Source: Acidobacteriota bacterium (GTDB lineage Bacteria > Acidobacteriota > UBA6911 > RPQK01 > JAJDTT01). Taken from it: a stretch of 64,000 bases of DNA. Positions within the stretch are counted from its first letter, which is position 1. Every line of letters starts with the position of its first letter. The DNA is taken from the NCBI GenBank assembly GCA_028874215.1, contig JAPPLF010000007.1:62001-126000 (forward strand), given 5' to 3'. The position numbers were made by a program, and so were the translations under genes. Shown here piece by piece: positions 1-64,000 of this stretch. The notes beneath the pieces were generated by a model, which was given only the letters and a program-made list of their open reading frames with translations, had not been told where the DNA came from and did not search any database.

Positions 1-633
1 ACTCTTGAAATCGAAGTCCTCCTCTACTCTCAGGACAGCGATATCCGGCTGGCCAAGCTGAGGCGCCAGAGCCGAAACATCTTTCATCTTTCCGAGCCAT
101 TGTTCCAAGCGCTCTCCCACGTGGAAAATCCCCAGGGAGTCGCCGCGTTCTTTCCGAAACGAAAATGGCATTGGTCCGATTTGGGGCCCTACGTCCTCTA
201 CGCTCACAAGATCCAGGATCCGGGCAACCTGGGAACGCTGCTGAGAACGGCCGAGTCAACGGGACTGTTCACGTTGGTGACCTCTCCCGGTAGCGTCGCT
301 TGCTATGGCGCCAAGACGGTCCGGGCTTCGGTGGGAGCGGCCCTGCGCCTGCCATTGCTGGAGGCGATACCGTGGAAATCGTTCAGGTCGAGAGGTTTCC
401 AGCTCTGGGCCACCACCCATCTGGGCGGCACCTCGTTGTTTCAGGCCCGATTCCGTCCCCCACTTGCAGTTCTTGTCGGGAACGAAGGCAACGGGCTTCC
501 AGGCCGAATCATGGACGAAGCGGACCATCACCTGCACATCCCGATGGGGTCCGGTGCGGGGAGCCTGAACGCGGCCGTCGCCGGCTCTCTCGCCCTCTAC
601 GAAGTCTTTCGGCGGGAGCCTGGCCATGAATGA
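1..633 (+). CDS. TrmH/SpoU-family RNA 2'-O-methyltransferase (5' partial)
   Basis: The frame is open from the first base, so the N-terminal part lies outside the window. The visible part is the SPOUT catalytic domain. Motif 1 is QDPGNLGTLLRTA, motif 2 is VGNEGNGL, and motif 3 is the SLNAAVAGSLALYE region near the C-terminus. Family members use SAM to methylate the 2'-OH of rRNA or tRNA in the cytoplasm through a trefoil-knot fold. Motif 3 reads SLNAAV where SLNVSV is usual. The TGA stop overlaps the rarA start by 8 bases, which suggests translational coupling. The exact RNA target cannot be told from the sequence. Confidence 0.9.
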   Translation, partial: TLEIEVLLYSQDSDIRLAKLRRQSRNIFHLSEPLFQALSHVENPQGVAAFFPKRKWHWSDLGPYVLYAHKIQDPGNLGTLLRTAESTGLFTLVTSPGSVACYGAKTVRASVGAALRLPLLEAIPWKSFRSRGFQLWATTHLGGTSLFQARFRPPLAVLVGNEGNGLPGRIMDEADHHLHIPMGSGAGSLNAAVAGSLALYEVFRREPGHE

Positions 634-1972
634 GCATTTGTTCCCCGGCATGGCCCCAGTTGGGAAAGAGGGAGGACCGAAGGCGCCCCTCGCGGATCGA
701 ATGCGCCCCCTCACCCTGGAACAGGTCGTCGGGCAGGAGCACCTTCTGGGTCCTGGAAAAATCCTGCGGGAAATCGCGGACTCGGGCGAGATCCCGTCCC
801 TGCTCCTCTGGGGCCCCCCGGGCGTGGGCAAGACGACCCTGGCGCACCTGATGGCGGACCAGGGAAACTGCCACTTCATCGCCATCAGCGCGGTCCTGGC
901 GGGTGTCAAGGAGGTCAAGCGGATCGTGCAGGAAGCGCGCACCGAGTGGCGCCTCCGGCAACACCGTACCGTGTTGTTCGTGGACGAGATTCATCGCTTC
1001 AACAAGGCTCAGCAAGATGCATTCCTTCCCCACGTCGAAAACGGGACCCTGATTCTGGTGGGCGCGACCACCGAGAATCCTTCCTTCGAGGTCATCCCTC
1101 CCCTGCTCTCCCGCAGCCGGGTTCTGGTTCTCGAGGCTCTGGAAGAATCGCACTTGCTCACGTTGCTCCGGCGAGCGCTCAAGGAGGACCGTGGACTGGG
1201 CCCCTGGAAGATCGAGGTGGAGCCGGGTTGCCTACGGGCGATCGCCCGCTTTGCCGATGGGGATGCGCGCGTGGCCCTCAACTCGCTGGAATTGGCGGCG
1301 CAACTGGTTCGGCGGTCCAGATCGGGAGATCCGAGTATCACACGGGAAATCGTAGGAGAGGCGTTGCAGAAACGGACTCTCCGTTACGACAAGTCAGGCG
1401 AGGAGCACTTCAATCTGATTTCGGCTCTTCACAAGTCCCTGCGCAACAGCGATCCTGACGCATCCCTGTACTGGATGGGAAGGATGTTGGAAGCGGGGGA
1501 AGACCCTCTCTATATCGCCCGGCGGATGGTCCGTTTTGCCTCCGAGGACATCGGTCTGGCCGATCCGGACGCGCTCGGACGCGCCATCGACGCCATGCAG
1601 GCCGTTCATTTCATCGGCCTTCCCGAAGGCAAGCTCGCCTTGGCCCAGTTGGCCGTCTATCTGGCCCAGGCGCCCAAGTCGAACCGGATCTACGAGGCCT
1701 ACTCGCGGGTCGAGAAGGACGTTTCCAGAACTCGTAACCAGCCCGTTCCCCTGCACTTGAGGAATGCCCCCACCAACCTGATGAAGGAGCTCGGCTACGG
1801 CCGGAACTATCGCTACGCCCACAACGAACCGGACCGAGTGGCCGATATGGCCTGTCTGCCTCCCAATCTGGCGAGCCGGCGCTACTACGAACCGGGCGGC
1901 GAAGGTTTCGAGCGCGACGTCCGGACGCGGCTGGAAATCGTCGAATCGCTGAAGAAACGCCGCCACAAGTAG
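626..1972 (+). CDS. rarA: Replication-associated recombination protein A (RarA/MgsA AAA ATPase)
   Basis: 448 residues, the usual length for RarA. The AAA core has Walker A GPPGVGKTT at residues 63-71, Walker B VLFVDEIHRF at 116-125, sensor 1 GATTENPSF at 146-154 and an SRSR arginine-finger region near 162. The C-terminal half has the RarA features SDPDASLYWMGRMLEAGEDP and a final tetramerisation domain. RarA acts at stalled replication forks and single-strand gaps and interacts with SSB. It starts with ATG inside the end of the SpoU gene, so the two are probably co-transcribed. The orthology is clear. Confidence 0.96.
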   Translation: MNEHLFPGMAPVGKEGGPKAPLADRMRPLTLEQVVGQEHLLGPGKILREIADSGEIPSLLLWGPPGVGKTTLAHLMADQGNCHFIAISAVLAGVKEVKRIVQEARTEWRLRQHRTVLFVDEIHRFNKAQQDAFLPHVENGTLILVGATTENPSFEVIPPLLSRSRVLVLEALEESHLLTLLRRALKEDRGLGPWKIEVEPGCLRAIARFADGDARVALNSLELAAQLVRRSRSGDPSITREIVGEALQKRTLRYDKSGEEHFNLISALHKSLRNSDPDASLYWMGRMLEAGEDPLYIARRMVRFASEDIGLADPDALGRAIDAMQAVHFIGLPEGKLALAQLAVYLAQAPKSNRIYEAYSRVEKDVSRTRNQPVPLHLRNAPTNLMKELGYGRNYRYAHNEPDRVADMACLPPNLASRRYYEPGGEGFERDVRTRLEIVESLKKRRHK

Positions 1973-2044
1973 CGAAGATACCGCCGGGTTGCCGATCTCC
2001 CGTGTTCCGGCCCCCATCGGACGCCGGAGCACCTCCGGATCGAA

Positions 2045-3574
2045 TCACTGCGGCGGAGAAGGCGGGTTCCCGGTCCTGGGGGCGTCGACCAACACCTGGA
2101 GAAATTCCTCCTGGAGAGCTTGCAGGCCGGCCTCGTCTCCCTTGAGGGCATTGACCAGCATGGCAAAGGCCAGGGTTTCCCCATGCACCGTCTCGACGAA
2201 TCCGGACAGTGCCCGGACTCCCTCCATGGATCCGGTCTTGGCCTGGACCCGGCCCTTCAAACCGGGTGCCCTCAACCGCCGGCGAAGAGTGCCGTCGGTT
2301 CCCGCCGCCGGCAACCATTGCCGAAAGGCGGTCCCGTAGGATTGACGGTGCGCGTATTCCAGGAGCCGGATCACGGCGCCCGCCGAGACCAGATTGTGCC
2401 GGGAGAGGCCGGAGCCGTCCGCCAGGCGGAAGCTGTCCGGCTCCAGACCGGCTCGATGAACGAGTATCGACTCCATCCTCATGAGACCCGCCTCGCCGCG
2501 CTTCCCACTCGGGGCCGGATCCAGCATTCTCACGATCGTCTCTCCGTAGAGGTTCTGGCTGATTTTCAGGAAGACCCGAAGCACCTGGGAGAGGGGAGGA
2601 GAGTCGTGGGAGAAGAGCTCCGTCCTGGAGGCACCGGGGTGTCCATGGCCGCTCTCGCCCTCCCGGTGCCCCATCAGTTCCAGGTGACCGGATCTCAGGA
2701 CCTCGGCAAAAGTGCTGGTGAAATAGCGGACCGGATTCCGGACCGCGACGCTGAGCCAGATCGGAATCTGAGAGGGTTCCACGGCACCGGCCAATTCGAC
2801 CTCATCTTCCCGGCGTCGCCACTTCAGCTCCAGATCTTCGCGCGGTCCGGTCCGGATCCGGTTTCGCCAACGGATCAGCGGCGTCGGCGGGCGCCAAAGC
2901 AGGTGGGCCGGAGATCCGGCGCCGGCCGGGGAGACGCGGACCAGGGCCACACCCTCGTTGAACTGCAGACCGCTGGGAACGGCGCCGTAGCCGTAAACCA
3001 GATCGTCCCATGACCACCCCCGCCCGGGGGCTTCCGCCTCCAGCAGGCTGTCGTCCGGCAGCAGCCGTCCCCGAATTCGCTGAATCCCCAATTCCCGCAG
3101 ATTCTCTCCCCACTTCCGGAACACGGCGAGAGGATCCCCCTCCTCCATCTTCTCCGGATCGGGACTGAAGAAGCGCGCACCAAGGGTCGGGTCTGCCCCT
3201 CCCTGGATGATGAGGTTGCCCTCCAGGGTCCCGTCCTCGATTCGGCCATCGGTCCAGATCCGCGTCGTGAACCGGAAGTCCGGCCCCAGGTCTTCGACGG
3301 CGGCGACGGCGGTCAGCAGCTTCAGATTCGAAGCGGGTATCAAACGCTTTTGGGGATTCTCGGCGAACAGGATCTTCCCGGTGTCCATGGACCGGACCTG
3401 GACTCCCCAGGAGGACCGAACCAGAACCGGCGCCGACAGAACCTGTCCAAGCCGAACCTCCAGGCTGGGCTCTTCCGATCCTCCGGTTGCCGTCGTACCG
3501 GTCTGCGAGCTCGAAATTGCGCCATGGGTGTGCGGACAGATGAGGAAAAGCAATCCGAAGAGAGCGCGCGCCAT
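2045..3574 (-). CDS. dacB: D-alanyl-D-alanine carboxypeptidase/endopeptidase (PBP4, peptidase S13)
   Basis: 509 residues from the ATG at 3574; an upstream in-frame GTG at 3598 would add eight residues. The N-terminus MARALFGLLFLICPHTHG is a signal peptide, so the enzyme is periplasmic. The penicillin-binding signature is complete: SNLK (SxxK serine and lysine) about 80 residues in, GLSRHN in the position of the SxN motif, and AKTGSMEG as the KTG box. Class C PBPs of this type trim pentapeptides and cut cross-links in peptidoglycan. The gene faces rarA tail to tail and is divergent from the acyl-CoA ligase. Confidence 0.92.
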   Translation of the reverse strand: MARALFGLLFLICPHTHGAISSSQTGTTATGGSEEPSLEVRLGQVLSAPVLVRSSWGVQVRSMDTGKILFAENPQKRLIPASNLKLLTAVAAVEDLGPDFRFTTRIWTDGRIEDGTLEGNLIIQGGADPTLGARFFSPDPEKMEEGDPLAVFRKWGENLRELGIQRIRGRLLPDDSLLEAEAPGRGWSWDDLVYGYGAVPSGLQFNEGVALVRVSPAGAGSPAHLLWRPPTPLIRWRNRIRTGPREDLELKWRRREDEVELAGAVEPSQIPIWLSVAVRNPVRYFTSTFAEVLRSGHLELMGHREGESGHGHPGASRTELFSHDSPPLSQVLRVFLKISQNLYGETIVRMLDPAPSGKRGEAGLMRMESILVHRAGLEPDSFRLADGSGLSRHNLVSAGAVIRLLEYAHRQSYGTAFRQWLPAAGTDGTLRRRLRAPGLKGRVQAKTGSMEGVRALSGFVETVHGETLAFAMLVNALKGDEAGLQALQEEFLQVLVDAPRTGNPPSPPQ

Positions 3575-3772
3575 GGCCGGAATGTGATTCGTGGACACGG
3601 GGCAGAGAGTACGTCCGCCATAGTCTTTATGGCAACCCGGGCAGTCTGGCCGCTAATGGTCTCTGTGCCGCACTTATTTATTGTTGCCGGCCCATCGCGA
3701 AAAAACCTTATCCTCGGAAGCTTCCGGGTCTATTATCGATATCTCCGGGCCCAGACCTGACGGAATGAATCG

Positions 3773-5230
3773 ATGCGATATTTGCTGGTGGACGAGACCT
3801 CCGAAACGCGATTGGAATTCATCCCGTCCCCGGAGGCCGCGCTGCAATCCTTTTCCGGACGCCGGATTGCCCGGTGGGCCGGGCGTTACGCCGCCCTCCT
3901 CCACCGGCGGGGGATTCGGGCCGGCGACCGGGTCGCCCTGCATCTGCCGAATTCACCCGAACTGGTCGTGGCGCTCCTGGGCAACCACCTGTTGGGCGTG
4001 GTGACGGTTCCCGTCATCTCCGTTGCGACGATGACGGAATTGGAGTACGTGGCCGGCCGGGCCGAGATTTCGGGCCTCGTCGGTTCCGATCCGTTTCCGG
4101 GACGAGTGGGAATGCAACTCTTGAAGGAAGAGTTCTGGGAGGCGGTGCAGGAACAACAGGGCGGATTTCCGGAATCGGACGACCCGGAGGCGCCGGCCCT
4201 CCTCTGCTTCACTTCCGGGACCACCGCGCGGCCCAAGGGGGTCCTCCTGACTCACCGGAACATCAGGAGCAACCTCCGGGACCTGATCCAGGTCTGGCAA
4301 TGGACTCGGGAGGACCGGCTCCTGTTGACGCTCCCCCTGTTCCATGTGCACGGACTGGTCGTGGCGCTTCACGGATGGGCCATGACGGGGTGCCGGGCGA
4401 TCCTCACCCGGAAGTTCGATCCCACTCATGTCCTGGACCTGCTCACCCACGGGGGCTGCACGCTGTTCATGGGCGTGCCCACCATGTACCACCGGATGGT
4501 CTCCGCCTTCGACCCGCAAATCCACAGCTTCGATACCCTGCGTCTCGCCATCAGCGGCTCCGCTCCCATGTCGGTGGAACTGCACCGGAAATGCCGCGAA
4601 ATGACGGGTCAAACGATCCTGGAACGGTACGGGATGACGGAGACCATCATGAACACGTCCAATCCCTTCCATGGCCGCCTCCCCGGATCGGTCGGCCTTC
4701 CGCTGCCCTCGGTCCAGCTCCGCCTCATCGACGACCGGATGAGGGATATCCGGGAAGAAAGGCAGATCGGGGAGGTCTGCGTGCGCGGCCCCAACGTCTT
4801 CGGCGGTTACTGGAAGGATCCGGAGGCGACGTCCAAGGCCTTCCTGGGGGATTGGCTGCGCACGGGCGACGCGGGGTACCGGGACGAGAACGGTTACTAC
4901 CACCTGGTGGGCCGCCTGAGCGTGGACCTGATCAAATCGGGCGGCTACCGCATCGGCTCCCGGGAGGTGGAGGATGTCCTGGAGCGTCACCCGGGAGTCC
5001 GGGAAGTGGCGGTGGTCGGACTTCCCGACCCGGACCTGGGAGAGAAGGTGGCGGCGTTCGTGGTGACGGACGGGACAGCCGGCGAGGAGGACCTGGCGGC
5101 TCATTGCCGGTCCGCGCTGGCTCTCTTCAAGTGTCCCCGGGTGTTTCTCATCGTCGATTCCCTGCCTCGAAACGCCATGGGCAAGGTCACCAAGCCGGTC
5201 CTCAAAACCACCCGCCTGGATGGCTCCTGA
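3773..5230 (+). CDS. AMP-forming acyl-CoA synthetase, malonyl-CoA synthetase-like (MatB/ACSF3 type)
   Basis: 485 residues with all adenylate-forming motifs: TSGTTARPKG (P-loop, about residues 145-155), RYGMTETIMNTSNP (A5), WLRTGDAGY (A7), a hinge near GRLSVDLIKSGGYRI and the catalytic lysine in NAMGKVTK at the C-terminus. The A5 segment with MNTSNP and the LPLFHVHGL segment are typical of MatB and ACSF3, which activate malonate or methylmalonate to the CoA ester. No malonate transporter or decarboxylase lies beside it, so the substrate is inferred. A TATTAT -10-like box lies at 3731-3736. Confidence 0.8.
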   Translation: MRYLLVDETSETRLEFIPSPEAALQSFSGRRIARWAGRYAALLHRRGIRAGDRVALHLPNSPELVVALLGNHLLGVVTVPVISVATMTELEYVAGRAEISGLVGSDPFPGRVGMQLLKEEFWEAVQEQQGGFPESDDPEAPALLCFTSGTTARPKGVLLTHRNIRSNLRDLIQVWQWTREDRLLLTLPLFHVHGLVVALHGWAMTGCRAILTRKFDPTHVLDLLTHGGCTLFMGVPTMYHRMVSAFDPQIHSFDTLRLAISGSAPMSVELHRKCREMTGQTILERYGMTETIMNTSNPFHGRLPGSVGLPLPSVQLRLIDDRMRDIREERQIGEVCVRGPNVFGGYWKDPEATSKAFLGDWLRTGDAGYRDENGYYHLVGRLSVDLIKSGGYRIGSREVEDVLERHPGVREVAVVGLPDPDLGEKVAAFVVTDGTAGEEDLAAHCRSALALFKCPRVFLIVDSLPRNAMGKVTKPVLKTTRLDGS

Positions 5231-5328
5231 GACCGCGTTCCCCCATCGATCCCTTTCCCTCTCCTCTCTTCACCCGCATCGTAGTAGACTGACCAACGCC
5301 GTCCATGACACCCATGAAGGATTTCACC

Positions 5329-5970
5329 ATGTTCAAACGTATCTCCATCTTCGCCACGCTCCTTTTGTGCGCCTGGCCGGCCGCCAGCGCCTTGCAATTG
5401 GGAAGCAAGCCGGCCAAGGACTGGATCGAGTCGATGGAACGGCCCGAACGCCTCGCCAAGCTCAAGACCGACGAGGTCATGGCCCGGCTGGATCTGAAAC
5501 CGGGTGACCTGGTGGCGGACGTCGGCGCCGGCAGCGGCGTCTTCAGTTGGCCTCTGGCGCAAGCCGTGGCCCCCGGAGGCACCGTGTATGCCGTCGAAGT
5601 GGACCAGGGGTTCCTCGAATTCATCCGGGAGGGAGCGCAGCAGAAAGGCGTGGATAATGTCGTCCCGGTGTTAGGAGCGTTCACCGATCCCAAGCTGCCG
5701 GTCCGGAACCTGGACCTGGCGTTCTTTCACAACGTCCTGCACCACATCGAGGGACGCCCGGCCTACCTTGAGACGCTCTCCGGGTACCTGAAGCCCAATG
5801 CCCGAATCGTCATCATCGACCTGGTCGACGGACACAAAGAGCCCGAAATGCAGATGAGCCTGGATCAGGTCAAGGAATGGATGGCCGGCGTCGGGTTCGA
5901 GATGACCGCGGAATACTCCCTCTTCGAAGACAGGTTCTTCACTGTCTTTTCCCGGGTGGCGGCTCCGTGA
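5329..5970 (+). CDS. Class I SAM-dependent methyltransferase with N-terminal signal peptide
   Basis: 213 residues from the ATG at 5329. Two earlier in-frame ATGs (5305, 5314) only add residues before the signal. MFKRISIFATLLLCAWPAASA looks like a cleavable signal peptide. The mature part has SAM motif I (VADVGAGSGVF), an acidic residue after the second strand (YAVEVD), and HNVLHHI plus an ARIVIIDL strand, as in UbiE/COQ5-like enzymes. Export is odd because SAM is cytoplasmic. The next two products (TlpA-like thioredoxin and ABC exporter) also involve the envelope. The substrate is unknown. Confidence 0.78.
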   Translation: MFKRISIFATLLLCAWPAASALQLGSKPAKDWIESMERPERLAKLKTDEVMARLDLKPGDLVADVGAGSGVFSWPLAQAVAPGGTVYAVEVDQGFLEFIREGAQQKGVDNVVPVLGAFTDPKLPVRNLDLAFFHNVLHHIEGRPAYLETLSGYLKPNARIVIIDLVDGHKEPEMQMSLDQVKEWMAGVGFEMTAEYSLFEDRFFTVFSRVAAP

Positions 5971-5999
5971 CGGGACGTCCGGGCGGGATCCCGGCTTCG

Positions 6000-6548
6000 A
6001 TGAGATCGATCCTGATCGGCCTGTTTTTCGTTGTCTTCGCCGGGTTCAGCCTCAGTGTCAAACTCGATCTGCGGCGTCCAACCGAGACCACCAAGGTCAG
6101 AACCGGAGATGCCGCACCCGACTTCTCCCTGGGCACCCTCCAGGGAAACCCCATCGAGCTGCACCGCACCGCGAAGGAAAACAAGTTGGTCCTGGTCAAC
6201 TTCTGGGCCACATGGTGCGGTCCCTGCCGTCTGGAAATGCCCGTCTTTGAAAAGATTTACCTCGAAAAAAGGAAGGAAGGATTCGAAATACTCGCCATCA
6301 GCGTCGAAGAGGAATCGAAGGTCGTGAAGGAATATCTCGACAAGAAGCCCGTGTCTTTCCCCGTCCTTCTCGATCCCGAGGGGACGGTGGCCGAGCAGTA
6401 TGGGATTCGCGCCTTTCCCACGACCTTTCAGGTGAATTCCGACGGCAAGGTTGAGCGAGTCATCGAGGGCCTGGACAGGTTCCTGAAGTACCAGATCGAG
6501 GCTCGTCTTGAGACGACGTCCTCTCCGGAGGAAGCTGCAGAACCGTGA
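6000..6548 (+). CDS. TlpA-like thioredoxin-fold protein (thiol:disulfide oxidoreductase)
   Basis: 182 residues from the ATG at 6000. An N-terminal hydrophobic segment (ILIGLFFVVFAGFSLSV) anchors or exports it, followed by a TlpA/ResA-type thioredoxin domain with active site WCGPC and the cis-proline strand AFPTTFQV. AhpC/TSA-type opening residues (GDAAPDFSLGTL) precede the active site. Such proteins reduce periplasmic disulfides, for example during cytochrome c maturation. The stop overlaps the GTG start of the ABC ATPase by 4 bases, so the three genes 6000-8270 are one transcription unit. Confidence 0.88.
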   Translation: MRSILIGLFFVVFAGFSLSVKLDLRRPTETTKVRTGDAAPDFSLGTLQGNPIELHRTAKENKLVLVNFWATWCGPCRLEMPVFEKIYLEKRKEGFEILAISVEEESKVVKEYLDKKPVSFPVLLDPEGTVAEQYGIRAFPTTFQVNSDGKVERVIEGLDRFLKYQIEARLETTSSPEEAAEP

Positions 6549-7477
6549 ACGACCCAGTCGTCGAGATCCGCGGAGTGTCGAAAACCTTCCGTTCCGGGCT
6601 GCGGCGGCTGCCGGTCCATGCCCTCAGGGGCGTGGACGTGACCGTGGCGCGGGGCACGGTCACCGCCTTCGTCGGTCCCAACGGAGCAGGCAAGACCACC
6701 ACCATCAATACTGTCCTGGGGTTCCTCAAACCGGACCAGGGCCGCGTCTCGGTCTTCGGCCTCGAGGCCGGGTCCAGGGAGGCTCGGCGGAGAATCGGAT
6801 TCCAGTCGGAGATCTTTCACCCCTACCCGTTCCACACCGCCAGGGGCGCCATGGAGTTTTACGGCCGACTCTCGGGTCAGCCTGGCGAGAACCTTGCCGA
6901 AGCTGTCGTATACCAACTCCAACGATTGGGCCTGGGCGACTCCATGGACCGGAAAGTCGGGAGCTTCTCCAAGGGGATGATCCAGCGGCTGGGACTGGCG
7001 CAGGCCTTGCTCCATCGGCCCGAACTGCTCCTGTTGGACGAGCCGACCACGGGACTGGATCCGCAGGGACGCAAGCTGGTGGCCGACATCATCCAGGAGG
7101 AACAGGCGAACGGCACAACCGTCTTTCTCAGCAGCCACATACTTTCGGACATCGAGCGGACCTGTGACCGGTTGATCATGATTCGAAATGGCGAGGTCGT
7201 GCTCAAACAGGAGATCGGAGCCCGCTTGCACCAGGACGGGTGGGAAATCGAGGTGCTGGGTTGGGACGCCGGAGCGGATGCCGATCTGGCAAGGGCGGGT
7301 TTCCGTCCCGTCCGAGTGGACGGCGCGGCAGCCTTTTTCGAATGCTCGAGGGCCGAGAAGAATGACCTGCTCCGTCGAGTTTTGGACCTGTCTCTCGACG
7401 TGGGTGTCATCCGGCGCGCCGCCCCTTCGCTGGAGGAAATCTATATGGAACACGTCAAGGGACGGCGCGGTGCCTGA
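6545..7477 (+). CDS. ABC transporter ATP-binding protein (ABC-2 type export)
   Basis: 310 residues, GTG start overlapping the preceding TGA. Walker A is GPNGAGKTT, the signature is SFSKGMIQRLGLAQA, Walker B is LLLLDEP with the D-loop TTGLD, and the switch histidine is in LSSHIL. The C-terminal extension (about residues 235-305) matches the DrrA/CcmA/NosF-like family that pairs with ABC-2 permeases. The permease gene follows with an 8-base overlap. The substrate is not evident; linkage to a TlpA-like protein makes a NosFY-like or envelope-biogenesis role possible. Confidence 0.9.
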   Translation: MNDPVVEIRGVSKTFRSGLRRLPVHALRGVDVTVARGTVTAFVGPNGAGKTTTINTVLGFLKPDQGRVSVFGLEAGSREARRRIGFQSEIFHPYPFHTARGAMEFYGRLSGQPGENLAEAVVYQLQRLGLGDSMDRKVGSFSKGMIQRLGLAQALLHRPELLLLDEPTTGLDPQGRKLVADIIQEEQANGTTVFLSSHILSDIERTCDRLIMIRNGEVVLKQEIGARLHQDGWEIEVLGWDAGADADLARAGFRPVRVDGAAAFFECSRAEKNDLLRRVLDLSLDVGVIRRAAPSLEEIYMEHVKGRRGA

Positions 7478-8270
7478 GATCTGGATCATCGCCGCCAACA
7501 CCTTTCGGGAGATTCTTCGGCGCAAGGTGATCTACGTCCTGCTGTTGCTCGGAGTTCTCATGATCGTCATCTGGCTGGGCCAGACGTCTCTCATGAATAT
7601 GGCCTCCGAAGCCGAGGAGCCTGAGATCCTGCTGGAGATGAAGACTTCGCAGACGCAGTTCTTCTTTGGCATGTGGAGTTTCTGCACCGCCGTCCTGGGA
7701 CTGTTTCTGGGAGCAGTCGCCCTCGCCACGGAAATCAGGACTCAGACCATCGTTCCGGTGCTCGTCAGACCGATTCCACGATGGGCGTACCTGGTGGGCA
7801 AGTGGCTGGGCACCCAGTTTTTCGTCTGCCTCCTGCTCGTATTGGGCCTTGGAATCGGCCTTGCCATCATCTGGACGTTCGAACTGGAGATACGTCCTCT
7901 GTTCTGGTTCAGCATGTTGGAGATGTTCGCCTATGCCACTCTGTACACGGGGGTGAGCCTGGGCTTGAGCGTAGTGCTGAATCCGATTCTGGCTGGAGGC
8001 GTGACGTTGCTGCTGGCCAGCCTACCGAACATGATCGAGTTTCTGTTCCGCCATCCCCACTGGGCGCTCAAGGGCCTGGCGGCTGTGGTCTACTACCTGG
8101 GTCCCGCTCATATGCCGACCGATCTGCTGGCCGACAGCTTCGAGCGGGAACCGCTTGAACCGGACTACTCCCTCTACGCTCGTGTCATGGTCGAGAATAT
8201 CCTTTACTCGATGACCGTCCTCCTGGCAGGCTGCATCCTGTTCTCCCGGCGGGAGATCAAGCTGAAATGA
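7470..8270 (+). CDS. ABC-2 family transporter permease
   Basis: 266 residues starting at the GTG at 7470, which overlaps the end of the ATPase gene. The sequence has about six hydrophobic segments, starting with KVIYVLLLLGVLMIVIWLG and ending with SMTVLLAGCILFS. The loop EIRTQTIVPVLVRPIPRW after the second helix is typical of NosY/ABC-2 permeases. It forms the membrane channel with the neighbouring ATPase. Reading frames upstream of 7470 belong to the ATPase gene. The transported substrate is unknown. Confidence 0.88.
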   Translation: MPEIWIIAANTFREILRRKVIYVLLLLGVLMIVIWLGQTSLMNMASEAEEPEILLEMKTSQTQFFFGMWSFCTAVLGLFLGAVALATEIRTQTIVPVLVRPIPRWAYLVGKWLGTQFFVCLLLVLGLGIGLAIIWTFELEIRPLFWFSMLEMFAYATLYTGVSLGLSVVLNPILAGGVTLLLASLPNMIEFLFRHPHWALKGLAAVVYYLGPAHMPTDLLADSFEREPLEPDYSLYARVMVENILYSMTVLLAGCILFSRREIKLK

Positions 8271-8322
8271 CTGGGCGGGTCCTGGACCGGGCCCGGTTCG
8301 GATCGAGCGAGAGGCGGGAGAA

Positions 8323-9411
8323 TCAAGCAAACGCCGACTTGTTGAACACGTAGGGCATCTTCGACGGATCTCCTCCGTAATTCCCTTCCAGAACGTCGAT
8401 GACGCCTTGGGCGGTTCGACCCGCCATGCCCAGTTCCGGGTCTCCCGAGAGCCGCGTCCGCCTTCCGGCGCTGGCGAAATGGTGGAAAATCCGCAACCGG
8501 TCCGCCAATTCCGGGTCCTGCAAGGGGGAGTCGATGGGAAGCGGTTCCTGTTCGAAGACATCCAGAGCGGCGCCGGCGATCTGGCCCGCGCGGAGAGCTC
8601 TGACCAACGCGTCCGGGTCCACCACCGGACCTCTCGAGGTATTGATGAGAAAGGCCGTCGGTTTCATGATCTCCAAGGCCCTGTCGTTGATGAGATGGTG
8701 CGTGTCGGGGGTGAGAGGGACGTGCAGGCTGATGTAGTCCGCCTGGCGAAACGCCTCCTCGAACGATGTCCACCGAATGGTGGCGCGCCGATTCGACAAT
8801 CCCTGTTCGTATTTGAAGTCGAAGAGCGCCTGCACCGACTCCACGAAGGACCGATCCTCCGGCAACAGGTCGCAGCAGATGATGTCGGTGTCCAGTCCCG
8901 TGCACTTGAGCAGAAAAGCCCGCCCGATGCGTCCGGTTCCGATGACGGCGACCGTCTTGCCCGTAACCTCGTCCCCCAGGAAAGGGAGATAGGGATGCCA
9001 TGTCTCCCACCGGCCTTCCCGCACCAACCGCTCGCTCGGGTACAGCTTTCGCGAAACGCAACCCATGATGAAAAAGGCGAATTCGGCCGTAGCATCGGTC
9101 AGCACCACGGCCGTATGGGTATAGGGGACCCGGAACTTGCGGGCTGATTCCTCGTCAATATTGTCGACTCCCACGGCAATCTGGGATACGACTTTCAAGG
9201 TTTCCCGGCCCGCCTGGAACACCTCCTCATCGATGGGATCCCGCAAGGTGGTGATGAGCGCGTCGATTCCCGACGCGACCTTCTCAACGATCAGCGCCTT
9301 CGGTGGAGGTTCCACTTCGGGATAGACTTCTACCTCGTATCCCCGATCCGTCAGGCGCTTGAGGCCCTCTTCTCCAATGTCACAGGTGGCGTAGACGCGA
9401 TAACTCTTCAT
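8323..9411 (-). CDS. D-isomer-specific 2-hydroxyacid dehydrogenase
   Basis: 362 residues, somewhat longer than the usual 310-330. The NAD(P)-binding motif is VIGTGRIG (about residues 154-161). The catalytic arginine is in NTSRGPVVD, the glutamate in ALDVFEQEP, and the histidine region reads HHFASAGRRTR instead of the usual PHxGSAT. An extra segment of roughly 25 residues follows the coenzyme motif (FDFKYEQGLSNRRATIRW). The family reduces 2-oxoacids such as glyoxylate or hydroxypyruvate, or oxidises the matching hydroxyacids. It lies about 50 bases from an aminotransferase gene on the same strand, so both may act on one oxoacid/amino acid pair. Confidence 0.88.
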   Translation of the reverse strand: MKSYRVYATCDIGEEGLKRLTDRGYEVEVYPEVEPPPKALIVEKVASGIDALITTLRDPIDEEVFQAGRETLKVVSQIAVGVDNIDEESARKFRVPYTHTAVVLTDATAEFAFFIMGCVSRKLYPSERLVREGRWETWHPYLPFLGDEVTGKTVAVIGTGRIGRAFLLKCTGLDTDIICCDLLPEDRSFVESVQALFDFKYEQGLSNRRATIRWTSFEEAFRQADYISLHVPLTPDTHHLINDRALEIMKPTAFLINTSRGPVVDPDALVRALRAGQIAGAALDVFEQEPLPIDSPLQDPELADRLRIFHHFASAGRRTRLSGDPELGMAGRTAQGVIDVLEGNYGGDPSKMPYVFNKSAFA

Positions 9412-9460
9412 CAGGCTTTCGACTCCCGTTTCTCGCTTCGCACCGGTCCGGGCTCTGGTG

Positions 9461-10645
9461 TCAAACCACAGCCGGCCACTTCGCCAGAGCGGCCTTCATC
9501 CTCCGAACTCCCTTTTCCAGCATTTCCAGGGAGGTGGCATAGGAAAGCCGCAGGTAGCCCTGTCCCATGTTTCCAAAGGAGGTGCCGGAAAGGAGCGCGA
9601 TGCCCCCTTCCTGCAACAGGTAATCGGCCAGCTTCGGGGAATCTTCCGACAGTGCCCGCGTGTTGGGGAAGACGTAGAAGGCGCCTTTTGGCTGCCGGCA
9701 CGAGACGCCCTCGACACTGTTCAGAAGATCGACGATCCGGTCTCTCCGGGTCTGGAAGATCTTCACCATCTCGTGAACCGGTTTGGGGTCCTGTCGGAGG
9801 GCCTGGATGCCGGCCATCTGAGTGAAGGCGGCCGTACAGGAATTGGAATTGACCATGAGTTTGGTCACATGCCCCGCCAGCTCCTTGGGCATGACACCGT
9901 AACCCATTCTCCAGCCGGTCATGGCGTAGGTCTTGGAAAACCCGTCCAACAATATGGTCCGCTCCTTCATGCCGGGAAAAGACGCAATGCTCACGTGGGG
10001 TTCGTCGTAAATGATGCGGTTGTAGACTTCGTCGGAGAGAAAGCAAACATCGGAATCCGCAAACGCGTCGACGATGGCGCTGATGTCTCCCCGGTTCAAC
10101 ACCGAACCGGTGGGGTTGTTGGGAGAGTTGAGAATGATGAGACGGGTGCGCGGGCTGGACAAGTCGACCAGCTCCTGGATATCCATCCGAAAATCCAATT
10201 CCTCCCGCAAGGGAACGGGCACCGGGCGCGCCCCCACATAGCGGATCATCGACTCGTAGATGGGGAACCCCGGATCGGGATAGATCACCTCGTCCCCCTT
10301 CTGAGCCAGAGCCAGAATCGAAAAGAAGATGATCGGCTTGGCGCCGGGTGTCACCACGACCTCGTCCGGATCGACTGCGATCTGCCTGGTCTCAGAGATC
10401 TCCCGGGCGATGGCTTGACGCAAGGGAAGGATACCCGCAGACGGAGTGTAGTGGTGGTGGCCGTCTCTCAACGCCCCGACTGCCGCCTCGACGATGTCTT
10501 CGTGGGTATTGAAGTCGGGCTCTCCGATCTCCAGGTGGACGATGTCCCGTCCTTGAGCTTCAAGACCCTTGGCTCGGGCCAAAACCTCGAAGGCCGTCTC
10601 GGTCCCCAAATTGGACATTCGCTCCGCCAGCCGCATGCCGGTCAT
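9461..10645 (-). CDS. PLP-dependent class I aminotransferase (aspartate aminotransferase family)
   Basis: 394 residues, the standard length for fold-type I aminotransferases. The PLP lysine is in LDGFSKTYAMTGWRMGY. NSPNNPTGSV, the DEVYNRI aspartate/tyrosine segment and the C-terminal LRLSYATS substrate-carboxylate arginine are all present. The N-terminal EVLARAKGLEAQGRDIVHLEIGEP region matches the AspC/AspB-like Ib subgroup. Downstream lies the 2-hydroxyacid dehydrogenase. The amino donor is probably an acidic or aromatic amino acid but cannot be fixed from sequence. ATG at 10645 is chosen; M10 is an alternative. Confidence 0.92.
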   Translation of the reverse strand: MTGMRLAERMSNLGTETAFEVLARAKGLEAQGRDIVHLEIGEPDFNTHEDIVEAAVGALRDGHHHYTPSAGILPLRQAIAREISETRQIAVDPDEVVVTPGAKPIIFFSILALAQKGDEVIYPDPGFPIYESMIRYVGARPVPVPLREELDFRMDIQELVDLSSPRTRLIILNSPNNPTGSVLNRGDISAIVDAFADSDVCFLSDEVYNRIIYDEPHVSIASFPGMKERTILLDGFSKTYAMTGWRMGYGVMPKELAGHVTKLMVNSNSCTAAFTQMAGIQALRQDPKPVHEMVKIFQTRRDRIVDLLNSVEGVSCRQPKGAFYVFPNTRALSEDSPKLADYLLQEGGIALLSGTSFGNMGQGYLRLSYATSLEMLEKGVRRMKAALAKWPAVV

Positions 10646-10740
10646 TCTCGGGGTGCAACCCTCTTTTCGTCAAGTATTCGACAGCCCGCGGTAAAAGTCG
10701 TCGCGGCATTCGACCACCAAGAGGGTCTTGGGAGCGGAAC

Positions 10741-10749
10741 TGCTATAAT
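10741..10749 (+). promoter_or_regulatory. Extended -10 promoter for the GNAT gene
   Basis: TGCTATAAT is a perfect -10 hexamer (10744-10749) with a TGn extension and no clear -35. It lies 30 bases upstream of the ATG at 10779, which has a GGAG ribosome-binding site. Confidence 0.55.
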
Positions 10750-10778
10750 CCGGCAGCGGACCCGGATGGGAGCCGAAC

Positions 10779-11678
10779 ATGGCTGATCTCCTACCTGAAC
10801 GGACGGTCCAGACCGGCACTCAAGCCATTCGTCTCAGAGCCCTCACAACCATCGGAGAAATGGATGAGGTCGTCGACCTGGAGGAACAGATCTGGGGGTA
10901 TGGCGCACCCGGATCCGATTCCCCCTACCCCGCCCGGGCCCTGTTCGCCGTGGCCGAGAGCGGCGGGCTGGTGGCCGGCGCCTTCGCCGGCGGAGATCTG
11001 GTCGGCTTCGCCCTCTCCTGGCTGGGCTCGGAAAACGGGACGCGAGTTCCCTATCTCCACAGCCAACTCATGGGCGTCCTCCCCGCGTACCGTTCCCACG
11101 GGATCGGCTACCAATTGAAGTTGTTCCAACGAGACTACGCTCTGGACTCGGGACTTGAACTGATCAAGTGGACCTTCGATCCCCTTATTGCGGCGAATGC
11201 GCACTTGAACCTGAAGAAGCTGGGATCCGTGATTCGGTCGTACGTCCCCAACTACTACGGGAACCTGCAAAGCCGCTTCACCAGGGGAATCGCTTCCGAC
11301 CGGGTGTGGGTGTCCTGGTTCGTCAAGTCGCAACGCGTCCGGGGAAGGGTTGACCGCTCGTCCTCGTCCACGTCAAGGGTTGCCGGACTGCCCCGGGCGA
11401 CCCGGGTGAAACCGGATCCGATCAGCGGTCTTGTACGCCTGTGCGGGTTCCGGCTCGACCTGGATTCGAAACGGCTGCTGGTGGAGGTGCCCGGCGCCTT
11501 CGGCACGCTTCGAAGAACGGAGCCGAAGCTGGCTCGGGAGTGGCAGCGAAAGATCCGTGAAATATTCGTCCACTACCTGAAAAGGGGCTACTGCGCCTCG
11601 GATTTCTTTTTCATGGACGGCCGGAGCGCCTACCTGCTGGATCGCTCACCCCTGTCCCGGATCCTGAATTCAGAATAG
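10779..11678 (+). CDS. Predicted GNAT-superfamily acetyltransferase (COG3375-like)
   Basis: 299 residues. The central acetyl-CoA-binding segment is HSQLMGVLPAYRSHGIGYQLK, with the A-motif reduced to YRSHGIGYQLK. The stretch ELIKWTFDPLIAANAHLNLK plus VRSYVPNYYG-like residues is characteristic of the COG3375 family of predicted acetyltransferases. The C-terminal 100 residues vary and have no motif that I recognise. The substrate is unknown. It has its own extended -10 promoter and stands next to a sodium:solute symporter gene on the same strand. Confidence 0.8.
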   Translation: MADLLPERTVQTGTQAIRLRALTTIGEMDEVVDLEEQIWGYGAPGSDSPYPARALFAVAESGGLVAGAFAGGDLVGFALSWLGSENGTRVPYLHSQLMGVLPAYRSHGIGYQLKLFQRDYALDSGLELIKWTFDPLIAANAHLNLKKLGSVIRSYVPNYYGNLQSRFTRGIASDRVWVSWFVKSQRVRGRVDRSSSSTSRVAGLPRATRVKPDPISGLVRLCGFRLDLDSKRLLVEVPGAFGTLRRTEPKLAREWQRKIREIFVHYLKRGYCASDFFFMDGRSAYLLDRSPLSRILNSE

Positions 11679-11721
11679 CTTCGATTGACCGGTGTCCGGG
11701 AACGTAGGACCATAACAGCCC

Positions 11722-13164
11722 GTGGGTTTCTCGCTCCTGGACTACGCCATCCTGGTCCTCTATCTCCTGGCCACGGCCATCCTGGGCATCCTGCTGGGCC
11801 GGGGCCGAAAGGACCTGGGTCAATATTTCCTGGCCGGCCGGAATCTCTCCTGGTGGGTCGTCTGTCTCTCCATCGTCGCTACCGAGACCAGCACCCTCAC
11901 CTTCATCGGGGTCCCGGCCCTCTCCTACACCGGAAATTTCACCTTCCTCCAGTTGGTCTTCGGGTACGTCGTGGGACGTGTACTGGTCAGTTTTCTCCTG
12001 GTGCCAGCCTACTTCAAGCAGCGGCTCCAGACCGCTTACCAACTCCTGGCCTACCGTCTGGGGAAAGGGGTGAGAAAATTCTCCGCCTTCCTGTTTCTGG
12101 GAACTCGTTCCCTGGCGGACGGAGTCCGTCTCTTTTCCACCGGGCTGGTGCTTTCGGTGGTCACCGGAATTTCCGACTTTTGGGCCGTGCTACTGATCGG
12201 CGCCATCACCGTCGCCTATACATTCTACGGAGGAATGCTGTCGGTCATCTTCAATGACGTCGTTCAGCTGGTCGTCTACCTGTCGGGAGCCGTCATCGCC
12301 CTCTACGTCCTGCTGGATAAGATTCCCGGAGGATGGTCCCAGGCCATCAGTGAGGCGCAACTACACGCCAAGCTGCAGGTCTTCGACTTCGATCTGGCTC
12401 TCGCCACCCCCTACACCTTCTGGGCAGGCCTCGTGGGCGGCGCCTTTCTCACTCTGGCGACCCATGGCACGGACCAGATGATGGTCCAGCGCTATCTCTC
12501 CAGCGGCACCCCCCGGCGCAGCCAGATCGCCCTGATCGCCAGCGGCGTTGTGATCCTGGCGCAGTTCTCACTCTTCCTTCTCCTGGGAGCTTTGCTGTTC
12601 GTCTTCTACAAGCACTTCCCTCTGGATCAGGCACTGGTCCAGACCGACCGGATTTTCCCCATCTTCATCGTCCGGGAGTTGCCCTCGGGAATCTCGGGGC
12701 TGATCATCGCGGCCATTTTCGCCGCGGCCATGTCGACCCTGAGCAGCTCCCTGAACTCCCTGTCCGCCTCCTCCATCCACGACTTCTACCGCGGCTGGCG
12801 GCGTGGAACCGAAGCCCACTACCTGCGGGTGTCCCGGCTGCTGACCCTGGGCTGGTGCGGGATTCTGGTGGTCATCGCCCTGCTGGCCAGGAACTGGGGG
12901 TCTGTGCTGGAAGCGGGCCTGACCATACCGAGCCTGACCATGGGAAGCGTGCTGGGTGTGTTTCTGCTGGCTCTGCGCCGTCGCAGCATCACCCAGAGGG
13001 GAGCGCTGACCGGCATGGCGGCGGGACTTGCCACCATGCTCGTGATCCACTGGACGGGAGAAGTGGCGTGGCCCTGGTATGTTCTGGTGGGAACCAGCGT
13101 GACCTTTGCGACGGGATGGATCGCCTCCCGATTGGGTGGCGGCAACCCGGCCCCGGGTCACTGA
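11722..13164 (+). CDS. Sodium:solute symporter family (SSS) protein
   Basis: 480 residues with about 13 hydrophobic helices. GTG start at 11722. SSS hallmarks are ATETSTLTFIGVPALSYTGNF in TM2-3, a DGVRLFSTG segment, and AAIFAAAMSTLSSSLNSLSAS, which corresponds to the sodium-site serines of TM8. These transporters couple sodium entry to uptake of sugars, amino acids, urea or organic acids. The sequence does not identify the solute. Only 43 bases separate it from the GNAT gene, so co-transcription is likely. Confidence 0.92.
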   Translation: MGFSLLDYAILVLYLLATAILGILLGRGRKDLGQYFLAGRNLSWWVVCLSIVATETSTLTFIGVPALSYTGNFTFLQLVFGYVVGRVLVSFLLVPAYFKQRLQTAYQLLAYRLGKGVRKFSAFLFLGTRSLADGVRLFSTGLVLSVVTGISDFWAVLLIGAITVAYTFYGGMLSVIFNDVVQLVVYLSGAVIALYVLLDKIPGGWSQAISEAQLHAKLQVFDFDLALATPYTFWAGLVGGAFLTLATHGTDQMMVQRYLSSGTPRRSQIALIASGVVILAQFSLFLLLGALLFVFYKHFPLDQALVQTDRIFPIFIVRELPSGISGLIIAAIFAAAMSTLSSSLNSLSASSIHDFYRGWRRGTEAHYLRVSRLLTLGWCGILVVIALLARNWGSVLEAGLTIPSLTMGSVLGVFLLALRRRSITQRGALTGMAAGLATMLVIHWTGEVAWPWYVLVGTSVTFATGWIASRLGGGNPAPGH

Positions 13165-13178
13165 ACATCCGGTAAAGG

Positions 13179-13832
13179 CTATTCGATCTCACCGTGGCCG
13201 AGCATCACCATGCCCAGCGTCAGAGATCCTGATTGGGCGACCAGCGTCCACTGGTCCATGTCGTTCTTGACGAGCGTGGGGCCGCTGACCTCATCGTAGA
13301 TGGGGAAGAGGCTGAGGGTGGCGGGATGCCGTCCGACGGCGGCTTCGGCGCTGGCCTGCACCAACTCGTCCGGGCGGTATTCCGTATCCGGGTCTTCATC
13401 CATCTTGGCAGGGATCATGAGAAGAAAATCCCGGTAAATGGAAACCCCCATGTGAGCGCCGTCCTGCGGCTGGACGGCATAGCGGAGGGTATAGACGCCA
13501 GGCGGGATCGGCAGTTCCTTGTAGTCGGACCACTTGGCCGGAAAGCGCACGGCGCCGACCAGGGTTCCGACCTTCAATTGCCCGAAACTGACTCCCAACT
13601 CCGTGGACGGCGACGATGCCTCCGGCACATCCGCTCTCAACCAGAAATCCGCAAATGGTTGTCCGCCCTGCAAGACGCGCAGAGCTTCCGGCTGGAGAGA
13701 GTCCCGAACCTTCCGGGAAAGCTCCGGCGGCGGGTCGACCTTGGCCGTCTCCACGGCCAAGGGTCCTTCCGCACCGAAGGCCGGCGTAACAACGATACCG
13801 ACCAGGATGATCGCCAGCAGCCTACGGGACAA
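13179..13832 (-). CDS. Secreted protein of unknown function
   Basis: 217 residues from TTG 13832, which directly precedes a good signal peptide (SRRLLAIILVGIVVTPAFG). A TTG at 13871 and an ATG at 13931 are alternative starts but overlap the upstream DUF1326 gene. The mature protein has PGVYTLRYAVQPQDGAHMG and a YRDFLLMIPAKMDEDPD segment that looks like a conserved all-beta family seen in environmental bacteria, with no known function. It follows the DUF1326 gene on the same strand by 47 bases and faces the SSS gene tail to tail. I see no catalytic motif. Confidence 0.68.
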   Translation of the reverse strand: MSRRLLAIILVGIVVTPAFGAEGPLAVETAKVDPPPELSRKVRDSLQPEALRVLQGGQPFADFWLRADVPEASSPSTELGVSFGQLKVGTLVGAVRFPAKWSDYKELPIPPGVYTLRYAVQPQDGAHMGVSIYRDFLLMIPAKMDEDPDTEYRPDELVQASAEAAVGRHPATLSLFPIYDEVSGPTLVKNDMDQWTLVAQSGSLTLGMVMLGHGEIE

Positions 13833-13879
13833 GAAACAAGTTCTTTCGTGAACTCGCCGTCCGATTCGCAACGGGTTCC

Positions 13880-14542
13880 TCAGCGCGTGAAGCTCCCGAC
13901 GAACGCCCCGCGGGTTCCGTAGGTTCCCCAACTGCTGCCCAGGCCGTCTCCCTGGAACCTATGGGAGAGCGTAAAAGCCGGACGAGCATCGGCCACCTCG
14001 GTCAACGGCGGATAGTAGACCGTCTCGTTGCCGCAGATATGGTCGTGGTGATTCAGTGCCCGGGTCCGGAGGGAGGCGATGTCCCCCGCCTGCAGGCGCG
14101 CAAACGTCTTGGAAGCGCCGAATTCAAGAGCGATGGGAGCGCGTTGAACCTGGACCACATTCTCCATCAGTTGCGGAGCTTCGGTCCGGACGAACGCCAG
14201 CAGGGCCTCCTCCTGATCTCCGTCCGCCCGCTCGTCCACCACGATCAGAGACCGGGAGGAACGGTCCACGGCATGAGGATCACCCAGGGTGGACGCGGAC
14301 TTCACGATGGCAAGCACGCTGAGTCCCCGAAGCGAAACGCCGTTCCAACTTCCATGGCGCACCCGCCACGCGAGCATGGCTTCTTTCCCCGTCAGATTGA
14401 CTTCCGCGTTGGCGAAACAGGGCCCGGTGTAAACGTCCGTCGTCCGCACCTCCAGGTAATCTCCCGAGATGGTGGCGTCGGCGGCCACCAGAGGCGTCAT
14501 GACCACGGCCAAGGTCAAGCAAGCAACGATTCCTGATCTCAT
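13880..14542 (-). CDS. DUF1326 family secreted protein
   Basis: 220 residues with a signal peptide MRSGIVACLTLAVVMTPLVA. The start of the mature protein, SGDYLEVRTTDVYTGPCFAN followed by EVNLTGKEAMLAWRV, is the hallmark of DUF1326, a family of unknown function usually beginning with a similar SGDYxExCxC stretch. Here the second cysteine of that motif is replaced (RTTDVYTGPC). A later NHHDHICGNETVYYPPL segment carries histidines and a cysteine that could bind a metal. It probably forms an operon with the secreted protein downstream. Confidence 0.82.
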   Translation of the reverse strand: MRSGIVACLTLAVVMTPLVAADATISGDYLEVRTTDVYTGPCFANAEVNLTGKEAMLAWRVRHGSWNGVSLRGLSVLAIVKSASTLGDPHAVDRSSRSLIVVDERADGDQEEALLAFVRTEAPQLMENVVQVQRAPIALEFGASKTFARLQAGDIASLRTRALNHHDHICGNETVYYPPLTEVADARPAFTLSHRFQGDGLGSSWGTYGTRGAFVGSFTR

Positions 14543-14689
14543 ATCTGACCCCCTCTGTTATTGAGTCCTTATCCTAACAGATGCACCCGTCGGACAATCC
14601 TGGCCGTCCAACCCGAACCGGGAGCAGCCGTTTGCGCGCAACCCACCGATTGCAAATCGAACCTGGCCGGTATCCTTATCGAGCCACGA

Positions 14690-14899
14690 CTACAAGGGCT
14701 CGTGGCAGGCCCTGTCCGATTGGCACTTCTCCTCGTTCGCCAGGTCCCCGTCGGGTCCCAGGCAGGTCATGGTGTCGTTGCACCAGAAGAAAGCGTCATT
14801 GCTTGGAGGCACCGTGAGGTCCGGCGCCGCCTCGACATACATTCCCTTCCACCGCAAACGTCTGCAAAGTTGAAACTTGATCTGCTCCACGTCCAACAT
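14690..14899 (-). CDS. Small Cys-rich protein at the end of the molybdenum hydroxylase operon
   Basis: 69 residues from the ATG at 14899, which begins 3 bases after the stop of the FAD-subunit gene; a TTG at 14905 is also in frame. The first part (MLDVEQIKFQLCRRLRWKGM) is helical and basic. The second part has four cysteines in FFWCNDTMTCLGPDG and EEKCQSDRACHEP, a spacing that could hold a metal or form two disulfides. No signal peptide is visible. I know of similar short proteins next to molybdenum hydroxylases but of no assigned function. Close coupling to the operon supports a real gene. Confidence 0.7.
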   Translation of the reverse strand: MLDVEQIKFQLCRRLRWKGMYVEAAPDLTVPPSNDAFFWCNDTMTCLGPDGDLANEEKCQSDRACHEPL

Positions 14900-14901
14900 G
14901 A

Positions 14902-15891
14902 TCAACTCTCCTCCATCCCGGCTGCCCGGAGCACGGCGCGTTTGACGGCCACTCGAGCCAGTTGGATCTTGTACTTGTTCCGGCTCAGCGCCCGCGCGCC
15001 TTCCACGGCGGCGTCACCGGCACTTTCCGCCGATTCCCGGCTGACGGCTTTACCTTGAAGAGCCATGCCGGCCTTCTCGGAGACCCACGGCACCGGAGCG
15101 ACATGTCCCAATACGACGCGGGCTTGACCGACGCCGCCGCCGTTTTCGGTCAGCGAAACGGACGCCGCGGCCAGCGGCCAGTCCAGCGCCTCCTTCTCCC
15201 GAACTTCGTAGGTGGCGTTTTGCGTTCCCGAGGCCGCCGGAACCACGATCCGGGTCAGGATCTCGTTGGGGGCCAGGACATTCTCCCGCTCACTCTGGGA
15301 CCCGGGAGTCTGGAAAAAATCCTCGAGGGCGATTTCCCGGGAGCCGGAGACTCCCTGGATCGTCACCTTGGCTCCGAGTGCGATCAGAGCGGGAGCCAGG
15401 CTCGAAGCATTGACGAATTGCGCCGGACCGTCGTTGCCCAAAATGGCGTGGTAGCGATTGTCTCCGTCCGCGACCATGGACTTGCCGTTCATTTGCGCCA
15501 GCAGTCCGAAACCCCGGCGAAAATACCAGCATCGGGGCCGTTGACAGAGGTCGCCGCCGACCGTGCCGGCAGCCTGGATCTGCGCACTGCGAATACCGTC
15601 CAGAGCCTGAATCAGCGCCGGATAGTGAGTCTGCACCGAATCCTGGGCGGCCAGTTCGTCCAGGGTCGCGACGGCGCCGATGCTGAGTCCGGCGTCCGAG
15701 TCGAAACTCACCCCTTGGAGATCTTCGATGGATTTGATGTTCACGAGACGCCCGGGGGTCACGACATAGTCCTTCATCAGGCTCAGGAGATCGGTTCCGC
15801 CGGCCAGCACGGCCGACTCTCCTTCGTTGCTCCCCAAGAGGCGAACGGCGTCCTGGATCGAGGTTGGGTTGGCATATTCGAAGGCTTGCAT
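14902..15891 (-). CDS. Molybdenum hydroxylase FAD-binding subunit (CoxM/YagS type)
   Basis: 329 residues. The FAD pyrophosphate-binding motif AVLAGGTDLLSLMK lies at residues 27-40 and the second FAD motif near 96-114 (GIRSAQIQAAGTVGGD). A YagS-like insertion starts with LCQRPRCWYFRR (115-126) and ends with GDNRYHAILG (143-152), but lacks most of the cysteines that hold a 4Fe-4S cluster in E. coli PaoB. The subunit passes electrons from the Fe-S subunit to an external acceptor. Its ATG overlaps the stop of the large-subunit gene by one base. Confidence 0.92.
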   Translation of the reverse strand: MQAFEYANPTSIQDAVRLLGSNEGESAVLAGGTDLLSLMKDYVVTPGRLVNIKSIEDLQGVSFDSDAGLSIGAVATLDELAAQDSVQTHYPALIQALDGIRSAQIQAAGTVGGDLCQRPRCWYFRRGFGLLAQMNGKSMVADGDNRYHAILGNDGPAQFVNASSLAPALIALGAKVTIQGVSGSREIALEDFFQTPGSQSERENVLAPNEILTRIVVPAASGTQNATYEVREKEALDWPLAAASVSLTENGGGVGQARVVLGHVAPVPWVSEKAGMALQGKAVSRESAESAGDAAVEGARALSRNKYKIQLARVAVKRAVLRAAGMEES

Positions 15892-18023
15892 CAGGCAGCT
15901 CCTCCTCTCTCAAGGGCTTCCAATACGCGATTTGGGGTCACGGGCATGTACGGGACGCGCACGCCGATGGCGTTGGCCACGGCATTCGCTATCGCCGCGC
16001 CGGTGGAGATCACCGGCGGCTCACCCAATCCGATCACGCCCCGCTCGTCGTACCCGGGACCCGTCATCATGTGCACGACCAACTCGCCGATGTCCCCGAT
16101 TCCAGGCAGCTTGTAGAACTCCATGTCCGGGTTCAACATCTTGCCGCTCACCGGATCCAGGACCTTCTCCTCGCACAAGGCGTAGGCGATTCCCATGATC
16201 AAGGAACCGTAGACCTGGCTCTCGGAAAGCTTCATGTCGATGATCAGGCCGCAGTCCTGAACCGCCACCACCTTGTTGATCTTGACGATCCCCGTCTCCA
16301 CGTCCACGGAGACGTCCGCCATCTGAATCCCGCCCACGCCGCTGTCGCTCAGCTTGCCGGGACCGGGATTGCTACCCGTCGCGCTCATGGGGCTGGGACC
16401 GATGCGGGCCGCCGCCTGCCGCCAGGAGAGGCTGCGGGCCGGATTGCCCTTGACCTGAACCCGCCCGTCGACGGCCTCCAGTTGATCGGCCGAAGCGTCC
16501 AGGGACGGAGCCACCCGTTCCAGCAACTGCTCCAGCGCGTTGACCGCCGCCCGGCGGGTCGAAGAGGTCACGCCTCCGACGGTGGTGCTTCCTCCCGAAC
16601 CTCCGGAGGCGGGAAAACGGCTGTCGCCGATCTTCACGCTCACGGCGTCGAGGGGGAGGTCCAGGGTCTCGGCCAGGATCATGGCGACGACCGTAATGGT
16701 GCCCGTGCCCAGGTCCTGGCTCCCCAATCGTGCTTCCACGTTTCCGTCGGGAAAGATCACGACTTCGCAGTTGCTCTGATGAGCCCTTCCACCCCAGGTG
16801 TGGAGGCCCAGCCCGAGACCCCGCTTGACGGGGCCGCGTCCGCTGTCTCCCCGGGGGTGCCAGTTGCGCCGCCAGTCCATGAGGGCGGCCCCCACTTTCA
16901 ATTCCTCGGCGTAGGTGTCGGCTCGAGGTCCGGTAATGGAGACGTTCTTGAGGAACAGATCCAGGGGATCCATCTTCAATTCGGCCGCCAGATCCTCCAG
17001 GGCGCCCATGGTCAGGAAGCAGGCCTGGGGATGGTTGGGGGCCCGCCAAGCTCGTGCCGTGGCCTTGTTGATGACGATGGAATGGTGCGTCTGCTTCCGG
17101 TTGGGAACCTGGAAAACGTAAGGGACCGGCGGACTGCCGCGCGAACCGGAGATCCCGCCGGAGCCCCATGTTTCCGAGTTCCAAGCCGTGATCGTACCGT
17201 CGGATTTGGCGCCGACCTCGATTTTGGCGTAAGCCGAGGGGCGGTCTCCCGCAACGGCCAACTCCGCGTCCCGCTCCAGGAAGAGCTTGACGGCGGCGTT
17301 CTCCTGGCGGGCCAACTCGGCGCACTCGATACCCCAGCGATCGGCGCTGAACTTGCTCCCGAATCCTCCGCCCATGTAGGGAGTGATCACCCGCACGTTG
17401 GCGGTCGGCAGGCCCAGCTTGTCGGCAAACTGGCCGGGCAGGCCCGAAACCGCCTGGGTGGAGCACCAGGCATTGAGCTTGTCTTCGCCTTCCCACTCGC
17501 AGACCTGGCCGTGAGACTCCATGCAGCAATGGGTGATGGCGGCAATGCCGTAGTACCCCTTGCTCCGGACGTCCGCCGAAGCCATGGCGCCGGCCGGATC
17601 TCCTTCGGTCTCCTCCCTGGCGACCTCCTGGTCCGGAGCGCTGGCCCGGTCCTCTTCCGTGACGAAATGGGAAAGAACCTCGTAGTCGACCTTGATGGCC
17701 CGAACTCCGTCCTCAGCCGCCTCTTCGGTCTCGGCGGCGACGGTCGCGATTTCGTCCAACTCCCACTTGATCTCGGTGCCGACCCCCTGAATCACCCGGA
17801 CGGCCTTGACACCCGGTACGGCTTCGGCGGCCGAAGTGTCCAGGCCGGTGATTCGAGCGTGGGCATGAGGACTGCGGAGGATTCTCGCGAACAGCATCCC
17901 GGAGCGGTTGACGTCGTAGGAGTACTTGGCCACTCCCGTCACCTTGAGAGGCCCATCCAGACGGGAGACACTTTTGCCGATGTACCTCCTCTTGGAAGCT
18001 TCCGGCCATGAGTAATCAGCCAT
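15891..18023 (-). CDS. Molybdenum hydroxylase large subunit (molybdopterin-binding, xanthine dehydrogenase/aldehyde oxidase family)
   Basis: 710 residues, similar to E. coli PaoC/YagR. The N-terminal a/b hammerhead begins GKSVSRLDGPLKVTGVAKYSYD. Cofactor motifs include GGGFGSKF (about residue 219), RAWRAPNHPQ and GSQDLGTGT. The active-site glutamate is in GLGEPPVIS near the C-terminus. Such enzymes hydroxylate aldehydes or N-heterocycles at a Mo-cytosine-dinucleotide or MPT site. With the Tat-signal-bearing small subunit it should fold in the cytoplasm and be exported. The substrate is unknown; no MoCo-insertion chaperone of the XdhC type is next to it. Confidence 0.93.
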   Translation of the reverse strand: MADYSWPEASKRRYIGKSVSRLDGPLKVTGVAKYSYDVNRSGMLFARILRSPHAHARITGLDTSAAEAVPGVKAVRVIQGVGTEIKWELDEIATVAAETEEAAEDGVRAIKVDYEVLSHFVTEEDRASAPDQEVAREETEGDPAGAMASADVRSKGYYGIAAITHCCMESHGQVCEWEGEDKLNAWCSTQAVSGLPGQFADKLGLPTANVRVITPYMGGGFGSKFSADRWGIECAELARQENAAVKLFLERDAELAVAGDRPSAYAKIEVGAKSDGTITAWNSETWGSGGISGSRGSPPVPYVFQVPNRKQTHHSIVINKATARAWRAPNHPQACFLTMGALEDLAAELKMDPLDLFLKNVSITGPRADTYAEELKVGAALMDWRRNWHPRGDSGRGPVKRGLGLGLHTWGGRAHQSNCEVVIFPDGNVEARLGSQDLGTGTITVVAMILAETLDLPLDAVSVKIGDSRFPASGGSGGSTTVGGVTSSTRRAAVNALEQLLERVAPSLDASADQLEAVDGRVQVKGNPARSLSWRQAAARIGPSPMSATGSNPGPGKLSDSGVGGIQMADVSVDVETGIVKINKVVAVQDCGLIIDMKLSESQVYGSLIMGIAYALCEEKVLDPVSGKMLNPDMEFYKLPGIGDIGELVVHMMTGPGYDERGVIGLGEPPVISTGAAIANAVANAIGVRVPYMPVTPNRVLEALERGGAA

Positions 18024-18651
18024 TGGTCCCTCCTTTCAGGGCCCCTGCCGCCTGCATCACGGCCGGGCGAATTCCGGCGTAGGTTCCACAGCGGCAGAGG
18101 TTGCCCCCCAGACCGGTGTTGATCTGGTCCAGAGTGGGATTGGGGTTCCGGTCCAGGAACGCCTTGCACGCAATGACGAATCCCGGCGTGCAGAATCCGC
18201 ACTGTTGGGCATCGTGATCCACGAAGGCCTCCTGAACGGGATGCATTCGGTCCGGGGTCCCAAGCCCCTCGACGGTTGTGATGTCCTTTCCCTGGGCCTC
18301 GATGGCCAGCGTGGAACAGGAGTAGACCGGTTTGTCGTCCACCAGGACCGTACAGGACCCGCAGGTCCCGCGGTCGCAGACCTTTTTCGCCCCCGTCAGG
18401 TCCAAATGGTTGCGAAGCGCATCCAGCAGGGTCGTCCTGGGTTCCAATTCCACCCGGTGTTTCCGTCCGTTCACCTTGAGCTTCATGCTCAAGGCTCCCG
18501 GACCCTCGACCCCGTGGCCCGACATCGCCGAAGGAGCGCCGCTGATCCGTTGCAGCAACCCCGTGGTTACGGCGCCGGCGGCGCCTCCTCTCAAGAAGGC
18601 ACGCCGCGAAACGTTCGCGGTGACGTGTTCTTCTTTTCCATTTTTGCTCAT
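18016..18651 (-). CDS. Molybdenum hydroxylase 2Fe-2S subunit with Tat signal (CoxS/YagT type)
   Basis: 211 residues from the ATG at 18651, which has a strong GGAGG site 7-8 bases upstream. The twin-arginine signal SRRAFLRGGAAGA is followed by a plant-type ferredoxin domain (CDRGTCGSC plus a fourth Cys in YSCSTLA) and an all-helical 2Fe-2S domain (QCGFCTPG and NLCRCGTY). The two clusters relay electrons from Mo to FAD. The Tat signal predicts export of the whole complex. It overlaps the large-subunit gene by 8 bases and is the first gene of the operon 14690-18651. Confidence 0.95.
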   Translation of the reverse strand: MSKNGKEEHVTANVSRRAFLRGGAAGAVTTGLLQRISGAPSAMSGHGVEGPGALSMKLKVNGRKHRVELEPRTTLLDALRNHLDLTGAKKVCDRGTCGSCTVLVDDKPVYSCSTLAIEAQGKDITTVEGLGTPDRMHPVQEAFVDHDAQQCGFCTPGFVIACKAFLDRNPNPTLDQINTGLGGNLCRCGTYAGIRPAVMQAAGALKGGTNG

Positions 18652-18698
18652 TTGGCCTCCTTCACAACATTGTCGCTGTTGGCAGGTATTTCGCACCC

Positions 18699-18728
18699 AC
18701 TATAGAGCCTGTTTCGATTACCTTGCAA
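18699..18728 (-). promoter_or_regulatory. Sigma70-type promoter of the molybdenum hydroxylase operon
   Basis: On the minus strand TTGCAA (18723-18728) and TATAGT (18699-18704) are separated by 18 bases. The -10 box lies about 48 bases upstream of the ATG at 18651. Confidence 0.55.
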
Positions 18729-18852
18729 GCACTCGGCGGCGGCAAAACCCGCCCGCCGCACGGACCGGGACGCATTGCCTCCCGGAGGCGCAATGGAAAC
18801 ACACAAAGTCTGGACGATCCCGAAAGGAAAAGGCGGATGCAGCCGACCGGCC

Positions 18853-18945
18853 TTACTTGGAGTGGGAGTTCTTACGGATCTGGTGACGGCGCTTCCGGCG
18901 AAGCTTTCCGCGCCGCTTTTTCTTTTTCTTAAGTACGCTACCCAT
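18853..18945 (-). CDS. COX24/AURKAIP1-domain mini-protein, bS22-like ribosomal protein
   Basis: 30 residues. The N-terminus MGSVLKKKKKRR followed by a long run of Lys and Arg matches the AURKAIP1/COX24 signature (MGSVxKKRRKRM) of the tiny ribosomal protein called bS22 in mycobacteria and of mitochondrial mS38. In structures this helix sits on 16S rRNA of the small subunit. More than half of the residues are basic. It is far below common gene-calling thresholds and could be missed in an annotation. It is divergent from rnhA and stands alone between the Mo-hydroxylase promoter and rnhA. Confidence 0.82.
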   Translation of the reverse strand: MGSVLKKKKKRRGKLRRKRRHQIRKNSHSK

Positions 18946-19170
18946 GATGTCCTGGAACAGCACGATGATACCAGAAGACCAACCGGCTCTACAAGATCGG
19001 ACCGGTCGCACGGGTTTCCCCACCCTGTTCCATTTGGGAAGAACAGGAACCACCAGGGTTCCCTGCAGCCGGAACCGGACTTGAGCGGTCTGCTAAGATG
19101 AACCTCCGGCCGCCTCCCTGGACTGCTGCGTCGAGCCGCACGGCAGCGGCGCCTCGATCAAAACTCCGCC

Positions 19171-19707
19171 GTGAAGGCACACCAGCGGCCGAGCGCGGGA
19201 AACGAACCCATGACCAGACGGAGTGGAGCATCGCATTCCGATTCCGGCGATGCCGAGGTGGTCCTCTACACCGACGGCGCCTGCAGCGGAAATCCCGGTC
19301 CCGGAGGTTGGGCGTTCGTCCTGGAGCACCGGGCCTCGGGCAAGACACTGGAAGACAGCGGCTCGGAACGTCAGACGACCAACAATCGAATGGAGCTTCA
19401 GGCGGTGATTCAGGGTCTCTCCAGATTGACCCGGCGCGCTCGCGTCCACGTGGTGACCGACAGTTCCTACGTCCAGCAGGGAGCCACGGATTGGATCCAC
19501 AAATGGAAAGCTCGCGGTTGGAAGAAGAGTACCTCCGGGAAGAAGCCGGTCAAGAACCAGGATCTCTGGGAACAACTGGACCGGATTCGGAACCAGCACG
19601 AGGTGAGCTTCGAGCGCGTCCGTGGACATGCGGGACACCCCATGAACGAGCGTTGCGACGAGCTGGCGGTGGCGGCCTACCAGCACCTCAAGGGAAGCCG
19701 GTGGTAG
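19171..19707 (+). CDS. rnhA: Ribonuclease HI
   Basis: 178 residues from GTG 19171; an ATG at 19210 would remove 13 non-conserved residues and give a length closer to the typical 155. All four catalytic carboxylates are visible: YTDGACSGNPGPGGW (Asp), TNNRMEL (Glu), VTDSSYV (Asp) and NERCDELA (Asp). The histidine of the flexible loop is in RGHAGHPMNE. The basic handle segment WKARGWKKS is present. The enzyme cuts the RNA strand of RNA/DNA hybrids in the cytoplasm. Confidence 0.95.
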   Translation: MKAHQRPSAGNEPMTRRSGASHSDSGDAEVVLYTDGACSGNPGPGGWAFVLEHRASGKTLEDSGSERQTTNNRMELQAVIQGLSRLTRRARVHVVTDSSYVQQGATDWIHKWKARGWKKSTSGKKPVKNQDLWEQLDRIRNQHEVSFERVRGHAGHPMNERCDELAVAAYQHLKGSRW

Positions 19708-19799
19708 ACGGGAGCGACGCGTTCCGCGCCTCGACAGGTTCGAACTCCGGCTGATCCGGTCTGAAGGCAATCAGGCCCTCGGCCCACACCACTCCCCCT

Positions 19800-21005
19800 T
19801 CAAAGAGATCTGAGGAAAGCCAGCAGCGCGCCGCGTTCCTCCGCGGTCAGGGCTTCGAACAGGGTTCGGCTGGACTCGGCCTCGGCGCCGTGCCTCAGAA
19901 TCGCCGCTTCAATGGTGGCCGCGGACCCGTCGTGCAGATACGGAGCGCGATGCGAGACGCCCCAAAGAGCTGGCGTCCGGATCTCCGCCGGACCGGCATC
20001 TCCATCCTGAATCCCATCTCCGGTCCCCACGTCGTGGAGCAGAAAGTCCCCAAATGGTCTGAAAGTCTTGTTGCTGAGGGCTTCGAACGGGCTGGAGCCG
20101 GTCTGCAGAGTCGGAACGTGACAGGCGGAACAACGAACTTCCTCGAAGAGTTCCTCCCCCCGCCGTGTCGTGTCGTTTTCCGCACCTCCGGGCGGCGGTC
20201 CCAGCAGGCGCATGAAATTCGCGAAGTTGTCGATTCCTCGCAGCCCCGTGGACAGTTCCGGCCCATCTTCAGGGTCGGCGACGGGGTCGATGAATTCCAA
20301 CGGCTCGCAGTCTCCGGCAGGACACATCTCGTCGGGGAACAGGTCGCTGGTGATCCCCATTTCGTTGCGGTAGGCCTCTGCTCCGAAGGTGAAAAGGGAG
20401 GACTGCTGCGCCTTCCAACCGAAACGCCCGGCGCGCGTCTCTCCGGAGTCCCGGTCCACCACCCAGTGGACCCGCCCGCTGATTCCGTCGCCATCCTCGT
20501 CTTCCGGATCTTCCAGGGCCGCCAGAACCTCGTCCGGAACCGCTTCCACAAGACCGCCTCCGAACAAGGGGATCGGCTGCCGCCGGGCCACCACGTTGGC
20601 GCCTTCCGGGACCGCGGCCTGAATCGAATGGTCGGGAATGGAGAAGAGATGGATCAACGATCCGCCCGGCGGATCCTGAAAGGTTCCGTCGGCGTCCAGA
20701 GTTCCGGCCCGGACCTCGGTGATGGTGCTGATCCCCCCAATGGCGGGAGTAACGTGGCATTCGGCGCATGAGCGGCCGTTGTACAGAGGCCCCAGTCCTT
20801 CATCGGCGTCCTCCACTTCCAGAAAGTCTTCGAGTCCAAGGCGGAAAAGTTCGAATTCCACCCCATCGATTCCCTGGATGGGTTCGCCGAACTCGGTGCC
20901 CCGCACAACGGTTCCTTGTCCGGCCCCCGGACCGGACATCGCAGCAAGGGCCAGCGCCGTCGCCAGTATGGCCCCCCCCTTCACCATCCGGCACCCTTTC
21001 CACAT
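19800..21005 (-). CDS. Di-heme c-type oxidoreductase (COG3488, DHOR family)
   Basis: 401 residues from the ATG at 21005, preceded by GGAAGGA; an ATG at 21035 would overlap the cupredoxin gene. The N-terminal segment ILATALALAAMSGPGAGQ is a signal peptide. Two CxxCH heme sites are visible, CAECH in the first third and CSACH in the last third, the layout of di-heme peroxidase-like folds. This family is called thiol oxidoreductase but the reaction is not settled, and members are often metal-regulated. It is the last gene of the operon with the CuA cupredoxin and porin, suggesting periplasmic electron transfer. Confidence 0.88.
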   Translation of the reverse strand: MWKGCRMVKGGAILATALALAAMSGPGAGQGTVVRGTEFGEPIQGIDGVEFELFRLGLEDFLEVEDADEGLGPLYNGRSCAECHVTPAIGGISTITEVRAGTLDADGTFQDPPGGSLIHLFSIPDHSIQAAVPEGANVVARRQPIPLFGGGLVEAVPDEVLAALEDPEDEDGDGISGRVHWVVDRDSGETRAGRFGWKAQQSSLFTFGAEAYRNEMGITSDLFPDEMCPAGDCEPLEFIDPVADPEDGPELSTGLRGIDNFANFMRLLGPPPGGAENDTTRRGEELFEEVRCSACHVPTLQTGSSPFEALSNKTFRPFGDFLLHDVGTGDGIQDGDAGPAEIRTPALWGVSHRAPYLHDGSAATIEAAILRHGAEAESSRTLFEALTAEERGALLAFLRSL

Positions 21006-21024
21006 GGCGTTCCTTCCGCGGCCC

Positions 21025-21408
21025 TTATTCCACAATGATGGTTCCCCGCATCATGGTGTGGCCGGCGCCACAAGGCCGCGAGCATTCGAACGGATATTTC
21101 CCCGCCTTCCGGGATCGGAAACGGATCTTGATCTTTCCCTGACCCCGCCCCGGAATGGTGACGTCGATGCCGGCCTTGGGGATGCGAAAGCCATGAAACG
21201 TGTCCTGACTGCTCAACTCGATCTCCAGCAGCGTTCCCCGCTTGACCCGAATCCTGGAGGGAATGAAGTGAAACCTCTCCGCCGAGACCCGAACCTTCCG
21301 GACCTTCGCGTCATCTTTCCGCTCCGCGGTTGAAACGGGGGACGCGGGACCGGCTCCCGGACCGAGCAGGAGCAGGACGAATGTCAGCAGGATCAGCGGG
21401 ATCTTCAC
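21025..21408 (-). CDS. CuA-type cupredoxin (COX2-like), stand-alone domain
   Basis: 127 residues from GTG 21408, which has an AGGAGG site; an upstream ATG at 21450 would run into the porin gene. The start VKIPLILLTFVLLLLGPG is a signal or anchor segment. The cupredoxin domain has a ligand His in DTFHGF and a full CuA motif, ECSRPCGAGHTMM (Cys-x3-Cys-x3-His-x2-Met), as in subunit II of cytochrome c oxidase and NosZ. No oxidase subunit I or III genes are near, so it is an independent binuclear copper electron carrier. It follows the porin by 11 bases. Confidence 0.87.
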   Translation of the reverse strand: MKIPLILLTFVLLLLGPGAGPASPVSTAERKDDAKVRKVRVSAERFHFIPSRIRVKRGTLLEIELSSQDTFHGFRIPKAGIDVTIPGRGQGKIKIRFRSRKAGKYPFECSRPCGAGHTMMRGTIIVE

Positions 21409-21419
21409 GGCCGTTCCTC

Positions 21420-22862
21420 CTAAAACCACCAGCCGATACCCAGGTTCCACCGGTTTCGGGGCCGCACGACCCGGCTGGCGTTCCTCATGAAGTTGTAATC
21501 GGCTTTCAGGACCACATCCGGATGTGGAAAGTAGGACAGGCCCAGTATATGTGCCGACCGGTCGAACTGGCTCAGGGGAAAGAACCCTTGAGGCATCCGG
21601 TACTGAGTGTCGAAGTTCTCGTAACGGTAAAACCCGACCAGATCATGGCTGGAACCGGACGGCACCAGGCTGCTGGAGCCCTCCAGGTAGAATCCCCGCA
21701 TTCCCCGGGCAATGTTCGGGTTGATTCCGGCGTTGCGGCGAATCGCCGCATTGACTTCGGAAGCCTGTCCCAAATGGGTCACGGCAAACTGCCCTCGGGC
21801 TTCAAAGCGATCGAACCGGTACCTGCCGTCGAATTCGAAGATCCGCAATCGGGCGTCCAGATCCCTGAGGTGGAATCCCGTCTCTCCGGTCCAGAAGCTG
21901 GCGCCCAGATTCATTCCCGGAAGGGGTCCATAGTCGACTCGCCCGACCCAGGCCAGATTGCGCGCGTTCTCCAAGAACGATTTCTGCCTCCCCTCCCGGA
22001 ATCCCTCTTCCGCCGAGAAGAGGGAGCCGTCCATGGAACTCATGACATAGCTCTTGTAGGAAAGGCCGCCACCCAGGTCTCCCACCAGGCCTCCGCCGGC
22101 GGCGAACCAGGTGGTGGGGAGGATGACCTCATCCACGAAGGGACGCTCCACCCCGTGAAACGCCGTGGGTTCGTGTCTTTCGTTGATGATTCCCACCGGG
22201 GTCAACAGAACTCCGGCCCGAAAGTTGAATCGCGGGTCGATGAGAAAGTCCAGGAAGGCCTGTTCCAGTTCCAACTCGCCGGTGGGAGCGCCGCCCTCGA
22301 TCAGACCGTGCTCGAGTTCCAACTCCGACCAGAACCGGATCCGATCTCCGAACATGTGGCCCAGGTTCAGAACGAAGCGGTGAAAATCGAGGGTCGTCGG
22401 GTTCAGGCCGTCGTGGTTGACATGCATCTCCATGTACCCGGACATGGGCATGCTGCCGTCGAAGAATCCCGCTGAAGCGTCGATCGCCTCAGGCGCCGCC
22501 ACCACCTCGGCCACCACCATCGCCTCCTCCACCGGCGATGGTTCCTCTGCCGCCACGGCCGGTTCCGGACCCGGCTCTTCGACCCGGGCCGCGTCTCCGC
22601 GTATGGTCTTGAGCTCGGCGGCCAAGGTCCGAAGCTGAGTTTTCACGTCCTCGTCCAGCGTGCCCTCCAGGGCGGCGGCCAGGAGTGCGATCAGCCGCTC
22701 CAGATTGGATTCCACCCGGTCGAGACGGTCTTCCAGGGACTCCCGCGAGGGATCGCCTTCCGCCGCGCGGATCTCGCCCCCGACAGAAACGGCGACCAGC
22801 AGGAGGACGGGGACGGATCGAATGGCAATTGCCGCCGCCGTAGCGAGGCGAGAGTATTTCAT
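21420..22862 (-). CDS. Outer-membrane porin (OprP/OprO-like beta-barrel) with N-terminal coiled coil
   Basis: 480 residues. MKYSRLATAAAIAIRSVPVLLLVAVSVGG is a signal peptide. Residues 40-85 form a coiled coil (SLEDRLDRVESNLERLIALL), then a Pro/Glu/Ala-rich linker, then a barrel of alternating strands rich in aromatic residues that ends in GIGWWF with a C-terminal phenylalanine, typical for BAM-dependent insertion. A conserved motif HVNHDGLNPTTLDFHRFVLN opens the barrel. It is the first gene of an operon with a CuA protein and a di-heme protein. The ATG has no Shine-Dalgarno site. Confidence 0.85.
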   Translation of the reverse strand: MKYSRLATAAAIAIRSVPVLLLVAVSVGGEIRAAEGDPSRESLEDRLDRVESNLERLIALLAAALEGTLDEDVKTQLRTLAAELKTIRGDAARVEEPGPEPAVAAEEPSPVEEAMVVAEVVAAPEAIDASAGFFDGSMPMSGYMEMHVNHDGLNPTTLDFHRFVLNLGHMFGDRIRFWSELELEHGLIEGGAPTGELELEQAFLDFLIDPRFNFRAGVLLTPVGIINERHEPTAFHGVERPFVDEVILPTTWFAAGGGLVGDLGGGLSYKSYVMSSMDGSLFSAEEGFREGRQKSFLENARNLAWVGRVDYGPLPGMNLGASFWTGETGFHLRDLDARLRIFEFDGRYRFDRFEARGQFAVTHLGQASEVNAAIRRNAGINPNIARGMRGFYLEGSSSLVPSGSSHDLVGFYRYENFDTQYRMPQGFFPLSQFDRSAHILGLSYFPHPDVVLKADYNFMRNASRVVRPRNRWNLGIGWWF

Positions 22863-22871
22863 GGTGCTAAA

Positions 22872-22904
22872 CTGAAGTTTAGTCTTGTCTAAACTTCAGG
22901 TCAA
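22872..22904 (-). promoter_or_regulatory. Promoter with palindromic operator of the porin/CuA/di-heme operon
   Basis: On the minus strand TTGACC (22899-22904) and TAAACT (22876-22881) are spaced by 17 bases. A perfect 11-base inverted repeat, CTGAAGTTTAG at 22872-22882 and CTAAACTTCAG at 22889-22899 with a 6-base loop, covers the spacer and the -10 box. A third GTTTAG half-site follows at 22866-22871. The arrangement TTTAG-N6-CTAAA resembles DtxR/MntR-class operators; that regulator class is an inference. Confidence 0.7.
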
Positions 22905-22974
22905 CACATGGGGTGCCGAGTTGCAGTCGAGGAGCGGATCGAGGCCCGGCTGCCGGCGATCGCTGCGGTGCGGG

Positions 22975-25401
22975 TCAGCTTCCGGGCTCGGTTTCGGAAA
23001 CGATCCGATCATAGACCCGGCGGGCGTGGTCATACGCCTTGCGTGCCGCGTCCTTCTCCGAATCGCGGATCTTGCCCTGCTTCATCTTCCAGCATTGATC
23101 CACGGCCTGACGGCACCATTCGGCGCTCTTGCGGGAAGCCCGCACCGGCTCGCCTCCCACCAGGACGAAGATGGGATTGGTATGGGAGCTGGCAAGAACC
23201 CGCAGAGCGACCCAACTGGACCGGGCGAGCTCATGATCAAACTCGATATCGTTCCAGTCGCCATCAGCCGTCACGACCCGGGTTCCCACGGGCTGCCCGT
23301 TCACCACCAGTTCCAGCGGAACCTCACGGCTGGTTCCCCTGCGGGCACGTTCCAGATGCCAATAGGGAGGCTGAGTCAAGCCCCGCGAGGCAATCAACGC
23401 GCCCACGTCATCCTGCCTTTCCGGAAGGTAGGCGGCGACCCGGGCCCGGACCTTCACCCGGCCGGGTGCGGCCAGCCTGAGTTCACTTCCCTCCGTACCC
23501 AGTTCGCGGTCCTGCACCCGAAACCCGATAATGTGCGATCTGCCGTCCGAGACATAGCTCCGCCCGGCGCGGATCTGATCCATGTAGCGGTCGAAGTCCA
23601 ACTCCCCTTCCAGCTTCGCGTAGCTGCGAGACATCCCGATTCGGTCGTCGTAAATGCAGGGAAAGTCGGTCTCTCCACTGATGCGGGTCCGAAAACCCGA
23701 GTTCAAGGTGTGGTACCAGATGTTGAACTCCCAGGGCAGCGGCGTGTCTCCGGCGGAAATGAAGTCCACCGCGTCGTGGGTCACCGTCACGATGTACTCA
23801 TTGGCGCCGATTCCGTCGAACTTGGCCATTGCGTAGTTGGGCAATTCGGTGGTGAATTCCATCGGCTCCAGGCCCCATCCCGAATGGGAGTAGCCGACGA
23901 CGGCTCCCTGGCCCTGTCCCCACTGCAGGACAGGAAGGGTCCAGCTCGGCCATTGCTGGACCCGGGTCGTCCCGGGGTAGTCGTCTTCCCGCAGGCGCAG
24001 AAGACAGAGATGGCCCGCGTGCGAGGAGGGAAAGCCGGAGACCTCCACGTCGTAACGCATCAGGTTGTTCCCGTTGGAGAGGGAATGCACCCGGCCCTCG
24101 AAGAACTCCTTCTGGTGATACCAACACGGTCCCCAGGTCAGGACGCAGGCGATGTTCAAATCTTCGCCCAGCGCCTGGCGCCACATGTGAAGCGGCTGGA
24201 CCCCTTCGTCGGGGCTCTCGTAGTGGCTGCATCCGGCGGCATGGACATGGTGGTCGGCGCTGTACCAGCCCAGGGCCGCCAAATGCGTCCAGCGCTGCAG
24301 CCGAAATTCGATCTCCTGCTCTTCGACACCGGAACGAACGCGGACTCTCCGGTTCTGAACCAGGTATTCCGGACCGCGTTGGACGCGAATCTCATATTCG
24401 CCCGCCGGCAGGAAGACATGCTCCCCGTCGGCACGGTAGACCTGAGGATGGAAGAAGAAATCGGGATATTCTCCGCGGGAGAGCCGCCGCGACGGCAGCG
24501 GGTAGACCCCCACCAGGCGGCCGACGGGGCCGGGAGTATTGCCGATGCCCCGGGTCCGGTCCCAGGGACGCCTCAACGCCAGAGCCAACCGGTAGTCCGA
24601 GGGGAGCCGGTTCAGCTCCGGATCCTCGATCACCCGTTCGATGCCGTCGGTGATGACGAACGACGCCATGGTGGGAGAACCGTCGTGATCCTTGACCCGG
24701 AGCCGGACCTTAACCGCAGGGCGGCAATCGAACAGGATGTCCACGCTGTTTCGAAAGCCCAGGTCCTGGGTCCCCTGCCCCACGTGGAATCCGATCTTGG
24801 CCTCGCGCAGTCCCTGTTCCCGAGCGTAGATCTGGACGATGGCGTACTCCAGCTTCAGACCCGAAAGGCGGCTGTGCAAGGGACGGCGGCCATAGATGGC
24901 CAACTCCAGGAAACGATTGGCCACGTCTCCGTCCGAGAGCACGTTCTCCGGCTTGACCCGCTTGGCTCCGGTCGACTTGTGAAACAGCGGCAGCGCATTG
25001 GGGCTCTCGGCGTGGAGCTGGGCGTTGACGGCCGCGTCGTTTTCTATCTTGACCAGAAAGCTGGACCATCCTCCCTGGACCAGGAGGGGAGCCGCCGGTC
25101 CGCGAATCACCTTGACCCGGGCCTCGGGGTTGATGGACACCATGGCGAGGCAATACGGATCCAGAACGGTCTGGATTTCACGGACCACGGCATCGGAAGG
25201 CGCCTGATCCCTCAGGGCCTGGATCCGCTCCCAGTCCCGGCTCTCCAAGCGGCTGCCCAGGAACGAAAGGGCTTCCCCAAGGCGGACGACCTGAGCCATC
25301 AGCGGCTGGGGCTCGACTTCGTCTACCAATGGCAACGCCTGTCCGGGGAGAAGCGAAAAGAAAGATGCGGAGAGGACGATCAACGCCATGGCCTGTTTCA
25401 C
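22975..25401 (-). CDS. CehA/McbA-family metallohydrolase, exported
   Basis: 808 residues with signal peptide MKQAMALIVLSASFFSLLPG. The C-terminal half is a PHP-like metallohydrolase: WYSADHHVHAAGCSHY (about residues 344-359) holds the first metal histidines, and later ones are in YSHSGWG and VTHDAVDFIS, with SGETDFPCIYDDR near the end. The N-terminal half is beta-rich. CehA and McbA themselves hydrolyse carbaryl, but the wider family is of unknown substrate and is common in polymer-degrading soil and marine bacteria. It is divergent from the lsrF-like gene and so may be part of the same catabolic locus. Confidence 0.82.
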   Translation of the reverse strand: MKQAMALIVLSASFFSLLPGQALPLVDEVEPQPLMAQVVRLGEALSFLGSRLESRDWERIQALRDQAPSDAVVREIQTVLDPYCLAMVSINPEARVKVIRGPAAPLLVQGGWSSFLVKIENDAAVNAQLHAESPNALPLFHKSTGAKRVKPENVLSDGDVANRFLELAIYGRRPLHSRLSGLKLEYAIVQIYAREQGLREAKIGFHVGQGTQDLGFRNSVDILFDCRPAVKVRLRVKDHDGSPTMASFVITDGIERVIEDPELNRLPSDYRLALALRRPWDRTRGIGNTPGPVGRLVGVYPLPSRRLSRGEYPDFFFHPQVYRADGEHVFLPAGEYEIRVQRGPEYLVQNRRVRVRSGVEEQEIEFRLQRWTHLAALGWYSADHHVHAAGCSHYESPDEGVQPLHMWRQALGEDLNIACVLTWGPCWYHQKEFFEGRVHSLSNGNNLMRYDVEVSGFPSSHAGHLCLLRLREDDYPGTTRVQQWPSWTLPVLQWGQGQGAVVGYSHSGWGLEPMEFTTELPNYAMAKFDGIGANEYIVTVTHDAVDFISAGDTPLPWEFNIWYHTLNSGFRTRISGETDFPCIYDDRIGMSRSYAKLEGELDFDRYMDQIRAGRSYVSDGRSHIIGFRVQDRELGTEGSELRLAAPGRVKVRARVAAYLPERQDDVGALIASRGLTQPPYWHLERARRGTSREVPLELVVNGQPVGTRVVTADGDWNDIEFDHELARSSWVALRVLASSHTNPIFVLVGGEPVRASRKSAEWCRQAVDQCWKMKQGKIRDSEKDAARKAYDHARRVYDRIVSETEPGS

Positions 25402-25594
25402 GGTGGGCCTCCTTTGGTTGAGGATTGCGGTTTCAGGCTACCACAGGGGGCAGGAATGACTCCCGGCCGTTTCTTGAAATGCCCCTCGGCGGCCGATATT
25501 CTTCTGGCGGAACGGCCGACGGCACCATGCCGCGGGACACGGCGGCAACCGCCGTCCAAGATCCGTCCAACGCCAGCGAAAGGAGCAACGAGTC

Positions 25595-26488
25595 ATGCCC
25601 GATGCAGACCGGCCAGGCGAAGCCAAGAAATTCTACAGGGATATTCCCGCAACCAATAAGCCCTTCTTTCTGAAGGGATCCAATTCTCTGGACTGGGGAA
25701 TGCAGAACCGCCTTTCCCGGATCTTCAACCCGGCTTCGGGGCGCACCGTCATGCTGGCCATCGACCATGGCTACTTCATGGGTCCCACCACCGGCCTGGA
25801 ACGGATCGACGTTCGCATCGTCCCCATCCTGGACTACTGCGACGCCCTGATGCTGACCCGGGGAATCCTTCGCACCACCATCCCCTCCAGCTTCGGCCGT
25901 GGGACCGTGCTCCGGGCCAGCGGCGGCCCCAGCATCCTCAAGGAGCTTTCCGACGAGCAACTCGCCCTGGACATCGAGGACGGTCTCCGGGCCAACGCCG
26001 CGGCCCTTGCGGTCCAGGTCTTCATCGGAGGGGAGTACGAGAGCCAATCGGTCCTGAACATGACCCGGCTCGTCGATCTGGGGAACCGCTATGGAATGCC
26101 GGTTCTGGCGGTGACGGCAGTGGGCCACGAGATGGAGCGGAACGCCAAGTATTTCCGGCTCGCCTGCAGGATGTGCGCCGAGCTGGGGGCTCATATCGTC
26201 AAGAGCTACTACATTCCCGACGGTTTCGAGACCGTGACCTCCTCCTGCCCCGTTCCCATGGTCATGGCCGGCGGCAAGAAGCTGCCGGAGCTGGATGCCC
26301 TCACCATGGCCTACAACGCGGTGCAGCAGGGAGCGTCAGGCGTGGATATGGGCCGCAACATCTTCCAGAGCGACACTCCCATCGCCATGATCCAGGCGAT
26401 CCGCCAAGTGGTCCACAACCAGTTGAAGCCGAGCCACGCCTACGAGCTCTACCAGGACATGAGAGCCGAGAGCCTGGCCTCGACCTGA
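25595..26488 (+). CDS. lsrF: LsrF-type aldolase/thiolase (3-hydroxy-5-phosphonooxypentane-2,4-dione thiolase family)
   Basis: 297 residues, ATG with an AAGGAG site. The sequence closely follows E. coli Lsr[60 protein letters not shown], the Schiff-base lysine in [14 protein letters not shown], and [15 protein letters not shown]. LsrF moves an acetyl group from the AI-2 breakdown product P-HPD to CoA, giving acetyl-CoA and DHAP. No lsrK, lsrR or lsrACDB genes are present; instead the next gene is a RhaD-like aldolase/dehydrogenase, so the real substrate may be a sugar-derived phosphoketone. Confidence 0.88.
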
Positions 26489-26602
26489 TTATCGGCCGCC
26501 GTCGGGACACGCCCGTTCTCCGCCAGGTTCGGCTTCGACGATCCGATTCCGGCCTGCGGCCGGTGCGGGCGGGACGGCCCAAAAAACCACGGAACACCGC
26601 AA

Positions 26603-28711
26603 ATGAACAGCCGTTGGTCCGACCAGGAGGCCGAGCGGTTCGTCGACCGTTACGCCCGCCGGTGGGGCCGTGACCTGGCGCTGAGAACCTATACGTCACG
26701 CCTCCTGGGAAGGAAGCCCTCTCTCGTCCTTCACGGGGGCGGCAACACCTCGGTCAAAACCGAAATCAAGAATCTGCTGCAAGACCGGATCTCCGCCCTC
26801 ATGGTGAAGGCCTCCGGACACGACCTCGCCCGGATCGAGCCCGAGGGGCACACGGGACTGGACCTGAGCCACCTGATCCGCCTCCGGAATCTGGAGCGGC
26901 TCGACGACCTGCAGATGGTGGACGAGTTCATGACCCACCGGCTGGACCCCAGGTCCAGGGTCCCTTCCATCGAGACCCTGGTGCACGCCTTCCTTCCTCC
27001 CAAGTTCGTCGATCACTGTCACGCCGACGCCATTCTGGCGTTGACCAATCAACCCGACGGAGAAGCGCTGGTCCAGGAAGCTCTCGGCGGCCATGTCCTG
27101 ATCCTGGACTACTTCGAACCGGGGTTCTCCCTGGCCAAGGCGTCGGCCGCGGCGTTTCACCATCATCCGAACCGGACGGGCATGGTCTGGATGCGGCACG
27201 GGCTGCTCACCTGGGGGGAAACGGCCCGGGAGTCTTACGAGGCCACGATCGACCTGGTGAGCCGAGCCGAAGCCTTCCTGTCACGGAAGGCTTCCCGGTC
27301 CCTCACCTTGCGGGTCCGCACCTCTCCGGAGACTGCGCAGTCCGGGTGGAACCGCGTGGCGCCGATCCTGAGAGGTCTTCTGGCGCGGCCGTCGGGGAAC
27401 CCCGACCAGCCTTGGCAGCGTGTCGTCCTGCTCCCTCTCCTGTCGCGGGAGACGCTGGACCTGGTGGACTCCCATGAAGGAAGGCCTCTTGCCGTCACCC
27501 CTCCCCTGACGGCCGACCACCTGATCCGAATCAGGAATCTTCCGCTCTGGATCGACCGGCCGGAAAGCGACGATTCCCAGGTCTGGAGGAAACATGTTCG
27601 GAAGGCCCTGAGCGACTACTCCCAGGACTACCGGGCCTTCGTGCAACGCCACCGGATTCCGGGTGCGGAGACCGGGTCCTCCGGCGACCTGTCGCCTCGC
27701 CTCATCCTGATGCCCGGAATCGGAGCCGCCTGTGCCGGACGCGACGCCGAGGCGGCGGCAATCGCACGGGACATTGCCCGGCAGACCTTCATGGTCAAGG
27801 CGCGGATCGCACGCATGGGAGGAACCTACCGGGGACTCGATGAGTCTCACCTCTACCTGATGGAGCACCGCGGCATCCAACAGGCCAAGCTGGCCGGCAT
27901 GGAGAAACCTTTGCGCAGCCACGTTGCCGTGGTGACGGGCGCGGCGGGAGCCATTGGCTCGGGCATCAGCCGCGGCCTCCTGGAGGAGGGCTGCCACGTG
28001 GCCGTGACCGATCTCCCCGGCGAACGGCTGGAGGGTCTGGCCGCGGAGTTGAACGGCAGGTTCCCCAACCGCGTGACGGCCGTCCCGATGGACGTCACCC
28101 GTCCTCGGTCCGTCGCCGAAGCCTTCGACTCCATTGTTTTGGAGTGGGGAGGCGTCGATCTCGTCGTGATCAATGCCGGCGTCGCTCTCACCGGTTCCCT
28201 CGCCGAGATGGACAGCGGGGAGTTTCGCAAATCGGAGAGAGTCAACGTCGAGGGGACGCTCCACCTTCTCTCCAGAGCCGCCCGGCACTTTCGCCTCCAG
28301 GGCACCGGCGGAGACGTGGTCCTGGTCTCCACCAAGAACGTCTTCGCTCCCGGCGCGGGATTCGGCGCCTACAGCGCCACCAAGGCCGCCTCCCACCAAT
28401 TGGCTCGCATCGCCAGCCTGGAGCTGGCCGAGATGGGGGTTCGGGTCAACATGGTGGCTCCCGATGCCGTTTTCTCCGATGGAGTCCGGAGATCGGGCCT
28501 GTGGGAACAGGTCGGACCCGACCGGATGCGCGCCCGGGGACTCGACCGGGAAGGACTGGAGGAATACTACCGGGAGCGGAACCTCCTGAAGGCCCGGATC
28601 ACGGCGGAACACGTGGCTCGCGCGGTCCTCTTCTTCGCTTCCCGCCAGACCCCCACCACTGGAGCGACCCTGCCGGTGGACGGGGGATTGCCCGACGCCA
28701 CTCCCAGGTGA
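26603..28711 (+). CDS. Bifunctional class II aldolase/short-chain dehydrogenase (RhaD-RhaE-like fusion)
   Basis: 702 residues. Residues about 1-270 are a class II aldolase/adducin domain with the zinc motif HCHADAIL (about 133-140), the catalytic-type histidine in VWMRHGLLTWGE and an N-terminal phosphate-binding stretch LHGGGNTSVK. Residues 430-702 are an SDR domain with GAAGAIGSG, NAGVALTGS and the YSATK catalytic Tyr/Lys pair, ending in TLPVDGGLPDATPR. Fusions of this kind oxidise a 2-hydroxy aldehyde and cleave the keto-acid or deoxyketose phosphate, as in rhamnose or fucose breakdown. It is downstream of the lsrF-like gene on the same strand. Confidence 0.9.
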   Translation: MNSRWSDQEAERFVDRYARRWGRDLALRTYTSRLLGRKPSLVLHGGGNTSVKTEIKNLLQDRISALMVKASGHDLARIEPEGHTGLDLSHLIRLRNLERLDDLQMVDEFMTHRLDPRSRVPSIETLVHAFLPPKFVDHCHADAILALTNQPDGEALVQEALGGHVLILDYFEPGFSLAKASAAAFHHHPNRTGMVWMRHGLLTWGETARESYEATIDLVSRAEAFLSRKASRSLTLRVRTSPETAQSGWNRVAPILRGLLARPSGNPDQPWQRVVLLPLLSRETLDLVDSHEGRPLAVTPPLTADHLIRIRNLPLWIDRPESDDSQVWRKHVRKALSDYSQDYRAFVQRHRIPGAETGSSGDLSPRLILMPGIGAACAGRDAEAAAIARDIARQTFMVKARIARMGGTYRGLDESHLYLMEHRGIQQAKLAGMEKPLRSHVAVVTGAAGAIGSGISRGLLEEGCHVAVTDLPGERLEGLAAELNGRFPNRVTAVPMDVTRPRSVAEAFDSIVLEWGGVDLVVINAGVALTGSLAEMDSGEFRKSERVNVEGTLHLLSRAARHFRLQGTGGDVVLVSTKNVFAPGAGFGAYSATKAASHQLARIASLELAEMGVRVNMVAPDAVFSDGVRRSGLWEQVGPDRMRARGLDREGLEEYYRERNLLKARITAEHVARAVLFFASRQTPTTGATLPVDGGLPDATPR

Positions 28712-28719
28712 TCCCCGGC

Positions 28720-30555
28720 TCACGCATCGAGTCCGGAGAAATCCGGAACCTGAGACACCTCCTCGGCCTGTGGCTCCAGAGGCAGCGGGCCGCGGGAACG
28801 GCTCAAACGGGCCCGAAGCTCGCTGCTGGCTTCGAGATCCGCACCCTCGCCGGCGGACCGGAGTACGACGCCATACTCGGCACGCGCCTTTTCGAGGCTC
28901 ACCTTCCCTTGCCGGACGTCCTCCAGCACGGCCTCGGGGTCCCGGCGCAGGGGATCGCCGTAGCCTCCGCCTCCGGCCTGGACCAGATGGTAGACATCCC
29001 CCTCCTTCATGCGAAGCAGGAACTTGGAAGGCAACGCTCTGGCTTCGGCGCCTGGATTGAGAGTGTTGCGGGTGGGTGTCCCCGGCCTTCCCCCCTGGTT
29101 GCCCCAGGGAAGGAAACGGGTCCGGTCCGACCGGACCTGCAGCGTCGCTTCCGCAGCCAGCAGCTGATACTCGCGGACCATCCCCAGTCCGCCCCGATAC
29201 CGGCCCGCCCCCCCGGAGTCGGTCACGAATCCATAACGCCGGATCAGGATCGGCTGATCGGCCTCGATGGTTTCGACCGGAGTGTTGGCCATGTTGGTGA
29301 TGGGGGCGGTGACCCCGTCGGCGCCGTCGGCTGAGGGACCGCCGCCTCGAGGCCCGTCATTGTTGAATTCGAGATAGACGAACGGCTTCCCGTCCGGGTA
29401 GTAACCCCCGATGCTGACGCCCACGTCACCCCCACCCCAGGCCGCCGGCACGCGATGGGGCAGCGCCTTCGCGAAAGCGCCGAAAACGGCGTGGCCGACG
29501 CGGAATCCTCCGAGGCCGCGGGCCGCCACCGCCCCGGGGTGGCGCGGATTCACGAAACATCCTTCCGGCGCCACCACGTGAATCGGCCTGAAAAATCCGG
29601 CGTTCGCGTTGATGCCGGGGTCCGTCAAGCACTTGAAGACCGCGTAGACGGTGGACCGGGTGAAGGCGAAGTTGGGATTGATGGAGCCTCGGGCCTGAGG
29701 TGAGGTGCCGGTGAAATCCACCACCATCTCATCGCCTTCCACGGTGATTCGAACCCGTATGGCGATCGGATCGGGATCCAGCCCGTCGGTATCGATGTAG
29801 TCCTGAAATTCCCAGGAACCGTCGGGCAGCTCCCGGATTTCGGCTCGAGTCAGGCGTTCGGTGTGATCCACAATGCCGGCCATGTGCCCCAGAAGCGGAT
29901 CGAAGCCATACTCCCGGGCCAACCGGAGCAATTCTTTCTCCCCCTGCGCCAAGGCGGAAATCTGAGACCGGAGATCCCCCAGCACCTTGTCCGGCACCCG
30001 GACGTTCCGCGCAACGATGCGCCAGACGGAGCGGTTGAGAGAACCGGCCTCGAACAGCTTCAGCGGAGGCAGCCTCAGGCCTTCCTGGTAGATCTCCGTG
30101 TTGTCACAGGCGTTCCCTCCGGCCACCCGCCCCCCGATGTCGGTGTGGTGAGCGATCACGCAGACCCACGCCAGGAGCCGGTTCTCCAGAAAGACCGGCT
30201 TGAACAGGAAGATGTCGGGGAGATGGCTGGCCCCGTCGTAGGGATCGTTGTTGGCGAAGATGTCTCCGGGTTGAACGTCGTTTCCGAACTGGCGGCGCAC
30301 CGCATCCAGGGCCGGTTGCATGGCGCCCATATGGAATGGGAGCGTCAAGCCCTGGGCGACTTGTTGCCCCTGAGGGTCGAAGATGGCGGTGGAGAAATCC
30401 ATCCCGTCCTTGACCACAGACGACGACGCCGTTCGCACCACCGTCACGGCCATGGTATCGGCGGCGCTGTAGAGATAATTCTTGACGATCTCCCGGGTCC
30501 ATGGGTCCGGGGACGTTCCTCGTGCCGATTTCGCGCCTGTGCCACTCACCACCAA
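28720..30555 (-). CDS. Hydantoinase B/oxoprolinase family subunit
   Basis: 611 residues. The start is TTG 30555, followed directly by two GTG codons, with AAGGAGG overlapping the end of the upstream gene. HyuB hallmarks include AVTVVRTASSSVVKDGMDFSTA, FANNDPYDGASHLPD, HHTDIGGRVAGGNA and FTGTSPQARGSINPN. Together with subunit A it hydrolyses a cyclic amide (hydantoin, 5-oxoproline or caprolactam-like ring) at the cost of ATP. It is tail to tail with the aldolase/dehydrogenase. The substrate cannot be decided. Confidence 0.93.
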   Translation of the reverse strand: MVVSGTGAKSARGTSPDPWTREIVKNYLYSAADTMAVTVVRTASSSVVKDGMDFSTAIFDPQGQQVAQGLTLPFHMGAMQPALDAVRRQFGNDVQPGDIFANNDPYDGASHLPDIFLFKPVFLENRLLAWVCVIAHHTDIGGRVAGGNACDNTEIYQEGLRLPPLKLFEAGSLNRSVWRIVARNVRVPDKVLGDLRSQISALAQGEKELLRLAREYGFDPLLGHMAGIVDHTERLTRAEIRELPDGSWEFQDYIDTDGLDPDPIAIRVRITVEGDEMVVDFTGTSPQARGSINPNFAFTRSTVYAVFKCLTDPGINANAGFFRPIHVVAPEGCFVNPRHPGAVAARGLGGFRVGHAVFGAFAKALPHRVPAAWGGGDVGVSIGGYYPDGKPFVYLEFNNDGPRGGGPSADGADGVTAPITNMANTPVETIEADQPILIRRYGFVTDSGGAGRYRGGLGMVREYQLLAAEATLQVRSDRTRFLPWGNQGGRPGTPTRNTLNPGAEARALPSKFLLRMKEGDVYHLVQAGGGGYGDPLRRDPEAVLEDVRQGKVSLEKARAEYGVVLRSAGEGADLEASSELRARLSRSRGPLPLEPQAEEVSQVPDFSGLDA

Positions 30556-30558
30556 TTG

Positions 30559-32679
30559 TCAAGCCTCCTTTTCCAGGACGATGTTCAACCGCTGGTCGAG
30601 GCGGGCGCACCAGCCGCCGGGGACCAGAGTCGTGGAGTCGTATTCCTCGATCAGCGCAGGCCCGGGGAGGTCCTTCCCTTCCAACTCCGATCTGCCCAGA
30701 ACCGGAGCTTCGACCCATTCCGATTGCGACGGCCCCTGATAGATCCGCCGGGACCGAACCTTCGGACGAAAACCGTCATCGGACAGTGAAAGGGTTTCGG
30801 GGACTCGAGTCCCCTCGTCCAGACCGCGGGCCCGGACCCGGAGATTGACGAGCTCCAGTTCGGAGTCGAGACGATATCCGTAGTTGGCCTCATGCTCCCG
30901 GTGAAAGGCGGCCTCCAACGCCTCCAGACCGTCCCGATCCAGGTTCGCACTCTCGAACCCCACTCTCAAATGCGAAGTCTGCCCCTTGTACTTGAGGTCC
31001 GCCTCGGCGGCCAATTGCTGCCGCCCGGCGGCGAACCCTTCCTGCTCCAGGAGGCCGCGGGCCTGTTCCCTCAGGCGGTCCAGCGTCCGGTTCATGGACG
31101 CGAGTCCCAATTGGGAGAGGGACTTCACCTGAGCCTGCACCAGGTGGTGCTCCACGTCCGAGAAGAGGAGGCCGAAGCAACTGAACACCCCGGGAGACGG
31201 AGGGACGATGATCCGGGTCATCTGCAACAACCGGGCCAGACCCGCGGCGTGAAGGGGACCGCCCCCTCCGAACGCCATGAGGGTAAACCGGCGAGGGTCG
31301 CGGCCCCGTTCGCTGGAGACGGCGGCGACGGCCCGGGCCATGTTGGAATTGGCCACCTGATGGACGCCCCAGGCCGCTTCGACGGCGGAGACACCGAGCG
31401 GAGCCGCCAGCCGGCGCTCCACAACCGCCCGGGCTTGGTCCGCGAAGACCGGAAAATCCCCTCCCAGCAGGTAGCGGCCGTTGAGAAAGCCCAAAACCAG
31501 GTTGGCGTCGGTGACCGTGGGCAGATCGCCGCCCTGGCCATAGCAAGCCGGACCGGGAACCGCGCCCGCGCTGTCGGGCCCGCAGCAGAGCGCCCCTCCC
31601 TTGTCCACCCGGGCCACACTGCCGCCGCCTGCGCTCACTTCCGCCAAGTCGATGGAAGGAACCCTCAAGATATACCCGGAGCCCTTCAGCAATCGATGCC
31701 CGGAGCTCATTCCCCCGCCCACTTCGTACTCTCGGGACAGCAGGAGATTTCCGTCCTCGATGATGGAGGACTTGGCGGTCGTGCCCCCCATGTCCAGGGT
31801 CAGGACGTTGGGAAGATCCAGCCTCGCCGCCAGATGATGGGCGCCCACCACGCCGGCGGCGGGTCCCGACTCGACGCAATGGACGGGCGCCTCGGCAGCC
31901 ATCCGGACGGACGCCCTGCCGCCGTTGGATTGCATCACCGTCAGGGGGACGCCCACACCCAGGTCTCGAAGCCCCTCATCCAGGCGCCCCAGGTAGCGGG
32001 CCACGATGGGGCGGATGTAGGAGTTGATCACCGTGGTGCTGGTTCGCTCGTACTCGCCGGTTTCGGCCAGAAGCCGGCTGGAGAGAGACAGGCTGAGCCC
32101 GGGAATCCGCTCTTCCAGAATCTCACCGATCCGGATTTCGTGGCGTGGATTGGCGTAGGAGTGAAGGAGGCAGACCGCCACCGAGCGAATCCCCTCATCC
32201 AGCAGCACTTGGGCGGCTTTCTCCACGTCCGATTCCACCAGAGGAATCAGAACCTCGCCCCGGTAGTCCACCCGCTCCCGGACCTCCAGCCGCAGACGCC
32301 GTTCCACCAGCGGGGGAGGCTTGCGGTAGTAGAGATCGTACAGGCGCGGCATCCTGAGACGGGAGATCTCCAGAACGTCCCGGAATCCGTCGGTCGTGAT
32401 CAACGCCGTCTTCACCCCCCGGCCCTCCAGGATGGCGTTTGTGGCCAGGGTGAAGGCGTGGCTCACTTCGGAGAGACGGCCGGCCGTCAGCTCCAGATCC
32501 CGCAGACCGGTGTCGACCGCGTCCAGCACGGCCCGGCTGTAATCGTCGGGCGTGCTCACGATCTTCTTGACGTGGACGCCTCCCTGCTCCGAGAGGAATA
32601 CGACATCGGTGAAGGTCCCCCCGATGTCCACTCCCACCCGAAACCAGGGCCTGTCGGATCCGGTGTTGTGGTCTGGCAT
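30559..32679 (-). CDS. Hydantoinase A/oxoprolinase family subunit
   Basis: 706 residues with the ASKHA-type ATPase fold. The phosphate-1 motif VGVDIGGTFTDVVFL lies at the N-terminus (about 16-30), NVLTLDMGGTTAKSS in the middle, and GPGPACYGQGGDLPTVTDAN later. It activates the cyclic amide with ATP while subunit B hydrolyses it; both subunits are encoded 3 bases apart. Upstream lies the 167-bp palindrome, which must contain or displace the operon promoter. Related acetone carboxylases are a less likely alternative because no gamma subunit is present. Confidence 0.93.
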   Translation of the reverse strand: MPDHNTGSDRPWFRVGVDIGGTFTDVVFLSEQGGVHVKKIVSTPDDYSRAVLDAVDTGLRDLELTAGRLSEVSHAFTLATNAILEGRGVKTALITTDGFRDVLEISRLRMPRLYDLYYRKPPPLVERRLRLEVRERVDYRGEVLIPLVESDVEKAAQVLLDEGIRSVAVCLLHSYANPRHEIRIGEILEERIPGLSLSLSSRLLAETGEYERTSTTVINSYIRPIVARYLGRLDEGLRDLGVGVPLTVMQSNGGRASVRMAAEAPVHCVESGPAAGVVGAHHLAARLDLPNVLTLDMGGTTAKSSIIEDGNLLLSREYEVGGGMSSGHRLLKGSGYILRVPSIDLAEVSAGGGSVARVDKGGALCCGPDSAGAVPGPACYGQGGDLPTVTDANLVLGFLNGRYLLGGDFPVFADQARAVVERRLAAPLGVSAVEAAWGVHQVANSNMARAVAAVSSERGRDPRRFTLMAFGGGGPLHAAGLARLLQMTRIIVPPSPGVFSCFGLLFSDVEHHLVQAQVKSLSQLGLASMNRTLDRLREQARGLLEQEGFAAGRQQLAAEADLKYKGQTSHLRVGFESANLDRDGLEALEAAFHREHEANYGYRLDSELELVNLRVRARGLDEGTRVPETLSLSDDGFRPKVRSRRIYQGPSQSEWVEAPVLGRSELEGKDLPGPALIEEYDSTTLVPGGWCARLDQRLNIVLEKEA

Positions 32680-32697
32680 TCTTCGCTGCGGGGCGGA

Positions 32698-32864
32698 CTA
32701 GGGAGCCTGCGCGGCAGAAATCAATCTACTGCGAAAGCGTAGAATCGGTCCATATTTCCCCGATTTCTCGGCGAATAGAACGACTATGCACCTCCAAATC
32801 GTGAAAATCTGGCCTCGATTCTCCACTTTCTCGCTACGATCATTTCTGCCGCGCAGACTCCTAG
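32698..32864. repeat. 167-bp imperfect palindrome bounded by CTAG (MITE-like)
   Basis: The arms 32698-32775 and 32787-32864 are inverted copies of each other. A perfect 15-base core is at 32707-32721 and 32842-32856 (CTGCGCGGCAGAAAT and its complement), and roughly three of four bases match along the rest. Both ends are CTAG, the target duplicated by many IS5-family elements. It has no ORF and fills the gap between the hydantoinase A gene and the stop codon of the flavoprotein gene. Confidence 0.7.
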
Positions 32865-34387
32865 CGCGTCCAGGCGAACCAGCGGGACAGGACCCGCCGC
32901 GCGCGGGGCGTGAGCCGGGTCCGGTTGAAGGCGTCTCCCACCTGTTTGATGGCCTCGGCCTGCGTCGGATACGGATGGATCACCTGGGAGATGGTCTTGA
33001 GGCCCAGGCCGCCGACCATGGCCAGCGTGATCTCGTTGATCATCTCACCGGCATGACGGGCGACCACGGTGGCGCCGAGAATCTTGTCGGTCCCCTTCTC
33101 CACCAGGACGCTCACCATGCCACCTTCCTCCCCGTCGGTGATCGCCCGGTCCACGTCGGCAAAATCACGCACGAAATGATCATAGGGAATCCCCTGCCGG
33201 GATGCCTCCCTGCAGTTCAGGCCCACGTGAGCCACCTCCGGATCCGTGTAGGTACACCAGGGGATGGTGAGGGCGCTGGCCTTTTTCCGTCCCATGAAGA
33301 GTGCATTCTGGATGACGATCCGAGCCAGGGCGTCGGCGGCATGAGTGAACTTGTATTGGGAGCAGACGTCTCCGGCCGCGTAGATCCGTTTGTTGCTGGT
33401 CTGGAGTTGATCGTTCACCACGACGCCGCGGCGCCGGTCGAAATCGACGCCGGCCGCCTCCAGGCCCAGCCCCTCCACGTTGGGCGCCCGCCCGGCGGCC
33501 ACCAGCACTTCGTCCACGGCGACCTGCCGTGTCTGACCGTTGCACTCGAGATGAACCCGTTTCTCGCCCGCCCGGCTCTCCACTCGAAACACTTTCGAAT
33601 CGAGGAAGAGTCGGATCCCGTCGCGGCGAAATGCGTCCTGGACCCTTCGGCCAGCATCCTCGTCTTCCCGGTCCAGGATCTGAGGATGGCACTGGAAAAC
33701 GGAGACCTGGGATCCGAAGCGGCCGAACGCCTGCGCCATCTCGCATCCGATGGGACCGCCGCCGATGACGCCCAACCGCGGGGGCAGCTCCGTCAATGAA
33801 AACAGCGTCTCGTTGGTGAGATAACCGGATTCCGCCAAGCCCTCGATGGGTGGCGCCGCCGCCCGTCCTCCGGTAGCGACGACGGCTCGCGCGAAGCGCA
33901 ACGTGTGCCCGCCCACCTGAACCGCGTCCCGGCTCACGAAACGGGCCTCTCCCAGAAAGACATCCACGCCCAGCTTCCGGAAGCGCTGGGCCGAGTCGTG
34001 GGCGGAGATCCCGGAGCGCAGCCGGCGCATGCGCTCCATGACCGAGGCGAAATCCACTTTCTCCCCGACCGAAACGTCGACCCCGAACGCGCCGGCCTCA
34101 CGGGCATCGGCTACGGCCCGGGAGGACCGGATGAGAGCCTTGGAGGGAACGCATCCCACGTTGAGACAGTCGCCTCCCAAGAGGTGCTTCTCGATCAGGG
34201 CGCAACGCGCGCCGAGGCCGGTGGCTCCGGCCGCCGAGACCAGCCCCGCGGTTCCGCCTCCGATGGCCACCAGGTTGTAGCGGCCCGCCGGTTCGGGGTT
34301 GGTCCAATCCCCCGGATGGACCCGGGAGACCAGGCGCCGGTTGTGGGAATCCATGGGCAACACTTCAACGGATCTCGATTCAGGCAT
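32861..34387 (-). CDS. Pyridine nucleotide-disulfide oxidoreductase (mercuric reductase-like, without mercury-specific cysteines)
   Basis: 508 residues; ATG 34354 is an alternative start. The FAD motif is AIGGGTAGLVSAA, the redox disulfide GGDCLNVGCVPSK, the NAD motif GVIGGGPIGCEMAQ, the second FAD motif IYAAGDVCSQYKFTH and the dimer-interface HPYPTQAEAIKQV. The family is often labelled MerA, but there is no N-terminal metal-binding domain and no C-terminal CC pair, so mercury reduction is not supported. Dihydrolipoamide dehydrogenase-like or general thiol chemistry is possible. Downstream on the same strand is only the palindrome; upstream is the TVP38 gene. Confidence 0.85.
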   Translation of the reverse strand: MPESRSVEVLPMDSHNRRLVSRVHPGDWTNPEPAGRYNLVAIGGGTAGLVSAAGATGLGARCALIEKHLLGGDCLNVGCVPSKALIRSSRAVADAREAGAFGVDVSVGEKVDFASVMERMRRLRSGISAHDSAQRFRKLGVDVFLGEARFVSRDAVQVGGHTLRFARAVVATGGRAAAPPIEGLAESGYLTNETLFSLTELPPRLGVIGGGPIGCEMAQAFGRFGSQVSVFQCHPQILDREDEDAGRRVQDAFRRDGIRLFLDSKVFRVESRAGEKRVHLECNGQTRQVAVDEVLVAAGRAPNVEGLGLEAAGVDFDRRRGVVVNDQLQTSNKRIYAAGDVCSQYKFTHAADALARIVIQNALFMGRKKASALTIPWCTYTDPEVAHVGLNCREASRQGIPYDHFVRDFADVDRAITDGEEGGMVSVLVEKGTDKILGATVVARHAGEMINEITLAMVGGLGLKTISQVIHPYPTQAEAIKQVGDAFNRTRLTPRARRVLSRWFAWTR

Positions 34388-34450
34388 GGAGCATTTCCAT
34401 TGTTTCGGAACGAAATGATTTCGCTTCGTCCCTCCGGTTAGCGCAAACGG

Positions 34451-35161
34451 CTACGACACCCTCTTGTCCAAGGCCCGGCGGGCCAGCCGGGTCACCTGGA
34501 CGGTTACGGCCACCGCCGCCAGAAAGCCGACGACATAGAACACCGTTTCCGCGGGCGTCCGGGTTCGTCCTTCCTGGCCCAACATCGCGAGATCGCCCGC
34601 CAGGGAACCGATATAGACATAGAGTATGGTCCCGGGAAGCATGCCCAGCCAGGATGCCAACACGTAGTGTCGAACCTTGACCTGAGTGATCCCGAACGCG
34701 TAGTTGAGCAGATTGAAGGGAAACACGGGCGAGAGCCGGGTCAATCCCACGATCTTCCATCCTTCGTCGGCGACCGCTTCGTCGACGGCGGCGAAACGGG
34801 GAAAGGCCCGCATCTTTTCGGCCACCCAATCGCGGGCCAGGTGGCGGCCGATCAGGAAGGACGCCGTCGCGCCCAGGGTCGAAGAAGCGGAGACCAGAAC
34901 CGTCCCCCAGCCGAGCCCGAAGACGAAACCGGCCCCCAGAGTGAGTATGAACCCCGGCAGAAAAAGGACCGTCGCCGCCACGTAGGCCAGGAGAAAGGCC
35001 ACCGGACCCCAGGGGCCCAGCTCGGAAACGGTCTGTAGAACCTGCCTGAGAAACGGCCCGATATCGTTCCGGATCATCAGAAGCATGACAACGACCAGCG
35101 CAGCCAGAAGCAATTTCCACAACCGGTTTCGTTTCCCCGGCGCTGAACTCTGTTGAGCCAC
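34451..35161 (-). CDS. TVP38/TMEM64 (VTT/DedA-like) membrane protein
   Basis: 236 residues from GTG 35161, which has a GGAGGGG site and starts 2 bases after the fdhD stop. Several hydrophobic helices flank the VTT core: VLFLPGFILTLGAGFVFGLGWGT, a GATASFLIGRHLARDWV re-entrant segment, and RLSPVFPFNLLNYAFGIT with the conserved Arg/Pro. VTT proteins work as lipid scramblases or transporters in the inner membrane. The close spacing to fdhD and to the flavoprotein gene suggests one operon (32861-36090), though no functional link is known. Confidence 0.88.
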   Translation of the reverse strand: MAQQSSAPGKRNRLWKLLLAALVVVMLLMIRNDIGPFLRQVLQTVSELGPWGPVAFLLAYVAATVLFLPGFILTLGAGFVFGLGWGTVLVSASSTLGATASFLIGRHLARDWVAEKMRAFPRFAAVDEAVADEGWKIVGLTRLSPVFPFNLLNYAFGITQVKVRHYVLASWLGMLPGTILYVYIGSLAGDLAMLGQEGRTRTPAETVFYVVGFLAAVAVTVQVTRLARRALDKRVS

Positions 35162-35163
35162 CT

Positions 35164-36090
35164 TTACCCCTCCGCAACGACTGGAGCGGATTTCCAAGCG
35201 ATCCGCCCGGCGTGTGCATAGACGTTGAATCGGCCTGGACGCACGAAGCCCACCAACGTCATCCCAAAGTCGCGGGCGAGCGCCACCGCCAGGCTCGAAG
35301 GCGCACTCACCGCCACCACCATGGCGATTCCGGCCATGACCGCTTTCTGAAGGATCTCGAAGCTGGTCCGTCCGCTGACCATCATCAGACGGTCTTCCAG
35401 CGGCAGCCGTCCTTCCAGAACTTCCCGGCCGATCAGCTTGTCGACGGCATTGTGGCGGCCCACGTCCTCCCGCAACGAGAGAAGGTTGCCGCCGCCATCG
35501 AACAAGCCGGCCGCGTGCAAGCCTCCCGTCTGCCGGAACACCTTCTGCCCGGCCCTCAACGCCGGACCCAGCCCCTCGATCACCCGGCTGTCCACTCTCG
35601 GCCGGTCCGCCAGGATCTTCCGGGACGGGTGGACCCGCAGCGTCTGGAGCGATGCCTTTCCGCAGACGCCGCAACTGGAGGTGGTGTAGAAGTGCCTGTC
35701 AAGCCGCGTGTCGTCGAAATCGACCCCCGGCCGCAGGTCGACCCGGACCCCGTTGTGGAGATCGCCCTCCGAATTCCTGGAAGGAAAGACCCCCTCGATG
35801 TCCTGAGGCCGGAGGACGATTCCCTCCGTGTAGAGGAATCCGGCCGCCAATTCGCGGTCGTGCCCCGGCGTGCGCATGGTAATGGAAAGGGTCTTCTCCA
35901 CGCGTTTCTCCCGGGAGGTGTATCCCAGGAGAATCTCCAGGGGCTCCTCGACCGCCAGCAGGTCCGACTCGATCCGCGCCGTGCCCCTCACGACCTTCCG
36001 GACCTGGACGAACCGGACTCGGGCAGGACGGGTTTCAGGGCTGTCCGCAAGCTGTAAGTCGGGAGTTCGCTTCGGGTCATCCGTCTGCAT
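35164..36090 (-). CDS. fdhD: Formate dehydrogenase accessory sulfurtransferase FdhD
   Basis: 308 residues from ATG 36090; the open frame extends farther upstream, but those residues lie across the promoter and opposite the S4 gene. FdhD features are EEPLEILLG, GFLYTEGIV, the CxxC motif SSCGVCGK, REDVGRHNAVDKLIG and SGRTSFEILQKA. FdhD carries sulfur from IscS to the molybdenum cofactor of formate dehydrogenase before it is active. No formate dehydrogenase is in the window. The molybdenum hydroxylase 17 kb away uses a sulfido ligand too but normally relies on XdhC-type proteins. Confidence 0.94.
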   Translation of the reverse strand: MQTDDPKRTPDLQLADSPETRPARVRFVQVRKVVRGTARIESDLLAVEEPLEILLGYTSREKRVEKTLSITMRTPGHDRELAAGFLYTEGIVLRPQDIEGVFPSRNSEGDLHNGVRVDLRPGVDFDDTRLDRHFYTTSSCGVCGKASLQTLRVHPSRKILADRPRVDSRVIEGLGPALRAGQKVFRQTGGLHAAGLFDGGGNLLSLREDVGRHNAVDKLIGREVLEGRLPLEDRLMMVSGRTSFEILQKAVMAGIAMVVAVSAPSSLAVALARDFGMTLVGFVRPGRFNVYAHAGRIAWKSAPVVAEG

Positions 36091-36135
36091 GTTTCGCCCA
36101 GCGTCGCACACTCGGCCGGTCACATGGTCGCCTTT

Positions 36136-36144
36136 ATCATAACA
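36136..36144 (-). promoter_or_regulatory. Extended -10 promoter upstream of fdhD
   Basis: TGTTATGAT on the minus strand carries the TGn extension and a near-consensus TATGAT box, 45 bases upstream of the fdhD ATG. Confidence 0.4.
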
Positions 36145-36238
36145 ATCCCCGGCTTTGGGGAGCAGACGCATGACGAAACCGGCCCGCGGCGGAGACGGAC
36201 GGGCCATGAGTGCCCACCCGGACTGGTAGACTCGGCGG

Positions 36239-36616
36239 ATGCCGGTGCGCCTGGACAAGTGGCTGCAGGTGGCCCGGGTCTTCAAGACCCGGAGCCAAGC
36301 CACTCGGGCCTGCGCTGTGGGAAGGGTCCGAGTGGGAGGCGCCGTGGCCAAGGCCCACCGGAAGGTGTCGGTAGAGGATCGCATCGAGGTGCGCCTGAAG
36401 GGCCGGACCCGCGCCCTGCGGGTCAAGGAAATCCAGGGCAGACCGGTTCCCAAGACCCAGGCCCGCACCCTGTACGAGGATCTGAGCGTGGAGCCGCTCC
36501 GGAGCCCCGCCGACCCTTTCGGAGGGATGCCGCCCGCGCCACGAAGCGTCAAGGGCCGTCCGACCAAGCGGGATCGAAGGCGGATCGACCGCTGGCGGCG
36601 TGACACTCCTGCTTGA
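36239..36616 (+). CDS. S4-domain RNA-binding protein (HslR/Hsp15-like)
   Basis: 125 residues. The S4 fold occupies the first 60 residues (VRLDKWLQVARVFKTRSQATRACAVG), with GAVAKAHRKVSVEDRIEV as its second half. The C-terminus is rich in Arg and Lys (RPTKRDRRRIDRWRR). Hsp15 binds the 50S subunit carrying stalled nascent chains. The gene is short, monocistronic and starts at ATG 36239, which agrees with the start of the conserved domain. It ends two bases before the convergent hpt gene. Confidence 0.88.
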   Translation: MPVRLDKWLQVARVFKTRSQATRACAVGRVRVGGAVAKAHRKVSVEDRIEVRLKGRTRALRVKEIQGRPVPKTQARTLYEDLSVEPLRSPADPFGGMPPAPRSVKGRPTKRDRRRIDRWRRDTPA

Positions 36617-36618
36617 GT

Positions 36619-37248
36619 TCAGCCAGCCTGGTAGACAAGAAGGTCTTCCCGTTCGAGTTCGTCCGACTGCGAAACCCTGAGCCGCGCGGCGTCCAGGTCC
36701 ATGCTGGCGATGAAGGGAAGATTGCGGTATCGATCCTGGTAGTCCAAACCGTACCCGATCAGGAATGCGCCACTGGCCTGAAATCCCACGTAACGGATGG
36801 GGACCTCCACCAGTCGAAGATCCCGCCGGTCCAGGAGAGTGCAGATCTCAATGGACGCCGGGTTCCTCCGAGTCAGAAGTCCGAGAAGGGAGTGGGCGGT
36901 CAGACCCGTATCGATGATGTCCTCCACCAGCAACACATGCCTTCCGGTGATCTCCTCCTGCAGGTCCTTGAGGAGCCGGACCCGGCCCTGGTCCCGCCGG
37001 GGATGGTAGCGGCTGACGGAGATGAAATCGAGACTGACCGGTGTGGTCATGCTCCGGATCAGATCGCAGGTGAAGACCAAAGCCCCCTTCAGGATTCCCA
37101 CGACCATGAGGTCCCGGCCCCGGTAGTCCCGTTCGATCCGGCGCGCCAGTTCCACGACCCGTTTCAGAATCGTGGCCTCGTCGTACACGATCTCATCGAC
37201 GACGGAATGGAAGGGCTTCTTCACCGTCGGGGAGAGAATCTCGCTCAT
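36619..37248 (-). CDS. hpt: Hypoxanthine phosphoribosyltransferase
   Basis: 209 residues, a little longer than the usual 175-185. The PRPP-binding motif VLLVEDIIDTGLT lies in the middle, the flexible loop near SVSRYHPRRD, and the base-binding segment YVGFQASGAFLIGYGLDYQDRYRNLPFIASM toward the end has the expected IGYGLDY. The enzyme salvages hypoxanthine or guanine with PRPP in the cytoplasm. The start ATG overlaps the stop of the upstream small nuclease-like gene by 4 bases. Confidence 0.93.
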   Translation of the reverse strand: MSEILSPTVKKPFHSVVDEIVYDEATILKRVVELARRIERDYRGRDLMVVGILKGALVFTCDLIRSMTTPVSLDFISVSRYHPRRDQGRVRLLKDLQEEITGRHVLLVEDIIDTGLTAHSLLGLLTRRNPASIEICTLLDRRDLRLVEVPIRYVGFQASGAFLIGYGLDYQDRYRNLPFIASMDLDAARLRVSQSDELEREDLLVYQAG

Positions 37249-37589
37249 GCCAAAGTTCCGAACTTGAAGAGAAGCTTCCGATAGTCCCGCCCGTAGAGCA
37301 CCTTCAGCTTCAGGTCGGGATAGAGCTGGCGCATCCGCCGTATTTTCCGGTTCTTCGGAGTCACCAGGCTCTGTTTCATGGTGGTCAACTCCACAAAGAG
37401 CTCAAACTGCGGCAGGTAGAAATCGGGCGTGAAACTCCGGATCACCCGGCCCTCGGCATCGTGGTCCAAGGGAAAACAGACCGGCTCGTAACGCCACTCG
37501 ACCCGGTAGAAGTCCAGAAACCGGGCGAAGTTGGCCTCACTCTCGTGAGCGAAGTGCGACTGTGCTGGAGGGCGGCCTGCCTTGACCAT
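37245..37589 (-). CDS. Small PD-(D/E)xK nuclease-like protein
   Basis: 114 residues. The centre reads SFTPDFYLPQFELFVELTTMKQ, an arrangement (PD, about ten residues, then ExT and a lysine) that fits the PD-(D/E)xK nuclease active site. An early HESEANFARFLDFYRVEWRYEP fits the first helix of such folds. The C-terminal PDLKLKVLYGRDYRKLLFKF is basic. No function is known, but the family is small and resembles uncharacterised nucleases or resolvases. It is coupled to hpt by a 4-base overlap. Catalysis is not shown. Confidence 0.72.
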   Translation of the reverse strand: MVKAGRPPAQSHFAHESEANFARFLDFYRVEWRYEPVCFPLDHDAEGRVIRSFTPDFYLPQFELFVELTTMKQSLVTPKNRKIRRMRQLYPDLKLKVLYGRDYRKLLFKFGTLA

Positions 37590-37635
37590 GCTGGCCGCTT
37601 GTTTCTATCAGAAAGCTCTGACGGATCGTGGTGTC

Positions 37636-40600
37636 TCAGTGTCCGGAGGAGGGCGGAACCGAGGAAAGAAAGGTGCGGCCGTTGCCGAACAGCTCCTGGG
37701 CGACCACTCGGCCCGGGCTCGATTCCAGGACCACGAATCCGCCCAGGAGGCCCCGGGTCGGGGGAACCAGGTTCTGGATCAGGTCGGAGAATCTGGCTTT
37801 GGGCTGCATGGCGATCCCGCCGGCCTCACCCTGCAGGACTCCCTGCGAGTCGTACACCTGGAGGCTCACATCCGTGGCGACGTCGCCCGGATTGAAGACC
37901 GCGATCCCGGTGAAGATGGGCGGCAACGTATCTCCGGGCCTGCGCTCGCCATTGGCCACCTGGCTGAAGACCGCCCGTCGCAGGGGCTCGGTCTGCAGTG
38001 TCAGGGCGGCCGCGTATTCCCCGCCGACGGGGTCTCCGAAAATGACGTCGCCGATCAATCCCGGATGTGTGCTGTCCACCGCTACGGAACCGACCAGGAT
38101 CGATTGCGGCGGCGCCTCCAGGCCGAAGACCTCCGACGCGTTCCCCTGGAAGCTCTCGCGGGGTGCAAGTCGGAGCCGGTAGGGCCCGCCCAACTGCATC
38201 CCGTCCGATTGAAAAGCCACCAGCCGGACGTCCGTTTCCTCTTCCCCGGAGTTGATCAGCTTGATGCTGGTGAAGTACCCGCCGGCGTCTCCGGTCCCTT
38301 CCCCGCTCGCCAACTGGGCCGAGTAGAGACTTCGCGCCGTTCCGGTTTCGGTGGCGTTGAGCCCCAGGACCGTGTCCCCCAACTCGATCAATTCGAATCC
38401 CACCACCCCGGGACCTTGCGTGACCTCGACCCGGACGTGACCATGGGAAACGCCCCCCAGCGGACCGAAAAACTCCGTAATCGACCCTGCCAGCCGGCTC
38501 TGGCCGGCGAGATTGAAGATTTCCGGACCCGCCAGTGAAACTCCGTCCGATCCGAACAGGGTCAGGCGCACGGTGGACCGCTGATCTGCGGGATTCGCCA
38601 AGGCCAGCGTTGTCCGCGCCGCCTGATCGCTGTCTTCGGATGGAAATGCGCCCGGACCTTCGAAGATCCGGGTGAAATACAGCAGCCGCGAACCGGAGGA
38701 GAACGCCACCGCTCCATCCATCTTGGTGGATGGCCCCGTGAGGCCGTTGCCGTAGAGGAAAAAACCGGCCAACTCGGGCGTCGATGATCGTATCCGCATC
38801 CAGCCCTCGCGCCGGGCGCTCAATTGGGCCTCGAAAAACTCCCTGCCCAGTTGCGCCAACTGCTGACCGGCCCCCACCCGGCGGACGCTGGGACTCAAGG
38901 GGAAAAGTGGATCACCCTGATTCGAAAACACCTCCACCGCCATGACGGCGTCGGTCCTGGAGTCGTTGGTGACGGCGAAACCGCTGAAATCGTTGGTGTC
39001 CCCCCGATAGAAGGGAAAGAGCAGCTCCCGGCCGGGAGCGGTGAAGAGAACCTGCCGGCCGGACAGATCGAAGTCGTTCTGCGGGAAAACCTGGTACAGA
39101 CCCGACGGCCCGAACCGGTAGGCCACCGGTTCCTCGCTGAAGTCGACGGATCGCGCGGCGGCGCGGGAACCGGGAGTGATGCCCACAATGGCCTGAATAT
39201 CATCCGGGTCCGGGAGGACGTCCACCTGCCCGTAGTCCAGCAGGATGTCTCCGTTGGAAAACAGGGTCACCGACAAGTCGTTCGGGGGACGCCGCCCCCC
39301 CAGGGTGAACTCGGGGACCCCGTCCCAGATGAAGCTCAGAGACCCTTCCCCGGCCTCGGCCCGGATCTCACCGTCGGCCTCGGGGTCCAGATCGCTGAAA
39401 AAGAGGGCGATGCGGGGAGGACCGTCGAGGAAACGTCTTCGGCTTCTGGGGACTCCGGGTTGGCCGTCGCCGATCCCGAACGTCAGGTTCCCATCGCTGT
39501 TGACCACCACCTCGGTGTAGGTGGTGCCATAGAACGGAAACGAGAATCCTTCCGGAAATTCGAAAATCATCTCCCCGTCGTCTTCGAGGAGCGAGAGCTG
39601 ATTCACTTCTTCATTGGTCTGCAGATCGATCCCGGAGACCACTTCGCCTGCGGCGACCTCCACGACCACCTTCTCCGCCGGATCGTCCTCCGACGTCCCC
39701 GATTCGCCGGCGCCGTTGTAGAAATCCTTGGGGAATCCGGTGAAACGGACATCGTAAGGGCCCACCGAGCTGCCCTCGGTGAATTGGTGATTCAGCGGCT
39801 CGATGAAGACCACATAGGTGCCGGGCGGCAGGCCGGGCAACTGATAGGAACCGTCATCGGTAACCAGGAAATCGGAGACCACCCCCACCTGCCCACCCTT
39901 GACTTCCGTCAGCTTGCCTGCCGCATCGAGTTCCACCGCCGCCGCCACCACGTTGGCGCCGAGGACGGGGGCTCCGGTCCGCCTCAGCACCCGTCCCCGG
40001 ATGGTGCCGGTATTGGCAGCAAAAGACTCCTCCGGATACAGCCAGGAGATCCAGATTGCATCGTCCAGGAGCGGCTCGTTCGGTCCGAAGAACGATCCTA
40101 TGGGGTACATCACCGGAACGAAGCCCAGATCCCCGAGATCGCCGCTTTCGAACCATTCCCTGCCCCCCTGGGTATGGTCCAATCCCAGGAGGTGGCCGAT
40201 CTCGTGCATCGTCACACGGTAGAAATCGTCCGGCTGGGATGCCGGGTTTTTGCCGATTACGGTGTACCCGAACTCGTACTCAAGGGCGTCTTCGTCGGCA
40301 AATCGGATCGCGGCGAATCCCAGAATGTTCTCGCCGGCCCCCTCTCCGAATACAAGGTTGCCGATCTCGCCGTCCTGGTCGAAGATGATGAGGTTCTCGG
40401 GGCGGCGGCTTCCCGCATATTCGGTGAAGTTGGAACCATCGACGTTCTCCTCCAGAAACCGGGGCTCGGGATTCCGGACCCGGAGCGTCGAGGTCTCCAC
40501 GTCCTCCCACACCTGAAAAGCCTCGTGGACCCGCGTCCCCAGATGAGCCCATCGAGTTTCGGAGAACTCCTGATCGATCAGGTACAGGACCGGCTTGCCG

Positions 40601-40746
40601 GCATTCCACTTGAGGACTCGTCCGCCCCGAAGAACGTCGCGGGGTCCGCCGGCGAAGAGGGATGATCCCAGCGCGAGGATCAGCCCCGTGACGAGGAAGG
40701 CGCCGGCCCCCGGAGCCGGGCGCGGGCCGGGTTCGCGGGTCGTCAT
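37636..40746 (-). CDS. Secreted matrixin-type metalloprotease with carboxypeptidase-regulatory domain and four surface repeats
   Basis: 1036 residues from ATG 40746; the frame continues upstream but that part overlaps other genes. Residues 14-32 form a signal peptide. The zinc site HEIGHLLGLDH is at 181-191 and the Met-turn is in PVMYPIG (about 211-217). A CarboxypepD_reg-like beta domain follows (about 247-400), then a NIDO-like segment (FPFYGTTYTEVVVNSDGNL) and four repeats of about 115 residues from 562 to the end. The gene is probably cell-surface or extracellular. It starts inside the stop of the partner gene (4-base overlap). Confidence 0.86.
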   Translation of the reverse strand: MTTREPGPRPAPGAGAFLVTGLILALGSSLFAGGPRDVLRGGRVLKWNAGKPVLYLIDQEFSETRWAHLGTRVHEAFQVWEDVETSTLRVRNPEPRFLEENVDGSNFTEYAGSRRPENLIIFDQDGEIGNLVFGEGAGENILGFAAIRFADEDALEYEFGYTVIGKNPASQPDDFYRVTMHEIGHLLGLDHTQGGREWFESGDLGDLGFVPVMYPIGSFFGPNEPLLDDAIWISWLYPEESFAANTGTIRGRVLRRTGAPVLGANVVAAAVELDAAGKLTEVKGGQVGVVSDFLVTDDGSYQLPGLPPGTYVVFIEPLNHQFTEGSSVGPYDVRFTGFPKDFYNGAGESGTSEDDPAEKVVVEVAAGEVVSGIDLQTNEEVNQLSLLEDDGEMIFEFPEGFSFPFYGTTYTEVVVNSDGNLTFGIGDGQPGVPRSRRRFLDGPPRIALFFSDLDPEADGEIRAEAGEGSLSFIWDGVPEFTLGGRRPPNDLSVTLFSNGDILLDYGQVDVLPDPDDIQAIVGITPGSRAAARSVDFSEEPVAYRFGPSGLYQVFPQNDFDLSGRQVLFTAPGRELLFPFYRGDTNDFSGFAVTNDSRTDAVMAVEVFSNQGDPLFPLSPSVRRVGAGQQLAQLGREFFEAQLSARREGWMRIRSSTPELAGFFLYGNGLTGPSTKMDGAVAFSSGSRLLYFTRIFEGPGAFPSEDSDQAARTTLALANPADQRSTVRLTLFGSDGVSLAGPEIFNLAGQSRLAGSITEFFGPLGGVSHGHVRVEVTQGPGVVGFELIELGDTVLGLNATETGTARSLYSAQLASGEGTGDAGGYFTSIKLINSGEEETDVRLVAFQSDGMQLGGPYRLRLAPRESFQGNASEVFGLEAPPQSILVGSVAVDSTHPGLIGDVIFGDPVGGEYAAALTLQTEPLRRAVFSQVANGERRPGDTLPPIFTGIAVFNPGDVATDVSLQVYDSQGVLQGEAGGIAMQPKARFSDLIQNLVPPTRGLLGGFVVLESSPGRVVAQELFGNGRTFLSSVPPSSGH

Positions 40747-41435
40747 CTTGAGGTGGGCTCCAGCGCCACCCAATAGCGATCGATTCTCCGAACCACCGAC
40801 TCGAACCGATCCAGAGAGATCGGAGTTCCAGGCCGCAACGCCGCCTGTTCCCCGGCGCTGAGAGTCGAACCGCGAATCTGGCCGGAACTCGCCCGATGCA
40901 GGAGATTGGCGTTGCCCACCCGGTTCAATACGGCCTGTCCCCCGCGGCCGTCCTTGCCCACCCGGAACATGCCCTGGGCCAGGCCCACGGGACTGGTGAG
41001 TCCCAATCGGCTGTCGGGATAGAGGAACAGGAGGATTTCCTGGCCGGGGGAGAACTCGGGCAGGCCGCGGATACCTCCGGCCGGGCCGCCGCTCAACTGC
41101 CGAAACCGGATAGACTCGTTGGCTTGGGCTCCCTTGATCCCCCGCAGGACCTCGAAGGTATAGGTCGCCATGGGAAGACCGGTGGACGGTTCCCGGCCCG
41201 ATTCCGCCTGAAGGCATCGTCCCCAGAAGATGCGGTCCGCGGCTCGGACCATTTCGAAGAGATTGATGCGCTCCACGCTCGCGGCCCCGAGCCGCGAAAA
41301 CCAAAGCAGGAGAATGGCGGCGATCCAACAGACCGAAAGAGCCAGCGATCGGACCCGCCTGGCGCGAACCGACTCCCCAATCGGACCTGCCGCCACGATC
41401 TTGTCTCCGACTTCTCCGTTCCCTATGCTGGCCAT
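40743..41435 (-). CDS. Secreted protein coupled to the matrixin gene, function unknown
   Basis: 230 residues from ATG 41435; ATG 41492 would add 19. A hydrophobic segment (LALSVCWIAAILLLWFSRLG) follows a basic N-terminal stretch, so it may be a long signal peptide or an anchor. The mature part contains ATYTFEVLRGIKGAQANESI and FSPGQEILLFLYPDSRLGL, a pattern of a small beta-rich domain often found before matrixin genes in environmental genomes. No catalytic residues are recognised. The 4-base overlap with the protease gene suggests that the two are made together. Confidence 0.7.
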   Translation of the reverse strand: MASIGNGEVGDKIVAAGPIGESVRARRVRSLALSVCWIAAILLLWFSRLGAASVERINLFEMVRAADRIFWGRCLQAESGREPSTGLPMATYTFEVLRGIKGAQANESIRFRQLSGGPAGGIRGLPEFSPGQEILLFLYPDSRLGLTSPVGLAQGMFRVGKDGRGGQAVLNRVGNANLLHRASSGQIRGSTLSAGEQAALRPGTPISLDRFESVVRRIDRYWVALEPTSR

Positions 41436-41528
41436 GTCGCTGGTCCCGATTCCATATTGCTTCGGCTTTCCCAAAGCCCTGCACCTCTTCATACTGATGC
41501 ATTCCGGGTAACGGAGTTTCAATCTCCC

Positions 41529-42785
41529 ATGACCGAATCCAGCCTCGAGGAGACGGCAGAGAAGATCTTCGGGGCCCAGGACCCGGCCGCAGTCGCCCAA
41601 TGGGTCGATTACTGGAATCGGGGACGCGAGCGCAATCTCGACCTGCTCCGCTCATTCGAGGAGGTGTTCCTTCTGGACCTGGGCAAACAGCGGGTCCTGG
41701 ATGCCGGCTGCGGCGTCGGGAGCATGGGGGAAGTCCTCCGGGAGCGTTGCGGCCACTACGTCGGCGTCGACGTGAATCGTCACGTCCTCCGATTTTCGAT
41801 TCCCGCGGCCCGGAGATCGTACGTTCAGGCCAGCGGCCTGTCGCTCCCATTCGCGAGGCGGTCCTTCGATTGCATCTTCGCGTTCGACGTTCTGGAGCAT
41901 CTGCCGGGTGGACTCCCGAACCAGATTCGTTTTCTGAAGGAGCTGCGCCGCGTGCTCAAGCCCATGGGCACGATTCTTTTCACGACTCCCAACTCCTGGT
42001 ATCCCTACGACGCCCATTCCCGCAGCTACTTCGCGCACTATCTTCCGGTGCGGCTGGCCGACTGGATCCATCGGCGCCGCCGTCCGTCGTTCCTGAAGGA
42101 GCACGGTTCGACCGCCAACATTCCCCTGCTCACCCCTCGCCGTCTCCGGGAGTGCATCGAGGACAGCGGTCTCGCCCTCCTGCACGAGTTGCCCTGCTGC
42201 CTGGATCGTGACCAGTTGTCCCACCTCTCGCCCCTGAAATCCATTCCCGCCTATCTGGGTCTGGGTTGGTACCCCCATGCCGAGTTCTGGGGCATCCTCT
42301 GCCGTCCCGACGCCCGCTCCGGGCTGCGTCTCAAGCTCAAGACCCGGCTGGTTCAGTTGGACGGGGACTCGTCCCAGGTCGTGTGGCAGGACTTCGAGTC
42401 CCACATCGACTTTACGCGAAAATCCTTTTCCCACCAGCTCGACCGGGGCTGGTACGGCCACGAGCCAGGTCCCCCTGGTTATCGGTGGATTGCACAGGAA
42501 GCCGTCTGCTATCTCCAGCTCGGAGGGCCCGTCTCGCGCCTCCGGATTCAAGGCTTCAGCCCACAGGGGAATCGGATCCGATTCTGGGTCGACGAGATCT
42601 GCGTGGGCGAACATTCCATGAACCCGAAAAGCAGCTTCGATCTCACTTTTTTCCTTCCTTTACAGCCACCTGAGGACAGGATGGTCAAGGTTCTTCTTAA
42701 CTGTGGCCGGACCTATCGGCTGGAACAGTCGGACGACCGGAGGGAACTGGGAGCCGTCGTCTCATCCTTAGAGCTGCTGCCATGA
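41529..42785 (+). CDS. SAM-dependent methyltransferase with C-terminal beta domain
   Basis: 418 residues from ATG 41529. Residues about 50-165 are a class I methyltransferase with motif I VLDAGCGVGSMGE, the acidic VGVDVN strand and FDCIFAFDVLEHL, followed by LKPMGTILFTTPN. The C-terminal 120 residues (EAVCYLQLGGPVSRLRIQGF onward) form a predicted beta sandwich, which is unusual for this enzyme type and might bind a glycan. The stop overlaps the glycosyltransferase start by 4 bases, so the pair probably modifies the same surface polysaccharide. Confidence 0.82.
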   Translation: MTESSLEETAEKIFGAQDPAAVAQWVDYWNRGRERNLDLLRSFEEVFLLDLGKQRVLDAGCGVGSMGEVLRERCGHYVGVDVNRHVLRFSIPAARRSYVQASGLSLPFARRSFDCIFAFDVLEHLPGGLPNQIRFLKELRRVLKPMGTILFTTPNSWYPYDAHSRSYFAHYLPVRLADWIHRRRRPSFLKEHGSTANIPLLTPRRLRECIEDSGLALLHELPCCLDRDQLSHLSPLKSIPAYLGLGWYPHAEFWGILCRPDARSGLRLKLKTRLVQLDGDSSQVVWQDFESHIDFTRKSFSHQLDRGWYGHEPGPPGYRWIAQEAVCYLQLGGPVSRLRIQGFSPQGNRIRFWVDEICVGEHSMNPKSSFDLTFFLPLQPPEDRMVKVLLNCGRTYRLEQSDDRRELGAVVSSLELLP

Positions 42786-45130
42786 TCGTCAAGTCCCTCG
42801 TGTGGCTGGGCCTGTTGCCCTTGCAGTTGGGATTGGCTCTGCTTCTGATCCTCACGGATCTCGCGCGCCATCTCGGGCTGAGATCGGCCCGGCGCCCGGG
42901 GCAGGCGGACTCGCCGCCGGACCTCGGGCTCTGTTCCATCATCGTGCTCAACCACGACGGTAAGGCGCTGTTGCAGGAGAGTCTTCCGGCCCTGGAGCGG
43001 GCCGTGAGCTCCACGGGACAACCCCACGAGCTCATCCTGGTGGACAACGGAAGCCCGGATGACAGCGTCTCCTGGGTCCGGAGTCATCTGCCCCGAATCC
43101 GCATCCTGGAGCTGGACTCGAATCTGGGATTCGGCGAAGGCAACAATCGCGGAGTTGCCCTGGCGCAGCACGAGATCGTGGTTCTCCTGAACAACGACAT
43201 GATCGTCGAGGAGGATTTCCTTCCACCACTGCTGGACCCGTTTTCGGACGAGCAGGTCTTCGCCGTCTCCAGCCAGATCCACTTTCCTCCGGAGAAGAGG
43301 CGGGAGGAAACGGGCAACACCCAGGCCCGGATGCGCCGAGGTTTCCTCCACCTGTCCCACGAGCCGCTGAGGAAGTCCCACCAGACCCGGAAATGCCTTC
43401 CGGTCTTCTGGGCCGGAGGCGGCTCCTCGGCGTTCCGCCGTTCTCGATTTCTGGAACTGGGGGGATTCTCCGGCATCTTTTCTCCCGCCTATCTGGAAGA
43501 CACCGATCTGAGCTACCGGGCATGGCGGCGGGGCTGGACCTGTCTCCTGGCTGCCGGGAGCCGGGTCCTCCATCGCCACCGGAGCACGAGCTCACGGCTG
43601 TTCACGCCAGAGTCCCTGAAGCAGCTGTTGGGTGAGCGGAAACTCTGGTACCTGTGGAAGAACTTCCAACTCAGGACCCTCCTGCCTCACCTCCTGCTCT
43701 ACCCCTGGCACCTGGGAAAGGAGTTGAGGCCCGGAGAATATTTCCGGGCTTTCAGGCGGCTTCCGGATGTCCTGAGGCTTCGCTGGCGCGAACCGCGCCG
43801 GCGGCATTCGGACCGCGCCCTCATGGACCTTTGCCGCAGGCCGTTGACCTACGTGCACCGGAAGCCGGGACGCTCCTCCCCATCTCCCACGCCCGCCGGC
43901 TTCCTCAAGATTCTGGTGGTCAGCGCCTATCTTCCCGTTCTGGGACAGCACGGCGGAGCCGGCCGCGTCTTCCAGTTCCTCAGCCGCGTCTCGGCGCGGC
44001 ACCAGATTCATCTGATCTCATTCACGGAAAGCGTCGACGGGTCCGAGGGCGTCGATCAGTTGCGCCCCTATTGCACGAGGTTGGAGTTGGTTCCGCGGAG
44101 AGACTTCGAGCCGGTCTCCCTTTTTCCCTATGAACCCTTCGAGGAATTCAACTGCCCCGATTTCCGCCGCCGGTTCGAAAAGGTTCTGGAAGAAGAGGAG
44201 TTCGACCTGATTCACTACGAATGGCCCCAGATGGCCCAGTATGACGACCTGGTTCCGGTCCGGGTCCCCAGAATGCTCACGGAGATGGAAGTCAACTACG
44301 CCGCCCACTACAGCCGCCTTCGCTTGGCCTCCAATTTCTTCTCCAAAGTCAAGAGACACTACGACACGCTTCAGACCCTGTTCCGGGAGGTCGGGGTGTG
44401 CCGACGCATGGACCAGGTGGTTTGCGTCACTACCGTCGATCGGACCTACCTGGAAGGATTCGTACCGGGAGCGAGACTGAAGGTCCTGCCTACGGGCGTC
44501 GACACCTCTTATTTCATTCCCGGCACGGGCAAGGTCGAGCCCAACACCATTCTCTATGTCGGCGCCTTTCGCCATGAACCGAACGTGGACGCCATGCTGT
44601 TTTTCGTCAACCGGGTGCTGCCGCTGCTGATGGAGGAGATCCCGGAGACACACCTCTATATCGTCGGGTCCTCCCCCACGCCGGAGATCCTGGCCATGGA
44701 CGACCACCCGGCCATCACCGTCACCGGATTCGTACCGGACCTGAGGGAGTACTATGCCCGCGCCCAGGTCGTGGTGGTTCCCGTTCGCACCGGAGTCGGA
44801 ATCCGAGGCAAGGTCCTCGAAGCGTGGGCTTGCGGCAAGGCGGTCGTCGGGACTCCTCTCGCCTTCCAGGGAATTCGCGCCATCCACGGGCAGAACGCCC
44901 TCGTCGCCGAGACTCCCGCGGAGTTCGCCATGTGGATTTCGGCTCTCCTGAGGAACCCGGCGTTCACGGCTCATCTGGCGGAATCAGGCCGCCGCACCGT
45001 GACCGAACACTACGATTGGGCACCACTGGCCGCACGTCTGGCAGACCTCTACGAGGAAACTGCGAAATTCAAGAAGAGCGGGGATACCGGAATCGGGCAG
45101 AGGCGATTTTCGCCGCCGGCGGTCAATTGA
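42782..45130 (+). CDS. Two-domain glycosyltransferase: GT2 fused to GT4
   Basis: 782 residues. A short hydrophobic N-terminus is followed by a GT2 domain (about 45-330): LCSIIVLNHDGK, ELILVDNGSPDDS, NLGFGEGNNRGV and LNNDMIV (DxD-like), then AYLEDTDLSYRAWRRGWT. The second domain starts near residue 375 (FLKILVVSAYLPVLGQHGGAG) and is GT4-like, with GAFRHEPNVDAM, PVRTGVGIRGKVLEAWACGKAVVGTP as the sugar-nucleotide and EX7E-like region. Two transferases in one chain could add two sugars in a row. The end overlaps the convergent SnoaL-like gene by 8 bases. Confidence 0.9.
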   Translation: MIVKSLVWLGLLPLQLGLALLLILTDLARHLGLRSARRPGQADSPPDLGLCSIIVLNHDGKALLQESLPALERAVSSTGQPHELILVDNGSPDDSVSWVRSHLPRIRILELDSNLGFGEGNNRGVALAQHEIVVLLNNDMIVEEDFLPPLLDPFSDEQVFAVSSQIHFPPEKRREETGNTQARMRRGFLHLSHEPLRKSHQTRKCLPVFWAGGGSSAFRRSRFLELGGFSGIFSPAYLEDTDLSYRAWRRGWTCLLAAGSRVLHRHRSTSSRLFTPESLKQLLGERKLWYLWKNFQLRTLLPHLLLYPWHLGKELRPGEYFRAFRRLPDVLRLRWREPRRRHSDRALMDLCRRPLTYVHRKPGRSSPSPTPAGFLKILVVSAYLPVLGQHGGAGRVFQFLSRVSARHQIHLISFTESVDGSEGVDQLRPYCTRLELVPRRDFEPVSLFPYEPFEEFNCPDFRRRFEKVLEEEEFDLIHYEWPQMAQYDDLVPVRVPRMLTEMEVNYAAHYSRLRLASNFFSKVKRHYDTLQTLFREVGVCRRMDQVVCVTTVDRTYLEGFVPGARLKVLPTGVDTSYFIPGTGKVEPNTILYVGAFRHEPNVDAMLFFVNRVLPLLMEEIPETHLYIVGSSPTPEILAMDDHPAITVTGFVPDLREYYARAQVVVVPVRTGVGIRGKVLEAWACGKAVVGTPLAFQGIRAIHGQNALVAETPAEFAMWISALLRNPAFTAHLAESGRRTVTEHYDWAPLAARLADLYEETAKFKKSGDTGIGQRRFSPPAVN

Positions 45131-45515
45131 AGGGGTCAGGGGAGGAATGGAAATGAGTGAGCTTCCATTCTCCGTTCTCGCGCTGATAGATCTCGGTCCA
45201 ACGGCCCGTCTCCCGCTGGAGCCGTCCCTTGGCGTGATACGCCATCAGATACTGGGAAGTGATCCACCCGACGTCGCCGCTGAACTCGATCTGGATATTG
45301 TCGGTTAGCAACGTTATGTCGTGGACCTGACTGAAATATTGATGAAGCGTGTTCTCAAATGTCTTGAAATCGGAGAAACGGGGAGGCGGAACCTTCTCAA
45401 ATACCACCGCCTGCTCGGCATAGACGCCTCTCAACGTCAACATGTCCTTCTGTTGCCAGCCGCTGACATGTTGCCGGTGCATATTCAACAGTAATTCTCT
45501 CGGATTATTGCGCAT
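45123..45515 (-). CDS. SnoaL/NTF2-like domain protein
   Basis: 130 residues from ATG 45515; the open frame continues upstream into the leuB side but lacks similarity there. The cone-like alpha+beta domain shows helices early (LLLNMHRQHVSGWQQKDMLTL) and the C-terminal strand WTEIYQRENGEWKLTHFHSS, which is typical of DUF4440 and SnoaL_3-type proteins. These bind small hydrophobic molecules or act as hydrolases or cyclases. A possible extended -10 (TGGTATGAT) lies within 25 bases of the start. It converges with the glycosyltransferase gene. Confidence 0.78.
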   Translation of the reverse strand: MRNNPRELLLNMHRQHVSGWQQKDMLTLRGVYAEQAVVFEKVPPPRFSDFKTFENTLHQYFSQVHDITLLTDNIQIEFSGDVGWITSQYLMAYHAKGRLQRETGRWTEIYQRENGEWKLTHFHSSPDPFN

Positions 45516-45604
45516 AGGTTGAGGGCAATCATACCATAAATGTCGATTTATGCCTAGCGTGCCGCGGCCGGCGCCGCCACGGGTCTCTGGCCGATCTTGA
45601 CTTC

Positions 45605-46711
45605 TCAGCTCATCGAGTCCGGGTTCGCCGCCAGTGCCTCCAATACTTTTTCGGCCATGGCCCGGGTCCCGATGGACTCTTCTCCGGTCCGCGCCAGGTC
45701 GGCGGTCCGGTGGCCCTGGTGCAGGCACGTCTCCACCGCCGAATCGATCCGGCGGGCGATGTCATCCCGTCCCAGGGAATAACGGAACAGGAGCGCCGCA
45801 CTGGAGATGGCGGCCAAGGGGTTCGCCCGTCCTCTTCCGGCAATGTCCGGCGCCGTGCCATGGACCGGCTCGTAGAGCCCCTTCCGGACCCCCTCCGCCG
45901 GAGCCCCCAGACTGGCGGACGGCAGCAGGCCGATGGACCCGGCCAGCACCGCCGCCTCATCACTGAGGATGTCCCCGAACAGGTTCGTGGAAAGAAGCAC
46001 GTCGAAATGCCTGGGCCGCGAGATCAACTGCATGGAACAGTTGTCCACCAGCATGTGCTCCAAACCCACATCCGGGTAGTCGTTTGCGACCTCCTCCACC
46101 ACCGTGCGCCAGAGCAGCGAGCTCTCCATGACGTTGGACTTGTCCACGCTGGTGACGAGGCGGCGCCGTTCCCGGGCCAGTTGAAAGGCGGCCCGGGCGA
46201 TCCGTTCGATCTCGTAGTCGTGGTAGATCTCCATGTTGTAGGCGCACCGGACGCCCGAACGCCGCTCGCTGCCCCGCGGCTCACCGAAATAGATCCCGCC
46301 CGTCAGCTCTCGAACGATCATGATGTCGACGTCTTCGATGATCGATTTCTTGAACGGCGAAGTATCCAGGAGAGACGGATGGGTCTTGACGGGCCGGAGA
46401 TTGGTGAACAGCCCCAACTCCTTGCGCAGTCGAAGCAGAGCCTGTTCGGGACGCATCGGGGCGGGATTGGAGTCGAACCGGGAATCTCCCGCCGCCCCGA
46501 CCAGTACGGCATCCGCTTCCCTGCAGGCAGCGAGAACAAAATCGGGCAGAGGGTCCCCGTAGCGCTCCAGGGCGGTTCCTCCGGCCGGAAAGGTGCGAAT
46601 ATCCAGTTGCAGACCGTGGTTGCGTCCACACCACTCCAGCACTTCGACGGCCGCGGCGATCACCTCCGGACCGATGCCGTCCCCCGGCAGCACGGCGATC
46701 ACGTGGGTCAT
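45605..46711 (-). CDS. leuB: 3-isopropylmalate dehydrogenase
   Basis: 368 residues with the usual start MTHVIAVLPGDGIGPEVIAAAVEVL and GGGAGGGG-type ribosome-binding site (GGGAGGGG) before the ATG. LeuB features are RPEQALLRLRKELGLFTNLRPVK, REL(T)GGIYFGE, the NVMESSLLWR lysine-to-Asn region, STNLFGDILSDEAAVLAGSIGLLPSA and EPVHGTAPDIAGRGRANPLA. It carries out NAD-dependent oxidative decarboxylation in leucine synthesis. No leuC, leuD or leuA gene is next to it; the gene stands alone on this strand. Confidence 0.93.
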   Translation of the reverse strand: MTHVIAVLPGDGIGPEVIAAAVEVLEWCGRNHGLQLDIRTFPAGGTALERYGDPLPDFVLAACREADAVLVGAAGDSRFDSNPAPMRPEQALLRLRKELGLFTNLRPVKTHPSLLDTSPFKKSIIEDVDIMIVRELTGGIYFGEPRGSERRSGVRCAYNMEIYHDYEIERIARAAFQLARERRRLVTSVDKSNVMESSLLWRTVVEEVANDYPDVGLEHMLVDNCSMQLISRPRHFDVLLSTNLFGDILSDEAAVLAGSIGLLPSASLGAPAEGVRKGLYEPVHGTAPDIAGRGRANPLAAISSAALLFRYSLGRDDIARRIDSAVETCLHQGHRTADLARTGEESIGTRAMAEKVLEALAANPDSMS

Positions 46712-46806
46712 CAGTCATCCCCTCCCGGTGGTTCACTCCGAACGGTGGGAGCCTACCACAGCCCCCGCCGCCAACGCCCCGGGAGCCCGACTCCCATCCG
46801 GCGGGC

Positions 46807-46815
46807 TGCTATACT
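46807..46815 (+). promoter_or_regulatory. Extended -10 promoter of the DtxR/MntR-type regulator
   Basis: TGCTATACT has a TGn extension and a near-consensus -10 box (46810-46815), about 77 bases before the ATG at 46892. No clear -35 box is seen. Confidence 0.5.
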
Positions 46816-46824
46816 GTGACGCCG

Positions 46825-46850
46825 CCGGCCGGATTTCCCGCTCCGGCCGG
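46825..46850 (+). repeat. 9-base inverted repeat in the leader of the regulator gene
   Basis: CCGGCCGGA (46825-46833) and TCCGGCCGG (46842-46850) form a perfect 9-base hairpin with an 8-base loop. It begins about where transcription should start from the extended -10 box. It could be an operator for autoregulation or a stable RNA stem. Confidence 0.55.
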
Positions 46851-46891
46851 TATCGATCGGCAACAGCGACGCAGCCGGACAGGCCAGGATC

Positions 46892-47566
46892 ATGGCAGCC
46901 AAGACGACACCGGTGATCAGCCGTGCAATGGAAGATTACCTCAAGGCCATCTACGAGTTGGCCGCCGGAGACTCGCTGGTCACGACCTCCAGGGTCGCCG
47001 CCGCCATGTCATGCCGGCCGGCCAGCGTGACCAACATGGTCCAGCGCCTTTCCGACCTGAAGCTGGTGGAATACCAGCGCTACAAGGGAGTCCGCCTGAC
47101 TCCGGCCGGAACCCGGATCGCGCTCGAGATCATCCGGCACCACCGGCTGCTGGAACTGTACCTGTCCGAGGTCCTGGGCTACACCTGGGACAAGGTGCAC
47201 GAGGAAGCGGATCTCCTGGAACACGTCATTTCCGAGGAGTTCGAAGAGAAGATCGACCAGGCGCTGGGATACCCGCGCAAGGACCCCCACGGCGATCCCA
47301 TTCCCACCAAGAAAGGCGAGATCGACCTGGAACGGGTGGGAAGGCTCTGGGACATGGTCGCCGGCCAGGAAACCCGGGTGCGGAGGGTCCGCGACAAGGA
47401 CCCCAACGTCCTGCGCCACCTGGCCTCCATCGGCATCTTCCCCGACGTCAAGCTGGACCTGGTGAGGCGGGACCCTTTCAACGGACCCGTCTATGTCCGG
47501 GTCAATGGAGTCGAGCACGGACTCAGCGAGGAACTGGCGCGCCAGATCTTCGTCAGCCTGCCATGA
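46892..47566 (+). CDS. DtxR/MntR-family metal-dependent transcriptional regulator
   Basis: 224 residues. Residues 13-75 are the winged helix-turn-helix (MEDYLKAIYELAAGDSLVTTSRVAAAM); the recognition helix is near RPASVTNMVQRL. The dimerisation and metal-binding domain follows with HHRLLELYL and DLLEHVISEEFEEKID. The end (about 150-224) is a FeoA-like SH3 domain. Such proteins bind Mn2+ or Fe2+ and repress uptake genes. The metal cannot be decided from sequence alone. The stop overlaps the start of an acyl-CoA ligase gene by 4 bases, an uncommon partner. Confidence 0.9.
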   Translation: MAAKTTPVISRAMEDYLKAIYELAAGDSLVTTSRVAAAMSCRPASVTNMVQRLSDLKLVEYQRYKGVRLTPAGTRIALEIIRHHRLLELYLSEVLGYTWDKVHEEADLLEHVISEEFEEKIDQALGYPRKDPHGDPIPTKKGEIDLERVGRLWDMVAGQETRVRRVRDKDPNVLRHLASIGIFPDVKLDLVRRDPFNGPVYVRVNGVEHGLSEELARQIFVSLP

Positions 47567-49122
47567 GGGTGCCGCTCACTCCGCTGCGGTTTCTCTACCG
47601 CGCCAGGGACCAATTCGGTTCCAAAGCCGGCATCGTCGACGCCGGGCGAAGCTGGACCTACCGCGAGTTTTCCCGGCGCTGCCATCGCTTGGCCGCCATC
47701 CTCTCCTCCTGGCGGCTCCCCGCCGGCTCCCGGGTCGCTCTCCTCTCATACAACCAGCACCCGCTCCTGGAAGCCTATTACGGAGTCCCCTTGGCCGGCT
47801 GCATCCTCCTCCCTCTGAACACCCGTCTCCGGGCCGCCGACTTCCGCCACATCCTCAACGACGCGGGGGCTCGGGTCCTCATCTTCCATCCTGACTTTCT
47901 CCCCGTCGTGGAGGAGATTCGCCGCGACCTCAACAGCGTTCGGCGTTTCCTGCTCCTGGAGCCCGGTCCGTCCCTCGACTGGGTCGAGCCCGGCTCCTAC
48001 CGGCGCCTGATGGAAACCGGCGAGTGCGCGCCGGACCGGGACATTGCCGGAGTCGACGAAGAGGACGTCGCCGAGATGTTCTACACCTCGGGCACGACGG
48101 CTCTACCCAAGGGGGTCATGCTCACCCATCGCAACCTCTACCTTCATGCGCTGGAGGTGTCCCTGGCATTGGGTATCCGGGAAGAGGACACCCAACTGCA
48201 CACCATCCCCCTGTTCCACGTGAACGGTTGGGGGACGCCCCAGTTCCTGACCTGCCTGGGAGGACGGCACGTCCTCATGAAGCGCTTCCATCCCGGCGAC
48301 GCGTACCGCCTGATCCAGGAACATGGCGTCACGTTCTTTTTCCTGGTGCCGACCATGGCCATTTCGCTCCTGAACCATTCCGAACGGGATCGGTTCGACA
48401 CCTCTTCGGTCCGGTTGATCAACCTGGGGGGAGCAGCCGCCAATCCCCGGCTCGTGGAGCAATTGGAAGCGGCCTTCGACTGCCGGTGCGTCGCCGGCTA
48501 TGGCCTCACGGAATGCTCTCCCGTGGTGACGCTCTCGTTTCCCAAGAGCCATCTCGCGGTCCAGGGCGAGCGCCGCCTTGCCGTCCAGTCCATGACCGGC
48601 TACCCCATTCCCGGCGTGGAACTGGCGCTGCTGGACGGGCAGGGCCGTTCCCTTCCCTGGAACGGCAGCGATCTGGGGGAGATCGCCATCCGGGGCGACG
48701 GCGTCATGAAGGGCTATTGGGGACAGGCGGAGCCGGAGGCGGCGGCCGGGAACTGGTTTCGGACCGGCGACCTGGCCACCATCGACCCGGACGGCTACGT
48801 TCAGATCGTCGATCGAAAGAAGGACATCATCGTCAGCGGCGGCGAGAACATCTCCAGCCTGGAGGTGGAACGGGTGCTTCTGACCCATCCCGGCGTCCTG
48901 GAATGCGCCGTGATACCGGTTCCCGACGAGCACTGGGGAGAGATCCCCAAGGCGGTGGTCGTCCCGAGAACGCCGGACTGTGTCACTCCGAAGGCGCTCG
49001 TCTCCTATTGCCGGCGCCGGCTGGCCTCCTTCAAGGTCCCCCGGATCGTCGAACTCGTGCCCGGCCTGCCCAAGGGAGGAACCGGCAAGATACTGAAGCG
49101 GGAACTCAGAAAGCGCGGCTGA
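47563..49122 (+). CDS. AMP-forming long-chain acyl-CoA synthetase-like ligase
   Basis: 519 residues from ATG 47563, which overlaps the previous TGA. Adenylation motifs are FYTSGTTALPKGVMLTHRN (about residues 170-190), GYGLTECSPVV, WFRTGDLATIDPDGYVQIVDRKKDIIVSGGENIS and the final lysine in GGTGKILKRELR. The sequence groups with medium- or long-chain fatty-acid ligases. It is co-transcribed with the metal regulator but no metal-related partner is known for such enzymes. The substrate is likely a fatty acid. Confidence 0.9.
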   Translation: MRVPLTPLRFLYRARDQFGSKAGIVDAGRSWTYREFSRRCHRLAAILSSWRLPAGSRVALLSYNQHPLLEAYYGVPLAGCILLPLNTRLRAADFRHILNDAGARVLIFHPDFLPVVEEIRRDLNSVRRFLLLEPGPSLDWVEPGSYRRLMETGECAPDRDIAGVDEEDVAEMFYTSGTTALPKGVMLTHRNLYLHALEVSLALGIREEDTQLHTIPLFHVNGWGTPQFLTCLGGRHVLMKRFHPGDAYRLIQEHGVTFFFLVPTMAISLLNHSERDRFDTSSVRLINLGGAAANPRLVEQLEAAFDCRCVAGYGLTECSPVVTLSFPKSHLAVQGERRLAVQSMTGYPIPGVELALLDGQGRSLPWNGSDLGEIAIRGDGVMKGYWGQAEPEAAAGNWFRTGDLATIDPDGYVQIVDRKKDIIVSGGENISSLEVERVLLTHPGVLECAVIPVPDEHWGEIPKAVVVPRTPDCVTPKALVSYCRRRLASFKVPRIVELVPGLPKGGTGKILKRELRKRG

Positions 49123-49166
49123 AACCGCCGGTTCCGTGCCAAGGAAGGTTCGAACGGGCGGACCGG

Positions 49167-50090
49167 TCAGTCCGAATGGGCCAGATTCTCCAGATACTTC
49201 TCGGCGTCGATGGCCGCCCGGCAACCCGCCCCGGCGGCGGTGACCGCCTGGCGGTAGACGTGGTCGTGAATGTCACCGGCGGCGAAGACCCCCTCGACGC
49301 TGGTCCGGGAGCCGCCGTGGACGGAGATGTAGCCGCCGTGGGTCTTCACTTTGTCTCGAAAGGCCTGGGAGTTGGGCGTGTGCCCGATGGCGACGAACAC
49401 TCCTTCCATTGGGATCTGACTTTCCTCGCCGGTCTTCACGTTGCGGAGCCGGATCGCCTCGACCCGTTTCTTTCCCGGGTCCAGGATATCGGTCACGACC
49501 GTGTCCCAGATAAAATTGATCTTGGGATGGCTCAGGGCGCGGGCCGCCATGATCTTGGAGGCCCTCAACTCGTCCCGACGGTGGATAACGGTGACGCTGG
49601 CGGCAAACTTGGTGAGGAAGAGAGACTCCTCCATGGCGCTGTCGCCCCCGCCGACGACGGCGACGCGCTGGTCCCTGAAGAAGAATCCGTCGCAGGTCGC
49701 GCAGGTGGAGACGCCGTACCCGATGAGCTGTTTCTCCGACTCCAGTCCCATGAGCCGGGCCGACGCGCCCGAGGCGATGATCAAGGAGAGGGCCCGGTAG
49801 CTGGACGCTTCCGTCCGGACCGTGAAGGGATGGTTCAAATCCGCTTCGACCACCGTCTCCATCCGGTATTCGGCCCCGAAGCGCTGGGCCTGTTCCTTCA
49901 TTCTCTGGACCAGCTCCGGACCGTCGATCCCATCGGGAAAACCAGGGTAGTTCTCGACCAGGGTGGTCAGGGAGAGCTGTCCGCCCGGCTCATGTCCCTC
50001 GAGGACGAGCGGATTCAGATTGGCCCTGGCGGCGTAAATGGCGGCCGTGGAACCGGCGCAGCCTGAACCCAGAATGATCACCTTGTACAC
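49167..50090 (-). CDS. trxB: Thioredoxin-disulfide reductase
   Basis: 307 residues. The FAD motif is GSGCAGSTAAIYAARA (about 8-23), the redox site STCATCDGF with CxxC, the NADPH motif GGGDSAMEESLFL and the C-terminal AAGDIHDHVYRQAVTAAGAGCRAA. Length and motifs match low-molecular-weight TrxB, which reduces thioredoxin with NADPH. It is convergent with the acyl-CoA ligase and divergent from the mechanosensitive channel gene. No trxA gene is next to it. Confidence 0.96.
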   Translation of the reverse strand: MYKVIILGSGCAGSTAAIYAARANLNPLVLEGHEPGGQLSLTTLVENYPGFPDGIDGPELVQRMKEQAQRFGAEYRMETVVEADLNHPFTVRTEASSYRALSLIIASGASARLMGLESEKQLIGYGVSTCATCDGFFFRDQRVAVVGGGDSAMEESLFLTKFAASVTVIHRRDELRASKIMAARALSHPKINFIWDTVVTDILDPGKKRVEAIRLRNVKTGEESQIPMEGVFVAIGHTPNSQAFRDKVKTHGGYISVHGGSRTSVEGVFAAGDIHDHVYRQAVTAAGAGCRAAIDAEKYLENLAHSD

Positions 50091-50282
50091 GGAATCGCCC
50101 CTCTCTCGTTTATCCGGCGAACTTGCCCATCTTCAGCCCCATACTCCCGCGCCCGTCCGCTGAAACGGGACACCTGCTTCAGCGCGGGGTACGATAAGGT
50201 AACGGATGGCGCCACGGCTTGGCAACGGACCGCCGGACCGGGAGCCCGGTTGCGCCGTGTCCGAGTCAGGGAGAATGAGTCG

Positions 50283-51374
50283 ATGCTCGATCAAGACTGG
50301 CTGATTCCACTCAGGACGGTCTGGCAGTCTCTGGTCCAACTGTCGTTGGAGCGAATCTTGTGGGCGCTCCTGATCGCCGTGGCCGGCCTGTTGTCGGCCC
50401 GCCTGGTGGACAAGTTGGTCAGCACGCTGCTCTACCGGTTGACGCGGCGCACCAAGACCGAGCTGGACGATCTCATCATCGATCAACTCCACCGCCCCGT
50501 CATGCGGAGCACGGTTCTCATCGGCTTCTACGTTGCCCTCAAAGTGTCCGGCTTGCACGACCAGGTGGTGAATCTCCTGGCTCACTTGATCCAGACCCTG
50601 ATCGTCCTGATCTGGCTGTTTGCCGCGATGCCCCTTGCCGGAATCGTCTTCCGCTGGATGAGCCAGCATGAAACCCGGTTTCGGGCCGTTCAACCGGCCA
50701 GCCTCCCCCTGTTTTCCATCGGAAGCAAGGTCGCGCTCGTCAGCGCCGCCGTCTACGTGGGCATGCTGACCTGGGAAATCGACATCGCGGCCTGGGTGGC
50801 TTCAGCCGGAATCATGGGCCTCGCCGTCGGTTTTGCCGCCCGGGACACCCTGGCCAACCTGTTTGCGGGCGTCTCCATTCTTGCCGACGCTCCCTACAAG
50901 ATCGGCGACTACATCGTGCTCACCGACGGCAACAAACGGGGTATGGTGACGCATATCGGACTCCGCAGCACCCGCATATTGACGCGTGACGACATCGAAA
51001 TCACCATTCCCAACGCGGCCATCGCCAATTCGACGCTGGTCAACGAGAGCGGCGGACCCGCGATTCACCAGCGAGTCCGTCTCCGGCTCAACGTCGCCTA
51101 TGGATCGGACGTGGACCAGGTGCGCGACCTGCTCCTGGCCGTGGCGCGGGAGGAACCCATGGTCCGGCCCGAACCCGCGCCGCGCGTGCGGTTCCGCCAG
51201 TTCGGAGATTCGGGACTGATTTTCGAGCTGCTCTGCTGGATTGCGGAAGCGGAGTTGCGGGGCAGGGCCATCGACGCCCTTCACACCCGGGCCTACAAGT
51301 CCCTGGGCGACGCGGGAATCGAGATTCCGTTTCCCCAGCAGGACATCCATATCCGGCAGGCGCCGAAAGGGTAG
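50283..51374 (+). CDS. MscS-family small-conductance mechanosensitive channel
   Basis: 363 residues from ATG 50283; the frame extends to 50250 but that part looks like leader. Four hydrophobic helices are visible, the last being the pore helix WVASAGIMGLAVGFAARDTLANLFAGVSILADAP with the Gly/Ala packing typical of MscS TM3. The beta domain follows (YKIGDYIVLTDGNKRGMVTHIGLRSTRILTRDD) and a C-terminal alpha/beta domain ends with IPFPQQDIHIRQ. It opens at low osmolarity to release solutes. It is monocistronic and divergent from trxB. Confidence 0.92.
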   Translation: MLDQDWLIPLRTVWQSLVQLSLERILWALLIAVAGLLSARLVDKLVSTLLYRLTRRTKTELDDLIIDQLHRPVMRSTVLIGFYVALKVSGLHDQVVNLLAHLIQTLIVLIWLFAAMPLAGIVFRWMSQHETRFRAVQPASLPLFSIGSKVALVSAAVYVGMLTWEIDIAAWVASAGIMGLAVGFAARDTLANLFAGVSILADAPYKIGDYIVLTDGNKRGMVTHIGLRSTRILTRDDIEITIPNAAIANSTLVNESGGPAIHQRVRLRLNVAYGSDVDQVRDLLLAVAREEPMVRPEPAPRVRFRQFGDSGLIFELLCWIAEAELRGRAIDALHTRAYKSLGDAGIEIPFPQQDIHIRQAPKG

Positions 51375-51470
51375 CTGGAAAATCGGCGCCACCACCAGCG
51401 ACCAGCTTCGGCGGGACGGAAGAGGGCCGCTACAAGGGCCCCTCCGAAGCAATCTGCCGCGCCCAGCGGG

Positions 51471-52514
51471 TCAGATCGCATCGAACTCGGCCAGCTTGAC
51501 GGGCCGCCCCTCCCGGGCCGACCGGTCGGCCGCGAACACCACCTTGTGGCTCTCCCACGCCTCGCGGACCCCGGTCAAAGGCATGGCGCGGCCCTCTCGA
51601 ACACTGTCCACGAAGGCCTGGAACTGGGGTTCGTACGGATGGTGGCTCACGTCTCCCGAATCGATCAACTGGGTTTCCAGAGTACTCCAGGCCTCCTTGC
51701 TCAACCCTTTCAATTTGGCACTGTAGATCCGGTTGTCCAGCAGGCTGCCTTCGCTCCCCACCAAGTGGATATGGAAGTAGTACGGCTGGAGGCAATCCAC
51801 CACCGAGGCGACCTTGCCCAACCGGCCGTCCTCGAACTTGAGGAGGGTGACGCTGGTGGTGTCGTACTCGTAGGGAGAGAAAATGGAGTTGGAGGATCGA
51901 TTTCCGTGGGACACCACCTCCTCGACACGGCCCCCCATGAACATCAGCAGCCCGTCCAAGGCGTGGCAGCCGGCCGTGAGCAGGCTGCTTCCCGCGTACC
52001 TCTTCTTGACGTTCCACTCGAACTGCCCATACCAGGGTCCGATGCCGTGATAGTAGTCCACCTCCGCGTAGTGGATCCGGCCCAGGAGGCCTTCCGAAAT
52101 ACAGGACTGAATCATGGTGAAGTGCTCGCTGAAACGGCACTCGAAACAGACACAGACCCCGACGCCGGCTTCTTCGACGGCCCGCTTCATGGCCGCAAGA
52201 TCCTCGACCGTCAGACAGAGGGGTTTCTCGATGATGAGGTGCTTGCCGGCCCGGGCCGCCGCGATGGACTGCTCGGCGTGCAGATGATGCGGGGTGCAGA
52301 TGTCCACGACGTCGATTTCAGGATCGGCCAACATCTCCTCGTAGCTGCCGTAGGCCTTCAGCGGGACGCCGTACGTGGCCTCCAGTTCCGACTCGTCCAG
52401 CCGGCGCCTGGAGGAGACGCCGCCGACACGCGCCCCCGAGACGGTCTTGAAGGTTTCGATGTGGGCTCCCGCGACCCAGCCCAGTCCCACGATTCCGACG
52501 TTCAATTCGCTCAT
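51471..52514 (-). CDS. Gfo/Idh/MocA-family oxidoreductase
   Basis: 347 residues from ATG 52514, which has a GGGAGTG site. The N-terminal Rossmann fold has [12 protein letters not shown] (residues 4-15); the conserved [10 protein letters not shown] lysine lies near 97, and the C-terminal domain has the usual beta-sheet and [13 protein letters not shown]. The family uses NAD(P) to oxidise or reduce sugars and cyclitols. It is close to a second family member at 53478 and to sugar isomerase-type genes, which suggests sugar or sugar-acid turnover. The exact substrate is unknown. Confidence 0.88.
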
Positions 52515-52619
52515 TTTCACTCCCTCCCGGTCTGATGGGATCGAACCCGCTCCGCTGACGGCCGGTCCCTGCAAGTCCTGAGCCCCAGGGCACAAGAGAT
52601 TGGACGATATCTGCTATAT

Positions 52620-53465
52620 TTGGTTCTCAAACAGGAAAAAACAACCGGAAAACGTTACAAAACACTCCCCGATAGCGGAACTGTGGAGACGCGGAAGTCC
52701 ACCCTTCAGACGACGACACCGGGAATCGTCACCCGGTCCCGCCCACAATCCGCCATCCGCTCAGCGGGGATCGGCCTCCTGCCCGTCCTGGGCATCCTGG
52801 CCGGTCTGACCGCACTGGCACTCGCCGGCCTGTACGTCAACGACCGCTTCCAGACTCTGGAGGAGCGGATATCCGTGAATCGGGAGTACCTTCACGCCGA
52901 GCGGGAGGAATTGAAGCGTCTCAGTTCACGGTTGCTGGGCCTCAGCGGCGACTCCCAACGATTGGAGGGGGAGCTGGAAAAGGAGGACCAGAAGCTGCGG
53001 AACGCCGTCAGGTCCAGCTTCCAGCAGGCTCGGAAGAGAATCGAGGAAAGCCGCGGGGACATCGAGAAGCTGAGCGGCGCCCTGGAGGCTCTCGCCGGCA
53101 CCGTGGAACAACTGAACCGGAGCCATCTGGAGACCGCGGATCAGTCCCAGGCCCGGCACACGGAGACGGAGAAGAGTGCGGAGTCCAACCGGGTGGCCGT
53201 TGAGAATCTCCGGTCCCGAGTGTCCCGGATCCAAGGACAATTGGGGTCCCACCTGGAACGGCTGAACGGGCTGGGCAAGACCTTGGAGGGACTGGCCACC
53301 CAGGTACAGTCGGTCGAAGAAGCCGGCAAGAGTACCGTGGTTTCGTTGGAATCCAACCTGCAGGCCCTGTCGGAACGGGTCAGCCTGGCCCTCAGCGACG
53401 TTCGGGCTCGCCTGGACGACCTGTCCGCCCGGTTGGACCGGCAGGGCGGCCAGGAGGCCTTTTAG
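52620..53465 (+). CDS. Single-pass membrane protein with long coiled coil, function unknown
   Basis: Up to 281 residues. No in-frame ATG exists near the start; TTG 52620 opens the frame and GTG 52683 would give 260. One hydrophobic helix (GIGLLPVLGILAGLTALALAGLYV) is followed by about 200 residues of heptad-like coiled coil (RLEGELEKEDQKLRNAVRSSF, LSGALEALAGTVEQLN and others) with few aromatic residues. It probably spans the envelope or spaces two proteins apart. It sits between two Gfo/Idh/MocA genes on the opposite strand and ends 12 bases from the second. I recognise no domain. Confidence 0.72.
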   Translation: MVLKQEKTTGKRYKTLPDSGTVETRKSTLQTTTPGIVTRSRPQSAIRSAGIGLLPVLGILAGLTALALAGLYVNDRFQTLEERISVNREYLHAEREELKRLSSRLLGLSGDSQRLEGELEKEDQKLRNAVRSSFQQARKRIEESRGDIEKLSGALEALAGTVEQLNRSHLETADQSQARHTETEKSAESNRVAVENLRSRVSRIQGQLGSHLERLNGLGKTLEGLATQVQSVEEAGKSTVVSLESNLQALSERVSLALSDVRARLDDLSARLDRQGGQEAF

Positions 53466-53477
53466 CCCCTTTCCAGG

Positions 53478-54620
53478 TCAGTCGACCGTCACCCACTCCA
53501 AGTTCCGCGCGGAATCGAGAACCGCCTCCTGGGTTTTCTGGGTGGCCAGCGCCTCCCGGAAGCTGGGGTGGGTCCCCTCACCCGATTCCAACCCCTTCAA
53601 GAAATCGGCCAACGCGTTGATGAAGGTGTGCTCATAGCCGATCACGCAACCCGGAACCCACCAATTCTTCATGTAGGGGTGCTCGAACGCCGTCACCATG
53701 ATGGTGCGCCAACCCTGGAGGTGAGACGGGTCGTCGTGGTTGAAGTACTGCAACTGGTGCATGTTCTCCAGGTCGAAGTAGAGCGATCCCTTCTCTCCGT
53801 TGACCTCGAACGAGTTCTTGTTCTTTCGTCCGCGAGCGTAGCGGGTGGCCTCGAAGGTTCCGTTGGACCCGTTTGAAAAGCGGGCCATGAAGGTGCAGAC
53901 GTCGTCGATCTCCACCGCCTTCCGCTCCGTCGGGCTTCCCTGCACCGGCCGCTCCTTGACGAAGATCTCCGTCATCCCGGACACCGATTCGATGGGGCCG
54001 TTGAGCCAGATCGCCGTGTCGATGCTGTGGCTCGCCAGATCGCCCGAGACTCCTGCGCCGGCCACCTCCTTCTCGAGGCGCCAGAGCGTGGGACCGCCCA
54101 GCGGAACGTCCGCCGAAATGGTCCAGTCCTGCAGGTAGGTGGACCGGTAGTGGAAAATCCGTCCCAGCCGGCCTTCATCAATCATCTGACGGGCCAGGGA
54201 GATGGCCGGAACCCTGCGATAGTTGAACCAGACCATGTTGGCGACCCCCGCCGCCTCCACGGCCTCCGCCATCTGGACCGCCTCATCCACATCGATGGCC
54301 AGCGGTTTTTCGCACAGCACCATCTTGCCCCGGCTCGCGGCGGCCAGTGCGATCTCATGGTGGGTGTTGTTGGGGCTGCAGATGTCGATGACGTCGATGT
54401 CGTCCCGCTCCACCAGGCGCCGCCAGTCCGTCTCCGTCGATTCCCAGCCCCAATTGCGGGCGAAGGGCTCCAACTTGTCCGAATTCCGGGCCGCCACCGC
54501 CTTGAGCACGGGGGCATGGTCCAGCTCGAAGAATTGGCTGACCTTACGGTAAGCGTTGGAGTGGGCCCGGCCCATGAAGCCGTAGCCGATCATCCCTACG
54601 TTCAGCGTCTTTTTTGCCAT
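53478..54620 (-). CDS. Gfo/Idh/MocA-family oxidoreductase
   Basis: 380 residues from ATG 54620 with GGAGAGAGG upstream. The Rossmann motif is GMIGYGFMGRAHSNAY at residues 8-23, the EKPLAIDVDEA lysine near 100, and the catalytic region GDLASHSIDTAIWL contains the conserved Asp/His pair. The later part WVPGCVIGYEHTFINALADFL is typical for bacterial sugar oxidoreductases of this family. It may be the primary dehydrogenase for a sugar whose later steps use the epimerase and aldolase encoded downstream. It is divergent from the TIM-barrel gene. Confidence 0.9.
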   Translation of the reverse strand: MAKKTLNVGMIGYGFMGRAHSNAYRKVSQFFELDHAPVLKAVAARNSDKLEPFARNWGWESTETDWRRLVERDDIDVIDICSPNNTHHEIALAAASRGKMVLCEKPLAIDVDEAVQMAEAVEAAGVANMVWFNYRRVPAISLARQMIDEGRLGRIFHYRSTYLQDWTISADVPLGGPTLWRLEKEVAGAGVSGDLASHSIDTAIWLNGPIESVSGMTEIFVKERPVQGSPTERKAVEIDDVCTFMARFSNGSNGTFEATRYARGRKNKNSFEVNGEKGSLYFDLENMHQLQYFNHDDPSHLQGWRTIMVTAFEHPYMKNWWVPGCVIGYEHTFINALADFLKGLESGEGTHPSFREALATQKTQEAVLDSARNLEWVTVD

Positions 54621-54806
54621 GACCTCTCTCCGGGTCTGCCGAGGCCGGCTCGCTCGTCCCACCGATTTGACGAGCCGATTTCCTCAATCCGTGGTGTAGA
54701 GAGAGTACGCCCGCACCGATCCTGCCCGCAAGCCCGCTCGGGTGGCGGCACGGGGCCGCCGGGTGGGATAATCGGGACTGTCCGCGATCTGGGAGATCTG
54801 GCGAAC

Positions 54807-55649
54807 ATGCGTGTGGGAATGAATCTGCTCCTCTGGACCACTGAAGTCGGACCGTCCCACCGGGACCTCCTCAGGCAGATTCGCGGCTGGGGGTTCGACG
54901 GCGTCGAGATTCCCATTTTTTCGCCCCACCCACAGCGTGCACGGGAACTCGGCCTGCTTCTGGACGATCTGGGACTGGAACGAACCGCCGTCACCGTGGT
55001 TCCGCCGAACGCCAATCCCATCCACCAGGATCCATCCGTCCGGGCCAACGCCCTGGAGTACCTGAAGTTGGTGGTGGAGGCCTGCCATCTGGCCGGAATC
55101 CGTCTCCTTGCAGGTCCGCTTCACTCCCCTGTCGGTCTCCTGGCGGGGCGGAGCCGCACCCGGGAGGAGTGGCAATGGGCTTTGGAGATCCTGCAACAGA
55201 CGGCGGATCTGGCCCGATCCAGCCGAATCACGCTGGCGCTGGAATTTCTGAACCGGTTCGAATCCTATTTTCTGAACTGCGCAAAGGACACGGTCGAGTT
55301 CACCACTCAGGCCGATCGGCCCAATCTGGGGCTTCTGTACGACACCTACCACGCCCACCTGGAGGAGAAAAACGTCTCCGCGGCGATCCGCACGTGTGCG
55401 GGCGCACTTCGGCACGTCCACGTCAGCGAGAACGACCGGGCGACCCCCGGAGAGGGTCAGGTCCGCTGGAGCGAGACATTCGACACTCTCAAGGACGTCG
55501 GCTATTCGGGCTGGATGGTCATCGAGGCCTTCGGCCAGGCGATGCCGGAACTGGCCGCCGCCACCTGCATCTGGCGGCGCATGTTCCCGTCGGAAGAGCA
55601 CCTGGCGCGGAATGGCCTGGAATGGATCCGCTCCAACTGGGACGGCTAG
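54807..55649 (+). CDS. Sugar phosphate isomerase/epimerase-like TIM barrel (AP-endonuclease-2 family)
   Basis: 280 residues from ATG 54807; the frame upstream lies opposite the oxidoreductase. The xylose-isomerase-like barrel starts with GMNLLLWTTEVG and WGFDGVEIP. Metal and catalytic residues of the D-tagatose-3-epimerase group are in ALEFLNRFE (Glu), LLYDTYHAHLEE (Asp/His), HVHVSEND (His) and VIEAF (Glu). Enzymes of this type epimerise keto sugars or isomerise sugar acids using Mn2+. The end overlaps the opposite NAD-epimerase gene by 4 bases. Confidence 0.87.
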   Translation: MRVGMNLLLWTTEVGPSHRDLLRQIRGWGFDGVEIPIFSPHPQRARELGLLLDDLGLERTAVTVVPPNANPIHQDPSVRANALEYLKLVVEACHLAGIRLLAGPLHSPVGLLAGRSRTREEWQWALEILQQTADLARSSRITLALEFLNRFESYFLNCAKDTVEFTTQADRPNLGLLYDTYHAHLEEKNVSAAIRTCAGALRHVHVSENDRATPGEGQVRWSETFDTLKDVGYSGWMVIEAFGQAMPELAAATCIWRRMFPSEEHLARNGLEWIRSNWDG

Positions 55650-56404
55650 CCGTCCCGGAAACGATCGGCCGTGTCCTGCGGCTCGAATCCCAGGTCCCTC
55701 CGGGCGTTTTCCAGTGACCGGTAGTTCCACTGGTTGTCGGACACCACATAGTAGATCCCGAACTTCAGGTCCCCGGGCGCATCGATGCAGCGGCGGATCA
55801 TCTGGGCGATGTCCGCGTGACTGCACCAGACCGAGAAATCCCGAACCTCGTTGGGACGGTCGTTCCAATGGACCCGGCCGATGCGGAGGCAGATCATGGA
55901 CAGGCCCCAGCGGTCGGAGAAAAACCGGGCCAGCGTTTCACCGAACTGCTTGCTGCACCCGTAGAGGCCGTTGGCCCGAATCAACGAGGTGTCCAGCAAG
56001 TCCCATTTGGTCACCTCTGCGTATCGTCCCTCGATCAGGGCGTCGTAGGGCGCATGGCGCTCCCACTCGCTGACGGCGGCCCCGCTGCTGGCGAAAATGA
56101 CCCTCTCGACACCGGCCGTCCGGGCCGCCTCGAACACGTTGTAGGTACCGACGATGTTGTGCGGAAGCACGTCCTCCCAGGTGGGGTCCCCCTGGGCCAT
56201 GGCGGCCAGGTGGACGACGGTCTCCACTCCCTCGAAGGCCGGCCGGATGGCATCCAGATCCGCAATGTCCGCCTGGAGGCAGGAGAGCCCCTCCACCGGG
56301 CGCCGGTTCAATGCGCTCAGCTCGTACAAATCTCCCATTTTCCGCCGGCAGACCTGCCCGATGAGTCCGCTCATGCCCGTAATCAACACTTTTTTCTTGG
56401 CCAT
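55646..56404 (-). CDS. NAD-dependent epimerase/dehydratase (uronate dehydrogenase-like)
   Basis: 252 residues. The N-terminal Rossmann motif is ITGMSGLIGQ (residues 8-17), the catalytic YGCSKQFGE Tyr-x3-Lys near 147-155, and ASSGAAVSEW in the middle. The RIGRVHWNDRP and WCSHADIAQMI segments are close to uronate dehydrogenases, which oxidise hexuronic acids to aldarolactones. Alternatively it may be a nucleotide-sugar 4-epimerase. It lies between sugar-acid genes, which favours the first role. Confidence 0.82.
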   Translation of the reverse strand: MAKKKVLITGMSGLIGQVCRRKMGDLYELSALNRRPVEGLSCLQADIADLDAIRPAFEGVETVVHLAAMAQGDPTWEDVLPHNIVGTYNVFEAARTAGVERVIFASSGAAVSEWERHAPYDALIEGRYAEVTKWDLLDTSLIRANGLYGCSKQFGETLARFFSDRWGLSMICLRIGRVHWNDRPNEVRDFSVWCSHADIAQMIRRCIDAPGDLKFGIYYVVSDNQWNYRSLENARRDLGFEPQDTADRFRDG

Positions 56405-56542
56405 GCCGCGATTCTACCGCAGCGCCCCACAACTCCGCCCGCCGGGTCCTGCCGCCGGTTTCCATTCCCACTTCCAGCCCCTATGATGGGCTTTCGTCTC
56501 AACGCCCAATTGAATCGGCATCCGGCGAACGGGAGCAAATGC

Positions 56543-57277
56543 ATGTTTCGAAACAAGATCCTCGAAAGAATCAAGAGCGGCGAGAAGGCCCTGGGCCTGT
56601 TCATGTCGGACCCTTCCGAAGAACTGGTGGAAATGGCCGGGCGGATGGGGTTGGACTTCGTCGGATTCGACGGCCAACACTCTCCCCTCACGCCGGAGCG
56701 CGTCGGCACCTTGTGCACCATCGCCGACGGGTTCGAAGTCACCCCCACCATGCGCGTTCCCGACGGAAACGAGAGCACGCTCCTGTCCTATCTCGACCGT
56801 GGAATTCGCGGTATCACCGTCCCCAATATCCAAACCCGGGAAGAAGCCGAAAAACTGGTCAAATTCGCTTATTTCGCTCCGCTGGGCCTGCGCAGCTCCA
56901 CCAGCTACCGCATGGTCATGAACCAGGAGGGGAAGGACCGCAACACCCTCTTCCAGGAAGTCAACGCCAACCTGATGATCGTCCCCCAACTGGAGAGCGT
57001 GACTTCAATCCGGAATCTGGACGAAATCCTCAAGGTGGAGGGAATCGACTATTTCGGAGGGGGACCCGAAGACATGGCCCAGTCCATGGGCATTCCGGGC
57101 CGGCACGACGACCCCAGGGTGGCCGAGATCTACAAGGAGATGGAACGGAAGGTCCATGCCGCCGGAAAGTTCATGGCGGGGGACTATATGGAGTCGGTGA
57201 ACGTCTTCTGGAACGTCAAGGGCGCCTTGGAGCAACTGCTTGAAAGCCACGGCCGCCGCTCCCGCATGACCTGGTAA
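56543..57277 (+). CDS. HpcH/HpaI-family class II aldolase
   Basis: 244 residues from ATG 56543, preceded by GGGAGCAA. The signature GLFMSDPSEELVEMAGRMGLDFVGFDGQHSP and the metal-binding and base-binding segments PTMRVPDGNE and IGGPEDMAQSMG are recognisable for 2-keto-3-deoxy-aldarate and 4-hydroxy-2-oxoheptanedioate aldolases. The family cuts 2-oxo-4-hydroxy acids to pyruvate and an aldehyde with Mg2+. The LLM oxidoreductase follows 14 bases later, so both are in one unit. It may be the cleaving step of the pathway in this block. Confidence 0.86.
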   Translation: MFRNKILERIKSGEKALGLFMSDPSEELVEMAGRMGLDFVGFDGQHSPLTPERVGTLCTIADGFEVTPTMRVPDGNESTLLSYLDRGIRGITVPNIQTREEAEKLVKFAYFAPLGLRSSTSYRMVMNQEGKDRNTLFQEVNANLMIVPQLESVTSIRNLDEILKVEGIDYFGGGPEDMAQSMGIPGRHDDPRVAEIYKEMERKVHAAGKFMAGDYMESVNVFWNVKGALEQLLESHGRRSRMTW

Positions 57278-57291
57278 TCAAACCCCGCCCC

Positions 57292-58245
57292 GTGAAGTAC
57301 GTCCTGAATCTGCCTATCGCAGGCCCCTTGGCGGTTCCCCGCAGCCTCTCGGCCCTGGCTCGAGCCGCCGAGGTCCACGGAGTCGACGTCATCTCCTCCA
57401 GCGAGCGCCTGGTCCTGCCCCGTTCCGTGGAGACCCGCTACCCGTACGGCGCCACGGGCAAGTTTCCCGGGGGAACCGGCGGCCAGAAGTGCCTGGAGAT
57501 GCTGACGACCCTGGCCTTCCTCTGCGGGCAGACGTCCCGGGTGCGCATCCTGACCTCGGTGCTGGTTCTGCCCTACCGGGACCCGGTCCTGGCGGCCAAG
57601 ATGCTGGCCACCCTGGACGTCCTCTCCCGGGGCCGGCTCATCGTGGGCTGCGGCGTCGGCTGGATGCGGGAGGAGTTCGAAGCCCTGGACCTGCCGGTCC
57701 GATTCGAGGACCGGGGCCGCGCCTCGGACGAGTACCTGAGGAGCATGCAGGAACTCTGGTGCAGCGAGAACCCTGAGTTCAACGGCGACCACGTCCGTTT
57801 TTCCGGCATCGAATTCCATCCCAGGCCGGTGCAGCGGCCTCACCCGCCCTTCTGGTTCGGTGGAGAGAGCCCCGCGGCCCTCCGGCGCGTGGCCCGCTTC
57901 GGAGCCGGATGGATGCCCATCGCCGGAAATCCGCGCCATCCGCTGGACGACGACCGCCAACTCGCCCAAGCGATCGGAAGACTCCGTCGATTGGTGGAGG
58001 CCGAAGGCCGGAATCCGGACAAGATCCACGTCCGTTTCGGCGGCGGGTGGAACGAGTCCCCGCGCCGCGGCCCTGCAGGAAAGCGACTGCCCATGAGCGG
58101 TTCGGCCCAACAGGTGGCCGGAGACATTCGCCGCTACCAGGATCTGGGAGTCGACCACCTGGGGGTGGGTCTTTTGACGGAAGACCTGTCCGAAAGCCTG
58201 GCACGGATCGAGCGCTTCATGACCGGTGTCTCGCCCCTGGTCTGA
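57292..58245 (+). CDS. LLM-class oxidoreductase, F420-dependent type
   Basis: 317 residues, GTG start. The TIM-barrel bacterial-luciferase-like fold shows GVDVISSSERLVLP, SRVRILTSVLVLPYRDPVLAAKMLATLDVLS and GRLIVGCGVGWMREEFEAL. The last stretch with the wide GVG-WMREEF motif is typical of F420-using members (TIGR03619-like). F420 itself is not encoded in the window. The enzyme may reduce or oxidise a carbonyl or alcohol in the same pathway as the upstream aldolase. The C-terminal ARIERFMTGV recurs 4.8 kb downstream (see repeat at 63036). Confidence 0.85.
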   Translation: MKYVLNLPIAGPLAVPRSLSALARAAEVHGVDVISSSERLVLPRSVETRYPYGATGKFPGGTGGQKCLEMLTTLAFLCGQTSRVRILTSVLVLPYRDPVLAAKMLATLDVLSRGRLIVGCGVGWMREEFEALDLPVRFEDRGRASDEYLRSMQELWCSENPEFNGDHVRFSGIEFHPRPVQRPHPPFWFGGESPAALRRVARFGAGWMPIAGNPRHPLDDDRQLAQAIGRLRRLVEAEGRNPDKIHVRFGGGWNESPRRGPAGKRLPMSGSAQQVAGDIRRYQDLGVDHLGVGLLTEDLSESLARIERFMTGVSPLV

Positions 58246-58258
58246 AAGCTCGTGCGAG

Positions 58259-59515
58259 TCACACTCTGACGAAGATCTTCCGCCGATACATCCACCAGCA
58301 GACCAGCCAGAACGTGAGCCCCACCATCACCGATTCGAGGGCGGGCTCATTGGCGGCTCCCCAGAGCTGGAAGATGTTCTGCCCCAGGTGCGTCCGCAAG
58401 GTTGCCGCGGTCCAGTCGGGCAGGAGCATGCTCATCGAGTAGATGGCGATGGAGTTGGTTCCCACCACCACCAGCGGGAAGGTCCAGCGACGGATCCCGG
58501 CCACGTCGATCAGAGCGTAGAGCCCTCCCAGGATCAGGCAGCACCAGCCCGTCGAAAAGATTGCCCAGGAGGGTGTCCAGATCCGCTTGACGAGTGGACA
58601 GACACCTGTCCACTCGAGGATCAGTCCTACGGTCAGACCCATCATCCCGGCTGCCAGAATTGTTCCGAGCTTGGTTCGGGCCGAGCGGCGCGAACGCAGG
58701 AACCCGCCTGCCATCAGGCCGAAGAGCATGGTGGCCAGGGAGGGAATGAAGTTGATGGTCGGATACCCTCCTCCGTCGTAGACGAACGGTTCCCGGCGTG
58801 GCATCCGGTTCAGCAGCCAGACGTCAACGGCGTGGCCGGCGTTGGCGTTCTTGTGCCAGGCTGGAGGCACTTCCGCCAGATGCCGCTGGGCCCACTCCGG
58901 TTGAACCCCCACCTCGGGCGAGCCGCTCGCAAGCTCGACGCCGGCTCCGGGATACAGGACGTACAACATCCACGTCAGGATCAGGACGAACACTGCCCCA
59001 AGGAACTGAATTCGAAGTCCTCGACGCCAGAACAAGAAGAGGAAGGTGTAGCCCAGCCCGATCTGGGTCAGGACATTCATCAGCGACCAATTGGTGCTGG
59101 AGAGGGAATCGGAAATCAGGAAGACGCCCAGCAGGATGAGGACGGCGGATCTCCAGAGCGCGTGGCGCAGCATCCTGCCGTAGGAGTGCCCCAGTCCGGA
59201 CCGTTTGGCATAGGAGTAGGCCATGGACACTCCCACCATGAACATGAAGGAGGGTTGGATCAGATCCCAGTAGCCGCATCCGGTCCAGGGGACGTGGGAA
59301 AACTGGTAGTGAACCGTTTGCCAGAAGGAAGAGTCCGGGTTCGTCGCCAGATGATTCCCGGCCGTCTCCCTGAGACCGAAACCCTTGAAGGCGAGGGAGA
59401 CCATGATCAGCCCGCGATAGGCGTCGAGAGAGAGCAACCTCTGTTGCCGCCGGTTGCCTTTCGCGGATTCGGATTCACCGCGGGATCCCACGAACGCCCC
59501 CTGTAGAGTCGACAT
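58259..59515 (-). CDS. HGSNAT-like membrane acyltransferase (DUF5009/COG4299 family)
   Basis: 418 residues from ATG 59515; a TTG at 59518 also opens the frame. About eight to ten hydrophobic helices are visible. The family signature LLSLDAYRGLIMVSLAFKGF lies near residue 30, followed by a short periplasmic loop and IQPSFMFMVGVSMAYSY. The group includes heparan-alpha-glucosaminide N-acetyltransferase, which moves acetyl groups across a membrane; bacterial members probably acetylate envelope sugars. The gene is convergent with the LLM oxidoreductase and divergent from the next gene. Confidence 0.85.
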   Translation of the reverse strand: MSTLQGAFVGSRGESESAKGNRRQQRLLSLDAYRGLIMVSLAFKGFGLRETAGNHLATNPDSSFWQTVHYQFSHVPWTGCGYWDLIQPSFMFMVGVSMAYSYAKRSGLGHSYGRMLRHALWRSAVLILLGVFLISDSLSSTNWSLMNVLTQIGLGYTFLFLFWRRGLRIQFLGAVFVLILTWMLYVLYPGAGVELASGSPEVGVQPEWAQRHLAEVPPAWHKNANAGHAVDVWLLNRMPRREPFVYDGGGYPTINFIPSLATMLFGLMAGGFLRSRRSARTKLGTILAAGMMGLTVGLILEWTGVCPLVKRIWTPSWAIFSTGWCCLILGGLYALIDVAGIRRWTFPLVVVGTNSIAIYSMSMLLPDWTAATLRTHLGQNIFQLWGAANEPALESVMVGLTFWLVCWWMYRRKIFVRV

Positions 59516-59712
59516 CAACCAGCTACGATGATCCGCATGCTGGCACCGTTCGCAGGGTGTTTCAACCGGCCATGGATGGTCTTTCCGCTACTCGGTATCC
59601 CGGTGTGGTTCTCCGCCCCGCCTGTGACCTCGATCGACTCCGATCCATAGAGTTCGTTCCGGGATTCGGCCCGGAGAGGTTCCCCTGCATCAATGAACGT
59701 GAGGAGCGAATA

Positions 59713-61266
59713 ATGATGCCAGCCGGCGCCCGCAGCAAACCGCATCCGATACGGCCAAGACCTCCGACAGTTCTCTTGGCTGCAATACTGGGAGTGAGCC
59801 TCTTTCCTACGACTCTGGCACGGGAACTCCCGACATATAAGGTGCATGCCTTTCTCCCGCCGGATCTGTACCGGGAATCCGAAACTCCCGAGGAACTGAA
59901 TCCTTCTGCGGTCAGCCGGATGCGAGATCAAATCCGAGAAGTCGATCCGGGGGTCACACAACTCGGCACCTTGCCTTCCTGGGTCTTCCCCCTCTTTGCG
60001 CACGCGGCTTTGGAGCCAAACTTCAGTCCACATCGCGACATCACCGGCATTGATGTGCCCGAGGCGCTGTCGCAGTGCATTCCGTCCCTCAAGAGTCCCG
60101 AATATCGCCGATTGATCGGAATTCGAAATCGAGTATGGGCCACAATCGTCAGGGAGTTCCCTGAGATCAATCACTGGATCGTGGGTCCGGAATCGATTTA
60201 CTACAGGAAAGGTCTCTACTCTCCACTCGTTGACTGCAAAGGGAGAAACCTAAGGGGCTTCGATGTCATTGAGTTCATCGTCGACACCCTCGAAGAACTG
60301 CACCCGGCTATCAACCAGGCCAATCCCTGCGCCACGGTAATTGCCCATTTTTCGTATGTCCCCTTTGATGAAGACCCCGACATTGATCTTCCCCGCTTGA
60401 TCCAAGTGGAGATTCAGCGCCGGGGGAATGACCCCAAGGAATACTACGACCTGCTCGCGGAACAGGCGGCGCCTCAGTTCGATTTCGTCCCCTGGGGGGG
60501 AGTCCTGTTGGACGACTTTCCCGAAGGACGCTGTACGCTGGACTTTGCCCATTTCGGGAATGGATCGTCGATCCGCTCCGATCTGGTGCTGGTCAATCGG
60601 ACCACCTCGGCATTGCGTCCCTCCGTATTGTTTTTCGATCAGAAAGGAATTCCGGTGCCCCCCGACTCGTTGGTCGACGTGGCGGAAGGTTTGGAATTCC
60701 AGGACGGCGCCTTGAGGGTTCGGACGGAGTTGGCGCCCTTGGGAGAGACGACAATTACGACGAATGGTCGAGGGGCCCTGGTGACCGGTTCGGTGAGGGT
60801 TGACTCCGACGGTCCCGTCGGCGGGGTGCTGCGTTTCAATGTTTCGAATGTCGGCGTGTCCGGCGTAGGTATCAGTCGACCCGTCAATGACGCCCTATTT
60901 CCGGTCCGGCGACGAAGGGGCGGTGTCCGGACCGCCGCAGCCATCCACAACCTCAGTACGAAAAAGATTGAGTTGACCTGCCAATTGATGAAGGAGGGCA
61001 TCATCCTGGAAGAAGTCGGGCTCTCGGTGGAAGCCAACGGACAGGTGGCCCAGTTCATCGACGAAATGTTCACTGAGACCGATACGTCGGACTTTGCGGG
61101 TTCGGTACGGTGTGCGGCTCCGTGGAGGGAATTGTTCACCGGAATGGCGGTAGAGATGGATGCCAATCGTCGAATCTTCACCACACTGCCCATAGTGCCG
61201 GTCCGGCAATGGCCGCTGCCGCCTGCGACCCGAACAGCACGAGAATCCCTTCGTCCTCCCTCGTGA
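59713..61266 (+). CDS. Secreted protein with N-terminal unknown domain and two surface repeats
   Basis: 517 residues from ATG 59713, with a GAGGAG site 9 bases upstream. Residues 10-36 are a basic signal peptide. The first part (about 37-270) looks like an alpha/beta barrel (NHWIVGPESIYYRKG, ATVIAHFSYVPFDEDPD) that I cannot assign. Two repeats follow (about 274-395 and 398-505), with LDFAHFGNGSSIRSDLVLVN and VRTAAAIHNLSTKKIEL. They resemble the C-terminal repeats of the matrixin at 37636. The protein is probably exported and surface-bound. Its 3' end overlaps a convergent GAF gene by 89 bases. Confidence 0.75.
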   Translation: MMPAGARSKPHPIRPRPPTVLLAAILGVSLFPTTLARELPTYKVHAFLPPDLYRESETPEELNPSAVSRMRDQIREVDPGVTQLGTLPSWVFPLFAHAALEPNFSPHRDITGIDVPEALSQCIPSLKSPEYRRLIGIRNRVWATIVREFPEINHWIVGPESIYYRKGLYSPLVDCKGRNLRGFDVIEFIVDTLEELHPAINQANPCATVIAHFSYVPFDEDPDIDLPRLIQVEIQRRGNDPKEYYDLLAEQAAPQFDFVPWGGVLLDDFPEGRCTLDFAHFGNGSSIRSDLVLVNRTTSALRPSVLFFDQKGIPVPPDSLVDVAEGLEFQDGALRVRTELAPLGETTITTNGRGALVTGSVRVDSDGPVGGVLRFNVSNVGVSGVGISRPVNDALFPVRRRRGGVRTAAAIHNLSTKKIELTCQLMKEGIILEEVGLSVEANGQVAQFIDEMFTETDTSDFAGSVRCAAPWRELFTGMAVEMDANRRIFTTLPIVPVRQWPLPPATRTARESLRPPS

Positions 61267-61771
61267 ACTCCCGGCTGCCTTCCTTCCGGGCGAGAAAGAA
61301 GCTGCCAACATGGACGCCCCGATGACTCATCGGCGTGACCTGGAACGTCTTCATCCACGTCAAGTGCGAGGAAATGCCGAGCGACCCGACATAGCCGGGA
61401 AGACCTCGCAGTCTTATCGGTCCCGGCAGGTCCCGTAAATGCCCGAAGAGCCGTAGCCCGGCGGGCCAGTCCGCCGACTGCTGGTGTTCTTCCGTGGTGA
61501 AGCCGGAAGAGACGAAGTCCTCGACCTGACCTGAGGCATCGACGGTCGTGATGACGCCGCAGTCGGCGCCCGCCAGCTCCCGGGCGCTTTCCACAATCTC
61601 GCGCAGCACCGTGTCAAGGCCGAGGCTCGCGCTGATTTGCAGGCTGGCCGCGGTGAGCCGGGAGATGCAGTTGCGCAGCAGTTCGTTCTCCCCCCTCAGT
61701 TCGTCCAGATTCTGCATACGCCCCTCCTTGCCGGATCCCGGACCGGGTCTCGGGTCGGTATCTTCATGCAT
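61178..61771 (-). pseudogene. GAF-domain protein, truncated at the C-terminus
   Basis: 197 residues from ATG 61771. A short helix (DELRGENELLRNCISRL) leads into a GAF domain with GLDTVLREIVESARELAGADCGVITTVD, a GHLRDLPGPIRL loop and the closing FGSQAAAAIA. In related sensors the helix that follows this point leads into PAS, kinase or LuxR domains, but here the frame ends after eight more unrelated residues inside the 3' end of the convergent secreted-protein gene. This fits a gene cut short by rearrangement; a free-standing GAF protein is possible. Confidence 0.55.
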
Positions 61772-61783
61772 TGGCTCGATCAA

Positions 61784-62519
61784 CGTGCCGGTATTGAGAC
61801 GAATCGGACTCTACGAGATTCATTAATGACGTCTTCGGACAAATATTCACAGTATTTTCAGCGGATAAGAAGCGGATAAGAGATAATTTTCATTTTTTAT
61901 TCACTTAGTCGCTATGTTTCTAATCGGGGACATCTATACAATGCTATGGTTCAGGCTTCTGAGATTCGTAAGGGCGACCCACGGCGGCAGAGGCTATTCA
62001 AATGGCAGTTTCCGATGCAGCACATCGAAGTATCCGCCAGCGTAGATCTTTAGCGGCGTCAAGCCGCGTCTCGAAACCAAACTTCGGCACACCTCATGCA
62101 AGATTTCTTGTCGCGAATTCCGGGCGTCCATGTGAAGCTGGCGGGATTCTTTGTGGCCCCGGACCGGCTCCCATTGATTTCACCCCTTTCCGGCCGGTAG
62201 CGCAGAAAGAGTCTTCCAGGTGGAGGATCTAGTCAACGGATGGGCAAATGCCTGTCAGAGAACACGATAGGAGGATGTTTTCGTTTTTCGAAAGAAGATG
62301 ACAACGGCTGCCATCCCGTTATCAGAGGGTCTCCGGATACACGGAGCGCTCAGACCGGAGAGAGTTGCGAAGTCTCCAGTCTATACGTATCGGACTGTCA
62401 CCATCGGGAGCGAAAGTTAGTCTGCACGGGTGCGACATTCCCTGCCTGCCGTCGAGGCCGGCACATCGTTTGTTTCGTCTCCTCAGATCAATAGGTTAGC
62501 GGGTCCGTACCCCCGGCGA
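61784..62519. other. Gene-poor stretch with an AT-rich segment
   Basis: About 735 bases between the GAF gene and a small membrane-protein gene. Short frames on both strands (for example 62002-62232) have no start signals or recognisable similarity. Bases 61800-61960 are clearly AT-rich against the high-GC surroundings. I see no RNA gene or transposase here. Confidence 0.5.
61860..61881. repeat. Tandem 11-base direct repeat
   Basis: AGCGGATAAGA occurs twice with no gap (61860-61870 and 61871-61881), followed by another GATAA. It lies in the AT-rich part of the gene-poor stretch. Confidence 0.75.
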
Positions 62520-62852
62520 ATGATGTTCCTCAAATACCTGCTCAGGCTGGGCGTGTGGATCGTCCTGATCCCATTGTGGATCTACGTGGGCTGGTCCCTT
62601 GTGAACGGGACGTTCCATTGGCGATACCTCGCCGGCGCCATCCTACCGATCATCTTCTGGGCCGTGTACCGATGGGTCCATGAACAAAACGAGGCGGCGA
62701 TAGACGAAGAGGAGCGCGAAGAGGAGCGTCTGAGGCGCTTCCGCCAGCACCGGGATCACTACGACCGGCGATATGGCGCCCAGTCTCGCAACCGGTGGAA
62801 GGAGCACCGGTGGGAGGCTGCCCACCCCGAGGCTAGAGAGCCGGATGAGTAA
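62520..62852 (+). CDS. Small membrane protein with charged C-terminus, function unknown
   Basis: 110 residues from ATG 62520; another ATG follows at 62523. Two hydrophobic helices (LRLGVWIVLIPLWIYVGWSLV and YLAGAILPIIFWAVYRWV) are joined by a short loop. The rest is strongly charged (NEAAIDEEEREEERLRRFRQH and HRWEAAHPEAREPDE). No domain is recognised. It is isolated between the gene-poor stretch and a gene cut by the window end. The separation of membrane and charged parts is typical of small envelope proteins, which supports a real gene. Confidence 0.55.
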   Translation: MMFLKYLLRLGVWIVLIPLWIYVGWSLVNGTFHWRYLAGAILPIIFWAVYRWVHEQNEAAIDEEEREEERLRRFRQHRDHYDRRYGAQSRNRWKEHRWEAAHPEAREPDE

Positions 62853-63035
62853 GAGGAAGAACCAGCATCTCCACACGGTCGAGCGGTGTGCTGTCCGTGA
62901 TCTGGAGACTGAACAAGGTCCGAACTCCTGGATCTCTTCACAAACCCAAGATGACAGGTGTTAATCGTCGCTTTCTTCGGTCCCAGCGACTTCCTCGTAG
63001 CTGATCGGGCCGACCCTTTGCCGCAGTTGTCTGGA

Positions 63036-63057
63036 ACGGATCGAGCGCTTCATGACC
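63036..63057 (+). repeat. 22-base exact repeat of the LLM gene 3' end
   Basis: The 22 bases at 63036-63057 are identical to 58203-58224, inside the last codons of the LLM oxidoreductase gene. In the same reading frame the flanking residues are also alike (RIERFMTTAAPLI against RIERFMTGVSPLV), but a TAG stop lies at 62998-63000, so no intact gene is present here. Confidence 0.6.
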
Positions 63058-63082
63058 ACCGCGGCGCCGCTGATCCGGGCAC

Positions 63083-64000
63083 CTACACCGACGCGACGGT
63101 TTCCCGTCGGCAGATTCCGGCCAGCAGCCGCATTCCCTCCTGAATGACCCGGGGAGGATCGTACCCGAAACAGAGCCTGGCGCAGTTGTGACCCGAATTT
63201 CCCCCGGGCGACAGGCGTATGCCGGGAAAGATGATAATACCCTCGCGCAGGGCCCGGTCGGCAATCGCCTGCATGTCGACCGCAGGAGCCAAAGTCAGCC
63301 AGATGAACAGGCCGCCCCGGGGACGGCTCCAGGAGGCTTCGATATCCGATCGCTCCCCGAATCCCTCCGCCAAGCCCGCCAGCATGGCGTCCCGCTTGCG
63401 GCTGAGGATTCCGTTGGCGGACCGGATGTGCTCCTCCAGGTGGGTCACGGCATAACGATGGATGGCCAGCGCCCCCAACTGGCTCACCCCCCCGCCACTC
63501 TTGATGGCCGAGATCCGGTCCAGGAGCGGAGAAGGTCCGGCCAGGTAACCGAGGCGCACGCCCGGTCCGATGATCTTGGAGAAGGAACCGACGTACACCA
63601 CCACCCCATCGGTATCGAGGGAGGCGATCGCCGGCACCGGCTCCCCCTCAAAACGAAGGTCCACGTAGCAATCGTCTTCCAGGATCGCGATCCCGTGCCG
63701 TTGGGCCGTCTCCAACAGGTGCTGCCGGCGCTCCAGGCTCATGACCCATCCCAGGGGATTCTGGAAAGTCGGAATCGTGTAGATGAGCTTGACCCGCTTC
63801 CCTTCGCTGCAAGCGCTTCGGATCGCTCTCTCCAGCGCATCGGGCAGGAATCCTTCCTGGTCGCAGGCCACCCCGCGGATATCGGCCCCGAATCGCCTCA
63901 GAATACCCAGAGTCCCCGGATAGGTGAACTCTTCGGTCAGGACCACCTCGCCCGGGTTCATCAGCGCTTCGATGATCATGTGATTGGGCTGGCTGGAACC
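63083..64000 (-). CDS. PLP-dependent aminotransferase, fold type I (5' partial)
   Basis: The open frame runs to the end of the window, so the N-terminal part is missing. The visible part begins inside the large domain at GSSQPNHMIIEALMNPGE. The PLP lysine is in VGSFSKIIGPGVRLGY. VKLIYTIPTFQNPLG and the AILEDDCYVDLRF aspartate/tyrosine segment are typical of MocR and 2-aminoadipate-type enzymes. The end reads SGHNCARLCFGYDPP, with the substrate-carboxylate arginine. The missing N-terminus may hold a GntR-type DNA-binding domain, so it could be a MocR regulator or a free enzyme. Confidence 0.88.
   Translation of the reverse strand, partial: GSSQPNHMIIEALMNPGEVVLTEEFTYPGTLGILRRFGADIRGVACDQEGFLPDALERAIRSACSEGKRVKLIYTIPTFQNPLGWVMSLERRQHLLETAQRHGIAILEDDCYVDLRFEGEPVPAIASLDTDGVVVYVGSFSKIIGPGVRLGYLAGPSPLLDRISAIKSGGGVSQLGALAIHRYAVTHLEEHIRSANGILSRKRDAMLAGLAEGFGERSDIEASWSRPRGGLFIWLTLAPAVDMQAIADRALREGIIIFPGIRLSPGGNSGHNCARLCFGYDPPRVIQEGMRLLAGICRRETVASV

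Follow-up and report, generated by a model that had tools for sequence, protein, structure and literature searches.

CuA centers are known mostly from cytochrome oxidase and N2O reductase, which electrons enter through them. For the di-heme oxidoreductase (DHOR; DUF1111) proteins we know of no settled function. Cupredoxin and DUF1111/heme peroxidase components have been described in iron-uptake operons, with DUF1111 proteins beside imelysins (PMC3143127), and FtrB of the Brucella FtrABCD system is a periplasmic cupredoxin serving iron uptake (PMC11966278). Within a 64,000-nucleotide stretch of an Acidobacteriota genome (herein the window), an operon encodes a porin, a CuA-type cupredoxin and a DHOR. 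It is like the EfeUOB and imelysin/DUF1111 operons (e.g. P. aeruginosa PA4370-PA4373) in combining an exported cupredoxin and/or heme peroxidase with the features of a metal-regulated iron operon. A search of the open-licence literature found no published description of a porin-CuA-DHOR operon.

A conserved three-gene unit

The operon has the following layout:

21420-22862, minus strand: outer-membrane porin gene, 480 aa, C-terminal GWWF; first in the operon
21025-21408, minus strand: cupredoxin gene, 127 aa, GTG start; second in the operon
19800-21005, minus strand: DHOR gene, 401 aa; third in the operon

The first-pass annotation gave spacings of 11 and about 19 bases, and the coordinates make these exactly 11 (21409-21419, porin/cupredoxin) and 19 (21006-21024, cupredoxin/DHOR). 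The cupredoxin GTG start follows a TAGGAGG at the porin gene's end. In several relatives the cupredoxin begins with an ATG that overlaps the stop codon of the porin, which suggests translational coupling. Judged by eye, the N termini of all three proteins look like signal peptides, and the export proposed at first pass is accordingly predicted for porin, cupredoxin and DHOR alike. Upstream of the operon and on the same strand lies a gene for a CehA/McbA-family metallohydrolase (22975-25401; 276.5 bits, cut-off 80), also a neighbor in G002. Three ORFs at 14902-18696 (minus strand) read as a putative molybdenum hydroxylase with Fe-S, Mo and FAD subunits.

Loci were gathered from 60 relatives, from a genome-collection scan with two short peptide patterns and from an even sample of 396 Acidobacteriota genomes; combined, these yielded 31 distinct acidobacterial loci with cupredoxins of the operon clade. 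The collection scan returned 17 loci, Acidobacteriota without exception, and with its two patterns found no unit outside that phylum; an upstream porin and a downstream DHOR are present in all 17, and likewise in the relatives. A clade cupredoxin is encoded by 18 of the 396 phylum-sample genomes (E ≤ 1.6e-36), set apart by a gap from the next matches at 5e-27. The complete porin-CuA-DHOR series is found in the same order at 29 of the 31 loci, the others being one contig-end cut and one decayed copy. Both fall among 12 further phylum-sample genomes, ten of which are complete: the DHOR of G291 is cut by a contig end, and at the G151 locus (L148:2689-4240, G151:C1) the CuA gene is followed by a shortened DHOR that matches over part of its length, with no porin found, so this copy has apparently decayed.

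Porin and DHOR were absent beside all eight of the next-closest acidobacterial CuA-type cupredoxins (0/8). Likewise, there is no annotated DHOR or porin beside the distant plasmid cupredoxins of Ilyobacter, Janthinobacterium and Geobacillus; the Cupriavidus record is unannotated there. Correlations between the distance matrices of porin, cupredoxin and DHOR run from 0.84 to 0.89, as expected under co-inheritance; shared species history also lifts these values. The three genes are neighbors in nearly all loci, and their grouping is a conserved, co-inherited unit, beyond chance.

The cupredoxin, the di-heme protein and the porin

The cupredoxin matches the Pfam families Cupredoxin_1 (E 1.2e-9) and COX2 (E 9.9e-6) as well as solved CuA domains (best E 7e-13). 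The complete CuA motif recorded at first pass is present (H72 and C109-x3-C113-x3-H117-x2-M120); its side-chain ligands are invariant in 31/31 operon cupredoxins, none having been lost, and the protein would be expected to load copper as CuA. It scores below the cut-offs of the CoxB (TIGR02866; 43.9 bits, cut-off 147.7) and NosZ (TIGR04246; 40.2 bits, cut-off 625) models and, at 127 aa, lacks the N-terminal propeller that the latter specifies. The 31 operon cupredoxins form one clade against the eight other CuA-type cupredoxins (support 0.89). The Cox2-type Glu of the Cys loop is replaced by Arg, Lys or Gln in all 31 and is present in six of the eight others. In COX2 this Glu has a second role, binding a Mg/Mn ion at the interface with subunit I, and its replacement is thus consistent with a protein that has no oxidase partner; it contacts copper via its backbone, a contact that need not be lost with the side chain. 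The earlier remark that a CuA site without an oxidase is unusual was overstated: single-domain CuA-type cupredoxins without porin or DHOR occur elsewhere in Acidobacteriota, and PmoD likewise has a CuA site outside an oxidase (PMC6189053).

The DHOR matches PF06537 (E 1.3e-50; 172.8 bits, gathering cut-off 22) over profile positions 212 through 499 of 499, and no second copy was found in the genome. The two CxxCH sites seen at first pass lie at C80-H84 and C292-H296; both are kept in 19/19 aligned DHORs and in complete DHORs, and they are predicted to carry heme. The segment E215-M216-G217 is likewise kept in 19/19. The protein aligns with bacterial di-heme cytochrome c peroxidases across its C-terminal half, where the NEMG segment of complete DHORs aligns with the peroxidase EMG. 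Its scores fall below the cut-offs of the di-heme cytochrome c peroxidase model NF040606 (17.8 bits, cut-off 150) and of the MbnH/MauG models TIGR04039 (19.5, cut-off 362.85) and TIGR03791 (16.1, cut-off 443.85). A structure prediction (pLDDT 43) was set aside. At one locus (L058:2992-5447), a second two-CxxCH protein with weak DHOR similarity and a 461-aa neighbor lie directly upstream of the operon.

The porin of the window has no Pfam match, and 13 of 19 orthologs match Porin_O_P weakly (best E 1.2e-4). The terminal Phe noted at first pass belongs to a GWWF C terminus found in 19/19 aligned orthologs. A structure model (pLDDT 62) has about 16 strands, with an N-terminal signal and coiled coil. 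Its best structural matches are OprO (Z 19.8) and OprP (Z 19.2); other general porins follow at Z 17 to 19, so that no single porin family stands clearly above the rest by fold and, with these within two Z units of OprO/OprP, porin specificity is unreadable from the model.

A palindromic operator and its candidate repressor

The first-pass annotation overlooked a palindrome within its own interval and a DtxR-family gene 24 kb away:

22872-22899: perfect palindrome CTGAAGTTTAG-TCTTGT-CTAAACTTCAG with 11-base arms, a putative DtxR-type operator directly before the porin
22878-22893: operator core TTTAGnCnnGnCTAAA, 16-31 bases before the porin start
46892-47566, plus strand: gene for a DtxR-family regulator that has a FeoA domain at its C terminus; no other DtxR-family gene was found in the genome

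The host genome is 5.7 Mb at ~63% GC, and the core occurs in it exactly once, before the porin. The box before the porin is kept exactly in G003 and G002 and with one mismatch in G001 and G017. Near-identical boxes stand before a gene for a DtxR-C/FeoA-domain protein followed by FeoB in five genomes (G017, G008, G011, G012 and G006; loci L141:1368-3229, L146:1744-3677, L150, L155 and L170:195-3526); the upstream protein has an N-terminal hydrophobic segment. G010 has an exact box ahead of a multicopper oxidase gene that overlaps one for a ZIP permease (L166:1883-4082, G010:C108); this pair may be a further operon of the regulon, one in which an oxidase assists metal uptake. By chance, a given 200-bp promoter is expected to hold ~1e-4 boxes (1 to 5 boxes per genome at ≤1 mismatch). 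The simplest reading of a box that directly precedes a start codon and recurs at an importer operon is a repressor site, which would mean that the unit is made when the metal is scarce.

The box has a patchy distribution. About half of the operon loci have no good match to its consensus before the porin, where the box may differ or be absent, and none was found at the host genome's own feoAB; both count against the explanation that we favor below. Nor does a box stand near those copies of the host Nramp and feoAB genes that were checked. By reading, no metal gene lies beside the one-mismatch site G000:C48 or the two-mismatch site on C49, and two exact boxes in G008 (C10, C35) have no obvious metal gene downstream, so not every box is explained. 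The unit is not present in all congeners: G001 (L140:4651-6138, G001:C194) keeps the box and a porin 92% identical, with CuA and DHOR absent. The absence of both together beside a retained porin suggests that CuA and DHOR act as a pair.

The regulator matches PF01325 (62.0 bits, cut-off 26), PF02742 (110.9, cut-off 27) and FeoA (60.4, cut-off 23), and it is probably the repressor of the operon, acting at the palindrome. At 11 of 29 other loci examined (7/17 from the collection and 4/12 from the phylum sample), the operon is bordered by full or partial DtxR-family genes. Nearly every genome of the phylum sample has such a gene, so the presence of one alone is unspecific, and it was discarded as a marker of operon presence. 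In the regulator, Asp takes the place of both DtxR Met10 and DtxR Cys102; at these primary-site positions, regulators next to the operon elsewhere carry Asp or Asn, and Glu. In BsMntR the primary site is the Mn-type Asp8/Glu99 (PMC4805248). Asp/Asp is thus nearer Mn-type MntR than Fe-type DtxR and, taken alone, leans to manganese; ScaR and SloR are among the regulator's closest solved relatives. These residues leave the metal unsettled, since TroR, whose residues are Asn/Glu, responds to Mn as well as to Fe (PMC2628430). The box common to FeoB operons leans to iron. We rank iron first, as the presumed metal, with manganese its main rival.

Proposed function and relation to known systems

The first-pass annotation read the three genes as an envelope redox unit for the uptake or oxidation of a metal or other substrate. 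The unit itself is borne out by its co-inheritance, and the metal link, probably to iron, is strengthened by the operator common to feoB operons and by the neighboring DtxR-family genes; uptake or oxidation of a substrate stays at the level of a proposal. Its control site is of the type found at iron importer genes, and a redox role in obtaining iron is therefore probable. Our best explanation, which we consider evenly poised between right and wrong, is that metal starvation induces an envelope redox module serving, most likely, iron acquisition; it would work much as is proposed for Efe-type (EfeO/EfeB, cupredoxin plus heme peroxidase) and Ftr (FtrB) systems, though with different components. 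Carrying Fe(II) or possibly Mn(II), a DtxR-family repressor would bind the palindrome and shut off one polycistronic mRNA; when the metal is low, the three exported proteins would be made together. The porin would admit iron, free or chelated, to the periplasm, where the CuA cupredoxin and the di-heme protein, acting as an electron relay, would alter the iron's oxidation state or free it from its ligand. By analogy with Efe-type systems, the likeliest relay would run from Fe(II) to CuA to a di-heme peroxidase, with H2O2 as the final acceptor. The CuA-DHOR electron transfer, its direction and its substrate are what we infer here. Entry to the cytoplasm would be through a permease encoded elsewhere; FeoAB, and hence FeoB, is present in the host genome.

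Two further points count against iron uptake: the operon has no inner-membrane permease, and a heme- and copper-rich device would be a costly answer to iron shortage. By reading, no Ftr1-type permease was recognized near the operon. We are more tentative, and on balance doubtful, about a bolder proposal: a CuA center freed from respiratory enzymes would, together with a DHOR, form a redox relay dedicated to nutrient iron, which is taken up by way of the co-expressed porin. That would make the operon an iron acquisition system of a new type, one seen so far in Acidobacteriota alone.

Of the other explanations, manganese in place of iron is unlikely yet deserves the most weight. The repressor would then sense Mn(II) as an MntR-type protein, with the unit admitting and redox-handling manganese when it is short, in keeping with the Asp/Asp site, the Asp or Asn and Glu of the adjacent regulators, the Asp8/Glu99 site of BsMntR and the kinship to ScaR and SloR. 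The sharing of the box with FeoB operons in five genomes speaks against manganese, and the dual response of TroR makes the residues indecisive. Somewhat less probable still is peroxide defense, with the DHOR as a di-heme peroxidase, CuA as its electron donor and the porin incidental; metal control would then give protection when Fe- or Mn-dependent defenses fail, or against Fe-driven peroxide damage. Cupredoxins can serve di-heme peroxidases, and the C-terminal alignment that includes EMG fits such a role, whereas the scores under the curated cut-offs of the peroxidase families do not, and both the invariant porin and a heme enzyme's box shared with feoB would be left unexplained.

The remaining two proposals are improbable. 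If the DHOR were a MauG/MbnH-like oxidase modifying a residue of a partner protein, with CuA as redox partner, its weak matches to MauG, MbnH and His-Xaa-Ser MauG-like models would be accounted for; all of these scores are far under the cut-offs, no MbnP-like partner is seen in the operon and the cupredoxin has no Trp. Even harder to credit is copper handling, in which the unit would import or buffer copper and the DtxR link would be indirect. The cupredoxin should bind two coppers, and a role in copper transit has been reported for a porin-like protein from rhizobia (PMC6011978), but the operator and the neighboring genes indicate a DtxR-family metalloregulator, not a copper sensor. As for the iron-acquisition module that we prefer, a conserved operon with an iron-type operator provides CuA and DHOR each with a partner and a growth condition that can be tested, and it hints at a way in which iron may be obtained by part of a large soil phylum that is mostly uncultured.

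Compared with the EfeUOB and imelysin/DUF1111 operons, the host genome (97.5% complete) has no match to imelysin (M75, PF09375) and no Efe gene order; here the cupredoxin is CuA-type, a porin belongs to the unit and the operator is of DtxR type rather than Fur. FtrABCD has P19, an Ftr1 permease and ferredoxin parts, none of which is seen here, and is without DHOR or porin; FtrB is not described as CuA, in contrast to the operon cupredoxin. The latter shares its fold family and CuA ligand pattern with the CuA domain of T. thermophilus ba3 subunit II and differs from cytochrome c oxidase subunit II in being a single exported domain, with no adjoining oxidase genes and with the Cys-loop Glu replaced in 31/31. 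PmoD/AmoD is likewise a non-oxidase cupredoxin with a CuA site (PMC6189053), although in PmoD that site lies at a homodimer interface and has different ligands, and the protein is linked to methane/ammonia oxidation. The DHOR is like the di-heme cytochrome c peroxidase/MauG/MbnH superfamily in its two predicted c-type hemes and its aligning C-terminal half and EMG, yet it scores under the curated cut-offs of those families and belongs to PF06537. With OprP/OprO the porin shares a barrel with an N-terminal coiled coil (Z 19.2 to 19.8) and weak Porin_O_P matches; at ~13% identity, and with other general porins scoring nearly as high, the substrate is not transferable. The parts are of known kinds, and the combination of porin, CuA and DHOR, new as far as the open-licence literature shows, would belong with redox-assisted metal uptake modules.
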